Source: Vishniacozyma victoriae
Taxonomy: Eukaryota > Basidiomycota > Tremellomycetes > Tremellales > Bulleribasidiaceae
DNA length: 64,000 nucleotides
Direction of reading: 5' to 3'
Assembly: GCA_017654735.1 (NCBI GenBank)
Contig: JADPYG010000001.1
Span: 806,001-870,000 of the forward strand
Shown: positions 1-64,000 of the stretch, one piece after another
Position numbering within the stretch: position 1 is the first letter of the stretch
Layout: each line of letters opens with the position of its first letter
Made by a program: the position numbers and the translations under genes
Notes under the pieces: model-generated
The model's input: only the letters and a program-made list of their open reading frames with translations
What the model was told of the DNA's origin: nothing
The model's database searches: none

Positions 1-402
1 ACCACGACTTGATGCAGAGAGACATACCAAGTCCCTCTTGCCAGCAACCTCAAGTCCACCGCCCACATCAAACCTGACCTCCTCCGCCCCAAAGTATGCT
101 CCGGCACAAATCCCGAGGTACCGCCCTCCTTCCTCTACGAATTCCCTGATGCGCTTGGTGACTCTAGTCTTGGTAGTCAATTCCTCGACATACGGTAGAT
201 CGCGTCCACCAGGAATGACAAGAAGCGCACAAGCGGGTTCCCAAGGTTGTTGAGCGAGGACCTCGGGAGTGACTGGCTGGACGGTGTAATGGGGCGTAAG
301 GAGGAGGGAGAGGGTGAGGAGTGTATAAGATAATGAGAGTGGAGAAGCCCCAGGCCCAGAGTAGACTAGGACCTGATGGGCTGTAGGTTGTGGACCTGGC
401 AT
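1..402 (-). CDS. BPL1: Biotin--protein ligase, N-terminal part (partial)
   Basis: This is the 5' part of a minus-strand gene that continues off the left edge. Exon 1 (28..402) starts at an ATG at 402 and ends at a GTATGT donor. The translation carries the glutamine-amidotransferase-like N-terminal domain of fungal and animal biotin protein ligases: VYSGPG near the start, then VIPGGRDLPYV, then GICAGAYFG around residues 97-105, ending in the conserved RDL. The enzyme attaches biotin to carboxylases such as acetyl-CoA carboxylase and pyruvate carboxylase. The catalytic ligase domain lies outside the window. The family call rests on strong resemblance to the yeast Bpl1 N-terminus. Confidence 0.85.
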   Translation of the reverse strand, partial: MPGPQPTAHQVLVYSGPGASPLSLSYTLLTLSLLLTPHYTVQPVTPEVLAQQPWEPACALLVIPGGRDLPYVEELTTKTRVTKRIREFVEEGGRYLGICAGAYFGAEEVRFDVGGGLEVAGKRDLVCLSASSRG

Positions 403-525
403 TGTAGATGTATCAAGTACAGTCAATCGTCTATAGAACCTAAGAGATTACCCCGGCAGTAGGTTGTGCCTGAATCGACAATCTGTCTGGAAATATTCGA
501 TACATCACACTAAACATTATCAAGC

Positions 526-1765
526 ATGGGCAAACCAGGAAAAGAGAAGAACGTCAGTACAGGTCCATCAAGGGGGAAGCCTGGAGGTAGAGGTCGAGGA
601 GGAGCGAGAGGAAGGGGCGCTGCTAGGGGCACTGGAAGGGGAGCTCGAGCCGCACCAAGTACTGCGCGAGTGCCAGAGGTTGATTGGGCTGCTGATGCCC
701 CAAAGCCTCGGAAGTGGGATAGTGATGGGGGTACGTAGAGTGTGGTTGATATGTTCAAAAACTAACTGCCCAGAGCTATCTGAAGAAGAGGACGCAGATG
801 ATGATGAAGAAGAGAGCAGTGATCTCACTGAAGAGGAGGAAGATGACGAGAAGGGAAGCGGAGACGAAGATGAAGAAGAAGAGGAGGATGAAGAAGACGA
901 CGATGAAGAGGAAGAAGAAGAGCAAGTGACGATCGGGGTACCAGTAGGAATGTGGGATTTCGACCACTGCGATCCCAAGCGATGTTCAGGCAAGAAATTG
1001 GAAAGACATCGATTAATGACGAGTTTACGTGTTGGGTCCAGGTTTAGGGGTATCGTTCTCTCGTATGTCAGCTCCTTTCCCCAATATGATATACATGCTG
1101 ATTGGTAGGCCAAAAGGAAAGAAACCTATCGCGCCTTGTGACGATGAGATTGTGAAAATCAGTGGGATTGCTGTGGTCGAATGTTCTTGGGCACGACTGG
1201 ACGATGTCCCCTTCAACAAGATTCGATCACCCCACGAGAGGATCCGTGAGTCCATTATCGATAAATGACGACAAGATGTTGACGAGAAGTACCGTACCTC
1301 TTAGCGTCCAATCCTGTAAATTACGGAAAACCATACCGACTAAACTGTGCCGAGGCAGTGGCAGCAGGCTTCTACTTGACAGGTCACCCCGAATGGGCAG
1401 AATTGATAATGTCGAAATTCGCATGGGGAGATTCATTCTGGAAACTCAATCAGCACCTCATCGGGAGATACCTGACATGTCACACGGCGGAAGATATCAT
1501 CGAAATGCAAGAACGTATACAGGAGGAACTGGAGCAGGAGGCTAGGGAACGAAAGGCAGACGGTAGGTCCCCTTTCCATTGTCTCAGTAGAATGGCTGGT
1601 TGATGTGCAGTACTTGATTACGGTGACGATCTATTGCGTGGGAACCTGAACCATTCACATGATGAGGGAGATAGCGAAGAGGAGCTGGATGATGTTGAAA
1701 CCCTTATCGCTGGTGTTGAGAGAACGACGATATATGATAAATTGGGAAATACTACCCAGGCCTAG
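526..1765 (+). CDS. TSR3: 18S rRNA aminocarboxypropyltransferase Tsr3
   Basis: Tsr3 transfers the aminocarboxypropyl group from SAM to the hypermodified pseudouridine of 18S rRNA late in 40S assembly. Five exons (526-730, 774-1062, 1109-1245, 1290-1562, 1611-1765) sum to 1059 nt, an exact 352-residue frame. Family signatures are MWDFDHCDPKRCSGKKLER, then SPKGKKPIAPCD, VVECSWARLDDVPFNKI, and the NYGKPYRLNCAEA stretch. An RG-rich basic N-terminus (residues about 18-45) and a strongly acidic tract of about 50 residues precede the catalytic domain. The gene is divergent from BPL1, with about 120 bp between the two start codons. Confidence 0.93.
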
Positions 1766-1871
1766 ACAGCTTGAAGTAGAAGTGAAAGCAGATTGCATGA
1801 CCATGTACAACAGTATCAAGAATGTATCGAATAGACAACCATATTAACCAAGACAAGATACTATATTACCA

Positions 1872-4510
1872 CTATCGCTGAGCAGCCCGTAGCTGTTTCC
1901 TCAAATCACCAACTTCCGCCTGAAGCGAGTTGAGCTATACATCAGCTTACAGCTCAGTAGACGTGAACAAGACTTACCTCATCAAGCAGCTGTATACGCT
2001 GACTCTGACCCCTCATTTTCTGTTCATCCGCATCTTCCTCGCTCTCTTTTACTCGAATTTTCAAAGCTTCAATCTCATCTTCTAATCTATCCCTCAGAGC
2101 CTTCTTTTCCCGCTCAAAGTCGTCCGCCATCGTTAAAGCTCGAGCTGAAAGTGATGCGTTGGCTTCGGCGAGTCGCTCACGTGCTTCCGAGTTGGCTTGG
2201 ACCTGAGCTTCGGCTTGTTTCTTTGCCATTGAGGTTGCTTCTAGTGCTGAGCGTAGGTCGTTGAGCTCGTCTAGGAAATGTGATTCGGTAGATCCAGACT
2301 TTGCAAGGCGGTCTTCAAGAACTGCTACTTGTCTGAGAGTCAGCATGTTTATTGAACAAAGAAAAGGAGACTTACTGTTGATAGGTCTCCAAGCTGTGTC
2401 GACTGTCTTCGACAAGCTTCTTGGCCTTGAGGGCATTGTGCTTGTGCACCTCTCTCTCCTTATCGCATCGGATGACCCGTTCAATCAAGACCTTCCCATC
2501 CTCCGCCATCCCTCGTATCCGACTGACCATCTCGTCCATACCCGCAAATTTCTCATTGGTAGGAACATACAGCTGTTGCAATGCTTGGAAATTGAGTGAT
2601 TGATTAGGCGAGACGAGTCCGTGATTACTTCGTCCACTGGGATCTAGCAAGTCGGCCGCACGACGTTTTTGCGGTGGAGGAAGGAGTGTCCAAACTGAAT
2701 CGAATTGCGAGGCGATAGATGAGAGTTCTCGCGTCAGGGCGTCGACTTGATTTTGTAGCGAGTCTGTGCTCTTGGCCGATGATGAGGTGGATTGGAGGGC
2801 GTGTTGAGCAGCTTTGAGGGAGGAAGAGAGAGATTCGTTTCGCAGATTCATATCAGAAATTTGGTCAGCGTGTTGCTGATAGTCAGCTCAGTCCCCTTTC
2901 TTCAGTGATAATAACTCACTCTCAATTTCTTTTCCAGCTGCATGATCTCGTCCTTCTTCTGAGCTGTAGCTTTTTCAAGCTTGCTCTGCCAAGCATCCCG
3001 ATCTGCACGCACACGCACAACCTCCTCTTCAAGACCGGTATTGACTTCCCGCATCTCATCCCTAAGCGTACAGACTTCCTTTTCTCTCCGCTCAACTAGC
3101 TTCTTGACTTCTTCCATCCCTTCGATCGTTTCCGTCTCGCCTACGATACCGGATTTTCGACCCAGTATCTCTCCTAATCCGGAACGCAAGCGATCCATGG
3201 TAGCGCGATCCCTATCTGACATCCGTCCTGACTCGAGTGATATTTGTCGGTCTCGCGAAGCGTTGTCCCGTTCGTCTTGTAGTGCAAGCTTTTCAGATTC
3301 CCATTGACGTTTCTCCACTTCAAACGCTCGTCTCTCCCTATCCCAATCACTCCGTTCCTGTGCAAAGGCCTGTTTCTCCTTACTCCCCGCACTACGCTCT
3401 TTTTCCAGAATCTCCCTCTCCTCATCCAGCTGCCTGACTTCATCTTGCATAACCCGTTCCCTCTGCCTCATCTCATCCACAATCTCCTGCAATTCAATCA
3501 TCCTCCCACTCTTGTCCTGGAGGTCCTGCTCCAATTCGGCGAATTGTCTCCGCATAGCATCCTCCCTGTCCTTGTAGGTGTTTGCCTGGCTTTGCCGTCG
3601 GGCATATCGAGCTTGTGATTCTGCCGAGACTTTCTCCAATCGACGAACTTCCCAAGCCATGACACCTGACCAATGCTCCATCAATTGTCGTCTCAACCCC
3701 GCTTCTCGCTCGCGAAGGACCAGGACTTCCTTTTCGGCTGCTTCGACTCGTTTTTCGGACTGCTCCAGGCTTTCCATGGTCTGCTTGGACATTCGCTTGT
3801 TATTGTTGTTGAGCTTTTGGAGCGTTCGAGCCGCAGTGAGGATCTTGATTTCCCGCTGATGGCGGGATACGAGTGATGATAAGCGGTTCGACATTAGGTT
3901 CAATTCCTGCACGTCAGCTCCGTATGAGGAATATGCGTACCTTCTTCCAGCTCTCAACCTCCTCCCATCGACTGATTGGGAGAGTCTCGCAGTCCAATGC
4001 AGCCTGTCCCGCAAGAAGCGACATGAGCATCTCATCACTCCCACCTCCCGTCATGACTGATTCCTTGGTCCCATCATAATCATCTTCTTCATATGCTGTC
4101 CCATCTGATCCAGTATTGTTCCCTCCCGATCCACCTCTTAGTGCAGATCCATGTGAGCCAGGCGATAAAGGCCCATCGGACGATATCGTGGGGTTCCTAG
4201 CTAGTCCGGTATCAAGAGGCGGAGTGTGTCCCAATGTCCCTATCGAAGATGCATAGCCGTTGTTTGCACCCATAAACCTCCCATTACTGGGTGCATGACT
4301 TTCGACCGAGCTTCCACCTTGGTAATCGTTTTGTAATCGTGTAGACATGTCGAATCTACCGGCAAGATTGTTGACGTTGTTGATGGGAGCATCCTTTTCG
4401 GGTACAGGCGGAGATCTGGCTCGGAAGAATGCTGCTTTCGTCATGCGCTGATTTGCAGTTGGTGAAATTGGACCACCGCCATTCATGACTGATGTGCTCA
4501 GTGCTGGCAT
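1872..4510 (-). CDS. Uds1-domain (up-regulated during septation) coiled-coil protein
   Basis: A long minus-strand gene with a few short introns (one near 2853-2920) and a short last exon ending at the stop at 1872-1874. The first about 150 residues are low complexity (Ser/Gly/Pro). They are followed by the Uds1-type segment: LMSLLAGQAALDCETLPIS, then WKKELNLMSNRLSSL. The remaining roughly 650 residues are almost pure charged coiled coil (repeated ERER, LEEE, RDREDA type heptads). The fungal family is named after an S. pombe septation gene; its exact role is unclear, probably at cell tips or the division site. No catalytic motif is visible. Start chosen at the first ATG of the open frame. Confidence 0.75.
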
Positions 4511-4806
4511 GTGGTTTGTAAAGGATGTAGAATGTGTATGAGATAATGATATTGATTAGATGGTTATTTGTTGATGCCGAAAAGTCAAAACGCGTATTGT
4601 TTCCCTGAAACATTTTGACTAACAATAGATGGGAATTATAGATATATTCGTGTACTTCCATTCATGCTTGTGAACCTTTCATCTAAGGTCGTCGCAAGGC
4701 AAGAAATGACAGGAGAGAGATTCGATCAGAATGCTTGTGCTTCTTGGTCTGGGGGTGAAAGTACATTGTGTAGATACATGTATAAAGCAAGTCGTATCAG
4801 CAGCCC

Positions 4807-6721
4807 CTATGCCCTAGACCCCTTCATCTGACTGACAGCATGCGCACTTCTAGCCTTACTCTTCTTGGCCTTGGGCTTGACGTGTTTATCCTTACTTCGT
4901 CCAGTATCAAGTTTAACGGCTCCCGTATTCCTATCCTGATCGAAAGCAGCCTTGGACTTCTTCTTGGCCATTCGTCTAGCTTGTCGATCAGCATCGGTAG
5001 CCTTGTACATCTTTCGCTCTTCCTTTGAAAGATCCTTGATAGCATCTCCGAGTTTTGGGTTACCCTTGGGTACTGGGCCCTTGGGAAGTGTTCTTGTCTT
5101 TTGAGCGGCTGATTCGGCCGGTGTTGATCGGGCACCGAGAGGTAGGGTTTTGCATTGTTGGACTCGGAGGGGTCGTTTGGCGAATCGGAATTTCTTTTCA
5201 TCCATGGCGAGGAGCTCCTCTACACTCTCGCGGTCCTGTACATCAGCTTTGGTGATTTCCTTATTGACGTTCTGCTCACCTTGAAATTGATATATCCAAA
5301 GCCTTTGCCAAGCTGAGTAGCGGCGTCTCGGACAATACGCACACCCGTGACGTATTTCTCCGTACTAGGCCCACGTTCACTCTTGACAAACTCCTCAAAC
5401 AAGACCCGGACATCCTCCTCCTTGGCGGCATAATCCAGTCCACCGACAAACAGACTCTTCTTGGGATCGGCATTGCTCGGCAACCAAGCATCACGCTTGG
5501 ATAGAGCATTGGTAGCTGTCTCGAGAGCGATGGCGGAAGGTAGACGAAGTCTGTCGACTCGGATTGTACGTGACATGAATGTTGAGCCGTTTGCTGCTAA
5601 GACTGCTGTAGCTGCTTCAAAGGGGTTCATGACGGGAGCGACGTTTGTTGGTCGGTCGGGATGAGGGTGGGCAAAGATGACATAGGCATTACAAGCGTCC
5701 ATTTCAGAGTGGAACTGTTTATCAGCCACAGTCAAGATGATGACGGGATAACATACGTCTTTCTTGATAAATGCGACCTTTCTCTTTCCCTTGGCGTCGA
5801 TAAATGTCTTTGCCTTGTCTGCAGCCTCAATCTCGTGCTTGTCTCCACTCTCCAATTTATCCTGCTCAGCCCTCCATGCTGCTGCTCGCCTCTTCTCTCG
5901 GTTCATGTTCTTTTCCTTGGACTCGGCGTCCAGCTGCTCGGGGACCGCATCGGTAGGAGTCGCAAATGGAATAGACCTGAACCGGATGGACTCGATTTTG
6001 GCAGAAGGTGCGTGGGTAAGGAGTTGAGCCTTTAGCTGGTTTTGGGCAGACTGCTATCAGCCCGAGATCCAAATTATGGGTAATGACTTACTTTGGACTT
6101 TGTGACCTCAATTGGCAAGTTGCCAACAAAGATACTACGCCTATCTCTATCTTGAGACGTCTCATCGGCAGGTGTGTATTTAGGTAATTTCGTCGCTAAC
6201 TTCCTCTTCCGCTTCGAAGTCGTGTCGGTAGTCTCATGAACGAGTTCTTCGTCGGTATCGATCTCAGAACCCTCGGATAGCTCAGCGTCATTGTCCTCTT
6301 CCGCTTCCTCCACAGTTTTCGAGGGTCCGGCAGTGGGCGCCGGTGCGACCTCCTCCTCATCCTCAGAATCAATCAAAACTTTGCTAGCCTTCTTCTGACG
6401 CTTGGTCGAGCGTTCCTTCTCTCCTTCAACTGCTTTGGACGAGCTAGCAACGGCAGCTCGTAAGACAGGAGCAGACTTGGGTAAAGCATATTCGGACTGA
6501 TCATCAGCTCAGGTATCTATTGGCATACCAAAGCAACTTACGCCCTTGCCAAAAACACCATCGAGCTCGGAGGCCTTGCCCTTGAAAAGCTGCAAACCAG
6601 CATCAACCTGTTTTGCCTCTTTGACCTTCTTGACCTTTTTATCCTTCTTGGCCTTCTTATCCGTCTTCTTTCCTTCCTTCTTCAAAGCGACCTCATCTAG
6701 GGGTGCATCAACCTTGGACAT
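4807..6721 (-). CDS. NOP12: Nucleolar RNA-binding protein Nop12
   Basis: A two-RRM protein for 60S/25S rRNA maturation in the nucleolus. The order is: Lys-rich N-terminus (KKTDKKAKKDKKVKKVKEAK), acidic stretch, first RRM beginning RRSIFVGNLPIEVTKSK (RNP2) and interrupted by a long charged insert, second RRM with KKSLFVGGLDYAAKEEDVR (RNP2) and GKGFGYINFK (RNP1), then a very basic C-terminus (MAKKKSKAAFD, KPKAKKSKARS) ending at the stop 4807-4809. At least four short introns split it. This layout matches fungal Nop12 rather than generic RRM proteins. The start ATG at 6721 follows a short AT-rich promoter. Confidence 0.88.
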
Positions 6722-7728
6722 TTTGGATTGATCGTATATGGGTTGTGTAGTGGACCTTGACTTCGCAAAAATCTCGCGACAAGATTATTTATTTATTTAT
6801 GCACTCCATTTATCCTTGTCATAATCCGAGTCTTGAAATGCAAAGTCAATGCAACGGATTTATCGATAAATGTATGTGTAACTCCGGCCCACTCTGACGT
6901 GGAGGAGTAAAGAACAAGGTGGAACCGATACACTTGACCAGAGCAGTACAGCCTCGCACCTTGAAACAGCCGTGTGCAAGATCACACACGGCGAGATATC
7001 TTCCACCCTCTCCCTAGGGCTCTTGGTAGGTAAACCACCATTGGACGGACCCTCTTCTGTAGTGTGCTGGACGAAGCCTTTTCTCTTTCTTTTCTCGATA
7101 AATCCTCTAGTCGATTTCACAATCCCAGTGGAACTCATGAGCGGCCTACTCGAACTGTCCCACTTGTCCAATCCTCACTTGGGGTCTCTATGATGAACCG
7201 AGCCAGCATCGCAGCATCTAGGGAGTTACCAACATGACCGTGCGTGGGAACAGACTCGCCGAGTCTACCGAGTGATGTAGTACGGCTGGCCTAGAAAGGC
7301 TTGATTGCGAACCTTGGGACTCTCGTGAACCTGACGAGCCTTCATCTTCCCACGCCATCTGTTTCCCTCGGCTATACAAGAGCGAGCAGGTCACTCGGAC
7401 ATTCGGACACTCGGCGCCGTACCTCTGGTGCCTATCGAAGGAACCAGAAGGCATGCCCCAGCCAAGCCCCAGGTGCCTATCCCGTCATATTCGCAGGCGC
7501 AAGCTACGCCATCCGGCTCGCTAACATAACTCAGCCGACATCCCCGCAGCAACCCCTTTTCTGCCTCCGCCCCTCGGCTTTCCATTTTATGTGAGCATGC
7601 TGTTATGAGAGCATGTCCCTCGGACCTGATCCACACATGCAACTCCGGGGATTAGTCAGAACAAAAGAATGCATCCGGATTTAGAGAGACTGGGCCTCAG
7701 CCGCAGGAAGATTTTGATCAAAGGCTAA

Positions 7729-7748
7729 ATCGGCGTGTTATCGCCGAT
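7729..7748. promoter_or_regulatory. Inverted repeat ATCGGCG-6-CGCCGAT
   Basis: Perfect 7-bp arms, ATCGGCG at 7729-7735 and CGCCGAT at 7742-7748, separated by TGTTAT. A half-site, GCGCCGAT, recurs near 7861. This is consistent with a dimeric fungal transcription-factor site upstream of the gene at 8970, but no factor is identified and the match could be chance. Confidence 0.3.
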
Positions 7749-8886
7749 CAGAAATGGTGCCTCTCGGTCCTGGCCCTCGAAATCAGAGACAAGTTGTCCT
7801 TTTGTTTGGTGATTCCCGGTTGCAAGTTGACACCTCACCCCAATTGATGAACCGTATTAGCGCCGATTGGTACATGACCTCTTTGTTGGAATCGAGGTGA
7901 TCGGGTTTTGATGGGATTGATGACGGAGATGGCTTGCGTGGATCACCCCGAATCTTATCAAGGCAGAATTCCTAATGCTAATTCCCCGTGCTAATAGCCC
8001 TCATTATCATTTCTTACACTGCTAAGCTGCGCATTAGTAATCGGGGATTGACCGATTTATGAGCGAGTCTAATCGGATGGTCGACCTTTACTACGATCTT
8101 GGCACCGGTATAATGCACGCGGTTGGATGCAGTGAGAAGCGGTGTGAAGGATACCTTTGGGATGGGCGGTGACGCGTCATGGGAAAACGGAGTGGATTAA
8201 ACTCTAGATGGCTCCACTTTGAAACACGATCCCGTCAAAGCATGCTGTCCCGTGTGAATCCAAAGCCTATAGCCTAGAAAACGCTTTTTGTTAGATCGTG
8301 AGATCGATAGTCATGTCTGGACCGATGTCTTCTACAACGCCTGGGGAATGTATTCTCCATTGTGTAGTATCCACATGCGTCCATCAATGCAGAATGAATA
8401 CAACCCCAAAATTGAATAGCATGCATGAGAAGAGAGAAATGATGTAAAGACCCCCGTTTTAGAATGCAAGGCCAGAACGCGTTGTTGTTCAAGCCAGTTA
8501 CCCTGAAATACAAATTACAAAGGAATCAAAGGACGTGTTTCAACCAACCCCCTTTCCCATCCACGACCCCGAAATACTACTTAACCACCCTCTTTTCTCA
8601 TTACTCTTACACCAACAACCGACAACCCCACCACCGCCAACCACCACCACTGACCTCACCGCCCTTCGGCAAACCATCACTCGCTACCCGTCATCCGACA
8701 AACCCCATCCACATTCAAGGCCAGACCCCCACAAGCTTGACGCTACAACCCTAAAAATTCACATTCGTTAATCCCGGATCAATCTAAAGGTATATAAGTG
8801 AGTCAATGTTTCGTCTCCTCAATCCACCAAACCATCACATTAGCTTCCCGCACTTCCCAACCAAAACACCAACCACCCAAAAGCCC

Positions 8887-8896
8887 TATATAAAAG
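8887..8896 (+). promoter_or_regulatory. TATA box of the secreted-protein gene
   Basis: TATATAAAAG lies about 75 bp before the ATG at 8970 and is followed by a CA/CT-rich leader. A second TATATAAG lies at 8791-8798. Strong TATA boxes are uncommon in this window and suit a highly expressed, regulated gene. Confidence 0.6.
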
Positions 8897-8969
8897 GACA
8901 CCCACCCACACCAACACTCTCTACTCAACCACTACCTTTCAAGTAACAATCACTCATCACTTTTTCAGA

Positions 8970-9799
8970 ATGCACTCTTTCACCGCACTACTCGCCCTCG
9001 CTGCCCTTGCGCAAGCCGCTCCTGTCGCCCAGAAGGATGCCCCCGACTCTTACCTCAAGGGTTACCTCGAGCCCTACATGACCTGTAAGTCTACTCGACG
9101 CGTCTTGATCACGCGACATCATGCTGAAATCTAGACCACACCCGATACATTGAAATCGGATGTGCCGGCCAGCAGGGATCCCAGTTCTTCACCGACTGTT
9201 GTTCCCCCATGCTCGCTTCCGAGACCCTCGACGAGGCCCGACTCCCATACTGTCGACCTAACGCTACCGAGACCGCCTCTTACTCTGCCTCCGCCACTGC
9301 CGCCCCTGTCCACCAGTCCGCTTCCGCCGACTACGAGGCCCAGTCTGCCTACGCCGAGGCCGTCACCTCCGAGTCTGCCGCCGAGGCTTCTTCCACCTGG
9401 ACCCCTGAGGCCACCACCTCCACCTGGTCCGCCAAGGCCGAGGCTACCACCAAGGCTGCCTCCAAGCCTTCCGGTGATGTCAAGACCGGTGGATTCGCTA
9501 CCTACTTCAACCAGAACGGTAACGCCGGTGCCTGTGGACAGTACCACTCCGACTCCGAGTTCGGAATTGCCATCGACTCCAACGGTTACTGGGGTAACGA
9601 CTTCTCCCAGGGATCTGACCTCTGCGGCAAAGTCATCAACATCAAGAACACCAACAACGGCAAGACCGTCACCGCCACCGTCTGGGATGTCTGCCCCACC
9701 TGTAACAACGGAAACTCCCTCGATCTCTCTGTCGGAGCCTTCAACGCCATTGCCACCGAATCCGAGGGTATGGTCCCCATCTCTTGGTCTTTCGCTTAA
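8970..9799 (+). CDS. Secreted double-psi beta-barrel (barwin/expansin-like) protein
   Basis: Two exons (8970-9084, 9135-9799) give 259 residues. The signal peptide is MHSFTALLALAALAQAAP. A short conserved Cys region (IGCAGQQ, FTDCCSP) follows, then a Ser/Thr/Ala-rich linker. The C-terminal double-psi beta-barrel (about residues 165-259) has GGFATYFNQNGNAGACGQY, DLCGKVINIKN, TATVWDVCPTCNNG and LDLSVGAFNAI. Such small secreted proteins of basidiomycetes (RlpA-like, loosenin/expansin-like) bind or loosen cell-wall polysaccharide; the true substrate is unknown. Codons are almost all C-ending, unlike most neighbours, which implies strong expression. Asp in WDVCP fits the barrel's conserved acid. 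Confidence 0.85.
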
Positions 9800-10085
9800 G
9801 CTTGATGCTTGATCGTCTGTTCCTTGTTTTGGCCCCCCTATATTTCTCCTTTCTGGTCGCTCTCGGTGTCTCCTTCTCGTAAAACCCGCAGTGCGGTCTC
9901 CTACCTTATCCTAGTGATTTTGTAGTTGCATCATAGTACTGGTTACTTTGGTGATATGCATGAGCTAGCCTCTCGCATTTATAGAAAATCATGCAGAAAA
10001 CATATAAATTCTACCTCCACTTTCTTGGTCCGCTTTGCACTGTTCACTTTCTCGACTTTCTCACTTTCTCTTCCTTTACTAGTGC

Positions 10086-11486
10086 ATGTCTCTTCTTCAC
10101 TTACCTCGACAAGCGGTAGTGCCCTTTCTAAGAACATTGCCCTTCGCTAGGACATTCGCAACCTCTACTGCAGCTCGGAAGAGTGCTAACGAGGTCTCTC
10201 GATCACCACCACAGCGCTATCGACTTGATCGAGTCTGGCAGCAAGTATCGGTTCAGCCGAGAAAGTGGAATCTGCTTCAAGGTTTAAGAATACGGATCAC
10301 CGGTGTGATCACTCTCTTTCAAAACAATCGAGACCTAGAAGCCTGGCGAGCAATGTGTGTTCATATATCAAGAGTAGCGTAGGGGATTTTCACTGATTCT
10401 AGGCCAAAGGCAGCATTCTACGCCGTCAAGTCGGGGAGGGAACCTGGAATTTATGGTACATGGGCGGAATGCGAAGCGCAGGTCAAGAGCTTCACTGGGT
10501 GAGTCAGCTGTTCTCCTGTCGTTTGGGCTAATCAGTAAGGGCGAAATACAAGAAGTTTGGGACTCGAGCCGAAGCAGAAGACTTTGTAGCAGGTACCAAC
10601 GGATCTTCTTCCGCAAGCTCTGCCTCGTATAAGCCCTTCGACAAGAAAGGCGGGGACGATTTCATGTTACCCTCGGCAACTTCGACATTGACTCTCGCTA
10701 CTCTCTCCTCCCTCCCGCCGAATCTCGCTGCAATCGCCAGAAAGGGCTATTCCTTCACTGCCGCTCCTCATCATCTGATCGTTTACACCGATGGATCTTC
10801 GCTGAATAACGGCAAAGTTGGAGCTCGAGCTGGGTTGGGAGTGTATTATGGCTACGGAGGTGAGGCGGCGGACAGCGGCATCAGTGAGAGGGTTCCAGGG
10901 AATTTACAGACAAACAACCGGGGAGAATTACTGGTAAGCTACAGTTTTCCTTTTGAGCTCTACTGATTTAGGCAGTCGGTCATCCGAGCTCTAGAGGATT
11001 GCCCATACCCCGACCTACCGCTCGAAATCAGAACAGACTCGCAATATACCATCAAAGCCATGACTGGCTGGCTGCCCAAATGGATGAACAACGGATTCAA
11101 AGATGTCAAAAATGTTGACATGATCAAGCATTTGCTAGTCCTCCTCAGGAGGAGGTCAGCGAGTAACAAGGTGGTCTTCAAGTATGTTGCTGGGCATACT
11201 GGGGAGGTTGGGAATGAAGCTGCCGATGTGAGTGAGCATACTTCTGTCCATGGGAGCTGATAATCAGGCGCTGGCGAGGAGAGGGGCTTTAGCTGATTCT
11301 CTGCCTGGCAGAGATGATTGGCTGAACCCCGATGATGTGGACGAATTAGAGGTCCCAGAGACTAGTGAGGTGGTAGTTGAGGTAAGCCCCTCTCAGACAG
11401 TATACACAGAGCTGATCTCCCAGGTGGACGAGAGCTGGCTCTTATCTGCCGACGACCTCGCTGAGCTGGAGAAGAACTTCATGTAA
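10086..11486 (+). CDS. RNH1: Ribonuclease H1, with in-frame mitochondrial-type leader
   Basis: RNase H1 cleaves RNA in RNA:DNA hybrids. Six exons (10086-10354, 10403-10498, 10540-10933, 10976-11227, 11268-11381, 11424-11486) total 1188 nt, 395 residues. The hybrid-binding domain starts PKAAFYAVKSGREPGIYGTW; the nuclease domain has all four acidic catalytic positions (YTDGSS, NNRGELL, IRTDSQY, GNEAAD). The usual family start corresponds to an ATG at 10353-10355 whose G is separated by intron 1 (AT|G). An 89-codon upstream extension is open in the same frame and begins like a mitochondrial presequence (FARTFATSTAARKS). Intron 5 (42 nt) is also open, so its splicing is uncertain. Confidence 0.9.
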
Positions 11487-12065
11487 AGACAAGTCAAGAT
11501 TCCCGAGACACCATATCATTGTACTATCATGTAACGACCAACAGGCTATAAGGGCTTGCCATGCATATAATGTCAGAGACGCAGTGCACATCCAGAAGCC
11601 ACGCTCAACCCTTGCGCTCTCTAGGTTTAGCTTTTAATTAGCGAAATAGCCCTAATTAGCATTTCTAAATCTGTTAAACTGGTAAATCATTAGGATCTAT
11701 GACGTTGATTTGATTCCGTTACTAATCCATTAGCGTTCCTTGAGCTCTATAGCTATAGCGGTACTGCCTTCCCCCGCCCCTATACTACACCCAAACTCAG
11801 CCTATACTCCAGCTTGTCCCACCAAATCCACCACTCTCCCCATCAATCTTGTAGTGATACAAGGAGCAACCAAGAATCCAAATAGGACAACTTTCAAAAA
11901 TATCCTAGAATTGGCATACCCGGTAGACTACGGCCGAACGTTGATCACTACGACTGCGACGACAGACTCGCAGCCGTACTTCAACATCTATACAACAACC
12001 TTCTGTCAATCCTCTGATCTATTTCGTCCCTCCTTGATCAACACCAGAAAACGCAATCGATCAAG
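11487..12065. other. Intergenic region before the endosulfine gene
   Basis: Terminator of RNH1 and promoter/leader of the gene at 12066. An AT-rich patch near 11630-11680 repeats TAATTAGC twice. A 109-codon open frame (11740-12069) lies in the CT-rich leader, overlaps the real start in another frame and has no recognisable domain; I treat it as non-coding. Confidence 0.5.
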
Positions 12066-13106
12066 ATGAACCCACACAAGATGGTAAGTGGCATTCCAAT
12101 CTCTGCCGTCTCCTACCGCGACGCGATGAGTGGGGGTATTGCAGATCCCAAAGGCAATCCTGTGATCCCAAGGGGTTGATGGGTGATCTAGTTGCTTGAA
12201 TGGGATCCTTTGTTACAATGGAATACATCTACCATCACCCTCCTTTTCCCCCCAACATCTTTCACTCTTACTTTCGACTTCATACCATTCAACCAACTTC
12301 TATACGTGTTGTACAATAGCTAATCATGTTTCTTCTGCAGAACAAGGTCGATATCAGTGTACGTCCCTCTTGCTTCTCTCTAGAGTAGTGCTGACGATCT
12401 AGTCGATGAGTGAGCAGGATCAGAAAGCATTCAAGATGTATGGGAAAATTCCCGGCAAGAACCTTCTCACAAAGATGCAGAAGGTAAGCCATCCTGTCTA
12501 TTCTATCCAGGGCTTAAGCTGACACGTAGGACCGTAAATACTTTGATTCGGGTGACTACATGATGTCCAAGGCTGGTGTCGCCAGTGCTCAGGCTCCCGG
12601 CACAGCTATCCCCACTCCAGAGGGGTACGTCCAGCTTACAAGACCAAGTCACTCAGCTGACTCAACAGTGTCCCCCACGCATCCGCACCTGGCACACTCG
12701 CTACCTCCCCCCACAACACCTCTCCTCCCATTACATCGCCTACACACGAGTACGCCCCTTTCGGCCAACTCGAGAAAGTGACATCAAACGACAAGGGCAA
12801 TGTTGGCGTTGGAATCAGCCCAGCTGCTACAAGTGACGCCATGGAAGTTCCAGGTGGACACGGCGGTCAACAACAGGGACAACACGGCAGACGTCCCAGT
12901 GAAAGGTACATTCACCCTTCTTGACTGCATGTCTGTACTGACAGAGTAGTAGCCAAGCACGCGTGTCACCCCCTGCGACGATGCGCGAGAACTCGAACCC
13001 ATCCTCATCTTTCCCAATTCATCACCGGGACTCTGCTGGCGCGCTAGGATCTTCGCCTGTCAAGACTAGCAACCTGAGGCGATCGGACGACGACGTGGAA
13101 ATGTAA
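12066..13106 (+). CDS. IGO1: Endosulfine/ARPP-19 family PP2A inhibitor (Igo1-like)
   Basis: Endosulfines are phosphorylated by Greatwall/Rim15 kinases and then inhibit PP2A-B55, controlling quiescence and mitotic entry. Six exons (12066-12083, 12341-12358, 12403-12483, 12530-12624, 12669-12905, 12950-13106) sum to 606 nt, 201 residues. The core is KAFKMYGKIPGKNLL, then KDRKYFDSGDYMMSKAG; Ser in FDSGDY is the kinase site. The rest is a disordered Pro/Ser/Gly-rich tail. The first two coding exons are only 18 nt each, separated by a 257-nt intron, long for this genome and possibly regulatory. The last acceptor (TAG at 12949) was picked because it keeps the frame. Confidence 0.9.
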
Positions 13107-13699
13107 GATAGGAATTCTGCTACAAGACGGTTTCATGTGGAAAGGGATGATGGTTCAATGGAGTTTCGCGAGTACTTGGGCTGGCGATCAGTTTGGGACG
13201 AATCATGTGTACGAGTAATGATATGCTATTGTAACCAGGAGTGACTCGGAGGATGTCTCACAGATAAGCTAATATCAGATAATCACGTGGAGGTACATCA
13301 TGTCTCAGATGTCTATCCGAGACGATACATCAACAATATTAGAGACCATTGGCCGGGCATTCCCCAGACATTAGACTGAACCCCTTGAATTCAAATCTCA
13401 ATGACCTTCTTGGTTTCTGACTGTCTTGGCTAATCTGACACCTTGTCTAATGTTCTTATCGCTATACAGCTTGCAGGTACGATTCCATATATTACCCATT
13501 GGGTAGGGTACTCCCGTCTACTTGTTTCGACACAGATACACGAACCACTTTCTTTTTCCTCTGAACGTTTGGTAGCTGGGCTATCTTATCTTCGACACCG
13601 AGACATCTGACTCAGGTCCATACTACCTTCTTACCCCATCATTACCCACGGCTACACCCACTACCCCCTACCCTCCAGCACTCTCTCTACCACTTCACC
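13107..13699. other. Intergenic region
   Basis: No coding potential seen. It ends in a strongly CT-rich, purine-poor leader (about 13615-13699) directly before the next ATG, typical of transcription start regions in this genome. A CACGTG hexamer sits near 13284. Confidence 0.5.
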
Positions 13700-15982
13700 A
13701 TGGCTCGACCACCACCCCCTCTTCCCATGCAGTCTGGGGATACAGTTTCCCTCGACACCGACACCGACATCGACTCACTATCACCACCCTTTGCCGAGGT
13801 AGAGGTCGATGCTCCCGTCACCAAGAAGCTTGGACCTAGATCCATCGGATTTGGAGGCAAGTTCTCTACCCCCGCTATCGATCTACCACCCACCATATAT
13901 GACCGATCGATCTCGAATCCCTTCTCGCCTATCATCCTTGACGATCAGCTAGACGAGGTCATTTACGATACCTCTTACGCCGAGCTGGTCTTGAGCGAGG
14001 CGACCCCCATCGTACCCGACATCTACGAAGAGGAGAACGACTATGTCTATACACATCGTCCACTTACTATACCTTGGCTTCTACCTCGAGCTGATGGCTC
14101 GCGTGGGCCTGTTCGACGCGGATTCATGGGAACACATGATGCGGGTATGGAAAGTGGGCTCAATGGCAATGCGGGGTCCAATTTGGATTTACCGTCCGTC
14201 CGACCATCCCCGAGACCAATGAGCGAAGAAGTCAGACCTGGACTGGAAGCTTCGATCGCTTTGTCGGTCATCATTGGTCTTGCCGCGATTGTCCTCACTG
14301 CTTACGCCGGACTGTCTTATCGACGCAAGAAACGAACAAACAAGTCAACAAGTAACAAGGACAATGTATGTGAGGATGAAGAGGCCTTCACAGGTGCTAG
14401 AGAGAATGAGGCAGATGAAGAAAAAGGACTGGAGAGTCCAGCTCCTGCCGTCATGGACGATAGTCAGACACCCCACGGTAGGAAGGGATTTAGACTATGG
14501 TCGCCTCTTCCTCTCTTTTCGCCTAAACAATCCCCAAGCCATGGTTCCGATGTCGCTACCCCCCCTGCACCCCATCGGAGAGCTGTCCTCTGTTCACCTA
14601 GTCCCGTCCTAGCTCCTCTGGTCACCTCCTTCTCGCCTGCTCCATCACCTTCTCCAGGTCCATCGCCTCTGAACAGGGTTTCAATCCCGGGGGAGACAAT
14701 GCAATCACTCATGGATGCTCTCGATTCTCCTCTCCCCCTGGAACTTGACACAATCCATGAAACCAATGAGCAGACTTCGATGAGATCAATGTCGTCCCTT
14801 GAACAACTACATCATCGACTCTCGACCGCTTCTGAATCAGACTCGATGCGACGGCATTCTGCTACCTCGACTTATTCTACTTGCTCGGAACGTTCCTCGA
14901 TCGACTCGAAAAACGAAGACGAAGACGCAATTTCGGACGATGCCCATCTCCCGGAAAGATCTAATTCGGTCTCCTCTGAATCATCCAGTGTATACCTCGA
15001 AACGCCAGCTAGGATCCAAACGCCTGCATTGGGTGATCTGGTGACCGAGGGTCCTAGGATCCCCTCGACTGGTCTACAGCTTCCTACAGCACCGTCCGCT
15101 GCGTCCATTCATGAGGCCCTCGACGATATGATTGGACTATTTACCCAGCCACCTGAGACTCCCCGTCCACAGGGTGATGGAGAGGAATTGGACGCTCTCG
15201 CTAAAGCCGCCGAGGCTATTGGAAAGATCGCATTCGCCCAACTACAGAGTAACAGCGGACGTAACATATGTATCAGTCCCACCGATACTTCCTCTCCTGA
15301 ATCTTTCGCACAGCCTATCCGACCTCATAATCCACTCATCAAGAATCCTCTGTTCAGCTTGGGAGAAGAAACCCCAGAACAAGCTCCTGCCCAGAGTTTG
15401 ACAATCGACCATACTGCCGAAACCAGCATAAACTCGCCCCGACCTGCACCTGCTTCTCGTCGACATACCCTGCCCATCGCTCTACTCAGTCGTCGAAGCA
15501 GTCTCCCCACCTCGTCCAGACCTGGACCAAGCAGGTATTCGGAATTGTATAACAAAGATCACCTCCCAAGTGCTTTATCCGGAATCAGAAGTCGTCAAAA
15601 TTCATTACCAACAGTATCGGAATCCGGGTCGGAGATGGATTCAGCATTCGTTCAGGCAGCCTATAAATTCACAGCTTCAATGGGTGCAGAAAAGGTACAG
15701 CTCGAACAGCGTCGGATGACTTTAACGACAAAATACGAAAATGCAATGGCGAGACGCAATAGTCTCGATTTCTATCCCGAGGCACAGGAACAGACTCCAG
15801 AACGAATAGCTCTGGCCAAATTCTTAGCTTCGGTAGCTGACACGGAGGAGGAAGATGATGAGGATGATTTCACACCGTATTGGGGTAGTGAGGATGAGAC
15901 TCATTCGCGGTGGTTGGTATATGAGGAGAATTTCCCGTTGCCGGAATCGGGACTGCCTCAGATTATGGTCACTTGTCACTAG
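13700..15982 (+). CDS. Hypothetical single-pass membrane protein, intronless
   Basis: One uninterrupted 760-codon frame. I do not recognise the family. Residues 1-180 are acidic and proline-rich with no signal peptide; residues about 184-207 form one hydrophobic helix (SIALSVIIGLAAIVLTAYAG) followed at once by basic YRRKKR, a stop-transfer signal that predicts the large C-terminal part to be cytosolic. The tail is Ser/Pro-rich and disordered with many potential phosphosites (RRHTLPIALLSRRSSLP, RRNSLDF) and an acidic end (TEEEDDEDDF). The pattern suggests a plasma-membrane sensor or regulator, but that is inference. Lack of introns is unusual here. Confidence 0.8.
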   Translation: MARPPPPLPMQSGDTVSLDTDTDIDSLSPPFAEVEVDAPVTKKLGPRSIGFGGKFSTPAIDLPPTIYDRSISNPFSPIILDDQLDEVIYDTSYAELVLSEATPIVPDIYEEENDYVYTHRPLTIPWLLPRADGSRGPVRRGFMGTHDAGMESGLNGNAGSNLDLPSVRPSPRPMSEEVRPGLEASIALSVIIGLAAIVLTAYAGLSYRRKKRTNKSTSNKDNVCEDEEAFTGARENEADEEKGLESPAPAVMDDSQTPHGRKGFRLWSPLPLFSPKQSPSHGSDVATPPAPHRRAVLCSPSPVLAPLVTSFSPAPSPSPGPSPLNRVSIPGETMQSLMDALDSPLPLELDTIHETNEQTSMRSMSSLEQLHHRLSTASESDSMRRHSATSTYSTCSERSSIDSKNEDEDAISDDAHLPERSNSVSSESSSVYLETPARIQTPALGDLVTEGPRIPSTGLQLPTAPSAASIHEALDDMIGLFTQPPETPRPQGDGEELDALAKAAEAIGKIAFAQLQSNSGRNICISPTDTSSPESFAQPIRPHNPLIKNPLFSLGEETPEQAPAQSLTIDHTAETSINSPRPAPASRRHTLPIALLSRRSSLPTSSRPGPSRYSELYNKDHLPSALSGIRSRQNSLPTVSESGSEMDSAFVQAAYKFTASMGAEKVQLEQRRMTLTTKYENAMARRNSLDFYPEAQEQTPERIALAKFLASVADTEEEDDEDDFTPYWGSEDETHSRWLVYEENFPLPESGLPQIMVTCH

Positions 15983-16193
15983 GTTGATAGGCGTCAGTTG
16001 TATATTAGAGGGACTCCTCCAATCAAAACAGTCCGAAAGGGCTGGCATCTCGTGGATGCATGTATAGTATGTGTATCAAGTATGATGTATTCTATCATTC
16101 AGGCTTACTGAATGACGAGTTCGAGACGTGTCCGAGGCAGCTGGGCTAATTGTCTACCAGTTGGAGTCTGTGCAGTATTGTAGATCCGGGCGA

Positions 16194-19100
16194 TCATGCA
16201 GGCGCAGCCACCGATTGAGCAGCTTCGCTCTCCAAAGTAGACGTCGACGCCGCGGGAGTTGGTGCCGCTAACTTCGAAGCAACATAAGTCTTGATCTGGG
16301 GCAAGACATCATTTAGCACATCAACGACCTTGGCATGTTCTGCCTGTCAGCACCATATGACTAACGGAGTGGATCAGGACAAACCAGAAGTGAACACTTG
16401 ACCACCTAATCTCTTTTTGATCCTCTCATCCGCTAGTATTGGATGTCCCGTTGGGACGTATATACGGTTTGACTATTTATCAGCAATGTAAGTACAGGCA
16501 GACATACCTCTCGGAACCAGGCCCGTCGGCCCTCGTTCTGGGGATCGGGTCGGACGAGGTAATGAAGACCTGCTACTTGGATCACTGCTTTCACCTTTCG
16601 CTCAACCTCTACCACATGTTAGCATTGATCGACGAGCGGGTAAGAGACTGACCTCTATTGTTGACTAGATCCATGACTACTTGACATCCTGTTCCGTGAC
16701 CTATCAAGATCACATTCTCAGCTTCCGAGAGTCTGAATGTCAGCTCAGCAACATGGGATTACAAGGGGAAGTAAGCTCACTGGATGTAATTATCCCATAG
16801 GTATTTGATCAATGACCGTTCCTCTTCTGGCCCTTGTTGACGGATCGACTTGGGTCCAGGTGCCTGACATCAGCTTGGTCTCGAGAACAAGGCGTGGACA
16901 TACCCTGCTCAGCTGTGTCGGAAGCTGTTTGAGTACATTGACATCGATGATATTGTAGCCGTTGTCCTTCACCCAATTGACGATCAGATCACTGGTATCG
17001 ATCTAGCAAGCATCAGCGTCGCCCATCATGGGAGGTGTTGGAACTCACCAGATACGAGTTGGTCAAGCTGATATTACTCGTAGCAACGCCATCGGTCTCC
17101 ACCCTCAGATTACCGAAGTCATGGACAAAGACGACTAATGTGCTCTTTGGTCCTGCCTCGTATACACCCTCACTGTGATGTCAGCGACACTCTACCAAGA
17201 GGTAATTCGTGACTCACTTGCAGATGACCTGACCTCCGAAGGCCGATTCCAATTCTTCGCTCGCTAGAGGGATCTGGAACATGCGATGTTTTTCGAACAT
17301 GTGATGTGCGCGATGAATCTTGAGTAAGTCGGGTATGCTGAGTGTCGCAGGCTTGTTATCTATCTCGGTGACTGACTGATCAGCCAAGTCCGTGACATCA
17401 AACATGGAAAACTGACCTTCTGGCGGCTCGCATGATACCGGATCGATACTCTTCCAGTACTTTGAGTGAACCTTAGCGACTTGATGGATGACTTCCGTAG
17501 CCACCTCGGAGGCTTGTAGAGCGCCAAGCTCAGGCGGCGTTTCACCAAGCAAGACTTGGGCGACTGCAAAAGCAGAATTGGAGATAGCTTGCAGATTGTA
17601 TCCACCCTAGTCTATCAGCTTGGACTACAAGGATGGACTTACTTCCAGAGCGACGACGACCTTGCCAGACGCGAGAGCACAGAGCATATGTGTCATATGT
17701 CCGTATGCGGCTGGGGAGACGTGACATTGACCAAGCTGATCACCTTCTGCAGCGTCAAATCCAGCAGAGACTATTCCATCAGCTCCGCTTAGCGATTGAA
17801 GAAGGCACTGACTGATGACTAGATCCGGTGCGAATTCATATGCGATGGGCATGATGATCTTCTGAAATGCGTAAATGTAATCACCATCCCCGAATCCACT
17901 CGTCGGCCAAGCAACGTTGACAGATCTACAATCAGCCATGAACAATTATAGGGTCAACCATGGACTCACTTTCCCTCTCCTGCCCCACTTCCTACCATGT
18001 CTATCGCTCCGAAATCGCTAGTAGGGTAGAAATTACCTCCATCATGACGATGAATGGAAATGTACAAGACATCTGGATCATCCCAGAAAGCCCTCTGCGT
18101 ACCGTTCCCGTGGTGTACATCCCTGCCATCAGTCTACACCCCTTATTTTGTTTACTCACCAATCCAAGATCAGGACCTTCTTCGCAAGACCCTGTCTCTG
18201 AATCTCCTTTGCAGCAACAGCGACATTGTTGAAGAAACAGAAACCCATGTGTTCCTCTGGTTCGGCATGATGTCCTGGAGGTCTGACTATTGCGAACGCA
18301 TTCCTCACTTCCCCCTTGCACACCGACAGGCAAGCTTGGATGACACCACCACAAGATAGTCTTGCGCAATGTGCCGTTTCTCGACATACGTAGAGCGATA
18401 ATTGGTCATAGTAGTGTTTGCTCTCTTGGATCTTGTCATCACTCAGGACTACCCGTCAGCCCAGCACCGTACTTCTTGAAATACCTACACTCTGTTCCCT
18501 GTACTTTATCCCAATGGCCTTCCGAGTGGACCGTCATGACCTGCTCAAACGTCACTTCTTGGAAATCCAATTTCTTCATCCGCTTAATCAGGCCATGTTC
18601 CGACAACCTGCTATATATCCTCTTGATCCGCATAGGTTCCTCGGGGTGATTATCACCATTTTGAGCATCGTCGCTTGTCGGCGTATATCCGTCAGGGCAG
18701 TGAAGCATCATCAACGGATCGTAGATATATCCTGTACGGTAGATACGAGCAGGTGATGGTAGACTGGGTCTTGAGACCACAGAAGTGTCGAGTGAAGAGA
18801 GGGTGGATGGTCCAGCTGGGGCGTTGGTAGATGCAGTCTGGATGTGCGGCGATGGTGTGAGAACTGGAGCCGAGGCGGGAAGTCGAGCTTCCGTCATTGA
18901 GATATCGGTCGAAGTAGCATCAGAGTTGGAGGCGGGAGGGATAGAGAATAGGTCGGCGGGATTGATTGTCTGCGGAGGTTGCGCTTCTGGGTATGTACTG
19001 CTCGTAGTCGCGATTGTTTCCTCTACCGTCTCTCCGTTGACCTTCGTAACCGCTATCTCGGTTGTCTTCTCCTGGACTATGGATGTTCCGGCAGTAGCGG

Positions 19101-19248
19101 ATGGCTCAGCAGCGGACGGGCTTGCGTCGACATCCATGGCGATGTCGGCTGCATTAGGGACCTGAGAGTTGCCAGATCTCGTCTGGTCTTCATTTGTAGC
19201 AGATTCGGATGCTCGAGGCTGACTCTGCGAAGGCGGGTCAACGTCCAT
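16194..19248 (-). CDS. HDA1: Class II histone deacetylase Hda1/Clr3 with Arb2 domain
   Basis: Zn-dependent lysine deacetylase, catalytic subunit of a SHREC/HDA-type silencing complex in the nucleus. The N-terminus (about 165 residues, MDVDPPSQ...) is low complexity. The deacetylase domain starts [13 protein letters not shown] and includes [20 protein letters not shown], the [10 protein letters not shown] block, [15 protein letters not shown], and AGFDAAEGD (zinc ligand Asp). A C-terminal Arb2-type domain follows ([44 protein letters not shown]). About ten short introns. The gene ends SVAAPA at 16194 and is convergent with the membrane-protein gene. Confidence 0.93.
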
Positions 19249-19731
19249 GGTGGCTGACGATAGTCGAAGTGGTATTGTGTATTTGAACGATTGATCGCCG
19301 CCAATCTGGTAGCAAGGAAGTTCAAAGGACTACGACAAAGGAGGTATACCTCTTCTTAAGCCTGGCCTTCCTATCCTCCCAGCCTTGACTTGTGTCCTAG
19401 ACGTGGTAGAGTTGTAGGAGCCTACGCAAGAAGGTACAATAGGAGCTAGAAATTGTCAATTGTTGATCCGTCTCTTGACGCGAGGTGCTACAGATTACAG
19501 ATTGCACGTGGATCAAGCTGCATATTGCTATCTAGCTATATGGAACCCCTCCAGCCATAGATCAGACACTAGCCCACCCCCATCTACTCAATATGGTTGA
19601 CTACCAATACTGTCTGAAAAAGCTAAATAGATTAATCGAAAACGAAAATTAACTACACCAAACAACACACTCCAAGGATTAAAAAAGGGTATCACAATAC
19701 AAACACTTCCAAACTCGATTGATTGGGATGT
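19249..19731. other. Intergenic region between HDA1 and H1
   Basis: Promoter of HDA1 and terminator of the H1 gene, both on the minus strand. AT-rich part at 19620-19700; nothing else recognised. Confidence 0.4.
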
Positions 19732-21136
19732 TTACTTCTTAGCGGCGACCTTCTTCTTGGGGGCGACGGCCTTCTTGGGAGCGGCTTTGGTAGCGGCGGC
19801 CTTGGCTAAGCTATCAGTAAGATTCTTATGAAGTAGAGAATAATGACATACCGGCAGGAGCCTTCTTGGTACCGGAAGCAGTCTTCTTAGCTGGGGCAGC
19901 AGCCTTCTTTGCGACGGGCTTCTTGGCGGCAGCGGTCTTTGCTGCTGGCTTAGCGGCGGCCTTGGCGGCAGGAGCAGCCTTCTTGACGGGAGCCTTCTTG
20001 GTGGCGGCAGCGGTGGTGGTCTTCTTGGCCGCTGGCTTAGCAGCGGGCTTAGCGGCAGCCTTGGTGGCGGTCTTTGCGGCGGGCTTGGTGGCAGTCTTTG
20101 CGGCGGGCTTGGCGGCAGCAGCCTTCTTGACGGGTGCGACGTTCTCCTTGTCGGCAGCAGCGGACTTCTGATCAATCAGCATATTATCACATGTGATTAG
20201 AGGGGAGACTGACTTTGGCGGCAACCTTGACTCGACCGGCAAGACCCTTGGGGAGAGATAGAGCACCAGTCTCGGAACCTCGCTTGATAGCGTTGTTGAG
20301 GTTGTTGGCGTTGGAAGCAGAAGACATGTCGAGCTTGTACTTGTCGGCAAGGAACCTGTTGGTGAGACATGTACAAATTGGAGTTGCACGCGGTGGCGAC
20401 TTACTTCTTGATAGTGGGTCGAGAGACACCAGCTCGGGAGTCCTCGGGGTTGGCCTTGACACATTCCTGGTTGATCAGTAAGAGGACACGACAGAGATGT
20501 GAGTCGGTGATCGGGAATTCTTCCGGAACAGGTAACTTTTTGGGCGGATGGATGGGAAGCTGTCATCTTGTATGCACCACTAGAGTGCATAACTAGTCAA
20601 GACCCGCTAGGTCCATGAAGGAGAAGAAAGAAATCGATGAAGCGTGAGAGAAGAGGATGTGAAGAGTGGCAAACCCGAGACAGTCGGAAGGTGGGGTGGG
20701 AGATGATGGGATGTCCATATCCGGCAGTCTGAAGCAGAGGCAGCGATGCATGCATCACTGTAGACATGTTGTGGAGAAAGAGAATGTTGACGCAGAAAAT
20801 CGCAAGCAAGGAGAAGGTGATGTGATGTGGGGGAACGATGACAGGAGTCGACGCCTCCTTCTCGCGCGGCGTAAACAAACAACGCGTGAGCGGATTGAGA
20901 GCCAGCGAAGCTTGATCCCGATGCATCCAGCTGTACCAAGCGCACAGCTGAGCGAGAGAAGGGGATAGCATACTCCACCGGACTCGATGGGGTGATATGG
21001 ATCGAAGGACCCGAATGGGAAGACCGAGAAACCAAAGCCCCAAGATAGATCAATGACTTACCTGGATCATGGCGAGGAAGGTGGGGTGGGCAGAAGCCTT
21101 CTTGGCGACGGGTGCTGCTTTCTTGGTAGGTGCCAT
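19732..21136 (-). CDS. Linker histone H1
   Basis: A chromatin linker histone. Start MAPTKKAAPVAKKASAHPTF (21136); globular winged-helix domain HPTFLAMIQ-ECVKANPEDSRAGVSRPTIKK-FLADKYKLD-NNLNNAIKRGSETGAL; then a long Lys/Ala/Pro tail with repeated AAKPAAKTATK units and terminal KVAAKK. Five exons; the second intron boundary falls inside the globular domain. The intron between exon 1 (ends 21061) and exon 2 (starts about 20466) is close to 600 nt, more than ten times the usual size here. The DNA behind the tail is a GC-rich imperfect repeat, about 19870-20160. Confidence 0.92.
19870..20160 (-). repeat. Imperfect tandem repeat encoding the H1 AAKPAAKT tail
   Basis: Repeated GCGGCTTTGGT/GGCGGTCTTTGC-like units on the plus strand encode alternating Lys/Ala/Pro/Thr. 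This is a coding repeat, likely length-variable between strains. Confidence 0.6.
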
Positions 21137-22990
21137 TGTTGATGTTCTGGTTTGGTAGATTGAGCTGTTTGGCGAAATGAAGATATTATCGAGAGAAAGA
21201 GTAAACAAAGGCATCGAAAAGGTCGGTCGGATCAAGGGAAGAAATTAGATCAGCTTTTGTTCTTCTCTGTAGATTTGTAGGACGCCACGATGGTGCAGAG
21301 AGATGTTGGTGGGATGAGGATGAAGATCACTTACGAGTATAAGATACTAAAGGCTTGGTTTCGCTAATCAATGACAGATATGTGATGGAGAAGAAGAAGG
21401 GGGGGAAGGGGATTGACGAGGGCGATATATTGTTGGCGTCAACTCTCGCGCGGCAAGTCCAGACAAACATTGGTCACGTGACCTTGGCTGTCGTTTTGTG
21501 GGCCAGTTCAGCAAAGATCCATAGATACAATGCATAGATCAAGTAGTACGATTCGATGCATAAGGACTCGTTCTATCTACTGACAGGACTTGGGGTCTTA
21601 TAGTCGAGTGATGCGTGGTCAATCGAGAGATAAGTGAAACGGTGTTTGCTTCCGCGAATTCTCAAGTCCAGTCAGCTGTGTATTCTCGATATTCCTCTCC
21701 CCTCACCCCTGGCTCCGTTCTACGAGCTATACCTACCCAGAATCTCGAACTTAGCCCTCGAAAGTACCTGGAGTAGAAGGCAGAGGGTCTGAAGTATCCA
21801 CTTGGACTTTCAGACATGGTAAAGCTCATGCATAGCAGGAGAAACAGCGGTCACAATCAAGGTATGCCCGAAAGTGGCAGTTCTGATGACCCCGTTCGTC
21901 CTTGAGTGGGCAAGAGCTAGTTGTGACGCAGAGAGAGCCCTCAAGGATGAATGTAGCTTGATTCGGGGGGATCTCTCACCCTCTTATGGCCTACATGGAC
22001 TCTTCGTGGAAGTGTTGTAAATTTGGGTCCACGACTGGCCGAATCGCTATCTCTCCAGCGCTTTGATCGTGAACATTCTGGTTCTCGAGGAGCGCTGACA
22101 TGGTCCTCACTTTGTCTCCGTCCCTCAGCAGCTGTCATACCAGACAAGAATCTATCTTAGCCTGTCTCAGCCAATAGGTTGATCTCTAGTGATGTGTTGA
22201 GGTGTAAACGAGATGTAGAGCCAATCAGCCAATATCCAACAGAAGCGTCCGTTTTCGTCCCCTTTAGCTTTGCTCAGATCATGCAGATGACCCTCGAAAC
22301 AGTATAGTCCTCCGTATGCGGTCAATGATGTCCTATCACACCCCAGAGCGCTTCACATTGTGCTACTTGCGTATGGTAGACCGCTGAAACGATAGATCCC
22401 ACCAGCGCATATCATACCAGCCAACTTATTTCGAAGTGGACCTCAAAGGTGGAGGTTCTTGATTCAGGCACAAAAGGGCAAATGGATGCACAGGCACGAT
22501 CAGAAGTGTGGCAGTTTTTGATAACGCCGTATTGCCGAGACTTGTTTATGCCCCGGGATTATTATTGAATTAAATGATAACGCCGTTGCATCGACTTGCA
22601 GAATCGCAGCGCGATACTAGTTGCGACAATTGCGACAACGATTGAACGGATTCCATCCGCATCAACGTATTCGATCGTCTTGATAGACTTGCCTCAGCTG
22701 AGCAGATTATGCGGGATACTTATGGCTAGACTGATGGAGAACCTGAGCTTGGCGCTCGACTGACATCAACCAACTTCGCAGACCGAAAGACCCATTTGTC
22801 AGGGTTACGACAATACATCGTAATACCGAAGTCTGCTTCACATGGGCGGATCTCTGGAACATCCTACTCATCTAAGCCGTCCCAGCTTGCGCTGACTCTC
22901 ACTCAGCAATTCAAGCATCTAATTCTGGCGAAGTCCCCAGCGAGAGGTAGTCAGGAACTTATGTCTTCATCCCGAGACGCACACTCAGCT
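21137..22990. other. Gene-free region upstream of histone H1
   Basis: About 1.85 kb without a convincing exon. A minus-strand GTAAGT donor near 21331-21336 suggests a 5' UTR intron of the H1 transcript. A perfect 12-bp E-box palindrome lies at 21472-21483. Near 22519 and 22576 the words GATAACGCCGT and CGAGACTTG/CGACTTG recur as a loose direct repeat of about 30 bp. No tRNA or known RNA was recognised. Confidence 0.45.
21472..21483. promoter_or_regulatory. Perfect palindrome GGTCACGTGACC (E-box)
   Basis: A 12-bp perfect palindrome centred on CACGTG, about 340 bp upstream of the H1 start codon. bHLH factors (Cbf1-, SREBP- or USF-type) bind such cores, and the flanks here resemble those preferred by Cbf1/USF-type dimers. 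Which gene it serves is inferred from proximity only. Confidence 0.45.
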
Positions 22991-23003
22991 TCACACCTGC
23001 AGA

Positions 23004-23900
23004 TCACAAATTAGTACTCACCACAATCTCTTGATCACTTAAAACGGAGCCTTCCAGCGCCAGGGCAGGAACTGGAGTCGCCGACCTGTATGCATGGTCA
23101 ACCTATATCACTGCCCCGATAACCAAACTAGTATCAGCTAGCCGTCTGGTTATAGGAGCAGTAGCTGACCTGATATAGGGTCGAACCTGGTCCTTGGAAG
23201 TGATGAACTGCCTTTCAGCAAGACACAGATCATGGACGAACCTTCAAGCCTGTCGAAGGATCAAAATAACAATCACTGCTCCGATAATCAGCGCAGGCGC
23301 ATTCACTTGTCTTGCGCTGATTTTCCGTGCACTTATGACACTTGTTGATCAGGAGCATTCCATGTCGGAGTCGAGTGACGTTCTTGAAAGGGGAGCAGGG
23401 ATATCGAGAATCGCCATAATGGCACATATCAACCCCAGGATGGCTGCCAGTCAGTCAAATCCTATTCATCAAGACCTCTAGGTACTCACTATGCCAGGCT
23501 GGACCATACTGTGTCCACTTCATCCCGCACGGCATCGGTCATTCTCTCCAAGTCACTGACCATGACCAATCCATAAAGCTGAGCGTTCTCGACGTCCAGC
23601 CAAGCGGTATCCTCGACATCGTTGTTGGCATGGGTCGACCCATCACGTCACCTGGTATCAGCCAAGAGAGAGCGAAGACCCCCGGCGGACAATGATGAAA
23701 AAGGAAGTAAACGAAAGCAAATCAGGTGGCGAGGAAGAGAAACACGAGGAGCGAAGGGTGAGGAAAGAGAGAGAAGAGGACAGGAGACGGCAAAGGGTTG
23801 AGAGAGGTCAGAGGGAGTCAGTACACGAGAGGTATGAGAGTGGTGTAGGTATCGTGAGATAAAGACTTACGCTCGAGGATCAAGAGTGGGGAGTATGAAA
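23004..23900 (-). other. Possible spliced minus-strand transcription unit, unrecognised
   Basis: A TATA-like sequence on the minus strand (plus 23927-23934) is followed by a GTAAGT donor (near 23868) and a CTGATACCAG acceptor (near 23654), a credible 200-nt leader intron. Beyond it one frame stays open for about 50 codons (ANNDVEDTAWLDVENAQLYG, then MVSDLERMTDAVRDEVDTVW) to a GTGAGT donor near 23486. Downstream segments give either a Cys-rich frame or a hydrophobic frame with a membrane-like segment (ALIIGAVIVILIL), and a tail SATPVPALALEGSVLSDQEI ending at a stop at 23004-23006. I could not find one fully consistent model, so this could be a small membrane-protein gene, a decayed gene or a spliced non-coding RNA. 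Confidence 0.3.
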
Positions 23901-24119
23901 GACGAGAAGACTGACGCTGGAATTGGTTTTTATACCCGACTTGAGCTTGGACCTCTCTCTGCGCCCAACCCTCGAGTGATTCGTGCTTAGTCTGTCAACG
24001 CCTCAAGAGGCGTCCTGCATCAGTAAGGTCAAAGCGTACATGTAACCAACATTCATGCTTTTTAATCTGCTTACTAACTAAAACCCAACAAGTACTAGAC
24101 TAACCGGCTAAAACGAAAT

Positions 24120-25500
24120 CTAAGGCCTGACGGCAATCTTGAGAGCACCTCGGCTGGCCATCTTGTCAAGAGCCTTCTGGTAGTCGGCGAGCTTGAAAAC
24201 ATCGGTACTGTTCATCAGTACGTGTTACAAGAGAAGTAGAGATGGACCTACACCATTCCCTTGGTCCTGATTTTACCGCTGTCGAGGAGATCGATAGCTC
24301 GGGGGAAACAGTAGGTCTGGGAGAAGGAACCAATGATTCGGATCTCGTTGAGGAAGATATTGGTAGGGGACCAAGAGACTCGGGCATTGTCGGCGTAGAC
24401 TCCGTAGACGAGGAGGGTTCCACCTCGGGCAACGTAGTTGATGGCGTCGTTGACAATGGACTCGACACCAGTGCACTCGGCAACAACGTCGAAACCGTCT
24501 GCTTCGTCAGCTTAGTTCAGGAGTAACCAACGTCGGCACTTACGAGGGTTCTCCTTCTTGATCTGAGCCCACTGGTCGGCAGCGTTGGCTCGGTCCAAGT
24601 CAATGTAGGCATCTCCAGCCTCGACTTGTCGTGCGATATCCATCTTCAAACCTATCATCAGTTCATGTCCAACTCTGCGTTGACTCACCCTTGTTGGCGG
24701 CAATGGTGATGTGACCGGCACCTCCGATCTTCATCAACTGAGCCAAGATAAGACCAGTAGGTCCAGCACCGATCAAGAGGACCTTGGCACCGAATGGCAT
24801 CTTCAACTTGTCCATTCCGTGGATAGCACACGAAGCGGGCTCGAGTAGGGTAGCGTCCTCGTCAGAGAGGTTCTTGATTTTGTAGCACTTGGCAAAGTTG
24901 CTACTCCTCAGCCCAAGCTCGAACGAAGAGGCTAGAGCGACTTACTACTTCATGTAGTCGGCGAAACCACCGTCTCGGGTAACACCAGCGGCGGAGAAGT
25001 GTTCACAGAACAGTTCCTCTCCTCGTCGACAGTAGTGACAGTATGAACAGGTCTCTGCTTCATCAGCGCTGATCGTGATTGACAGACGAACCTGAAACAT
25101 CGGCAGCGACTCGGTCACCCTTGGCGAATCCAGTAACCTTGGAACCCATGTCGACGACGGTACCAACAGCCTCGTGTCCGGGGATCAACTGTCGCGTCAG
25201 CCATGTCAATGTATGCATTCAAATGTTGACCTACAGGGAACTTGGCAATGAATTCTCCCTCGTGGATGTGAGCATCGGTACCACAGACACCACAGATGTC
25301 GACTACTGATTAGCTCAACTCATGAGTTGAGGTTGGTTGACGTACCCTTAAGAAGGAGCTCGTTGTCGTCAATGACGGGAACGGGGACGTCCCTGATGTC
25401 GAACTTTCGGGCCTGATAGGTCAGCGCGATATTCAAGATTCGGTAAATGGTGGCTTACCTCTGAGTAGTAGAGAGCTTTCATAGTGTTGGAGGTAGCCAT
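24120..25500 (-). CDS. Zinc-dependent medium-chain alcohol/polyol dehydrogenase
   Basis: Starts [18 protein letters not shown] and ends KIAVRP. It carries the catalytic zinc ligands ([17 protein letters not shown], then GHE), the structural-zinc four-cysteine block ([15 protein letters not shown]) and the Rossmann motif GAGPTGL. This layout fits the sorbitol/D-arabinitol/threonine dehydrogenase group, which oxidises secondary polyols with NAD(P). The exact substrate cannot be read from sequence. About seven short introns split the gene. The promoter on the right contains an 8-bp-arm inverted repeat (25992-26019). Confidence 0.85.
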
Positions 25501-26167
25501 TTTGATTATGTCTAGCGATCAGCCAAGTTCAATTCGGATCGATGATGTAGGGAAGCCTCAAGAAATGGCGTAGGACGGAGGACAGACACTCACTTTGTTA
25601 TATGTTAGGAGGAATGAAGTTGAAATGCAAGTTCGTGTATGTGTGATGGTAAATGTAAGAGATGAAAGAGGTACGAGGTTATGTATATCGATTGGGATCA
25701 AGTGCCGCAGGGGTTGAGCATTGATATGGGAATCCCCTAGGGTACGTTGAATGAACGTAGGCGGCGTTAACTGGTATTCCGATATCCTGACTTTACTCAG
25801 ATCGTTCCTTGCCCTCTCTCTTCCGATGACCATCTCCCTGGCCGCCCTTTCTTACTCGTTTCCTGAGTATCGATGGAAACCTCTCTGTGTCCTGTCTGTA
25901 CGCTATTACTCGTTGATTATGATTGGTGACTACTCCCCACTTTTCAAAAGATGACGTCGCGTAGCACCCTGAAAAATAAACCCTGAGATCGCCTTGACCA
26001 GTGCACGTGGAGGTCAAGGAGGTTGCAGCAGTGCTCGAGTACCGAGTACAGCTCTGTGTGACGCGAGACAAGGCAGCACGCAAGCAAAGAAATATTTCAT
26101 AGTAACATCGTGAATAACATACTACCAGATCAAGCCAGTATCATCCCGGAATTTACCATGAAACCGT
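25501..26167. other. Intergenic region between calmodulin and dehydrogenase genes
   Basis: Promoter of the dehydrogenase and 3' end of the calmodulin gene. Contains the inverted repeat CCTTGACC...GGTCAAGG and a CT-rich stretch near 25800-25860. No coding exon supported. Confidence 0.4.
25992..26019. promoter_or_regulatory. Inverted repeat CCTTGACC-12-GGTCAAGG
   Basis: Perfect 8-bp arms at 25992-25999 and 26012-26019; the 12-nt centre holds GTGCAC and CACGTG-like letters. It sits about 500 bp upstream of the dehydrogenase start and could be an operator for a dimeric zinc-cluster regulator. Function is inferred. Confidence 0.3.
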
Positions 26168-27447
26168 TTACTGCTTGTCAGCGAGAGTTCCAATGGATGA
26201 CAGCTGAACGAGGGTGGGGCAATGTAGCTGATTGGATTCTGAACGAGGGGAAGTGCCCAAGGGAAGTCTATGGCTTTCTGCACTGGGCCTCTCCATAAGA
26301 ACGGTGCCCAATATCCTTGCAATCCACGTCACGATATAGATGAGACTATGAGACTTGAACATACCTTGGCCATCATCATCGTGACAAACTCGTTGTAGTC
26401 GATCATACCATCACCTAGATCGTAAGCTTTGTCATACAACACAAGAGGGACATACCATCCTTATCAGCCTCCCTGATCATCTCGGAGATCTCGGCGTCAG
26501 AGAGCTTTTCACCCAAGTTGGCTATATGTTAGCTCTGATGTTCCTGGTTTACTCGTGAGTGCAGACGGAAGACTCACTCATGACGTGCTTAAGCTCAGCG
26601 GCGGAGATATGTCCGTCGTTGTTCTTGTCAAAGACCTACCTGTTAATACAAGTTCCATGTGAAAGAGGAAGACATACCTTGAAAGCCTCTCGGATCTCTT
26701 CCTCGGAGTCTGTGTCGTGCATCTTCCTAGCCATGAGGGTCATGAATTCAGCAAAATCGATAGAGTTGGTTCCATCCGCGTCGACCTTTTTGTTAGCGGT
26801 GTGTTCAATAGGTGGACTGGGGAATAAAGTGAGTGGGCTAAGTGAATGAAGTGTGTGAGGAAGGTAGAGACGGAAACCGTGGAATTCTACCGGGGAAAGA
26901 GAGGAAGAACGACTCACCTCATTGATCATATCCTCAAGCTCAGCCTGGGTGGGGTTCTGTCCCAAAGATCGCATAACGGTACCGAGCTCCTTAGCGGTGA
27001 TAGTTCCATCACCATCTAGATTCGTCAGTTCCATCTCCAATGCTCACATCGGAGGAGACAGACCTTTGTCAAAGAGAGAGAAAGCCTCTTTGAACTCTGA
27101 TTGTTAGCTGACTATCCCGACCGCTCCCTCCAGTATTCAAGTGCCAGCCAGCGTCCACGGTGCAATCGTTCATGGCCGAATCACAGGTATTGACAATCCC
27201 AACTTTCTCTCGCTTCTCCTTTGACCGTGTCCCGGGATCATCTCGTATACTGCCAGACCCGGTGGGAGATAGATAGGTTACTCACCAGCGATTTGCTCTA
27301 TAGATGTCAGCTATGAACCTTATTGTCTACTCGGGGAGTGATATAAGCGTACCTTTAGTCTATTCCATCAGCAATCACCCTACGAAGCATTGGCCCAGAG
27401 GGTATTGGTCCTCTTGTCTATAGAGTACTCACAAGTTGTTCAGCCAT
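26168..27447 (-). CDS. CAM1: Calmodulin
   Basis: EF-hand Ca2+ sensor of about 149 residues. It starts [20 protein letters not shown]; the four loops start [27 protein letters not shown] and DKDGDGMID. The gene is unusually fragmented: exon 1 encodes 5 residues, exon 2 is only 7 nt (27353-27359), exon 3 only 12 nt (27286-27297), exon 4 33 nt (27064-27096), and the last coding codon (AAG of MMMAK) ends at a GTATGT donor. The most economical ending is a final exon beginning directly with TAA (26168-26170) after CTGACAAGCAG. Read-through of that donor would instead add about 12 residues. Confidence 0.92.
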
Positions 27448-27640
27448 TTTACTATGAGATGTGAAGTAAGATGTAGGTTGACGGGAATGAGAATAGCCTT
27501 TAATAGAAGCGCAGTATGGGGTGGGTGAATGAGCCTGACAACGGAACTATAAACCTACTCCACGCACTCCAGGCGCGTCTCTGATCGCTCATTCTTACTC
27601 CAAACTATAACTATAATTTAATGCATGTACTCTCACTTTC

Positions 27641-29659
27641 TCACTTTGCAAATCTAGCTTCAGCAGCTCTAGCACGCCTTTCCCTCTCTACCCTCATTCT
27701 CATTTCAGGCGTCATTCCAGCTAAATTACCTTCTCCACCAATCTTCCCTCCTAATTTCTGAGGACCGGTTTTGCCGCCCACTGGCGCCGCAGCGACAGGA
27801 GGTGGAGCTGCTGCTGCTGCCTTTCTCTCTTCCTCTTCTGCTTCTTCGGCGCGTTTTGTGTCTCTCTCCTTGAGCTTCTCTTTTAGGCCTTTACGCCTTT
27901 CCGCCTTTTTCTTGTTTTCCTCTTCTTCCTTCTCTTCACTCAATCCACTTGGGACATGGGCTTCTTTCCAATCCCACATTTCAGGTTGTTTGAATGCGAG
28001 GCGTCGATAGATGTTTCGAATTGCTTTGGACGAAGAGTGATCATATGGTTTCCTGCCTTCGAATGACTGTGTAGGGTCGATCTTGATTTCTTCAAGGAGG
28101 TAGGTGACGACATCTTCCTGAGCCGAGGATGATGCAACAGCAAGCGCTTGAACAGTAATTTCGTCAGGGTATTTGGCGATAAACGGTCGAAGAGAGTCGA
28201 GACGACCTTTCTTGACCATGTCGATTAATCGTCTTTGTCGGTCGAGTTTGGCTTCTTCCTCTGGCGATAGTTTCGGGGCGGCAGGCACAGGTGCAACTAC
28301 GGGTGTAGGTGCTTGAGGCTTGATGACTTGCTTTTTAGGCTGTAAAGAGGCAATATACGCGTCGTCCTGCGCTTGCAGAGCGTCGGCAGTGAGGTGAGAT
28401 ACCTTGACCCTACTCAGTTCCTGCCAACAGCGCATCAATTCCGCTATCGTCTGACTGTCAGCCAAGATAAATAATGTATAATGGGTCTGATGGGACTTAC
28501 AGGACGACGGGTAGGGAAAGGAAAGACCCTCAACCTCTCATCCCGCTTCTCAATCACTGCACCTTCGTACCCCACAAAACTCCTTTTCCCATGCGTACTA
28601 GCCCTCAAGAAGATCGTTTCCGACATGGCCAAATCCTCTTCCCAATCCTTCATTAATGCTCGAATCTCTTCTTGCAGTGCTGTTTCTCCGTATCTTCGTA
28701 ACATTGCACCTGCAGAGACTGCTTTAGATTTCGCGTTATCGTTTAGTGCTTGAGAACCACCTTGCTTCTTTCGAGCTATATATCAGTCTTCCAATTTCAG
28801 TAGGGTCATCAACGACGTACTGGTATATCTGTGGAATGTCTTTGACTTGATCACTCTAACATCGCCTGACCCTTTAATATCCTGTTTCTCCCCTTTTCCT
28901 CTAGGTTTGATCCCAACGACCATCCCAGCGAAATGACCACCGGCGACCATCAACATCGTAATCCTCCTCTCCTCTCCGTCAACCTCCTTGGAACCATCAA
29001 GTTGCATCCTCTTCAGCTGCCCAAGGTATTCTTGGACATTATCTAAAGGTGGGAATAACGCTCGATGGATTCCGAATTGAGTGTCTAGTGGGATATTGAA
29101 TTCGGGGAGAGTTTTCGTTGGAGAGAACCAAATGATGGAAGTACGTAGCATTGCTCGACGACGGTTGTGGGCTAGTTCGGCTTCTTCATCTGAATCACCA
29201 GTAGCGTTTAGGTCTTGTTTCTTCAATAGTCGACTGACTTTATCAGAAGACGTTGACCCGGATGACGAGGCCGAAGAGACTGATCCAGAGATTGAAGAGA
29301 CCCCTACACTTTAGCTCTAGATTTGACATGATCTTATAAGCAATTAACATACCGTCAGCCATATCATCCCATTCTTCCCCTTTTACAACCTTCTTGCCCT
29401 CAATCCTAGCTTTAGCATTATACCGATGCCAGTCCGTCTTGAAATGTGTCCTTTGTTCTTCAACAGTCTCAAATGAAGTATTGGGACATGATTGACAGCT
29501 CAAAGCACCTTGTGTCGCAGGTGGTGGTGGTTGTTTCGATGGTCCTGCCTTTGTGTCGACTGGCGGTTCATCCAGCTCCGCTATCGTTCGAACTGCTAGA
29601 TTCGAGAGGATCGCTGGGGGAAGGGAGAAGGCTGATAGATTACGTGGTACTGATGACAT
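27641..29659 (-). CDS. VMS1: Vms1/ANKZF1 peptidyl-tRNA endonuclease of ribosome quality control
   Basis: Vms1 releases stalled nascent chains from tRNA on 60S subunits and recruits Cdc48/p97. Domain order: N-terminal part with a C2H2 finger (CQSCPNTSF then HFKTDWHRYN); VLRF1 domain (SIIWFSPTK, VAGGHFAGMVV, KTFHRYTARKKQGGSQ, with the catalytic Gln of the GSQ motif retained); two ankyrin-like units (around ALAVASSSAQEDVVTYLLE and YDHSSSKAIRNIYR); a charged coiled coil; and a C-terminal VCP-interacting motif RERRARAAEAR that fits RX5AAX2R exactly. The stop at 27641 follows ARFAK. The gene is complete and probably functional. Confidence 0.92.
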
Positions 29660-29915
29660 CCTTGAGGTGGGTTTGGATGTAATATAGTAAAATAAGTGAT
29701 GAATAACAAAATCGATTCCAGTGAGTCAGAACGACGTCACAGCTCTCGGTTCCGCACCACGTGATGTATACGATGTCTTATCATGCAACGAGATCGCAAG
29801 GGTAGGAGTTCATCTTTGGACAGAGTGGTACCAAAGCGACAAGAAGCCGCAGCAGGATCTAAGCACGCATGCATATTTATATTCGACCTAATCCCAATTC
29901 CCTTAAATATCATCC

Positions 29916-31492
29916 TTAAGCCAAATCACCAATCGTAGCAGGCATCTCATCTTTCCCATCAGCCCGTGCACTGTTAGAGGGAAATAGGACAAAGACCACT
30001 CACCAATCTGAGTAGAGAAAAACTGCTCGATATCTCGTAGAACCCTAATATCCTCGAGAGTGGTGAAGTTGATGGCGACACCTTTTCGGCCGAATCGACC
30101 TGAACGACCGATTCGATGTAGGTAGTTTTCTCGGTTTGTGCTAGACAATGAGCTGGGTTGTTTGAAAAGCGGTCAGTAGCTCACGGTAGATCGTAGTTGA
30201 TGACCAAAGAGACCTGCTGGACATCGATACCCCTAGCCCAGACATCTGTAGTGATGAGAACTCGAGATTGACCACCTCGGAATTCAGACATGATGGCGTC
30301 TCGTTCCTTTTGGACCATCTCTCCGTGCATACTGCTAACGGTAAAGTTGGCTTCCCTCATCTTTTCAGTGAGCCAGTCGACCTTTCTCCTCGTGTTACAG
30401 AAAATGACTGCTTGTGTGATTGTCAACCTGGGATCAGCATCATCGATGCGAGGGGTAGAGGGACATACGTGTCGTAGAGATCACATAGAGTGTCGAACTT
30501 CCAATCTTCCTTTTCGACGGCTACGAAGAACTGCTTGATACCCTCGAGAGTCAACTCGTCTCGCTTGACAAGAATCCTGATGGGGTCGGTCATGAATTTG
30601 GTAGTCATTTCCAAGACATCGTGGGGAAGAGTAGCGGAGACAACAACGACCTGTGTAGCAGGAGGGAGGTATCGGTAGATATCGTAAATCTGGTCCTTGA
30701 ATCCCTTGTTGAGTAATTCATCAGACTCATCGAGAATGAGCATCTGCACGTCAGCTATCGTTCGCCATACAGTGCGACTCAGCTGACCTTGATATCCTTG
30801 GTCCTAAGGTTCCTTCGTCGGATCATATCAAACACTCGTCCCGGTGTTCCACTGACAACCTGCTGACCAGCCTCAAGTTTCCTAATATCCTCTCCAACGG
30901 ATGTACCTCCAATACAAGCGTGACACGACACATTCATGTAATCTCCCAGAGCGAGGACGACAGTTTGAATCTGAACAGCCAATTCTCGAGTTGGCGAAAG
31001 TACCAAAGCCTGTGTTTCTCGGATATTGGAGTCGATAGACTGTAGAGCCGAAATGGCGAAGGTTGCTGTCTTACCAGTACCCGATTGAGCTTGAGCAATG
31101 ACATCTCGTCCCCTCATAATAGGGATGATGGCTCTCTGCTGAATAGCAGAGGGTTTCTCAAAGTCTTTCTTCAGCTCCTGTCATTTTGCGTGAACGTACT
31201 GTAGGCATAGATACCACGTAAGAGATCTTCTTTTAAATTTAGTGCTTCGACTATATTATCAGCACTATCTAACACGAATGAGAGGAGGGACCCACAAGTA
31301 GGAGCCTATAGTCGAAAGGAGCAAAAGTACCCATGGTAAGCACCTCCACTCCTTCCGATAAAAACACTGCACAAGGCAGCAAGACGTACGACCGATACCT
31401 GCTCGGAGGACTCGAACACGAGCTTCTCATCTCCACTGTCTGTCAGCATGTCGAAAAGAAGTGGGGCTGTAAGCATACGTATTAAGAGCCAT
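29916..31492 (-). CDS. FAL1: ATP-dependent RNA helicase FAL1 / eIF4A-III
   Basis: DEAD-box helicase of the exon-junction complex and 18S rRNA maturation. Motifs in order: Q motif ([11 protein letters not shown]), AQSGTGKT (I), PTRELAVQ (Ia), GTPGRVFDM (Ib), DESD (II), SAT (III), [16 protein letters not shown] (IV-V) and [13 protein letters not shown] (VI). It carries the DESD box found in eIF4A-III rather than the DEAD of eIF4A. The N-terminus is split by tiny exons (MALNT then [15 protein letters not shown]). The last exon encodes [11 protein letters not shown] with the stop at 29916-29918, joined through a GTGAGT intron. Confidence 0.95.
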
Positions 31493-31642
31493 TTTGTATG
31501 TATATAGTGAGTAGTAAGTGTACACAGAGAGGTGTGGCGGGTTTTCAATGTTGCGACGTTATTCCGTCCCCCCACTTGACACATGACTGAATCCATTTCC
31601 ACAGCCAGGCAACTCCTCTATACCTATATCACTTAACTCAAA

Positions 31643-33348
31643 ATGGACTCGATCATCGAGACACAACGACAGACGCACGAGGAGCTAGAGAGATATGAAG
31701 CAGCTCTAGCTGAGGTTCTCATGCAGAACCCAACGGTGGTAAGTACATCCCAGACACGCGATTATCTGTAGCTGACAATCTAGCAAAGAAATATCACTCG
31801 TCGCGACCGAAAAGCAGCAGATCTCTTGAACCGAATCGAACAGCTCAGAAAAGATTTATTGAACCAATATGAAGATCTACCAGGATTACGTCCGCAGGAA
31901 ATCGCATTGTTATCGCAACCCCCAGCTGGAGAGGATGAATTAGGAGAGTTTTATAGGAGGTTTGAGGGAGTTAAAGACTTTCATCGCAGGAACAAGGGAA
32001 TCAATACTCGGCAATTCGTGAATGACTTGGATGAGTTGGTCAAGGGGGATGGACTGCAGGTGATTCAAGTTGAGGAGGACGAGGAGCCTATGGTCGTTGA
32101 ACGTAAGTCAGCTAAGAGGAGCAGCGACCACAAGCTGATGGATAGCACTCGACTCTGTATTTTCAGGAGAAGAGGCATACGGAAAACACCTCGACTTGTA
32201 CCTGTCACATACCCAATACCTCAACTTGAAAGGATCATCACGTCTATCCTACTTTGGTTACCTAGACATGTTGCGTCAAGGTAAAGTAGAACGAACACTA
32301 GATGTCAAGGAGAAATCACTACCCGCCTACCTCGAATACGTTCAAACACTATACAACTACCTCGTATCATTCTTTGATCGAGCATTACCCCTTACCGATA
32401 TCCATCAGAAGATCAAGGAGGAGGAAGAGAAGTTTGAGGCAGCTTGGGCGGCTGGTGAGGTCGAGGGATGGGAGACCGAGGGGAAGAAGGCAGCACCTGT
32501 TGGTAAAGGGATCTGGTGTCCTTTCTGTAAGCTATCCCCAGCCCCGCAACTGTGGCCAAGCTGATGAGTAGGTCAAAAGAACTACTCGAAACAGACTGTC
32601 TACGACGCCCACTTGAACGGCGACAAGCACAAGAAGAAGGAAAGGGCCGGTGTGAGAGTGGACGACCCAACACAAGCCTCAGCCCCAGTCGCATCCTCAT
32701 CATCCACACGCGAAAAGACACGTCCACCCGCTCGTCTCACTTATCTCATCCATGCTCTCCTCACTACCGAACCCATCCCTGCTAGATTAAACGCTTCCCG
32801 AGACGAAGTCCAACGACGAATGGCATTAACGGCTCGTGAGCGAGAAGAAGAGTTGGAGAATCAGGAAGAACAAGCTCCACCTGCTGAAACTGCTATTGGA
32901 GAACCGGAAGAGGATGATGAGGATGAAGATGGTAAAATCTACAATCCTCTCAAATTACCTCTTGGTTGGGATGGGAAACCCATTCCATTCTGGCTGTACA
33001 AGTTACATGGTCTTGGTGTTTCATTCGAGTGTGAACTATGTAGTGATAGCTACAGAGGTAGAAAGGTAAGCTACAGGTTCCCCATGACCCAGCTGACAAT
33101 AGGCATTCGATCGACATTTCTCAGAAGCAAGACATTCATTCGCACTCCGAGCAATGGGACTACCCAATACGAAACATTTCCACGGGATCACAAAGATCCA
33201 AGATGCCTTGTCGCTTGCTGAGAAGTTGAAGCAGGAAGGTAGGGCTGAAATGGCACAGGCCAGTAAGGCTGTCGAGGAGGAGGACGAGGCTGGAAATGTC
33301 TACTCGCAGGATGTCTATGTTCAGTTGAAGAAGCAGGGAGTAATCTAG
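31643..33348 (+). CDS. PRP9: Splicing factor SF3a60 / Prp9
   Basis: Subunit of SF3a in U2 snRNP, needed for branch-site recognition. Exons encode [19 protein letters not shown], a helical N-terminal half ([20 protein letters not shown]), the conserved [16 protein letters not shown] and [10 protein letters not shown], an internal C2H2 finger ([20 protein letters not shown]) and a C-terminal matrin-type U1-like finger ([23 protein letters not shown]) followed by [18 protein letters not shown]. This is the complete family architecture. The start ATG is preceded by a short leader; the divergent FAL1 start is 150 bp away. Confidence 0.94.
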
Positions 33349-33615
33349 TTGACAGTTCCTCATGTATATCAGCCCATTGCTTCATCTTAGTTCCGCGAGT
33401 ACTCTCTTTGATCAACATTTCCCGGTCCATGCTGATCAACCGCTATTCGAATACAGAGTATGCTGTACCGAATTCGAGAAGCTTTTATTCACGTTCAAAT
33501 ATACATACCCCTGCTGCATGTTGATTGACGTGGGCCGAATTCAGATGATCATACCGCCAATTATGCAGATCAACACGTCCTGTATGCATAATTTAGCTTC
33601 TATCTCGACCGAATT

Positions 33616-35767
33616 CTAGATCTGCGGAACAGTCCAAGTCCTCACACACCCATCTGCACCAGCACTGATAATCTTCTCATTACCCCCAGACCAAGATACA
33701 CCACTAACACCACCAGGATGAGCGTTCTGCCAATCAGCCTCCACAAAATATTCAAAGGAAAGACTGACCTTGATTGGGATATTCTTCAAAGTCTTTTTGA
33801 CGTGCCATACGTAGATTGCCTCGTCTAAACTACCGGAAACGATCCTCTCTCCATTCTCCGAGAATGCTAGAGATGTGATTCGGCCAGTGTGATTTGTCCA
33901 TTTTGATGACACTAGAGTCTCCTTCTTTGCCACATCGATCAATACAATTCGGCCGATAGACTATACGTCAGTGAATGAACACGAGTGTGCACGTACATCT
34001 CCCGATGCCAACAGGTTACCATCCTTCGAAAATGCGAGGACGAGGACGTCACCTCGATTGTCCGAGATCTCGGTCAAGACCTTCAGAGAAGTGCCATTTA
34101 CCGTTGCAAGGGTGACCTTGGCTCCAGAGCCGAAAGCGACGACATCCTCGCCTGAGCCACCGAAGGCTGCTGCTGCAGTCACTGCTCCTGGGTGAACTGA
34201 GGAGGTCCCTCCCACTGGGTGAATCTCGAGACCATTTGCTGTGGGGACGTATACTGCTGATGCGGTCGCAGCTAGACCGGCGGGCTGAGCTTTGGTTGGA
34301 ATTGACTTGGATCTACTGTCAGTGATGCATTGACTGCAGACTTACGAAAAGCTATCACCCTCGATACTGGCGACTTTGTCGTCCCAGCCCGCAGACCAGA
34401 CTTTGCCTCCATCACTTACAAGCCCCGAGACTTGACCAGAGTGGCCGGTACCGCCGACTGCCGAGCATTTTCCCTCGTCATCCCCAGATCCCATAGAGAA
34501 GCTCTTCATGGTTCCATCAAATGAGCCTGCGTAGAACGTCGACTCGGACAGGGTGGAAGCGGTGATGGCTTTTGTAGGCCCGTGGAGGGTTCTCCATTTC
34601 GAGCTGGATGATTCTCGGGTATCGAATACGTTCAAGATACCAGAGAGGGAGACGGAAACGATGGTGTTGGGGTTGGCATAGACGATACCGTTTTGCTGAG
34701 ATGGAATGTCGGATCCAACATTGTATGTCTGGGTGGACTTGAAGGTGGAAGCGTCCCCTGCTATCAGCTAGGGATTATTGGGGTACGTACAAATAGCAAC
34801 TACACCATCTGCACCTGCGGTAGCGATCTTTGACGAGTCTGGAGCCCATGAACATGCCATCTGTACTTAGCGCTCGTACATAGCGGAGACGTACCAAACT
34901 GCTGGTATCGTTCCTCTCCGCCTCACCCTTGAGCTCGCCAGACTTGCCATCGTAGAAAATCAATTTTCCATCACTTGCGCAAGATGCGAATAGGTCTCCG
35001 TTCGGCGAGAAAGCCACATCTCGAACGAACCGATTGTGGTTCGAGAGCATCTTGTCGTACTTGAAGGGCACCGCAGTGTGTAAAACGACCGAATTGTCGT
35101 CTGAACCAGATACAGCTCGGAATGGTCGTTGGTGTCGGACCGAGACAGAGGTGATGGTCTACATCAGCTCCACTCTCACATGGCTCGTACCTTGGCATGA
35201 CCAGCAATCTCTCCACAGGAAGATCCAGAGTCCATGAAGAATGCTGCACCGAATCTGTCATCAACCCCTTATTCTCGAGCTCACTCACTTGTCTTTGCCC
35301 TCTCCTCCAACGATGATCCTCTTGCTCTCACCATCCCATGCGAGATCATTGATCCTGGAGCTAAGCGGTCGAATGGCAAGCTTGAGGCTGTGCTCGGACT
35401 GGGTCGCATCCCAGATTCTGACATTTCCGGCCACATCCGCCGAAGCGCAGTAGAATCCAGAGGGTGAGAAACGGGCTACAGTAGTTGTTGCCGTGTGTTC
35501 TGCCATCAGCACAGTCTCGGTGACGCACTCACGAGTATAAGCATGAGATAGGCCATGATGCTGCTTCTCAGTACATTTCTAAGGTCCGACTTACGTTCAA
35601 ATCTCGGATCTAGATGTCAGCTCTGCTTTGTCTAATGGACCTACGATAACAGCTCTTCCATTGGTATAGATGAGTTTCTCGCCTTTTGGGTCAACACCAA
35701 GTTTAGTTGATTCTGATCTAGCTGTTGCTGGATTGCATGGGTAGATGGGTCCTGCTGTCCAAGCCAT
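33616..35767 (-). CDS. AIP1: Actin-interacting protein 1 (WD repeats)
   Basis: Aip1/WDR1 works with cofilin to disassemble actin filaments in cortical patches. The protein starts MAWTAGPIYPCNPATARSES and contains about ten to twelve WD40-like units over two propellers, for example VTTVARFSPSGFYCASADVAG, NRFVRDVAFSPNGDLFASCA, GEAERNDTSSL, VLVLAFSKDGNLLASGD, RITSLAFSENGERIVSGSLD and the last, HPGGVSGVSWSGGNEKIIS, ending TVPQI. About nine short introns. The order and N-terminus match fungal Aip1. Confidence 0.92.
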
Positions 35768-35977
35768 TGTATGGGTTGTATAGAATAGGTAGTGTTGTAT
35801 GTACAGGCTACTGCGTCACTGGTATCCTTAGTATGGTATTAAGGGTAACAATTGGGGCCCAACAATCTAAAGGTACGGCTATTCTATCTAAAGATGAAAC
35901 CGGGTTATACACTAGTATGACTAGAGGCATTCACCGTCTTTTATTCTTGTCTCTGCACCTAGATAGAACGATATACA

Positions 35978-37643
35978 ATGGCACCAGTCACTAGTCAAGC
36001 AGGAAGAAATGTCGTCAAAGTCGTCTTCATAGCCCTCGTCCTTGACTTGCTGGGTACGCTCGGACCCATCCCTGGTGACATCAAGCTGATTTAATAGCAT
36101 TCACCATGCCCCTCCCCCTCTTCCCTCGCTTGGTCGCATGGTACACCGAAAGAGAATCAAATGATCCAAGCGCTATTTTGTCCCGGCTACTCGCGCTTTC
36201 GAGTCGATGGAGAGCACTACTAGTCGGCGGAAGCGATAATATGCGAGTGGGGGGGAAGAATTGGGATGTGGTCCTGCTTGGTGGAGCTATGGGGAGCTTG
36301 TTCAGTTTCTGTCAATGCCTCATTAGTCCTTCCTTGGGTTCTCGTAAGTCTGAATCTCGTGATTGCGCTGATGGTAGTATCGGACCGATATGGACGTAAG
36401 AAGGTCTTGTTGGCAACCATGACGGGCAACATCTTGTCTGCGGTAGTATGGCTTAGGTCGACCACCTTTGTAAGTCTACCATCCCTTCCAAGCTGATTGC
36501 AGGCATCCTTCCTGCTCTCGCGCTTGATCGGTGGACTCAGCGAAGGAAATGTCCAGCTCAGCACGGCTATTATCGGAGATGTCACCGAGACCGAAACGAG
36601 GTCTAAGTCCCTTGCTCTGATTGGAATCGCCTTTTCAGTCTGCTTTACCTTTGGGTACGTTCCCTTCGTACATCTCTTGTACCACGCTGACAATCAGACC
36701 TTCTCTCGGAGCATACTTTGCATCTCGACCCCCACCCGTCTCCAAGGGGTCGGCCGAGCAGTGGAACATTTACGCAGTACCCGCTGGCATCACTCTCGCT
36801 TTACTACTCATCGAAACGACGTATCTGGCCACTTCCCTACCAGAGACCATCTCTTGGAGAAAGAAGGATGACAAGCCGGTGAACAAGGAGGTTGCCGAGC
36901 GGGACAGCGCGGTAGTCAGGAGACAACGTTTGAATGCTGCTGGAAAGCTTCATGGTGCCTTTCTGCTGCTATTCTCAGGAGTGAGTCGATACATTTGAAG
37001 CGAGCTGATGCTAGGCTGAATTCACCTTGACTTTCCTGACTTATGATCTGTTTGCCGCGTCGAACGCAGAGAATGGTCGCTTGCTGTCTTGTAAGTATTT
37101 CAATACGATAAGGCTGATACCAGATATCGGTATCCTCGCTGCTATGCTACAAGCCCGCCACGTCAGGCCTTCATTGGCCAAGTCAGGAGAACTCACAGTA
37201 TCCCGAAGAGGAGTGTTGGCCTGTACCATCGCCCTTACCCTCTTATCGATCCTACCCCTCGAAAGCATCAAACATGGCAAGACCCCGACAATCGTCCTGT
37301 ACCTCGCCGCATCCTGTCTGGCATACACCAGCGCAACAGTAGTCACCGGTCTCACTGCAGCTGCGGCCGCTTGCTGCGATGATGATTCCAGTACTCAGTC
37401 AGATTTGAAGCGGGGACGAGCTATGGGAAGCTTTAGGTCAAAGGTATGTTGGTGGTTTTGAGTGGTGCTGATGGATAGGGGCAATTGGGTCGAGCTATTG
37501 GACCGGTACTTACATCGTCCATGTACTTCATGATCGGTCCTACCGCCTCCTATACCTTGACGGCTGGATGTATGGTCGTGCTGTGGACTAGCATGGGTGC
37601 GTTTACGAGGGAGGAGGGATTGAGAAAGAAGAAGTTGCAGTGA
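35978..37643 (+). CDS. Major facilitator superfamily transporter (MFSD10/TETRAN-like)
   Basis: About 12 predicted membrane helices. N-terminal helix VVKVVFIALVLDLLAFTMPL; loop 2-3 signature LSDRYGRKKVLL joined across an intron; then LLSRLIGGLSEGNVQLSTAI and LIGIAFSVCFTFGPSLGAYF, which resemble the animal/fungal MFSD10 group of organic-anion/drug transporters. The C-terminal half continues through LLLFSGAEFTLTFLTYDLF and ends EEGLRKKKLQ. About seven introns. Substrate unknown; assignment below superfamily level is by resemblance only. Confidence 0.82.
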
Positions 37644-37698
37644 ATACGAACTAAGACAACAAAACATGTCAAGCATGCATTGAAGTGAAAGACATTTT

Positions 37699-38668
37699 CT
37701 AGTTCCAGCCCACGACCATTCGGTCTTTGTCGTATTGATCCTGCCAAACCTCGGTGTAACCCATTCCCCCCGCCCTTAGCACACTGCTCACATCACTCCC
37801 TTGGGATGAGCCTATTTCCACAGCAACTCTCGGTATTCCTCCCCACCCATTGATTTCCAGCTCCTGACTAGAGCTCAGAAGCGTAGGTAGAAGGTCGGCG
37901 ATCCTCTCGTAGAAGCGCAATCCACTTTCTCCGCCAGGTAGATCACCCAGTAAAGCCGCCGGATCTTCCCAATCACGGACCGATGAGGGTAATTCGCGAT
38001 ATTCGGCAAGTGGGATGTATGGCGGATTCGAGACGATGAGATCCACTCGACCGTCCATGTCGGATTGCACCATGTCCGGAAAGCTTTCATCGAGTATATC
38101 GGCATGTTTTACGTCCACGTCGAAGCCGGTAGAGCTGATATTCTCCCTAGCTAGTTCGATGGCGGATTGACTAAAGTCATACCCCTTCACCCGTACGCGG
38201 TCTCCCAGGTGATGTCGAAGGAGTAAGGGAATGGGTGCTGATCCGGTACATAGATCGGCGACACTGAGGGGACGAGAAGGGGTTCTGCCTTCAGGTGAAA
38301 GCAGGGAAGCGAGTCGTCCGAAGATCTCTGCGGTTTCGGGTCGGGGTATGAGTGTTGGAGCTCGACATTTCAACGTCAATGGTCCGAAATCGGTCGAGCC
38401 TGGCGTCAGCACCGCTCATGTTGGTAGACTTACCAAGGATGTATTGCAACGGTTCGCCCTTGGCTCGCCTGTTTACGAGTGCAGCCAACTTCTCTCCATC
38501 CCCGTTCGGCAAGGACTGTCTCATCCATCTGAGCTCGTTCTTTGCATCCTCCGCGTTTAACTCCCTGTTCTCTGCAAGTCGCTGTAGCAATCTCTCGCTA
38601 TCTCCAGGTCTGATCTGCGAGAGATGCCGCCTAGTCAGGTGGGTGCATGACACCAGCGAACGGTGCAT
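37699..38668 (-). CDS. MTQ1: Mitochondrial release-factor glutamine methyltransferase (HemK/PrmC family)
   Basis: Methylates the Gln of the GGQ motif of mitochondrial class I release factors. The N-terminus MHRSLVSCTHLTRRHLSQIR looks like a mitochondrial presequence. The helical PrmC N-domain (ENRELNAEDAKNELRWMR, RRAKGEPLQYILG) is followed across one intron by PLTLKCRAPTLIPRPETAE and the SAM-binding fold: VADLCTGSAPIPL (motif I; TGS as in HemK) and the catalytic NPPY in DLIVSNPPYIPLAEY. It ends RMVVGWN at 37699. ATG at 38668 chosen because it gives the presequence. Confidence 0.92.
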
Positions 38669-38802
38669 GAAGTAGATGAGACTTTTACAAATTGGAGATC
38701 TGAACTTTATCCAAGAAGAGATGCATGAACAACTACTATATACAAAATCTATGCGTGCCATGTATGGCTGTTTTTTACTACTGCTTTGCTCTTGCGAGAC
38801 CA

Positions 38803-40415
<1,613 letters not shown>

Positions 40416-40973
40416 TATAATCTAAAGTGATTTCTATTAGATGAATTGGTAATGGATAGATGGAAGAAAGACGGGCAAGAAGTTCACAGAGCTACTATTT
40501 ATCTACTGGCGGTCCCCGGAACGACCCGCACGAGTCGGGTGAGTCTTCGACCGATGGCTCTGGTGTATGCTCCCCCGCATTGGTTACAAGCTAGAAAACG
40601 TCGGCGAGTGCACGGCCGAATTCTTCTGATTGGATCAAGATATGATTTTCAGGGACCGCGAATCCCGGTTGTTCTTATCAGCACACAGACGAGCCAATCA
40701 GCGGAAAGATGAGCTGGGCCCTGAGATCTGGGGACCGGAGAAACGCCGGGAAGCTGAAATTCTAGGCGTCTGGTGTGCCCTTGCCTTGATCGGCTGCTTG
40801 CGGAGGGGCTGTACTGACTGCTGAAGAGACCCCTCCGAGGTAGATTCGATGCTTTGACAGACAATCAGTCTTTCTCGAAGGTTCGCCTCTGTCCTTTCCG
40901 CATAGAGGCAGGCAGTTAGACGTGAATGATGGGAGCAGTGTATATTAGACACACGTTGCGAGGGCCAACACAG
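40416..40973. other. GDH1 upstream region
   Basis: Promoter of GDH1 (minus) up to the tRNA gene. Contains CTTATC (a GATAAG site on the minus strand) at 40674-40679. No coding exon seen on either strand. Confidence 0.5.
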
Positions 40974-41060
40974 GGTCTTGTGATCCACCGGCTAAGATGT
41001 TTGATTTTGATTGCAAAGCATATACTTCAGAATAACTGGGTTCGACTCCCAGCAAGACCT
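40974..41060 (+). tRNA. tRNA-Gln (anticodon UUG) with a 15-nt intron
   Basis: A full cloverleaf can be drawn. Acceptor stem GGTCTTG/CAAGACC (7 pairs) with discriminator T at 41060; D arm ATCC-ACCGGCTA-AGAT with A14, G18G19, A21; anticodon stem TTTGA/TCAGA (one G-T); loop TTTTGA...T giving anticodon TTG at 41007-41009; intron 41011-41025 in the canonical position after base 37, containing a CAA that can pair with the anticodon; 4-nt variable loop; T arm CTGGG-TTCGACT-CCCAG. The B box GGTTCGACTCC is perfect, and a T5 run follows. Read by hand, not by tRNAscan. Confidence 0.9.
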
Positions 41061-41063
41061 CTG

Positions 41064-41068
41064 TTTTT
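41064..41068 (+). terminator. Pol III T5 terminator
   Basis: TTTTT four bases after the tRNA-Gln discriminator base. Confidence 0.75.
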
Positions 41069-41471
41069 GCAGTTCTGGCAAGAGCGGGTTCGAGGGGGCG
41101 GAGCTGGAAGAAGGTATAGATCGAGGTGGCAAAACATTTCTGAGATAAAGAGTCTCGGTCGCTTTTTACACATTCTGTTTCTTTGCATGCACACAGAGCC
41201 CTATGCATTGCTATCCACCTTGTTCATATTACGCGCATCTTGAATCGGCAAGCGGTACCGGAGTGAACAAGGTAAAGTAGTTGCAGAGTGAAAGAGGTAA
41301 TTTCCATTGGTCAGCAATTTCCAAGCGCCATGAACCCTGATTTTACCCGAGAATGACCTCTAATGGATCAACAGGATCAGTTGTAACTGTTGTACTCATT
41401 CCAACCGTCCTCGAAACAGCTCTAGTAAGACCAAGAAACAAGTCAACAATGCTGGAAGGAGCTTTGTAAAA

Positions 41472-41773
41472 GTGCGAACGAGATAAGGATTCCTAAAGGT
41501 GATTTGAGAAAGTGCGAATCAAATAAGGATTGCTGAGAGGTGATTCAAAAAAGTGCGAATCAAATAAGGATGCTCAAACAGGACTTGAAAAAGTGCGAAT
41601 CAAATAAGGATTGCTGGAAAGAGGTTTGAAAAGGTGCGAATCAAATAAGGATTGGTGAAAGGAGGTTTGAAAAAGTGCGAATCAAATAAGAGTTGCTGAA
41701 ACAAGACTTAAAAAAGTGCGAATCAAATAAGGATTGCTGAGAAGAGGTGTTTAAAAGTGCGAACGAGATAAGG
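41472..41773 (+). repeat. Left outer array: 8 units at 40-41 bp
   Basis: The core GTGCGAA(T/C)(C/G)A(A/G)ATAAGG begins at 41472, 41512, 41553, 41593, 41634, 41675, 41716 and 41757, a pitch of 40-41 bp. The linker keeps a consensus ATTGCTG...GG.TTGAAAAA. The two outermost units have GAACGAGATAAGG, the inner six GAATCAAATAAGG. A degenerate extension (GCTGGAAGGAG) reaches back to about 41448. Confidence 0.95.
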
Positions 41774-41784
41774 AGCTGAAATGT

Positions 41785-41866
41785 GCAGTGAATAACGATG
41801 GGGCAATGGGTACAGAGACGGCAGTGGATAGAGATGCCACAGTGGATAGTAGTGGTGCAATGAATA
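41785..41866 (+). repeat. Left inner array: 5 motifs at exactly 18 bp
   Basis: The consensus RCARTGRRTA starts at 41785, 41803, 41821, 41839 and 41857, each 18 bp apart (GCAGTGAATA, GCAATGGGTA, GCAGTGGATA, ACAGTGGATA, GCAATGAATA). It lies between the outer array and the SNF2 start codon. Confidence 0.85.
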
Positions 41867-42079
41867 CCTCGAGTACAGGATAGGCGCCCGATGACGCGCC
41901 TAACTTACACCTCCTTCATCCGCGTCTTGATCATCTCTCGTTATACTTACTCTTTACTGTACTCATCAAGCTACTGCTCTTATACTACTACTTGCCCCAT
42001 ACCTATACATCCCATCGCTACTTGTCCTACCTATACCCACCACAAATTTCGCCAACCACCAACTCCTACGCGTGTACCA

Positions 42080-45000
42080 ATGTCGCATTCCGCAGGAATC
42101 TCTTCGCCAATGCAAGGCTCGGAAAGGAGTGCAGTCTCTACCAGTACCGTACGAACTAGGAAGCGAGCACCGAGTGAAGCTGCCTACAAGCCTCTCCTCT
42201 ATCATTGGTGCAGGTTCGAGGAGGAATATCATCCCTACAAGCAAGAACATGTGCAATCCCTGCTATCCATCTTTTACCGGTGTGACATTCAAACAGAAGA
42301 TCATCATCACCTGACCCCTACGCAAAAGGAATATCTCATCAATCCTGGTCACGAAAGGCTTTACCCCGTCGACATCACAAAACTCAACAGAGCATTCTTG
42401 TCGAAACATCACGAACCATTCCGTCGTCTCGCCGAGGCTGTACTGTTGGCTTCTATGAAAGAATGCGGCTGGGACATGTGGGAAGCGTACGCTGCGCGTA
42501 TGAAGTATGGACTGGAAGGATTTTACCGCAACAAGGAGTATCCAAGTTGGTTACAAGACGCCTCGTCAGAGGATTCTGTAGTATCCCAGGCAAGCCAGTC
42601 GCTCTAGGTCTAATGACAGGACTAACAATCAGATCCGAGTTCCCGACGATGTCCTCTACACGACTATTGCGGCACTGTTTGGTTTCTTTGGATTGGACAT
42701 GCCGCCAAGCACCCCTGGAGAACGGGAAGAAGCTCGTCAACCCACCAGAAAAGCCCGAGAGGCTCGACGCGCATTTCAAATCGCAGAAGGAAGAGGGGAC
42801 ACTCTGTCGGGTTCAGAGTCCGACGAGGAAACATACATGGAAGTCGATACCCGAGATCCTTACTATATACCGAAACCGATCACAAGAGGAACTCGACGCG
42901 ATTGTTTCGTCTACGTCAGATGTCTAGCCTATCATCATGTCTTGGACAATCTAGGCAAGAATGTGGGGAGATGGGCTGGGAGGCAAGGAGAAGCAGCGAA
43001 TAAAGCCCTGGGGATAGAGAAGGGTGAGTCTGGATCAGATCTCTTCGCAGGAGCTGACTGTCGCAGAATTGAGACTAGCAGAAGGCTGCTTGAAACCCCC
43101 TCGTCGACCCCAAGATGATGGAAGCCAAGACTCGGACGCGGTGTATTCACAAGAAGAATACGACGGCAACGACCGTAATGAGCAGCTTGCCAAATTCAAG
43201 TCGAATTTACAAGAGTTCAATAAAGCTGTCATCCAATACGCCAAGGCAGACTCGATTGTCAATCCCCACATGCCGGACCCGACACAATCCTTTCTCAAAC
43301 GATGCGCTGCGCTACATGAAATGTCTGGCAAATACGATCGGTATCTTCAAGTCGAGTCTCAAGGAGACCCACAGCTCCTCAAAGCTCTACAGTCTTATCG
43401 AAAGACTGAATTCTACATTCTGGATTCCGAAAGGAGGACGGCAGGAGAGCACGAGAACGATATGCAAGAAGATGCACCTATGCCAGAGGATGTGGACGAT
43501 TTCATGACGTTAAGGGATTGTCAGGATGGCGATTCCCAGGAAAAGGAGACGATGCCTTTGGGCATGTTTCTCTATGGATACGATGACAGGCATACTCCGT
43601 GTATTCTAGCTGGACTAGAAGCGGACAAGTGGCCTGGTATCAACACCCACGACTCGCTTGTTGGATCCAAAAAAGGTCCAATCCCTATATCCTTACGCCA
43701 ACACTGCAGCGACGGCGCGGTCGAAATTGTCGCTCGAGCCTATCAACATAAATCTCGAGCACAACACCCTACCAGGAAGATCAAGCCCAATTTGGACACC
43801 GACTACTCCAGTGGTTCCATCATCGCCGACGCGACCGGTATGGGTAAGACGGCCCAAGCAATGCAAATCATTGGACTCGTCGCCCATTTCGCCATCAAGT
43901 TCCGCTTGGCTGATGATGAAGAGGAGGCGCACAATCAATTCCCTCCCATCATGCTTGCCGACCGACAAGCTTTAAGGTCTGCCATGGAGGATGATCGCCA
44001 TTCTTTAGGGAACGACTACGATCCTACCACCTCGATTCAATCCTACATGTCGAGTATTCAAAACCTAGGGCAAGGTGCATTCGGCACGTTTGCTCATACT
44101 GGTAGAACCGCTCCTCCATGCCTTCCATCTATCATCGTTGCCCCGCCCGCCGTCATCGCTCATTGGAAAGCAGAAATGTCTCGCTTCTCGGGTGATACGT
44201 TAGTGGTGGTACATATTACCGATCAACGATCAGCTTCAAAATCCCTGGAGTATGTGCAAGAAGTTCAAGCGGAATGGGAGGATGAGGTAGAGTCGTCGGA
44301 TGCTTTGCCTGATGTACTGGCACCAGCACATCTCGTGGTGCTCGTGTCGACCAATCTCTTGTCTAGGATGTGGAAGACGCGGAAAGAACACGAGGACAAG
44401 GACGGAAGGAGGAAGCTGGATATATTCGACCTGGATTACTCGGTCTTGATTATCGACGAGGTCCATATGGCCAAGGCCAAAAATCAACTTCAAACCGCAT
44501 GTCACAATCTTGCCAAGAAATGTAGTTTGAGAATCGGCCAATCAGCTACCCCTCTGGTCAATTCCCCTCTAGACGTGTGCATCATTGCCAACGCACTCAA
44601 CCTCCCGCAGGCAGTCGATGTCGCCAACAGAAAACCCTTTATACCTTCATCGACATCCCAAAAGCCAATGATTCCAAATTTCTTTCAGAAGGCGCGATAC
44701 TCCTTGGCAGCGCAGAGGGACCTGACTCGATGGTCCATGACCAAGGCGATGGAGGACTTTTACACCGTTTCCGATAACACGGACGGGTCTCGACCTACCT
44801 CGTACCTATCCGCTCCCATAAGTCAAGCCCGCGACATGAAGGAACTGGCCAATTCGGTTCCAGAGAGGCTTCTGGTGGATAAAGAATACGAGCGAGCTGC
44901 GAGCGATGTCTTTGCGCTTTTTGGGCCTTATATGATGCGTCGCAGCAAATTCGCGTTGACGAGCTCTGGGAAAAGGATGCTGCCCTTGGGCAAGTTGACT

Positions 45001-48000
45001 CAAAAGACGATCAATGTTGAGCTAAGGGATGACGAGGTTGAAGATGTCAATCAATACTTGGAAATACTTTGTGAGCGTCGCATAGCGAAGTTTGGCGATG
45101 ATTATGCTTTCAAGTGAGTAGTATCTCTGGTCTTTAGCTGATTTCCAGAGACCGATTAGGTTACTTCGGTCCCGCTTACGCCGCCACCAAGTCTGCAACC
45201 ATCGCGCCGTCCTACTTTCTTCGAGGTCTTCCCACCAGTCTTGATAAAGCTGAGCAACACAAGACATCTTCCAAATTACAGGCCCTTGTTGATTTGATAA
45301 AATTGCTTATGAAATGGGATAAGGACAACAATACTCCGCCAGAGAAACAATTCAAGTTTGTGATACACTGTGATTCGCGCGAGGTCGAGCCTGCAGTACT
45401 ATACGTGGGTCATGTTCACTTTTGTTTCCGAATGGCTCTGTACTGACTATGTCAGGAGTTACACGCCAGGGGCATGAGTGCAAGAGTGTTTGATGGGACC
45501 ACCTCGGAAGCCGAGAGACGCCGTATCGAGGCAGAGGTCAATTCCGATGATGACCACGACTCTACGCAGTTTGATAAAATGATACCTCCCTCAAAGACAC
45601 GTATCTTATTCTGTACACCAGTTGCGGGATTGGGAATCAATCTTTGGCGTACCAACATTGTCATAAACATGGCAAGTGGACTCCTCACCATGCAGCCCCC
45701 AATTGGCTGACGTTGATAGACTATGCCGTGGTCGCTAGCGACTTATGAGCAAAGGTCAGGTCGACATCACCGTACACCACCTGATCCATCTCGAGCGCCA
45801 TTGGACGTAACCGTGTACACCATCATTGCCATCAATAGCGTTGATGTAGTAATGTACACTGCAACCGCGCTGAAATCGAGACTTGATATAACTACTTTCC
45901 GCCATCCTGCAACGAGGGAATTGTACGGCTTGCTGGCTCCAGTCGAGGACATGGGGGCGAAGGTGGTGGTCAATCATCCTCATCAAGTACCCAATCTCCC
46001 GCGATACAGGCGGCCGGTCGATTTGCTCGCTATCGATTATCAGAAGAATAAAGAGTTATTAACGAACACTACCCAATTCGAGATGTACCAGCATGTTCAT
46101 ATCATTTCAACCCTACGACACCTACATTTGTCAAACACCAAACTCGATTCCCTGATCATCAACCTGGCGAAGACTGTAGTAGATGCTTTCGAAGAGACTA
46201 CGGTCGAGGAGGAACCCATTGAAGATCTGTCTGAAGAACTTGCAAACGTTGCCAACCTGGGTTATATACCGCTGGAAATGGCCGAAAACGAGGAAACCCC
46301 AAAACCGAAAGAGGTGTTTAAAGCACACCTTACTGCAGCGGTCACATTTGGTCGAAAGTCAATTGGGTTAGTGAGGAATGATGCCGTCCTCACCAAAGAG
46401 AGACTTGACGAGGCGCCTCAGTCGCACAGGGAATGGGAGGTTAGTTTTGCGTAAGTTTATAATCCCTCTTGACTTACAAGGTAATAGGCTGACTTACGCA
46501 GGGAATCCCTCACTCGAATGAAGGAGATCCAAACCCGTCGTCTTCGAGACTACGAAGACAACGTTTGGAAGCTCATCCGCTCTATTCCTCTACCGATTCG
46601 CGACCACCTGGGGGTTTTTACATCGCAAATCGTGATGCTCAGAATCGAAGGCAACCGGATGGCACGGACATTGACTCTCATCGAAAACGTGCCCGATATT
46701 CCCGAGCCATTCGATGACTGTGTCTACTGGATTCAAAGGGCCTTGGTTAACGACTGTCTTTATCCTGATCAGGAAACGGGACCACCGTCGTCTGGTGATG
46801 TCTTGGTTCGTATCGACACTCCACCCAAGGAGACATCGGAGCGCCAGCCGTCTACGCACGCATCGCAGTCTGACGAATCTTCCACAACCGGCCGACTATC
46901 AGAGCCATCCACCGAGGTTCGCAGCCCTTCTCGAGCTACTATATACGGGAATCCTCGACCTGCGATCCTGCCTTCTTGGGCACACGGAGATCTCGACCTA
47001 GATCCCATCGATTCAAACAGAGTCAATCACTTCCGACCCTTTCTCGGCCCGTTCCAAGGCCCCGGCAAGATACAGCCCTTGTCTTCATACGCTATTTCAT
47101 CAATTCGCCCGGACTTATCGGCAGAGGAGTTGAGGGGCACTCCGTGAGTCACAGCTTGCTTGATATCGCGTGTGCTGATATCAGGTCATTATCCGATGAC
47201 CAGGAAAGCGACGACGATCAACCTGCTCAGTGGGATATCATCAAGTTGCCCAATCGACTTGCTAGCGCCCGTAACTTGATACTACCTCCTGGAGTGCCGC
47301 CAATCGACCCAATCAAGATGGCAAAGGACCGTATGCTCAACAAACGTCGAGAGTTCGTTAATACGCTTGTCAAACCTAATCCCAAGCGATCACGATCGCC
47401 GAGTCCCGAGCGTCCACTCAAGTATCGCAAAGGAGGCATGGTCGAAAGTAAAGATCTTGCACAATTTACCCAGGCTATCGAACAGGACCTTGAGGATGAT
47501 GAGTTCGATAAGATGTTCGATAAGACATTCGGAACCGAGCTTTTGGACGATACCTCGCTGATGGACTTCGTCGATGAACCTGAGGATCAGCCAAAGAAGA
47601 TGGCAAGCAGGTGAGCAGGATCTTCTAAACAAGTGACCTGCTGATGTTTAGCAGCAAGACCAATAAAGCTGCCATTCCTACCCGAGTCTTGCCTACTCCG
47701 AGCTTGGCAAGGAACGATGTGTCGAGCCGTAAACCGAACAAAGCTGCAATTCCCACCCGAGTCTTGTCAACTCCTCAGAGCTTGGTAAGGAACGATGTGT
47801 CGAGCAGTGAACCAAACAAAGCTGCCAATCCTACCCGAGTCTTGCCGACCCCCCAGAGTCTGAAATGGGACGATGAGCTGGACGAAGCTCTCGATGAGAT
47901 AGGAGCGGGGGATGGTCACGTTATTGGGTGAGCCAGACCTTGTCGAGACCAGACTCGAGCTGACCTCCATAGACACAGGTCGAAGAATGTCATCGGCTTT

Positions 48001-48263
48001 GTACTGATGCTGGAGTACTTGGTGTATGACTCGGGGGAGACACCTGATGAAGCTAGGTGGTGAGTTCAGCCAACTTTCGCACTGCATAGACCCGACTAAG
48101 TATTGATAGGGTGGACGAGGACGAGGCCCAGTTTTATCCCGTTCAGGTTTATCTGAAATTGATAAAGGACGATCGAGAAGATCGCTTTGACAGGTTGGAC
48201 TACACCTTACCTAAAGTACGACATTGTTGGAATGAGGACGGGACTAGGGTGACACGTCACTAG
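42080..48263 (+). CDS. SNF2-like helicase/ATPase, 1909 residues, element-encoded
   Basis: Eleven exons (42080-42589, 42633-43023, 43067-45113, 45149-45404, 45456-45671, 45720-46450, 46502-47143, 47185-47610, 47652-47927, 47979-48059, 48110-48263) total 5730 nt in frame. After an unrecognised N-terminal region of about 550 residues come the superfamily-2 motifs: DATGMGKTAQAMQI (I), PSIIVAPPAVIAHW (Ia), IIDEVHMAK (II, DEVH), GQSATPLVN (III), then RILFCTPVAGLGINL (V) and EQRSGRHHRT (VI; normally Q..R.HR). The roughly 700-residue C-terminal region is unrecognised, with three 26-residue tandem repeats (KAAIPTRVLPTP type). Introns 1 and 5 need GC-AG splicing, otherwise the frame stops. An in-frame ATG at 41891 lies in a CT-rich leader and was not preferred. 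Confidence 0.82.
47652..47880 (+). repeat. Three 78-nt coding tandem repeats in the SNF2-like gene
   Basis: Three copies of a unit encoding NKAAIPTRVLPTPxSLxRNDVSS (26-residue period) in exon 9; the third copy diverges after TPQSL. Near-identity at DNA level (CCCGAGTCTTG in each) indicates recent duplication. Confidence 0.85.
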
Positions 48264-48668
48264 ACAGGATGGGGTAGATGGGATTTCAAGATGATTTTCC
48301 TTGCCTATAGTCAATATACTTATAGCTGCTATGTATTGCGTGTGACATCATTGGGGGATCAGGTACATTACACACAATTAACGATCATATGCGCTTTGAC
48401 CCAAGATACCTCAACTTTAAAACCCTTCATTCACCTCGCCCTTTGCTGCTAGTACTTTCCTCCCTCCTCTTCTATACCACAACCCCATATCCAGCAAAGC
48501 TAGTAAGTAGATCTTGATGTTGAGAGTCTAGTGCTAATCTATAGGTCCACTTATCAGCAGAATCTAAATTAGACTCGTTAGGTCGCACAAGTCCCAGATC
48601 AGAATCAGTAAGTAGGACCACCAATCAGCTGAAGATGCTGATGCTCCGGCAAGTTCAAACCACTCGTC
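48264..48668. other. Intergenic region inside the element
   Basis: Terminator of the SNF2-like gene and leader of the next gene. Several GTAAGTAG donor-like words (48506, 48608) followed by AG acceptors suggest one or two 5' UTR introns. No coding exon identified. Confidence 0.4.
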
Positions 48669-49469
48669 ATGCCAAGGGCACCAGCTACAGCTCAGAAAGA
48701 CAGGACGGATGCACAATTGGCTGCCGGCAGGGGTAATGGCGACTTCGTACCATCCATCAAGTCCTGCACCATCGAAGGGTGTCCCTACACCGCCCGTCTT
48801 GGACCGTCGATGGACGAACACATCGCTACCGCCAAACACACCGCCTGCCCCCGCCAAGGCTGTAGCGGGTCGTATTCAAGCACCATGAGGACTCTACACG
48901 ACTGGAAGTCCCACGGGATCAAGGGTCCGGTCGCCACAGGACGACTCGAGTGCAGGTATGCGGGCTGCGAATTCTCCACGAACGAGTTTTCGAAACGGAA
49001 CAAGCACGAGGACGAGATTCACATTGAGTGTGACGTGGATGGCTGTGGGTTCAGGGGTAGTCGTGACCAGTACACGCACCACGAAAGATGGGATCACGAA
49101 GCAGACACTCCTAGAGTCAAAAGCGGTGTTTTGTGAGTTCATCAACCACATCACTGTGCTGCGCTTACTTTGTCTAGCTGGACTGCCGCGGAGGATGCTG
49201 TGCTCGACTTCTTATGGCTGAAACATCAATCATTCAATGACACCCTGGAGATCATCCTGCAACTCTTCCCCCACCGAACTAGTACCGGGACCAAAGCTCT
49301 TCAACCTCTCGAAGCCCATATTCGAAAACACAGAGAACGGTACGAGAGGATGGATATGACTTTGAAGGGAGAGGGAATCGTCAGGAGGTTGAGGGAATTA
49401 GGGCTATTGACAGATGATGGCCAGATCAAGAGGGGAGAAGCCTCAGGTTCCAAGATTGAGGAGGGGTAG
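48669..49469 (+). CDS. C2H2 zinc-finger / SANT-like DNA-binding protein, element-encoded
   Basis: Two exons (48669-49132, 49178-49469) give 251 residues. The N-terminal half has four Cys/His pairs of C2H2 type: CTIEGCPYTARLGPSMDEHI..H, CPRQGCSGSYSS..H..H, CRYAGCEFSTNEFSKRNKH, CDVDGCGFRGSRDQYTHHE. The C-terminal half starts FWTAAEDAVLDFLWLKHQSF and ends in RKHRERYERM, resembling a Myb/SANT helix bundle (W-x3-ED...). Combining fingers and a SANT-like domain points to sequence-specific DNA binding, plausibly at the flanking arrays. That target is inference. No family name recognised. Confidence 0.8.
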
Positions 49470-49829
49470 TTATTCATCCCGAAATGCGGTAAATTTCAAG
49501 ACAAGAGACTTTCGAGAGAAGCGACCTTCTGTATGCATCCAAGCCTGTATTCCAGAAAGAATCAGCTAAATATTGAGAATATTGAGCGCTTATACACTTG
49601 CGTATCAAAAGAACATTAGGCATGTCCGAAGCAATACACCAACAAACATTACTATCCCGGGCAGTTGCTTCGTTAGTCTGTCTAATTGCTCTTTATCTGG
49701 TTGCAGTCCACATATACATAACATATAGAACTTATATATATGTATATATATGTGTCTATATATCTTATCCATAATTGTACTACACGTCTATCTACTTTAG
49801 CTAAAATGGAAGAATCATCCATATTGCAC
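49470..49829. other. Convergent intergenic region inside the element
   Basis: Shared 3' region of the zinc-finger gene (+) and the nuclease gene (-). It holds a TA-rich microsatellite at 49732-49763 and otherwise nothing recognised. Confidence 0.5.
49732..49763. repeat. (TA)n microsatellite
   Basis: Imperfect TATATATATGTATATATATG-type run; probably a terminator-proximal low-complexity tract. Confidence 0.7.
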
Positions 49830-51873
49830 TTAAACGGACCAATTTCCATTAATTCCCATCATGAATACGGCCTTGAAAAGCTCCCAGGCCTGAGCCAATG
49901 TTTCCTGCAGCTGCCTCTCAGACAACCTAGACTTGGACCTCCTTCCAAACAACCCGCCGTGATCCCCTCCGCTCCCATAAACATTGTAGCCGTTGTAATC
50001 TCCTAATTTAGAAGACCACATAGGATAGTGACCTAAAGGTATACCCTCAATCCCCTGCGAGATGTAATCTCTATGCTGTCGTACCTGGATGTCAGTGCAG
50101 ATGGGAGCGTGACTTACGTTCTTTGGTTGATAAAAAGCATGTACAGGAATCGGATACCTCGACTTGGCGAGCCTCAATTCAGTGTACTTGCTTTGCGAGA
50201 TGATCTCGCCGTCTTTCTCGAAGGTCTCTTCCCGGAACAAGTTCCCATATACCCAACTTAGGCCAACCTTTTCGTAACGGATGATTGGGATGATGATTTT
50301 CCTAGCTTCTAGTTCCGCTCGTGACATTCCTCGATCATCAGCATCATACTGAACACAGCTTGACTTACCGTCAACTCCCACCGGCACGGGTCTAAGCCCA
50401 TTGCGCCAGTACTTCCCCAATTCGAAGTCATCCAGCTGATTTTGGAAGTAATCGTATAACCCTTTCCACACCTTCGCCAAAATCGCACCCTTTGCGGTGT
50501 ATGTTTGCGTATTAGAAGGAGGTCGAGGTGGTGCATAGGGCGGTGAATCTACCATGTTGATTTGAATGGAGTTCGAGCTTGTCGATAGCCTGGCGGAGCC
50601 AATGAGAAGCGTCTCAATACAGTGCAATACCGGTTGAGGTATCTCACTCAAGCCAGTCTTTCCAAAAGAAGCCAAACGCCTTGATATCACGGTGTCGGCC
50701 GCTGGTCGACCAGCTAATGCTTTTCGAGTTCGAGAATTTCCTTGCTCGCCAGCTTTGCCGGCGTTGTGCTGTCTTTGTCTCTGCGCGATATCTCTGCTGA
50801 TGCCAACGTAGTAGTCATACTGTATGGTTAGCAGACATCAATCAGATCACTCACCCCTGGTATTTTCCTCAAGTAAAGGCCAACTTCTTTTTTGGCGTCT
50901 CTACCTGGAATACCATCCTCGAAAGCTCCACCGAGATCCAATGTTCCGGAATCCCCTGCCTCGTATAGTCGATAGAAAGCATCTGAAAGTTCTTCAGAGC
51001 CGGCATCTAGGAGCAATGCTAGAGCTCGGTCGACCAATTGATCCCCGTCGTGATCTTCTAGGAAGACATCCCTGAATGAGCTTTTGAAGGGGAACGCCTT
51101 TCGCAGCCGTCCATCATTGTAGACGAACAATCCCCTCGACTCCTTGGCAACGATTCTTTTGACGACGTCGATGCAGATTGCTGCCTGAGATCGTCAGCTA
51201 CTGGTATGCTCCACTGATTGTGGACTCACTAGCTCCTTGGACTCGGTGGTGACCTGAGCGTATTGTCGGTCCACGTGTGAGATGATCCATCTGTCAACAG
51301 CGCCCTCAACCTTCTTCATTCTCTTCTTCTCCGCCTCCGTAATAGTCTCATCTGTAGTAGCCAGCCTCTTCAACATATCCAATGTGATCTCCACATTGTC
51401 CTCCGTCAATTCAAATTCTTCGACCTCCTCATCTCCTTCTTCCTCTTTAACATCCCCATCTTCTGACTCCAGATCTTCATGCCCATCTTTCCCTTCCTCC
51501 ACCTCGACATCCCCATCCTCATCGTCAGAGATGACAATCGGTTCACTGTTGGCGACCTTTGTATTGGAGCTGGTTGATGCAGCGGCTTGATTTAGAAATA
51601 TAGGATAGAGAGGCAGAACAGGTTGGGGTGGGGGAGGTGGGGGTGAGGAGCTGGTCAGGTCGATGAGTTGGTTTGGGTCTTTCGGAGCTGGTCGTCCCCT
51701 GCGGACTAGGACGTCGTTGTCCGAGTCACTGTCAGGGAGACGTCCCTTGGATGGACCCGCTTTCGGGGAGGACCTAAAGTCAGCAGATGGATCAACTTGG
51801 TCACTCACTTGGCCCTCTTTGCTCTTGGAGAAGCGTTCTCCTTGTTATGATTACGCTTAAAACCGGCTGCCAT
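49830..51873 (-). CDS. GIY-YIG endonuclease with SUMO-interaction-like motifs, element-encoded
   Basis: Five exons (51809-51873, 51230-51773, 50855-51184, 50118-50819, 49830-50084) sum to 1896 nt, 631 residues. The N-terminus is basic (FKRNHNKENASPRAKRAK). Residues about 60-150 hold LIDLTSSSP and EPIVISDDEDGD, both matching SUMO-interaction motifs, and a long acidic run. The nuclease fold spans about 303-385: GLY (305-307), YVGIS (317-321), R327-x3-H331 and a metal-binding Glu in HCIETLLIG (E382), the full GIY-YIG set. The C-terminal about 250 residues (ending GINGNWSV) are unrecognised; ILAKVWKGLYDYF begins them. It is transcribed toward the SNF2-like gene, with its promoter next to the right arrays. 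Confidence 0.85.
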
Positions 51874-52053
51874 TGTATGTATAAGGATAGCTAAGATCAA
51901 AGAATATGAAATAAAGAATGTAGATATGTGAGCTAGCTCAGAAGAAAAGAAATGAGTTGAAAGTAGAATTAGATGAAGGAAGAGAAGATGGTCAAGTGGG
52001 GTGCCACACTCATGTGATCGGGTGTGAAACAACGTTATCTATAGTCAATGTGC

Positions 52054-52135
52054 GATTGAGTGCAGCAGCGTGATTGACTGCGTCTTTAGGATTGACTGTG
52101 GGGTCATGATCCCACTGGTATCAGGAATCTACTGC
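52054..52135 (-). repeat. Right inner array: 5 motifs at about 18 bp
   Basis: GATTGACTGC-like words (plus strand) start at 52054, 52072, 52090, about 52108 (one-base shifted, ATCCCACTGG) and 52126. Their reverse complement, GCAGTCAATC, matches the left RCARTGRRTA motif in core and spacing, in mirror orientation. Confidence 0.75.
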
Positions 52136-52164
52136 ACTTTCCCTATTTCAGCTTTCTTATCTCG

Positions 52165-52436
52165 TTCGCACTTTTTGAAACTCCTTTTTCCACCCATTCC
52201 TTATTTCATTCGCACTTTTTAAAATTCCTCTCTCCACCAATTCCTTATCTCGTTCGCACTTTTGAAAATCCCCCTCCCCACCAAATCCTTATTTCGTTCG
52301 CACTTTTTGAAACTTCTCTTTCCACCAATTCCTTATTTGATTCGCACTTTTTGAAATTCCTTCTTCAACCAAAATCCTTATCTCGTTCGCACTTTTTGGA
52401 ATCACCCTTTCCACCAATTCTATATGTAGTTCGTAC
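52165..52436 (-). repeat. Right outer array: 7 units at 44-45 bp
   Basis: TTCGCAC (GTGCGAA on the minus strand) starts at 52165, 52209, 52253, 52297, 52341 and 52386, with a degenerate TTCGTAC at 52430: a 44-45 bp pitch. The unit on the minus strand reads GTGCGAACGAGATAAGG then AATTGGTGGAAAGAGG..TTTC. It is followed inward by AGCTGAAAT, as on the left. Confidence 0.95.
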
Positions 52437-52487
52437 CTTTCGTGCCCTTCTCTCTTGCCCTTTCCCTTTCGCATCTATTGATGCCAC

Positions 52488-55136
52488 TCACTTCCATCGG
52501 ACGAGCTCCTCGTCAGACCCTGCTTCTTCGCTGTCCGTTTCCTCCTCGCTACTCTCCTCCTGGTATTCGGGGGCAGTACTCTGAGATGGACCTCTCGCCG
52601 CCAGCATCGGGGGCGCTTCATCATCACTGACATCAGCCCTTCCTCCTGGATAGGTGGTAGCTGGACTTACCTCTCGGACTCTTCGCTACTCTCTTCGCTA
52701 TCGCTATTGAGGAAAGCATCCAAATCCTGAAATTTGGCTCTCCCTTGTAATGGTAGAGATCCAGCTGGAGAGCTGCCGGCTGGCGATAAATCGGGCCGTC
52801 TTGCAGCAGAGGAGAGGTGTACTGGGCGAGGCGCAGTGGACACGGGCTGTGCCGACGAGATGGCTGCTACCGGTACCGCCTGCCTCTTGAGATCATCGAG
52901 TTCGGATTCACGTAACGATGGATCGGTGGGATCGTCGGTCCACTCTGGTATACCAGTGTATCCATTGAGCTTCCGACCGATAAGTCTAGACATGGATCCG
53001 ACATCATAGTCTACAGAAGCCTGAGCCGGACCGTCTTCTGCGTTGCCTCGCTGAGCGAGGAGGACCACCTTGACTTGTTCACGACGGAGGACGACACCAC
53101 CAACATCCTCGTCCTCGTCATTCGTGGCCGCCTTCTCGTCCTTGATCCCACGTTGCAGAGCACCTAGGAATCGAGCGCGATCACGGATGTCGTAGTCTTG
53201 GTCATATCGAGCGAGAGTGAAAAGGTATTGCGAGAGTTGAAGCAAGAGAGGAGTCGTAGGGGAAAGTACCAGTAGCTTGGTCGCCAGTGTCAAGATTTGA
53301 AGCTTGGCGATGTTGGGCTATCTGTCAGCTATTGAACGACATTGATACGTACTTCCTGAACAAAGCCCTTGACACCCTTTCTGAGAACATCCGGCACCCA
53401 TGCTGCCACTCCATCCCATCCTAGACCGTGTTTTGGGGGTACATCGCTCGCCGCAAATTGGCCGACAAGCCAGTATACGGACGCTCGGGCTCTGGCGTTC
53501 GTGATGCCGTCCAATTGCTTGGCCAAGCGGGCGACGAGATTCTGTGGTTCAGGAAGGGATGATCCAGGCGTACGTGACAAAATGACTGATTTGAGGACAA
53601 TGACGGTCTGTGCGACCAGAGTATCTCTCGAGCTCCTTAGGAGTTTCATGAGGGAACTGAGTCCAGCTGCTGCAACTTCTGGCTGGTTTCGGATACATGA
53701 ACCAATAGAGCGGACGGCTTCTTCAGCCACATCGTCGTCAGTGAACCGAACATAGTGCTGTTGTCAGCCAGCATCCCGTTAAATGACATACCTTGAATTC
53801 TCTGATTGACGCCGAGGCATTCTCATTCGAGACTAGGGCAGCCATCGCCTTCATCTTGGCAATCTTGACGGCGGTCGAGTCGGACTCGTGTACGTAGAAG
53901 CGGCTTTGGTGCGACGAAAATAGCCACTATCATCAGCCCAGCCAGTGCGAGGTACTCACCTTTCTCTCTTCCACCATCGACACAATGACGTCCCAGGTCA
54001 AAGCTGCAATCTCCTCGCCCCTGGCCGAGACATGCGAGGCCCCAGCGAGATGTAGTAGAGGAGCAACAAGCAGCTGCTGTCCTACAATCCCATTTGCAGG
54101 CGCAAGGTGGTAGTAGGCGTTGGCCATGCCGAGAATGACGGCGGGATTTCGAGACTGGAAGAGCGGTTTAGCGAGATGCAGAAACATGGCGAGGTCGGTA
54201 TCGATGCCGTCAAACTCGTCTTCGCTCTCTTCACCAGCTGCTTTGGAATTGGGTTTGGTGATAGTGCTGGGGTCGATGTTGCCCGCGGTATCTGGCCTTT
54301 CCAACATTGTTCGAGCGTAGAGGGTCAAGACCTGTAGAGCGACAATCTGTCCCCACTCGTCGGCATCGACCAGTAGGCGGACGATATGGTGATAGTAGGG
54401 GTGCAGTAGGTCCATTCGGTCAGGACAGATCTCCATGAATGCCGTTAAGGTTGCGCCGAGGGTCAAAGGCGACGGGGAAGCCAACAGCGTCTGAATGAGA
54501 GCGATAAGCTGAGGCAGAGATGACGAGTCCATGCTAAACTCAGCTTAATCTTCACATGCAGTACTCACTCGTAGACTTTGGCAAGACCGCCTGCGACGGT
54601 CTTTCGGACCCACGGATTCCTGTCATTGACTAGCTTCTTCAGACCCAGCATGACGATACCTTGAATGACCGGTACTCGAATTGACGTCAACACTCGCAGT
54701 GACATGGACCGTATCAGCGGTGAGGGATCCGAGAGGTCTTTCTGGAACGTATTGATCGATAGTAGCAGTAGATCCGAGTTGGTAGCCGCACTATGTATGA
54801 GCTAGGCGTATAACAACAGACTCACTATCTCAGCAGGAATATATAGACCAGCTTCCTAATTTCAATACTGCCAGCAACAACATTCTTGACAACCTGAGCA
54901 AAGAATCCTTCCATATCCCTCCCCTTGGACAGCCCAGCAATGATCCGCTTCATAGCTTCCAGCCTATCCCGTTCCGACCTTGACTCGAGCAGCTTGGAAA
55001 TCTCTTTAATCTTGTCATCGGAAGTGTCGAAATATGGCGTAGACGAGCCCGCACCGCCGGTCAGGAGCTGGATATCACGAGTCGACTCGATAAAGTTCTC
55101 CTTGATCCGCTGAGTGAGCCGGTTCAAGGCTGCCAT
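52488..55136 (-). CDS. APL6: AP-3 adaptor complex subunit beta
   Basis: Large subunit of the AP-3 coat for Golgi/endosome-to-vacuole transport. The adaptin trunk of about 650 residues is helical: MAALNRLTQRIKENFIESTR, then EAMKRIIAGLSKGRDMEGFF, VKNVVAGSIEIRKLVYIFLL, RNPWVRKTVAGGLAKVYD, CPDRMDLLHPYYHHIVRLL, and later FKHYVRFTDDDVAEEAVRSI. A hinge follows, ending in a Ser/Glu-rich acidic tail (EESSEEETDSEEAGSDEEL, stop at 52488-52490) typical of beta3. No appendage domain is seen, as in many fungi. The last repeat of the 11-kb element lies about 50 bp past the stop codon, within the probable 3' UTR. Confidence 0.92.
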
Positions 55137-55281
55137 GGTGTCTGTTGGGTGACGAGTGAATGGAGGCGAATGTGTAGACTCAGCGTCATATGGAACCGGT
55201 TCCGAAGTTGCGCCAAATCAGATTTCATCACTCGTTCTCTTTCACCTCTTTCTTTCTACGTACTACATTGTACAGTATACA
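55137..55281. promoter_or_regulatory. 145-bp divergent promoter (AP-3 beta / GCN20)
   Basis: Two start codons face away from each other with only 145 bp between them. The plus-oriented half is CT-rich (TCTCTTTCACCTCTTTCTTT) right before the GCN20 ATG. Probably a bidirectional promoter. Confidence 0.55.
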
Positions 55282-57824
55282 ATGGCAAAGATCGCTTTCG
55301 ATATAGTGAGTCCGGACGTAATGGAGAAGCTGACAACCAGAAGCAAACGTTCCCACGTACAGACGATGTGGTGGTCTCGTACATTTCAGGTCTAGTGGAG
55401 GACGAGGATGAGGAGATGGATGATATTGTGGAAATGACTCGTGGTATGCTCCAAGCCGGTCCATCCAATTCGGACAGCAAGCCCCTCGATGACTTGTGAG
55501 CATACAGTCTCACTACATACATGTCCCAACTAACAATTAGCATCGGCCGATTAGTCACCTACCTCGAATCGCAATCCTCCAAGCGAGTGCGACGCAACAT
55601 TGCCGCAACACGTCTCGAAAAGGCAGTCAAGATGAAGTCCTCAAAGATGTCGACCACACTCGCCATGACTGGTCCAGTAGAGCTCGACTCCGTCAACAAA
55701 GGACAAGCCTCTCGTGTCGATCTCGGCAAATTGGCCAAGGCTGAAGCGAAAATCAAGGCCAAGATCGAAAAGCGAGAGAGGGGTAAAAAGGGCGATTTGT
55801 ACCAAGGATCAAAGCTCATCGATATGCAAAAGAAGCAGCAGAGTTACGAGGAGATGTTCATGGCGGTCAATCCATTGGATATGAGTGGGAATGCCAAGGG
55901 AAAGAGCAAGGACATCCATCTCAGCAACATCGATGTCAACTTTGGAAGCAACAGAATTTTGTAAGTCGATCATTGGGAAGATCACATCAGACTGACCTCT
56001 CAGGGCTGGTGCTACTCTTACGATGAGCACTGGACGACGATATGGTCTTATCGGTCGTAACGGTGTGGGTAAATCCACTTTGCTTCGAAATATCGCTCTG
56101 CGAGAAGTCCCTATCCCTACCCATATCTCGGTGCTCTATGTCGAGCAAGAAATTGCCGGAGACGAAACAACCGCCCTGGAGTCGGTACTCCAGGCCGATG
56201 TCTGGGCACACAAGCTCAAGACCGACGAGATCGATATCAACAAGCAGCTCGAAAAGCTCGAGAAGCTGCCCACCACCCACGAGGACGGTGCGCCCAACAT
56301 CCAGCTCGAGCAGGAGAAGGACGAACTTGCGGTACGATTGGGCGAGATCCAAAAGACTTTGGTGGACATGGAGGCAGAGACTGGTCCTGCACGAGCTGGT
56401 GCCTTGTTGGCCGGTCTTGGATTCAACGAAGAGGACCAAGCCAAGACGACCAAGAGTTTCTCTGGTGGTTGGAGGATGCGACTGGCATTGGCTAGAGCCT
56501 TGTTTGTCAACCCCGATGTAAGCACTCGTCAGCCAGATACGGATCAATGCTAACGTGTAGCTTCTCATGCTTGATGAGCCGTCGAACATGTTGGATTTGA
56601 ACGCCATTGCATGGCTCGAAGACTACTTGCAGACATGGCCTGGTACTATCTTGGTTGTGTATGTCTTCTTACATATAATGGACAGCAGTAGCTGATGATC
56701 AGATCGCACGACAGAGCGTTCCTTGACGCAGTCGCGACCGATATTATCCACCAACACTCTCAACGACTCGACTACTGGAAGGGTAACTTCAGTAATTTCT
56801 ACCAGACCAAGCAGGAGAGGAACAAGCAGCAAAAGAAGGAATACGAGGCTCAACTTACGTACCGACAGCATTTGCAAGCCTACATCGATCGATGGCGATA
56901 CAATGCCAACCGAGGTAAGTCGCTATGCCTGTGACTTGTGAGCAAGCTAACAATTAGCTCCACAGGCTCAGTCCCGTATCAAGATCCTGGAAAAGCTGCC
57001 CGAACTCGAGCCGCCCGAGGAGGACGAGTCAGAGACTTTCCGATTCCCAGAGCCCGAAAAGATCTCTCCTCCTCTGCTTCAATTGGACGAGGCTACCTTC
57101 GGTTACACCCCGGCCAAGATCATTCTCAAGAATGTCAACATCGATGTCCAGCTCGACTCACGTATCGCCGTTATCGGTCCTAACGGAGCCGGTAAATCGA
57201 CCCTCATCAAGCTGCTCACTGGTGCAATTCAACCCAATTCGGGTAGTGCCAACCACAATGCTCGATGTCGTATCGCTTATTTCACTCAACACCACATCGA
57301 TCAGCTGGACAGCACCATGACGCCTGTGCAGTTCTTGCAGCACAAGTTCCCGGGTCAGGTCGAACAGGACTACCGAAGCCACTTGGGTGCTTTCGGAATC
57401 ACTGGTTTGACGGGTATTCAGAAGATTGGAACCCTGTCTGGAGGTCAGAAGTCGCGTGTCGCTTTCGCTGTCCTCAGTATGAGTCGACCTCATATCTTGC
57501 TACTCGATGAGGTCAGTTTACTTTCATAAACGCTACAGAACGAAACTGACGGATGTAGCCCAGTAATCACTTGGATATCGAGGGTATTGATGCCTTGATC
57601 GCCGCCGTCAGTGCATTCAAGGGAGGTGTTATCTCGTCAGTCATTTACCTCGAGTACTGGATATCAGCTGATCATGCAGTATTTCGCACGACGAGCGATT
57701 CATCACCGGGACCGCCAACCAGCTGTGGGTCTGTAATGACGGAACTGTTTCCAAGTTCTTTGGAGATGTGTCCGCGTACAAGAAGCTCATTGTCGAGGAA
57801 ATTGGCGCAAAGAAGGCCCCATAG
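55282..57824 (+). CDS. GCN20: ABCF ATPase GCN20 (ABCF3)
   Basis: Soluble twin-ABC ATPase that binds ribosomes and GCN1 to activate the GCN2 eIF2alpha kinase. An N-terminal region of about 190 residues ([20 protein letters not shown], then [18 protein letters not shown]) is followed by ABC1 (GRNGVGKST, signature [26 protein letters not shown]), a linker ([15 protein letters not shown]) and ABC2 ([21 protein letters not shown], Walker B ILLLDE-PSNHLD split by an intron, switch ISHDERF). Ends [10 protein letters not shown]. No transmembrane helix. About nine introns. Confidence 0.93.
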
Positions 57825-58177
57825 ACCCGTCTCCGGGTAGCATGCATGCTGTGACTTCCGTTCCATGACTCACGGTACGAGCACCGTCTCCGAGTGTGAT
57901 GACCCGCTTTATGGCTATATGATTCATTGGACGTCATGCATACGTTGTTTCTCTGTAGACTCTACCGCCCAGCCGATATCCTGTCTTGTACAGGTACCGA
58001 AAACAGCCTACATAGTCGAGGGAAGGAGTACATTAGGTAGAGGCAAAGTAACCCGACACTCAGTATATTTGGCGCGTCATCAATTACACCACCTCCACCG
58101 AGATGCACTAAGTTGACTGCCTGATACACTATTACCTTGTAGACCCTTCATATCACTCCTAGAGTAGTTGGAACATC
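57825..58177. other. Intergenic region
   Basis: 3' UTR of GCN20 and promoter of BET1; no exon or RNA recognised. Confidence 0.4.
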
Positions 58178-58855
58178 ATGAGCAGGTCAGTAGCAGCTCA
58201 GAAACCTAGAACCACAGCTGACCCCAAGAAGACAACGTCTACCCGTTCACAATTCCCCTTCCCCGGCTCCAGTCCTTCTGGCTCCAGGTCCGGGAGCAGG
58301 ACCGTCCTCAGGCCGTGCATCGCCGTATCGCCCCAATTCATCTTCATCACAGTACTCGGAATCGCCATATGGAGGCGGGATGAGTAGCGGGGCCGGGGGC
58401 GGAGGGATGGGAGGATACAGCGGGACGACGCAGCAGATTGAAGGACAGAATGACGAACGTCTGAGTGGGCTGCTGGGTAAAGTCAAGTCGTTGAAGGACG
58501 TAAGTCAGAATGTTGGCAGTGTGTCCGACAAAGCTTTCTACGTTTTGGCCTGGGCGAGAGCTGATGGGCAGATTACAGTCGGGATAGGAAATGAGGTCCG
58601 AGATGGAAATTTGGAATTAGCAGGAATGGTGCGTCACAACTCGATCACTCCGAGGAATGCTCGAACAGGAAGCCTATGGCACTCAGCTAATCCATGCAGA
58701 ATGACTCTTTCGCTTCGACGACGAATTTCCTCGGGGGAACATTCCGCAGAATGACAAAGATGGCATCTCGACAAGGAGGGAATTGGTGTTATTTCATGGC
58801 GTTCTTACTATTGGTACTCTTCATTTTCGTGCTCCTCTGGCTTTCAAGACGTTAG
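58178..58855 (+). CDS. BET1: ER-Golgi v-SNARE Bet1
   Basis: Qc-SNARE for COPII vesicle fusion. Exons 58178-58185, 58229-58499, 58572-58628 and 58700-58855 sum to 492 nt (163 residues). The SNARE motif runs QNDERLSGLLGKVKSLKD, ITVGIGNEVRDGNLELAGM, NDSFASTTNFLGGTFRRMTK, followed by ARQGGNWCYFMAF-like basic juxtamembrane residues and one C-terminal membrane anchor (LLLVLFIFVLLW) ending LSRR. The 5' structure is the weak point: exon 1 is 8 nt (ATGAGCAG) and the acceptor (AAG at 58228, after CTGAC) was chosen to keep frame; a start at 58380 (MSSGAGGGG) is possible. Confidence 0.85.
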
Positions 58856-59030
58856 CTCTGTCGGAGTCGGGCCAGGCAGTCGCTTCTGGTCCAAAGTGCT
58901 GTATCGCATGCATAGATTATATAGGTGTCAGCCAAAGCCACGTGTTGCTCACAAAGGTGGAGGAGGGTGGAGTTGCTACAACTTTCTGCTGTCGTCTATA
59001 TACTTTGTACCTTGTTCAATACATTTCATC

Positions 59031-60384
59031 ATGCCTAAATGCACCAGAAAAGGGTGTGGTCAGGAGTTTGGTGAGGATAAAAACGAGGAAGGAAGCTGCA
59101 AATATCATCCCGGGGGACCGGTGAGTGAAATGTTCACAGTGACCGAGCCGAATAGTCAACTGACATAACAGGTATTTCATGAGGGTCTGAAGTCATGGTG
59201 TACGTCTTTCGAGACTAGTGAAGCTAATTGCTGACCTATAGCATGCTGCAGTGACACCAACAAGGTATGCAGCTGACGTACCCCTTTCATTGCCCAAGCT
59301 GACCAGCAGCCCGTCCTCGAATTCGACGCTTTCATGGCTATCCCAGTAAGTAGCTTGGTCTCTCCAATAGACTTCGCTGAATCTCTAGCCATGTACTACA
59401 GGAACCCACACAGCTGCCGCACCAGTATCAGCGGCCTCGACAACCTCGGCCAAACCATCCGAGCCAAATCACGTAACGGTAGAGAACGGTGTTGAAACCT
59501 ACTCGACTGGCGCAGCAAAGGCAGGACCATCATCAGCTGCTACCGCCCCCATCAAGATGGAAGCACCTCCTGCCGAGCCGGAAAAGGAAGAGGAAGATGA
59601 TTTGAGCATTCCTGTCGCCGATGGAGCTAGGTGTAAGCGTCGAGCTTGTGGGGCTACATGGGAAGGCGAGGATGTCTCGAGGGGTGATGGGGAGAAAGCC
59701 AAGTGCAGGTATCATCCTCTGGGTGTGAGTTTGCCGATTCTTTTATGATGTCTAGCTGATTTGTAGCCGGTCTTCCATGAAGGGTCGAAATACAATGCTT
59801 GCTGCCCAAAACGCAAAGTATTGGAATTCGACGAGTTCATGAAGATTGAAGGGTGCAAAGAAGGATCCCACCTCTTTGTTGGGGCCAAGAAAGAGGACAA
59901 AGAAGAGTTTGTCAATTGTCGAATGGATCACTATCAGACTCCAATGCAGATCCACGTCTCGGCCTTTGCAAAGGGAGCAGACAAGACCAAGTCGACTGTC
60001 GTCTTCACAGCTCAGGAGGTAAGCTGAATCACTCTCTGGAGCTCAGCTGACTAAGCAGATTAAACTTGACTTGTACCTGCCCGCAAACAAGCGAGTGAAC
60101 AAGATTGTTACCCTCTACGGCCCCATTGATCCAGCAACCAGTACTTTCCGTATCTTGGGTACCAAGGTGAGTCGCTGCAATGAGCATCTATAATTCAGGC
60201 TAATGGTCAGATCGAGATGATCCTTCAAAAGCCCGGACCAGCTTCGTGGCCGTTACTAGAGCTTCCCGCTCCCGGAAGTGAGCTACCCCCAGGGTATGCT
60301 CTCACATTCGGTGTCAGCGGAAGGACAGGGACCGTCGGCGGAAAAGAGATCGTCCTAGCAGCAGAGGAGGTCGGTAGAAGGTAG
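59031..60384 (+). CDS. CHORD and CS domain protein (Hsp90 co-chaperone family)
   Basis: Homologue of animal CHP-1/melusin and plant RAR1. Two Cys/His-rich CHORD zinc domains: the first starts MPKCTRKGCGQEFGEDKN and continues [20 protein letters not shown]; the second starts CKRRACGATWEGEDVSRGDG and continues CRYHPLGPVFHEGSKYNACC. A Pro/Ala/Ser linker lies between them. The C-terminal CS (p23-like) domain starts CRMDHYQTPMQIHVSAFAKG and runs to about EMILQKPGPASWPLLEL. Several introns, including very short exons around 59173-59330. Expected to bind Hsp90 and NLR-like or kinase clients. Confidence 0.93.
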
Positions 60385-60478
60385 AGTAGAATCAGTAGTA
60401 ATTTGCATTGCACAGTACATTTTCAAGCGCACATGGGAACGAGTCATTGATACATCAAACAATACGACACCTATCATT

Positions 60479-64000
<3,522 letters not shown>

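Follow-up and report, generated by a model that had tools for sequence, protein, structure and literature searches.

We have analyzed a block of about 11 kb (41448..52445) in the window, by which we mean the whole 64-kb stretch of DNA under study. Three genes lie in this block between two tandem arrays in mirror orientation, and a second pair of arrays lies just inside the first. Within the 11.58-Mb assembly, the core motif of the outer arrays occurs at this locus only. By their domains and motifs, all three genes look like DNA-transaction genes, and the two ends of the block are probably homologous inverted copies of one ancestor. The reading that we tentatively prefer is that of a self-contained cassette, now single-copy, which is controlled by a DNA-binding protein of its own and may descend from a mobile element.

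Mirrored arrays at the two ends

The arrays and their junctions are listed here from the outside inward.

41450..41781, + strand: left outer array, 8 units of 40-41 bp with core AAAGTGCGAAYSARATAAG (tandem-repeat and core-pattern search)
52156..52437, - strand: right outer array, 6 units of 44-45 bp and one decayed outermost unit (tandem-repeat and core-pattern search)
41774..41782, + strand: junction AGCTGAAAT of the left outer and inner arrays
52145..52153, - strand: junction AGCTGAAAT of the right outer and inner arrays
41786..41875, + strand: left inner array, 5 units of 18 bp, CARTGRATA-like (shuffle test)
52045..52134, - strand: right inner array, 5 units of 18 bp, CAGTCAATC-like (shuffle test)

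An earlier note on this DNA had described ends that mirror each other on two levels, and TRF, the core pattern, BLASTN and shuffled sequences all bear this out. TRF delimits the left outer array at 41450-41781 (period 41, 8.2 copies) and the right one at 52156-52420 (period 44, 6.0 copies). The core pattern matches the window eight times on the + strand, 40-41 bp apart, and six times on the - strand, 44-45 bp apart. The right array had been counted as seven units of 44-45 bp; six of these are good, and the seventh is a decayed unit with its core at 52414-52436. The same junction is present at both ends, at 41774 (+) and 52145 (-), as the note had stated. One further copy of AGCTGAAAT occurs in the window beyond the arrays, at 40752 (+). 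The score of the left inner array was reached by none of 2000 letter shuffles, and that of the right inner array by none of 2000 at period 18 and by one of 2000 at any period from 12 to 25.

A search of the whole 11.58-Mb assembly found the core 14 times, whether one or three mismatches were allowed. All 14 matches lie inside the two outer arrays, so that the assembly has no match outside them at up to three mismatches; the reversed pattern, which served as control, has no match at all. The absence of matches beyond the arrays rules out a genome-wide regulatory motif, and the assembly-wide count together with the shuffles rules out chance or simple repeats as the source of the arrays. Two stretches of viral contigs contain one core match apiece, neither of them within an array, and these were dismissed as chance.

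The two array-like inverted ends, about 400 bp each, are similar to one another. BLASTN of the left end against the assembly matched, apart from the query, two pieces of the right end that overlap each other (78%, best E 1.5e-44). Other copies of the ends, which the earlier note had envisaged in this genome, did not appear in this search, and no array was found elsewhere. The innermost unit of the outer array and the junction are near-identical between left and right. The likeness ends past the inner arrays and does not extend into the remaining upstream sequence of either gene. Spacers between the cores are likewise similar across the ends, with a mean left-to-right score of 5.8; when the right spacers were shuffled 1000 times, this score was never reached (maximum 0.74). 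Because the spacers are alike as well, common ancestry of the ends is probable, and the arrays were probably copied and not built up site by site. The same similarity makes it unlikely that the mirror arose by independent gain of factor sites.

Genes of the cassette

42080..48263, + strand: SNF2-type ATPase gene, hand-made model, 11 exons, 1905 aa (Pfam and motifs)
47650..47845, + strand: 78-bp repeat, 2.6 copies, mostly within exon 9 of the SNF2 model
48669..49469, + strand: C2H2 protein gene, hand-made model, 2 exons, 251 aa, four C2H2 patterns
49830..51873, - strand: GIY-YIG protein gene, hand-made model, 4 exons, 642 aa (sub-threshold Pfam match and motifs)

The earlier note had assigned DNA-transaction domains to all three genes. 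The SNF2 assignment stands; those of C2H2 and GIY-YIG stand as patterns and motifs, without a Pfam match over the cut-off, and that of SANT finds no support. The SNF2 model, scanned against Pfam as two stretches that overlap (residues 1-1471 and 1381-1905), matches the SNF2-related domain (PF00176, 50.3 bits) and Helicase_C (PF00271, 50.5 bits), both over the cut-off. Motifs I, II, III, V and VI, called with patterns from general knowledge, are intact (GMGKT, DEVH, SATP, GLGINL and QRSGRHHR), and the last 434 residues match no Pfam family. In sequence searches with the SNF2 exon there were no matches to solved structures, and no relative was confirmed in viral and prokaryote contigs. Prokaryotic defence models gave seven weak matches, the best to ZorD at 24 bits; these were taken as generic SNF2 likeness.

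The C2H2 protein shows repeated C2H2 spacing in its four patterns, and no C2H2 family of Pfam passes the cut-off. Its matches in the PDB at E <=1 are weak (best E 0.047), and all 10 are zinc-finger proteins. The second exon matches no Pfam family at E <=10, SANT/Myb included, and the SANT label is thus a by-eye reading.

GIY-YIG nucleases have the motif layout GIY...YIG...R...H, then E...N. This set is complete and in order in the third protein, where the patterns fall at model residues 305 and 382, and the Pfam GIY-YIG scores of 18.7-21.5 bits lie below the curated cut-off of 22.6. The model contains a probable 36-nt in-frame intron, and the protein is shorter once this is removed; the three models have 14 introns, or 15 if it is counted. 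A sequence search of the GIY-YIG part against solved structures gave no matches, and no relative of the GIY-YIG exon was confirmed in viral contigs. Single-sequence structure predictions for the C2H2 exon (mean pLDDT 33.0) and the GIY-YIG exon (32.9) are too low for use.

Part of the SNF2 gene family is present a second time in the assembly, as one broken and diverged fragment of 0.9 kb on another contig (C16). Its introns read at the same places as in the cassette gene. Mismatches between this relic and the SNF2 exons number 65, 48 and 130 at codon positions 1, 2 and 3 (chi-square p 1.4e-16), a codon-position distribution that shows constraint on the protein within the SNF2 family. The earlier note had proposed to test whether the three genes recur together in array-flanked blocks. 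The SNF2 relic is the single hint of movement, and neither arrays nor companion genes were found in the 40 kb examined around it.

Signs of mobility

The earlier note had proposed a mobile element, a claim that the searches of this assembly do not sustain. They found one cassette and one SNF2 relic; nowhere else in the 11.58 Mb did a further cassette turn up, or relics in which the three genes stand together. The short target duplication that the note had looked to was sought among direct words of 6-12 bases common to the approximate outer edges (41380-41475 and 52405-52520); none is convincing, the longest being of 6 bases and misplaced. No terminal repeat was found beyond the arrays, the longest common inverted word being 7 bases in about 100 bases per edge. 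As the note had reported, no known transposase or reverse transcriptase is recognised; Pfam found neither in the three proteins, though a highly divergent transposase in the 1905-aa protein could escape. The GC content of the cassette is not deviant, and its codon use and GC3 are within the spread of nine mechanically chosen neighbouring ORFs. Thus base and codon composition give no signal of foreign origin.

Origin of the locus

Under the explanation that we tentatively prefer, the two ends would be one control and recognition region that was duplicated and inverted. The cores, about four helical turns apart, would be putative binding sites for a protein whose arrays in this assembly are confined to the block, and their likeliest reader would be the C2H2 protein of the cassette itself. 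When bound, this protein may control the SNF2 and GIY-YIG genes, both of which are transcribed inward from the arrays, and it may also bring the two ends together. Judged by its anatomy, the cassette would most likely have descended from a DNA mobile element and would now persist as one copy that is fixed or moves only on rare occasions. At the level of sequence the private core, the likeness of the spacers, the near-identical innermost unit and junction, the inner arrays at either end, the loss of likeness beyond them, the similar distances from array to start codon, the intact SNF2 motifs, the codon-position constraint and the relic would count for this explanation. The single cassette, the failure to find a target duplication of at least 6 bases or an outer repeat, the bareness of the relic in the 40 kb examined, the non-foreign composition and the absence of a C2H2 Pfam family over the cut-off would count against it. 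A lesser but substantial possibility is an ordinary host locus that never moved, in which an inverted duplication gave two inward host genes a common control region, with the arrays as a dedicated promoter element. The arrays are at near-equal distances from the two outer start codons (308 and 283 bp) and in the same orientation to both; since the outer genes are transcribed inward and start some 300 bp away from the arrays, a control region duplicated upstream of both would by itself give the same mirror. A host locus also agrees with the single copy, with the 14 or 15 introns, with codon use and GC3 that are unremarkable beside the neighbouring ORFs, with a GC content that is not deviant, and with the failure to find a target duplication or outer terminal repeat. 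However, host regulators usually have other targets, and this core is found nowhere else in the assembly; moreover, both nested arrays were duplicated while the remainder of the upstream regions was not, and a broken partial SNF2 copy lies on another contig. If fixed, this would be a compact locus with a private recognition code, whose motif occurs at one place in 11.58 Mb and is duplicated in mirror image around genes probably under its control.

We consider it unlikely that the block is a new eukaryotic mobile or selfish element in which the GIY-YIG protein cuts, the C2H2 protein reads the private end arrays and the SNF2 protein remodels or pairs them, without a DDE, HUH, tyrosine-recombinase or reverse-transcriptase enzyme. 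That an element of such a new class is live, with the SNF2 ATPase driving synapsis or strand access, is likewise improbable. The resemblance of all three gene types to DNA-handling proteins, the complete GIY-YIG motif set, the private core and the failure to recognise a known transposase are consistent with it. So is the literature, where the matches listed (titles and abstract openings of open-licence papers) include none in which SNF2 and GIY-YIG occur together in a mobile element of eukaryotes. A single copy with ends some 78% alike, the failure to find a target duplication of at least 6 bases and the lack of joint relics argue against a live element. Mobility of the cassette, present or past, would mean that the usual list of enzymes for transposition in eukaryotes may be short of one. 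Finally, the arrays might be iterons of a once extrachromosomal and now integrated replicon, whose maintenance the genes served. The iteron-like spacing of the cores and the helicase-type ATPase point in this direction, but none of the cassette genes was recognised as coding for a replication initiator, a polymerase or a partition protein, and there are two inverted arrays and not one; we regard this origin as very improbable.

Comparison with known elements

KDZ elements (Kyakuja/Dileera/Zisupton) are DNA transposons found in fungi, including Cryptococcus (PMC12810828, PMC12730594). The three cassette proteins have no KDZ match, and the main texts of these two papers contain neither 'SNF2' nor 'GIY-YIG'. 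A KDZ search of this genome found none, the control genomes being equally silent. The cassette also differs from MuDR/Mutator, since there is no transposase match and no 9-bp target duplication was found; its ends are about 78% alike, whereas MuDR/Mutator ends are highly conserved. Penelope-like elements have a GIY-YIG endonuclease (PMC6431247), a feature that the cassette shares at a sub-threshold score, although it lacks a reverse transcriptase match. In CACTA/Spm-En elements, as described in PMC2613891, the subterminal repeats are recognised by TNPA, a protein that the element encodes and that is able to block transcription as well, and the CACTA element treated there has a 3-base target duplication. 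The cassette is similar in having short repeated motifs near both ends. It differs in that no transposase match, no target duplication of at least 6 bases and no terminal repeat beyond the arrays were found, and in the arrangement of its repeats, which form regular tandem arrays.

Structure of the arrays

The three genes of the cassette lie between two mirrored outer arrays, laid out as follows (window coordinates; the window is G000:C1:806001-870000).

40974-41060: tRNA gene in the left flank (Rfam, 40.8 bits)
41450-41781: left outer array, 41-bp period, 8.2 copies
plus strand: SNF2-type ATPase gene, 11 exons, 1905 aa, SNF2 and Helicase_C domains over the cut-off, motifs intact
plus strand: C2H2 protein gene, 251 aa, four C2H2 patterns
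minus strand: GIY-YIG protein gene, 642 aa, GIY-YIG nuclease residues present in order
52156-52420: right outer array, 44-bp period, 6.0 copies

Aligned on their core, the units number eight on the left and six, in the opposite orientation, on the right, where a decayed seventh stands at the outer edge. With core positions numbered from -3 to +15 (the G of GTGCGAA being 0), 15 of 19 are invariant among the 14 units and a sixteenth deviates in one unit; positions +7, +8 and +10 are variable. Inward of the outer array, both ends carry AGCTGAAAT and five 18-bp units.

The two ends look homologous in sequence. The spacers between cores, compared left with right, give a mean score of 5.8, above all of 1000 shuffles (shuffle mean -2.0, maximum 0.74), and the score falls to -0.6 when the right spacers are reversed. 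CGAGATAAG is present in the junction-adjacent unit of both ends, and also in the outermost unit on each side, the decayed right one not counted; TCAAATAAG occurs in all six inner left units and in one right unit. Judging from these unit variants, the left array looks as if it had grown from within. From the inner array to the start codon, the likeness of left and right stays within the range of shuffled sequence (score 21, with a median of 18 and a 95% point of 24 in 300 shuffles).

Searches of the assembly (11.58 Mb, 17 contigs) found 14 core matches at up to one mismatch and the same 14 places at up to three, all within the two arrays; the reversed pattern gave none. The earlier note had suggested looking for other copies of the array ends in this genome, and BLASTN of the left end returned only itself and the right end. 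The core is therefore not a general regulatory motif of this assembly. Beyond the assembly, the collections searched were viral and prokaryotic; two single core matches turned up in viral contigs, neither with a surrounding array.

Genes of the cassette

All three gene models were made by hand without transcript evidence. In the SNF2 protein, no family matched the flanks of the ATPase core (~540 residues before and ~750 after), and a search of the assembly with the C-terminal 525 aa returned nothing but their own gene. Besides that gene, residues 1-1471 hit two places: a stretch of contig C11 (26% identity, E 7.7e-4), where another SNF2-type gene probably lies, and a broken fragment on C16. 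This relic (C16:131951-132805) shows 40 and 47% identity (35 and 39% in a second search) and has internal stops. Aligned with ~0.86 kb of the SNF2 gene, it gives 518 identities, 281 mismatches and 73 gap columns, with a score of 312, where 30 shuffles reached 33 at most, and its intron-like stretches, read by eye, fall at the same places. Exonic mismatches at codon positions 1, 2 and 3 number 65, 48 and 130, a skew suggesting that the protein was under constraint for a large part of the period after the two copies diverged, both lineages taken together. In a 40-kb stretch of C16 around the relic, neither the C2H2 nor the GIY-YIG protein finds a match at E up to 1, and the sole DNA match outside the SNF2 part, 38 bases long (E 0.03), involves simple sequence within the GIY-YIG gene.

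A 68-bp piece of a dispersed repeat of ~230 bp lies near the relic (L030:1804-1871, a C16 locus). The repeat occurs at seven further places on five contigs (loci L034-L040), some pairs being 99% alike and others about 70%, and may represent a short non-autonomous mobile element in this genome.

Neither the C2H2 nor the GIY-YIG protein has a match in the assembly other than itself. For the former, no C2H2 family reaches the Pfam cut-off, and its ten matches in PDB are weak (best E 0.047), all to zinc-finger proteins; the SANT part assigned to it in the earlier note found no Pfam match. The GIY-YIG protein scores just below the Pfam cut-off. The only other GIY-YIG match in the genome search, over the cut-off at 39.7 bits, lies near the start of C10 (G000:C10:6438-6596).

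Origin of the cassette

Both outer genes read inward, with 308 and 283 bp from array to start codon. The array geometry by itself is no proof of a transposon, because one control region copied before each inward-read gene would give the same picture. That the cassette has a recognition system of its own is supported by the private motif, by the fact that two nested arrays were copied, and by the three genes that apparently handle DNA, a candidate binder of the arrays being among them. In its anatomy the block recalls CACTA/Spm elements with their subterminal repeats (PMC2613891) and Mutator elements, whose inverted ends carry promoters (PMC3276141).

This anatomy and the SNF2 relic elsewhere in the assembly favour descent from a mobile element. 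Against it, no second cassette was found in the assembly, a target duplication of 6 bases or more and a terminal repeat outside the arrays were sought at the outer edges and neither was found, and no transposase was recognised in the cassette proteins. The unremarkable composition also counts against it: GC3 is 0.52-0.62 in the three genes and 0.45-0.68 in nine neighbouring ORFs (mechanically picked, at least 250 aa, also used as codon yardstick). On balance, mobile descent with present immobility is rated a little more likely than a plain host locus. A live element of a new class, as first proposed, is a minority reading; no such element was found described in the titles and abstract openings of the open-licence papers searched.

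Flanking regions

The left neighbour is an exon of an ELFV (glutamate-type) dehydrogenase. The tRNA gene, labelled tRNA-Gln in the earlier note, lies ~400 bp from the left array and is absent from the ARAGORN output, perhaps owing to an intron. To the right is an adaptin gene, labelled AP-3 beta in the earlier note; the right array comes to within ~50 bp of its stop codon, on the downstream side (window 52156-52488; stop read by eye), and may lie within its 3' untranslated region. Elsewhere in the window, at 19735-20118, tandem repeats rich in GC form a cluster; their periods are 12-36 bp.
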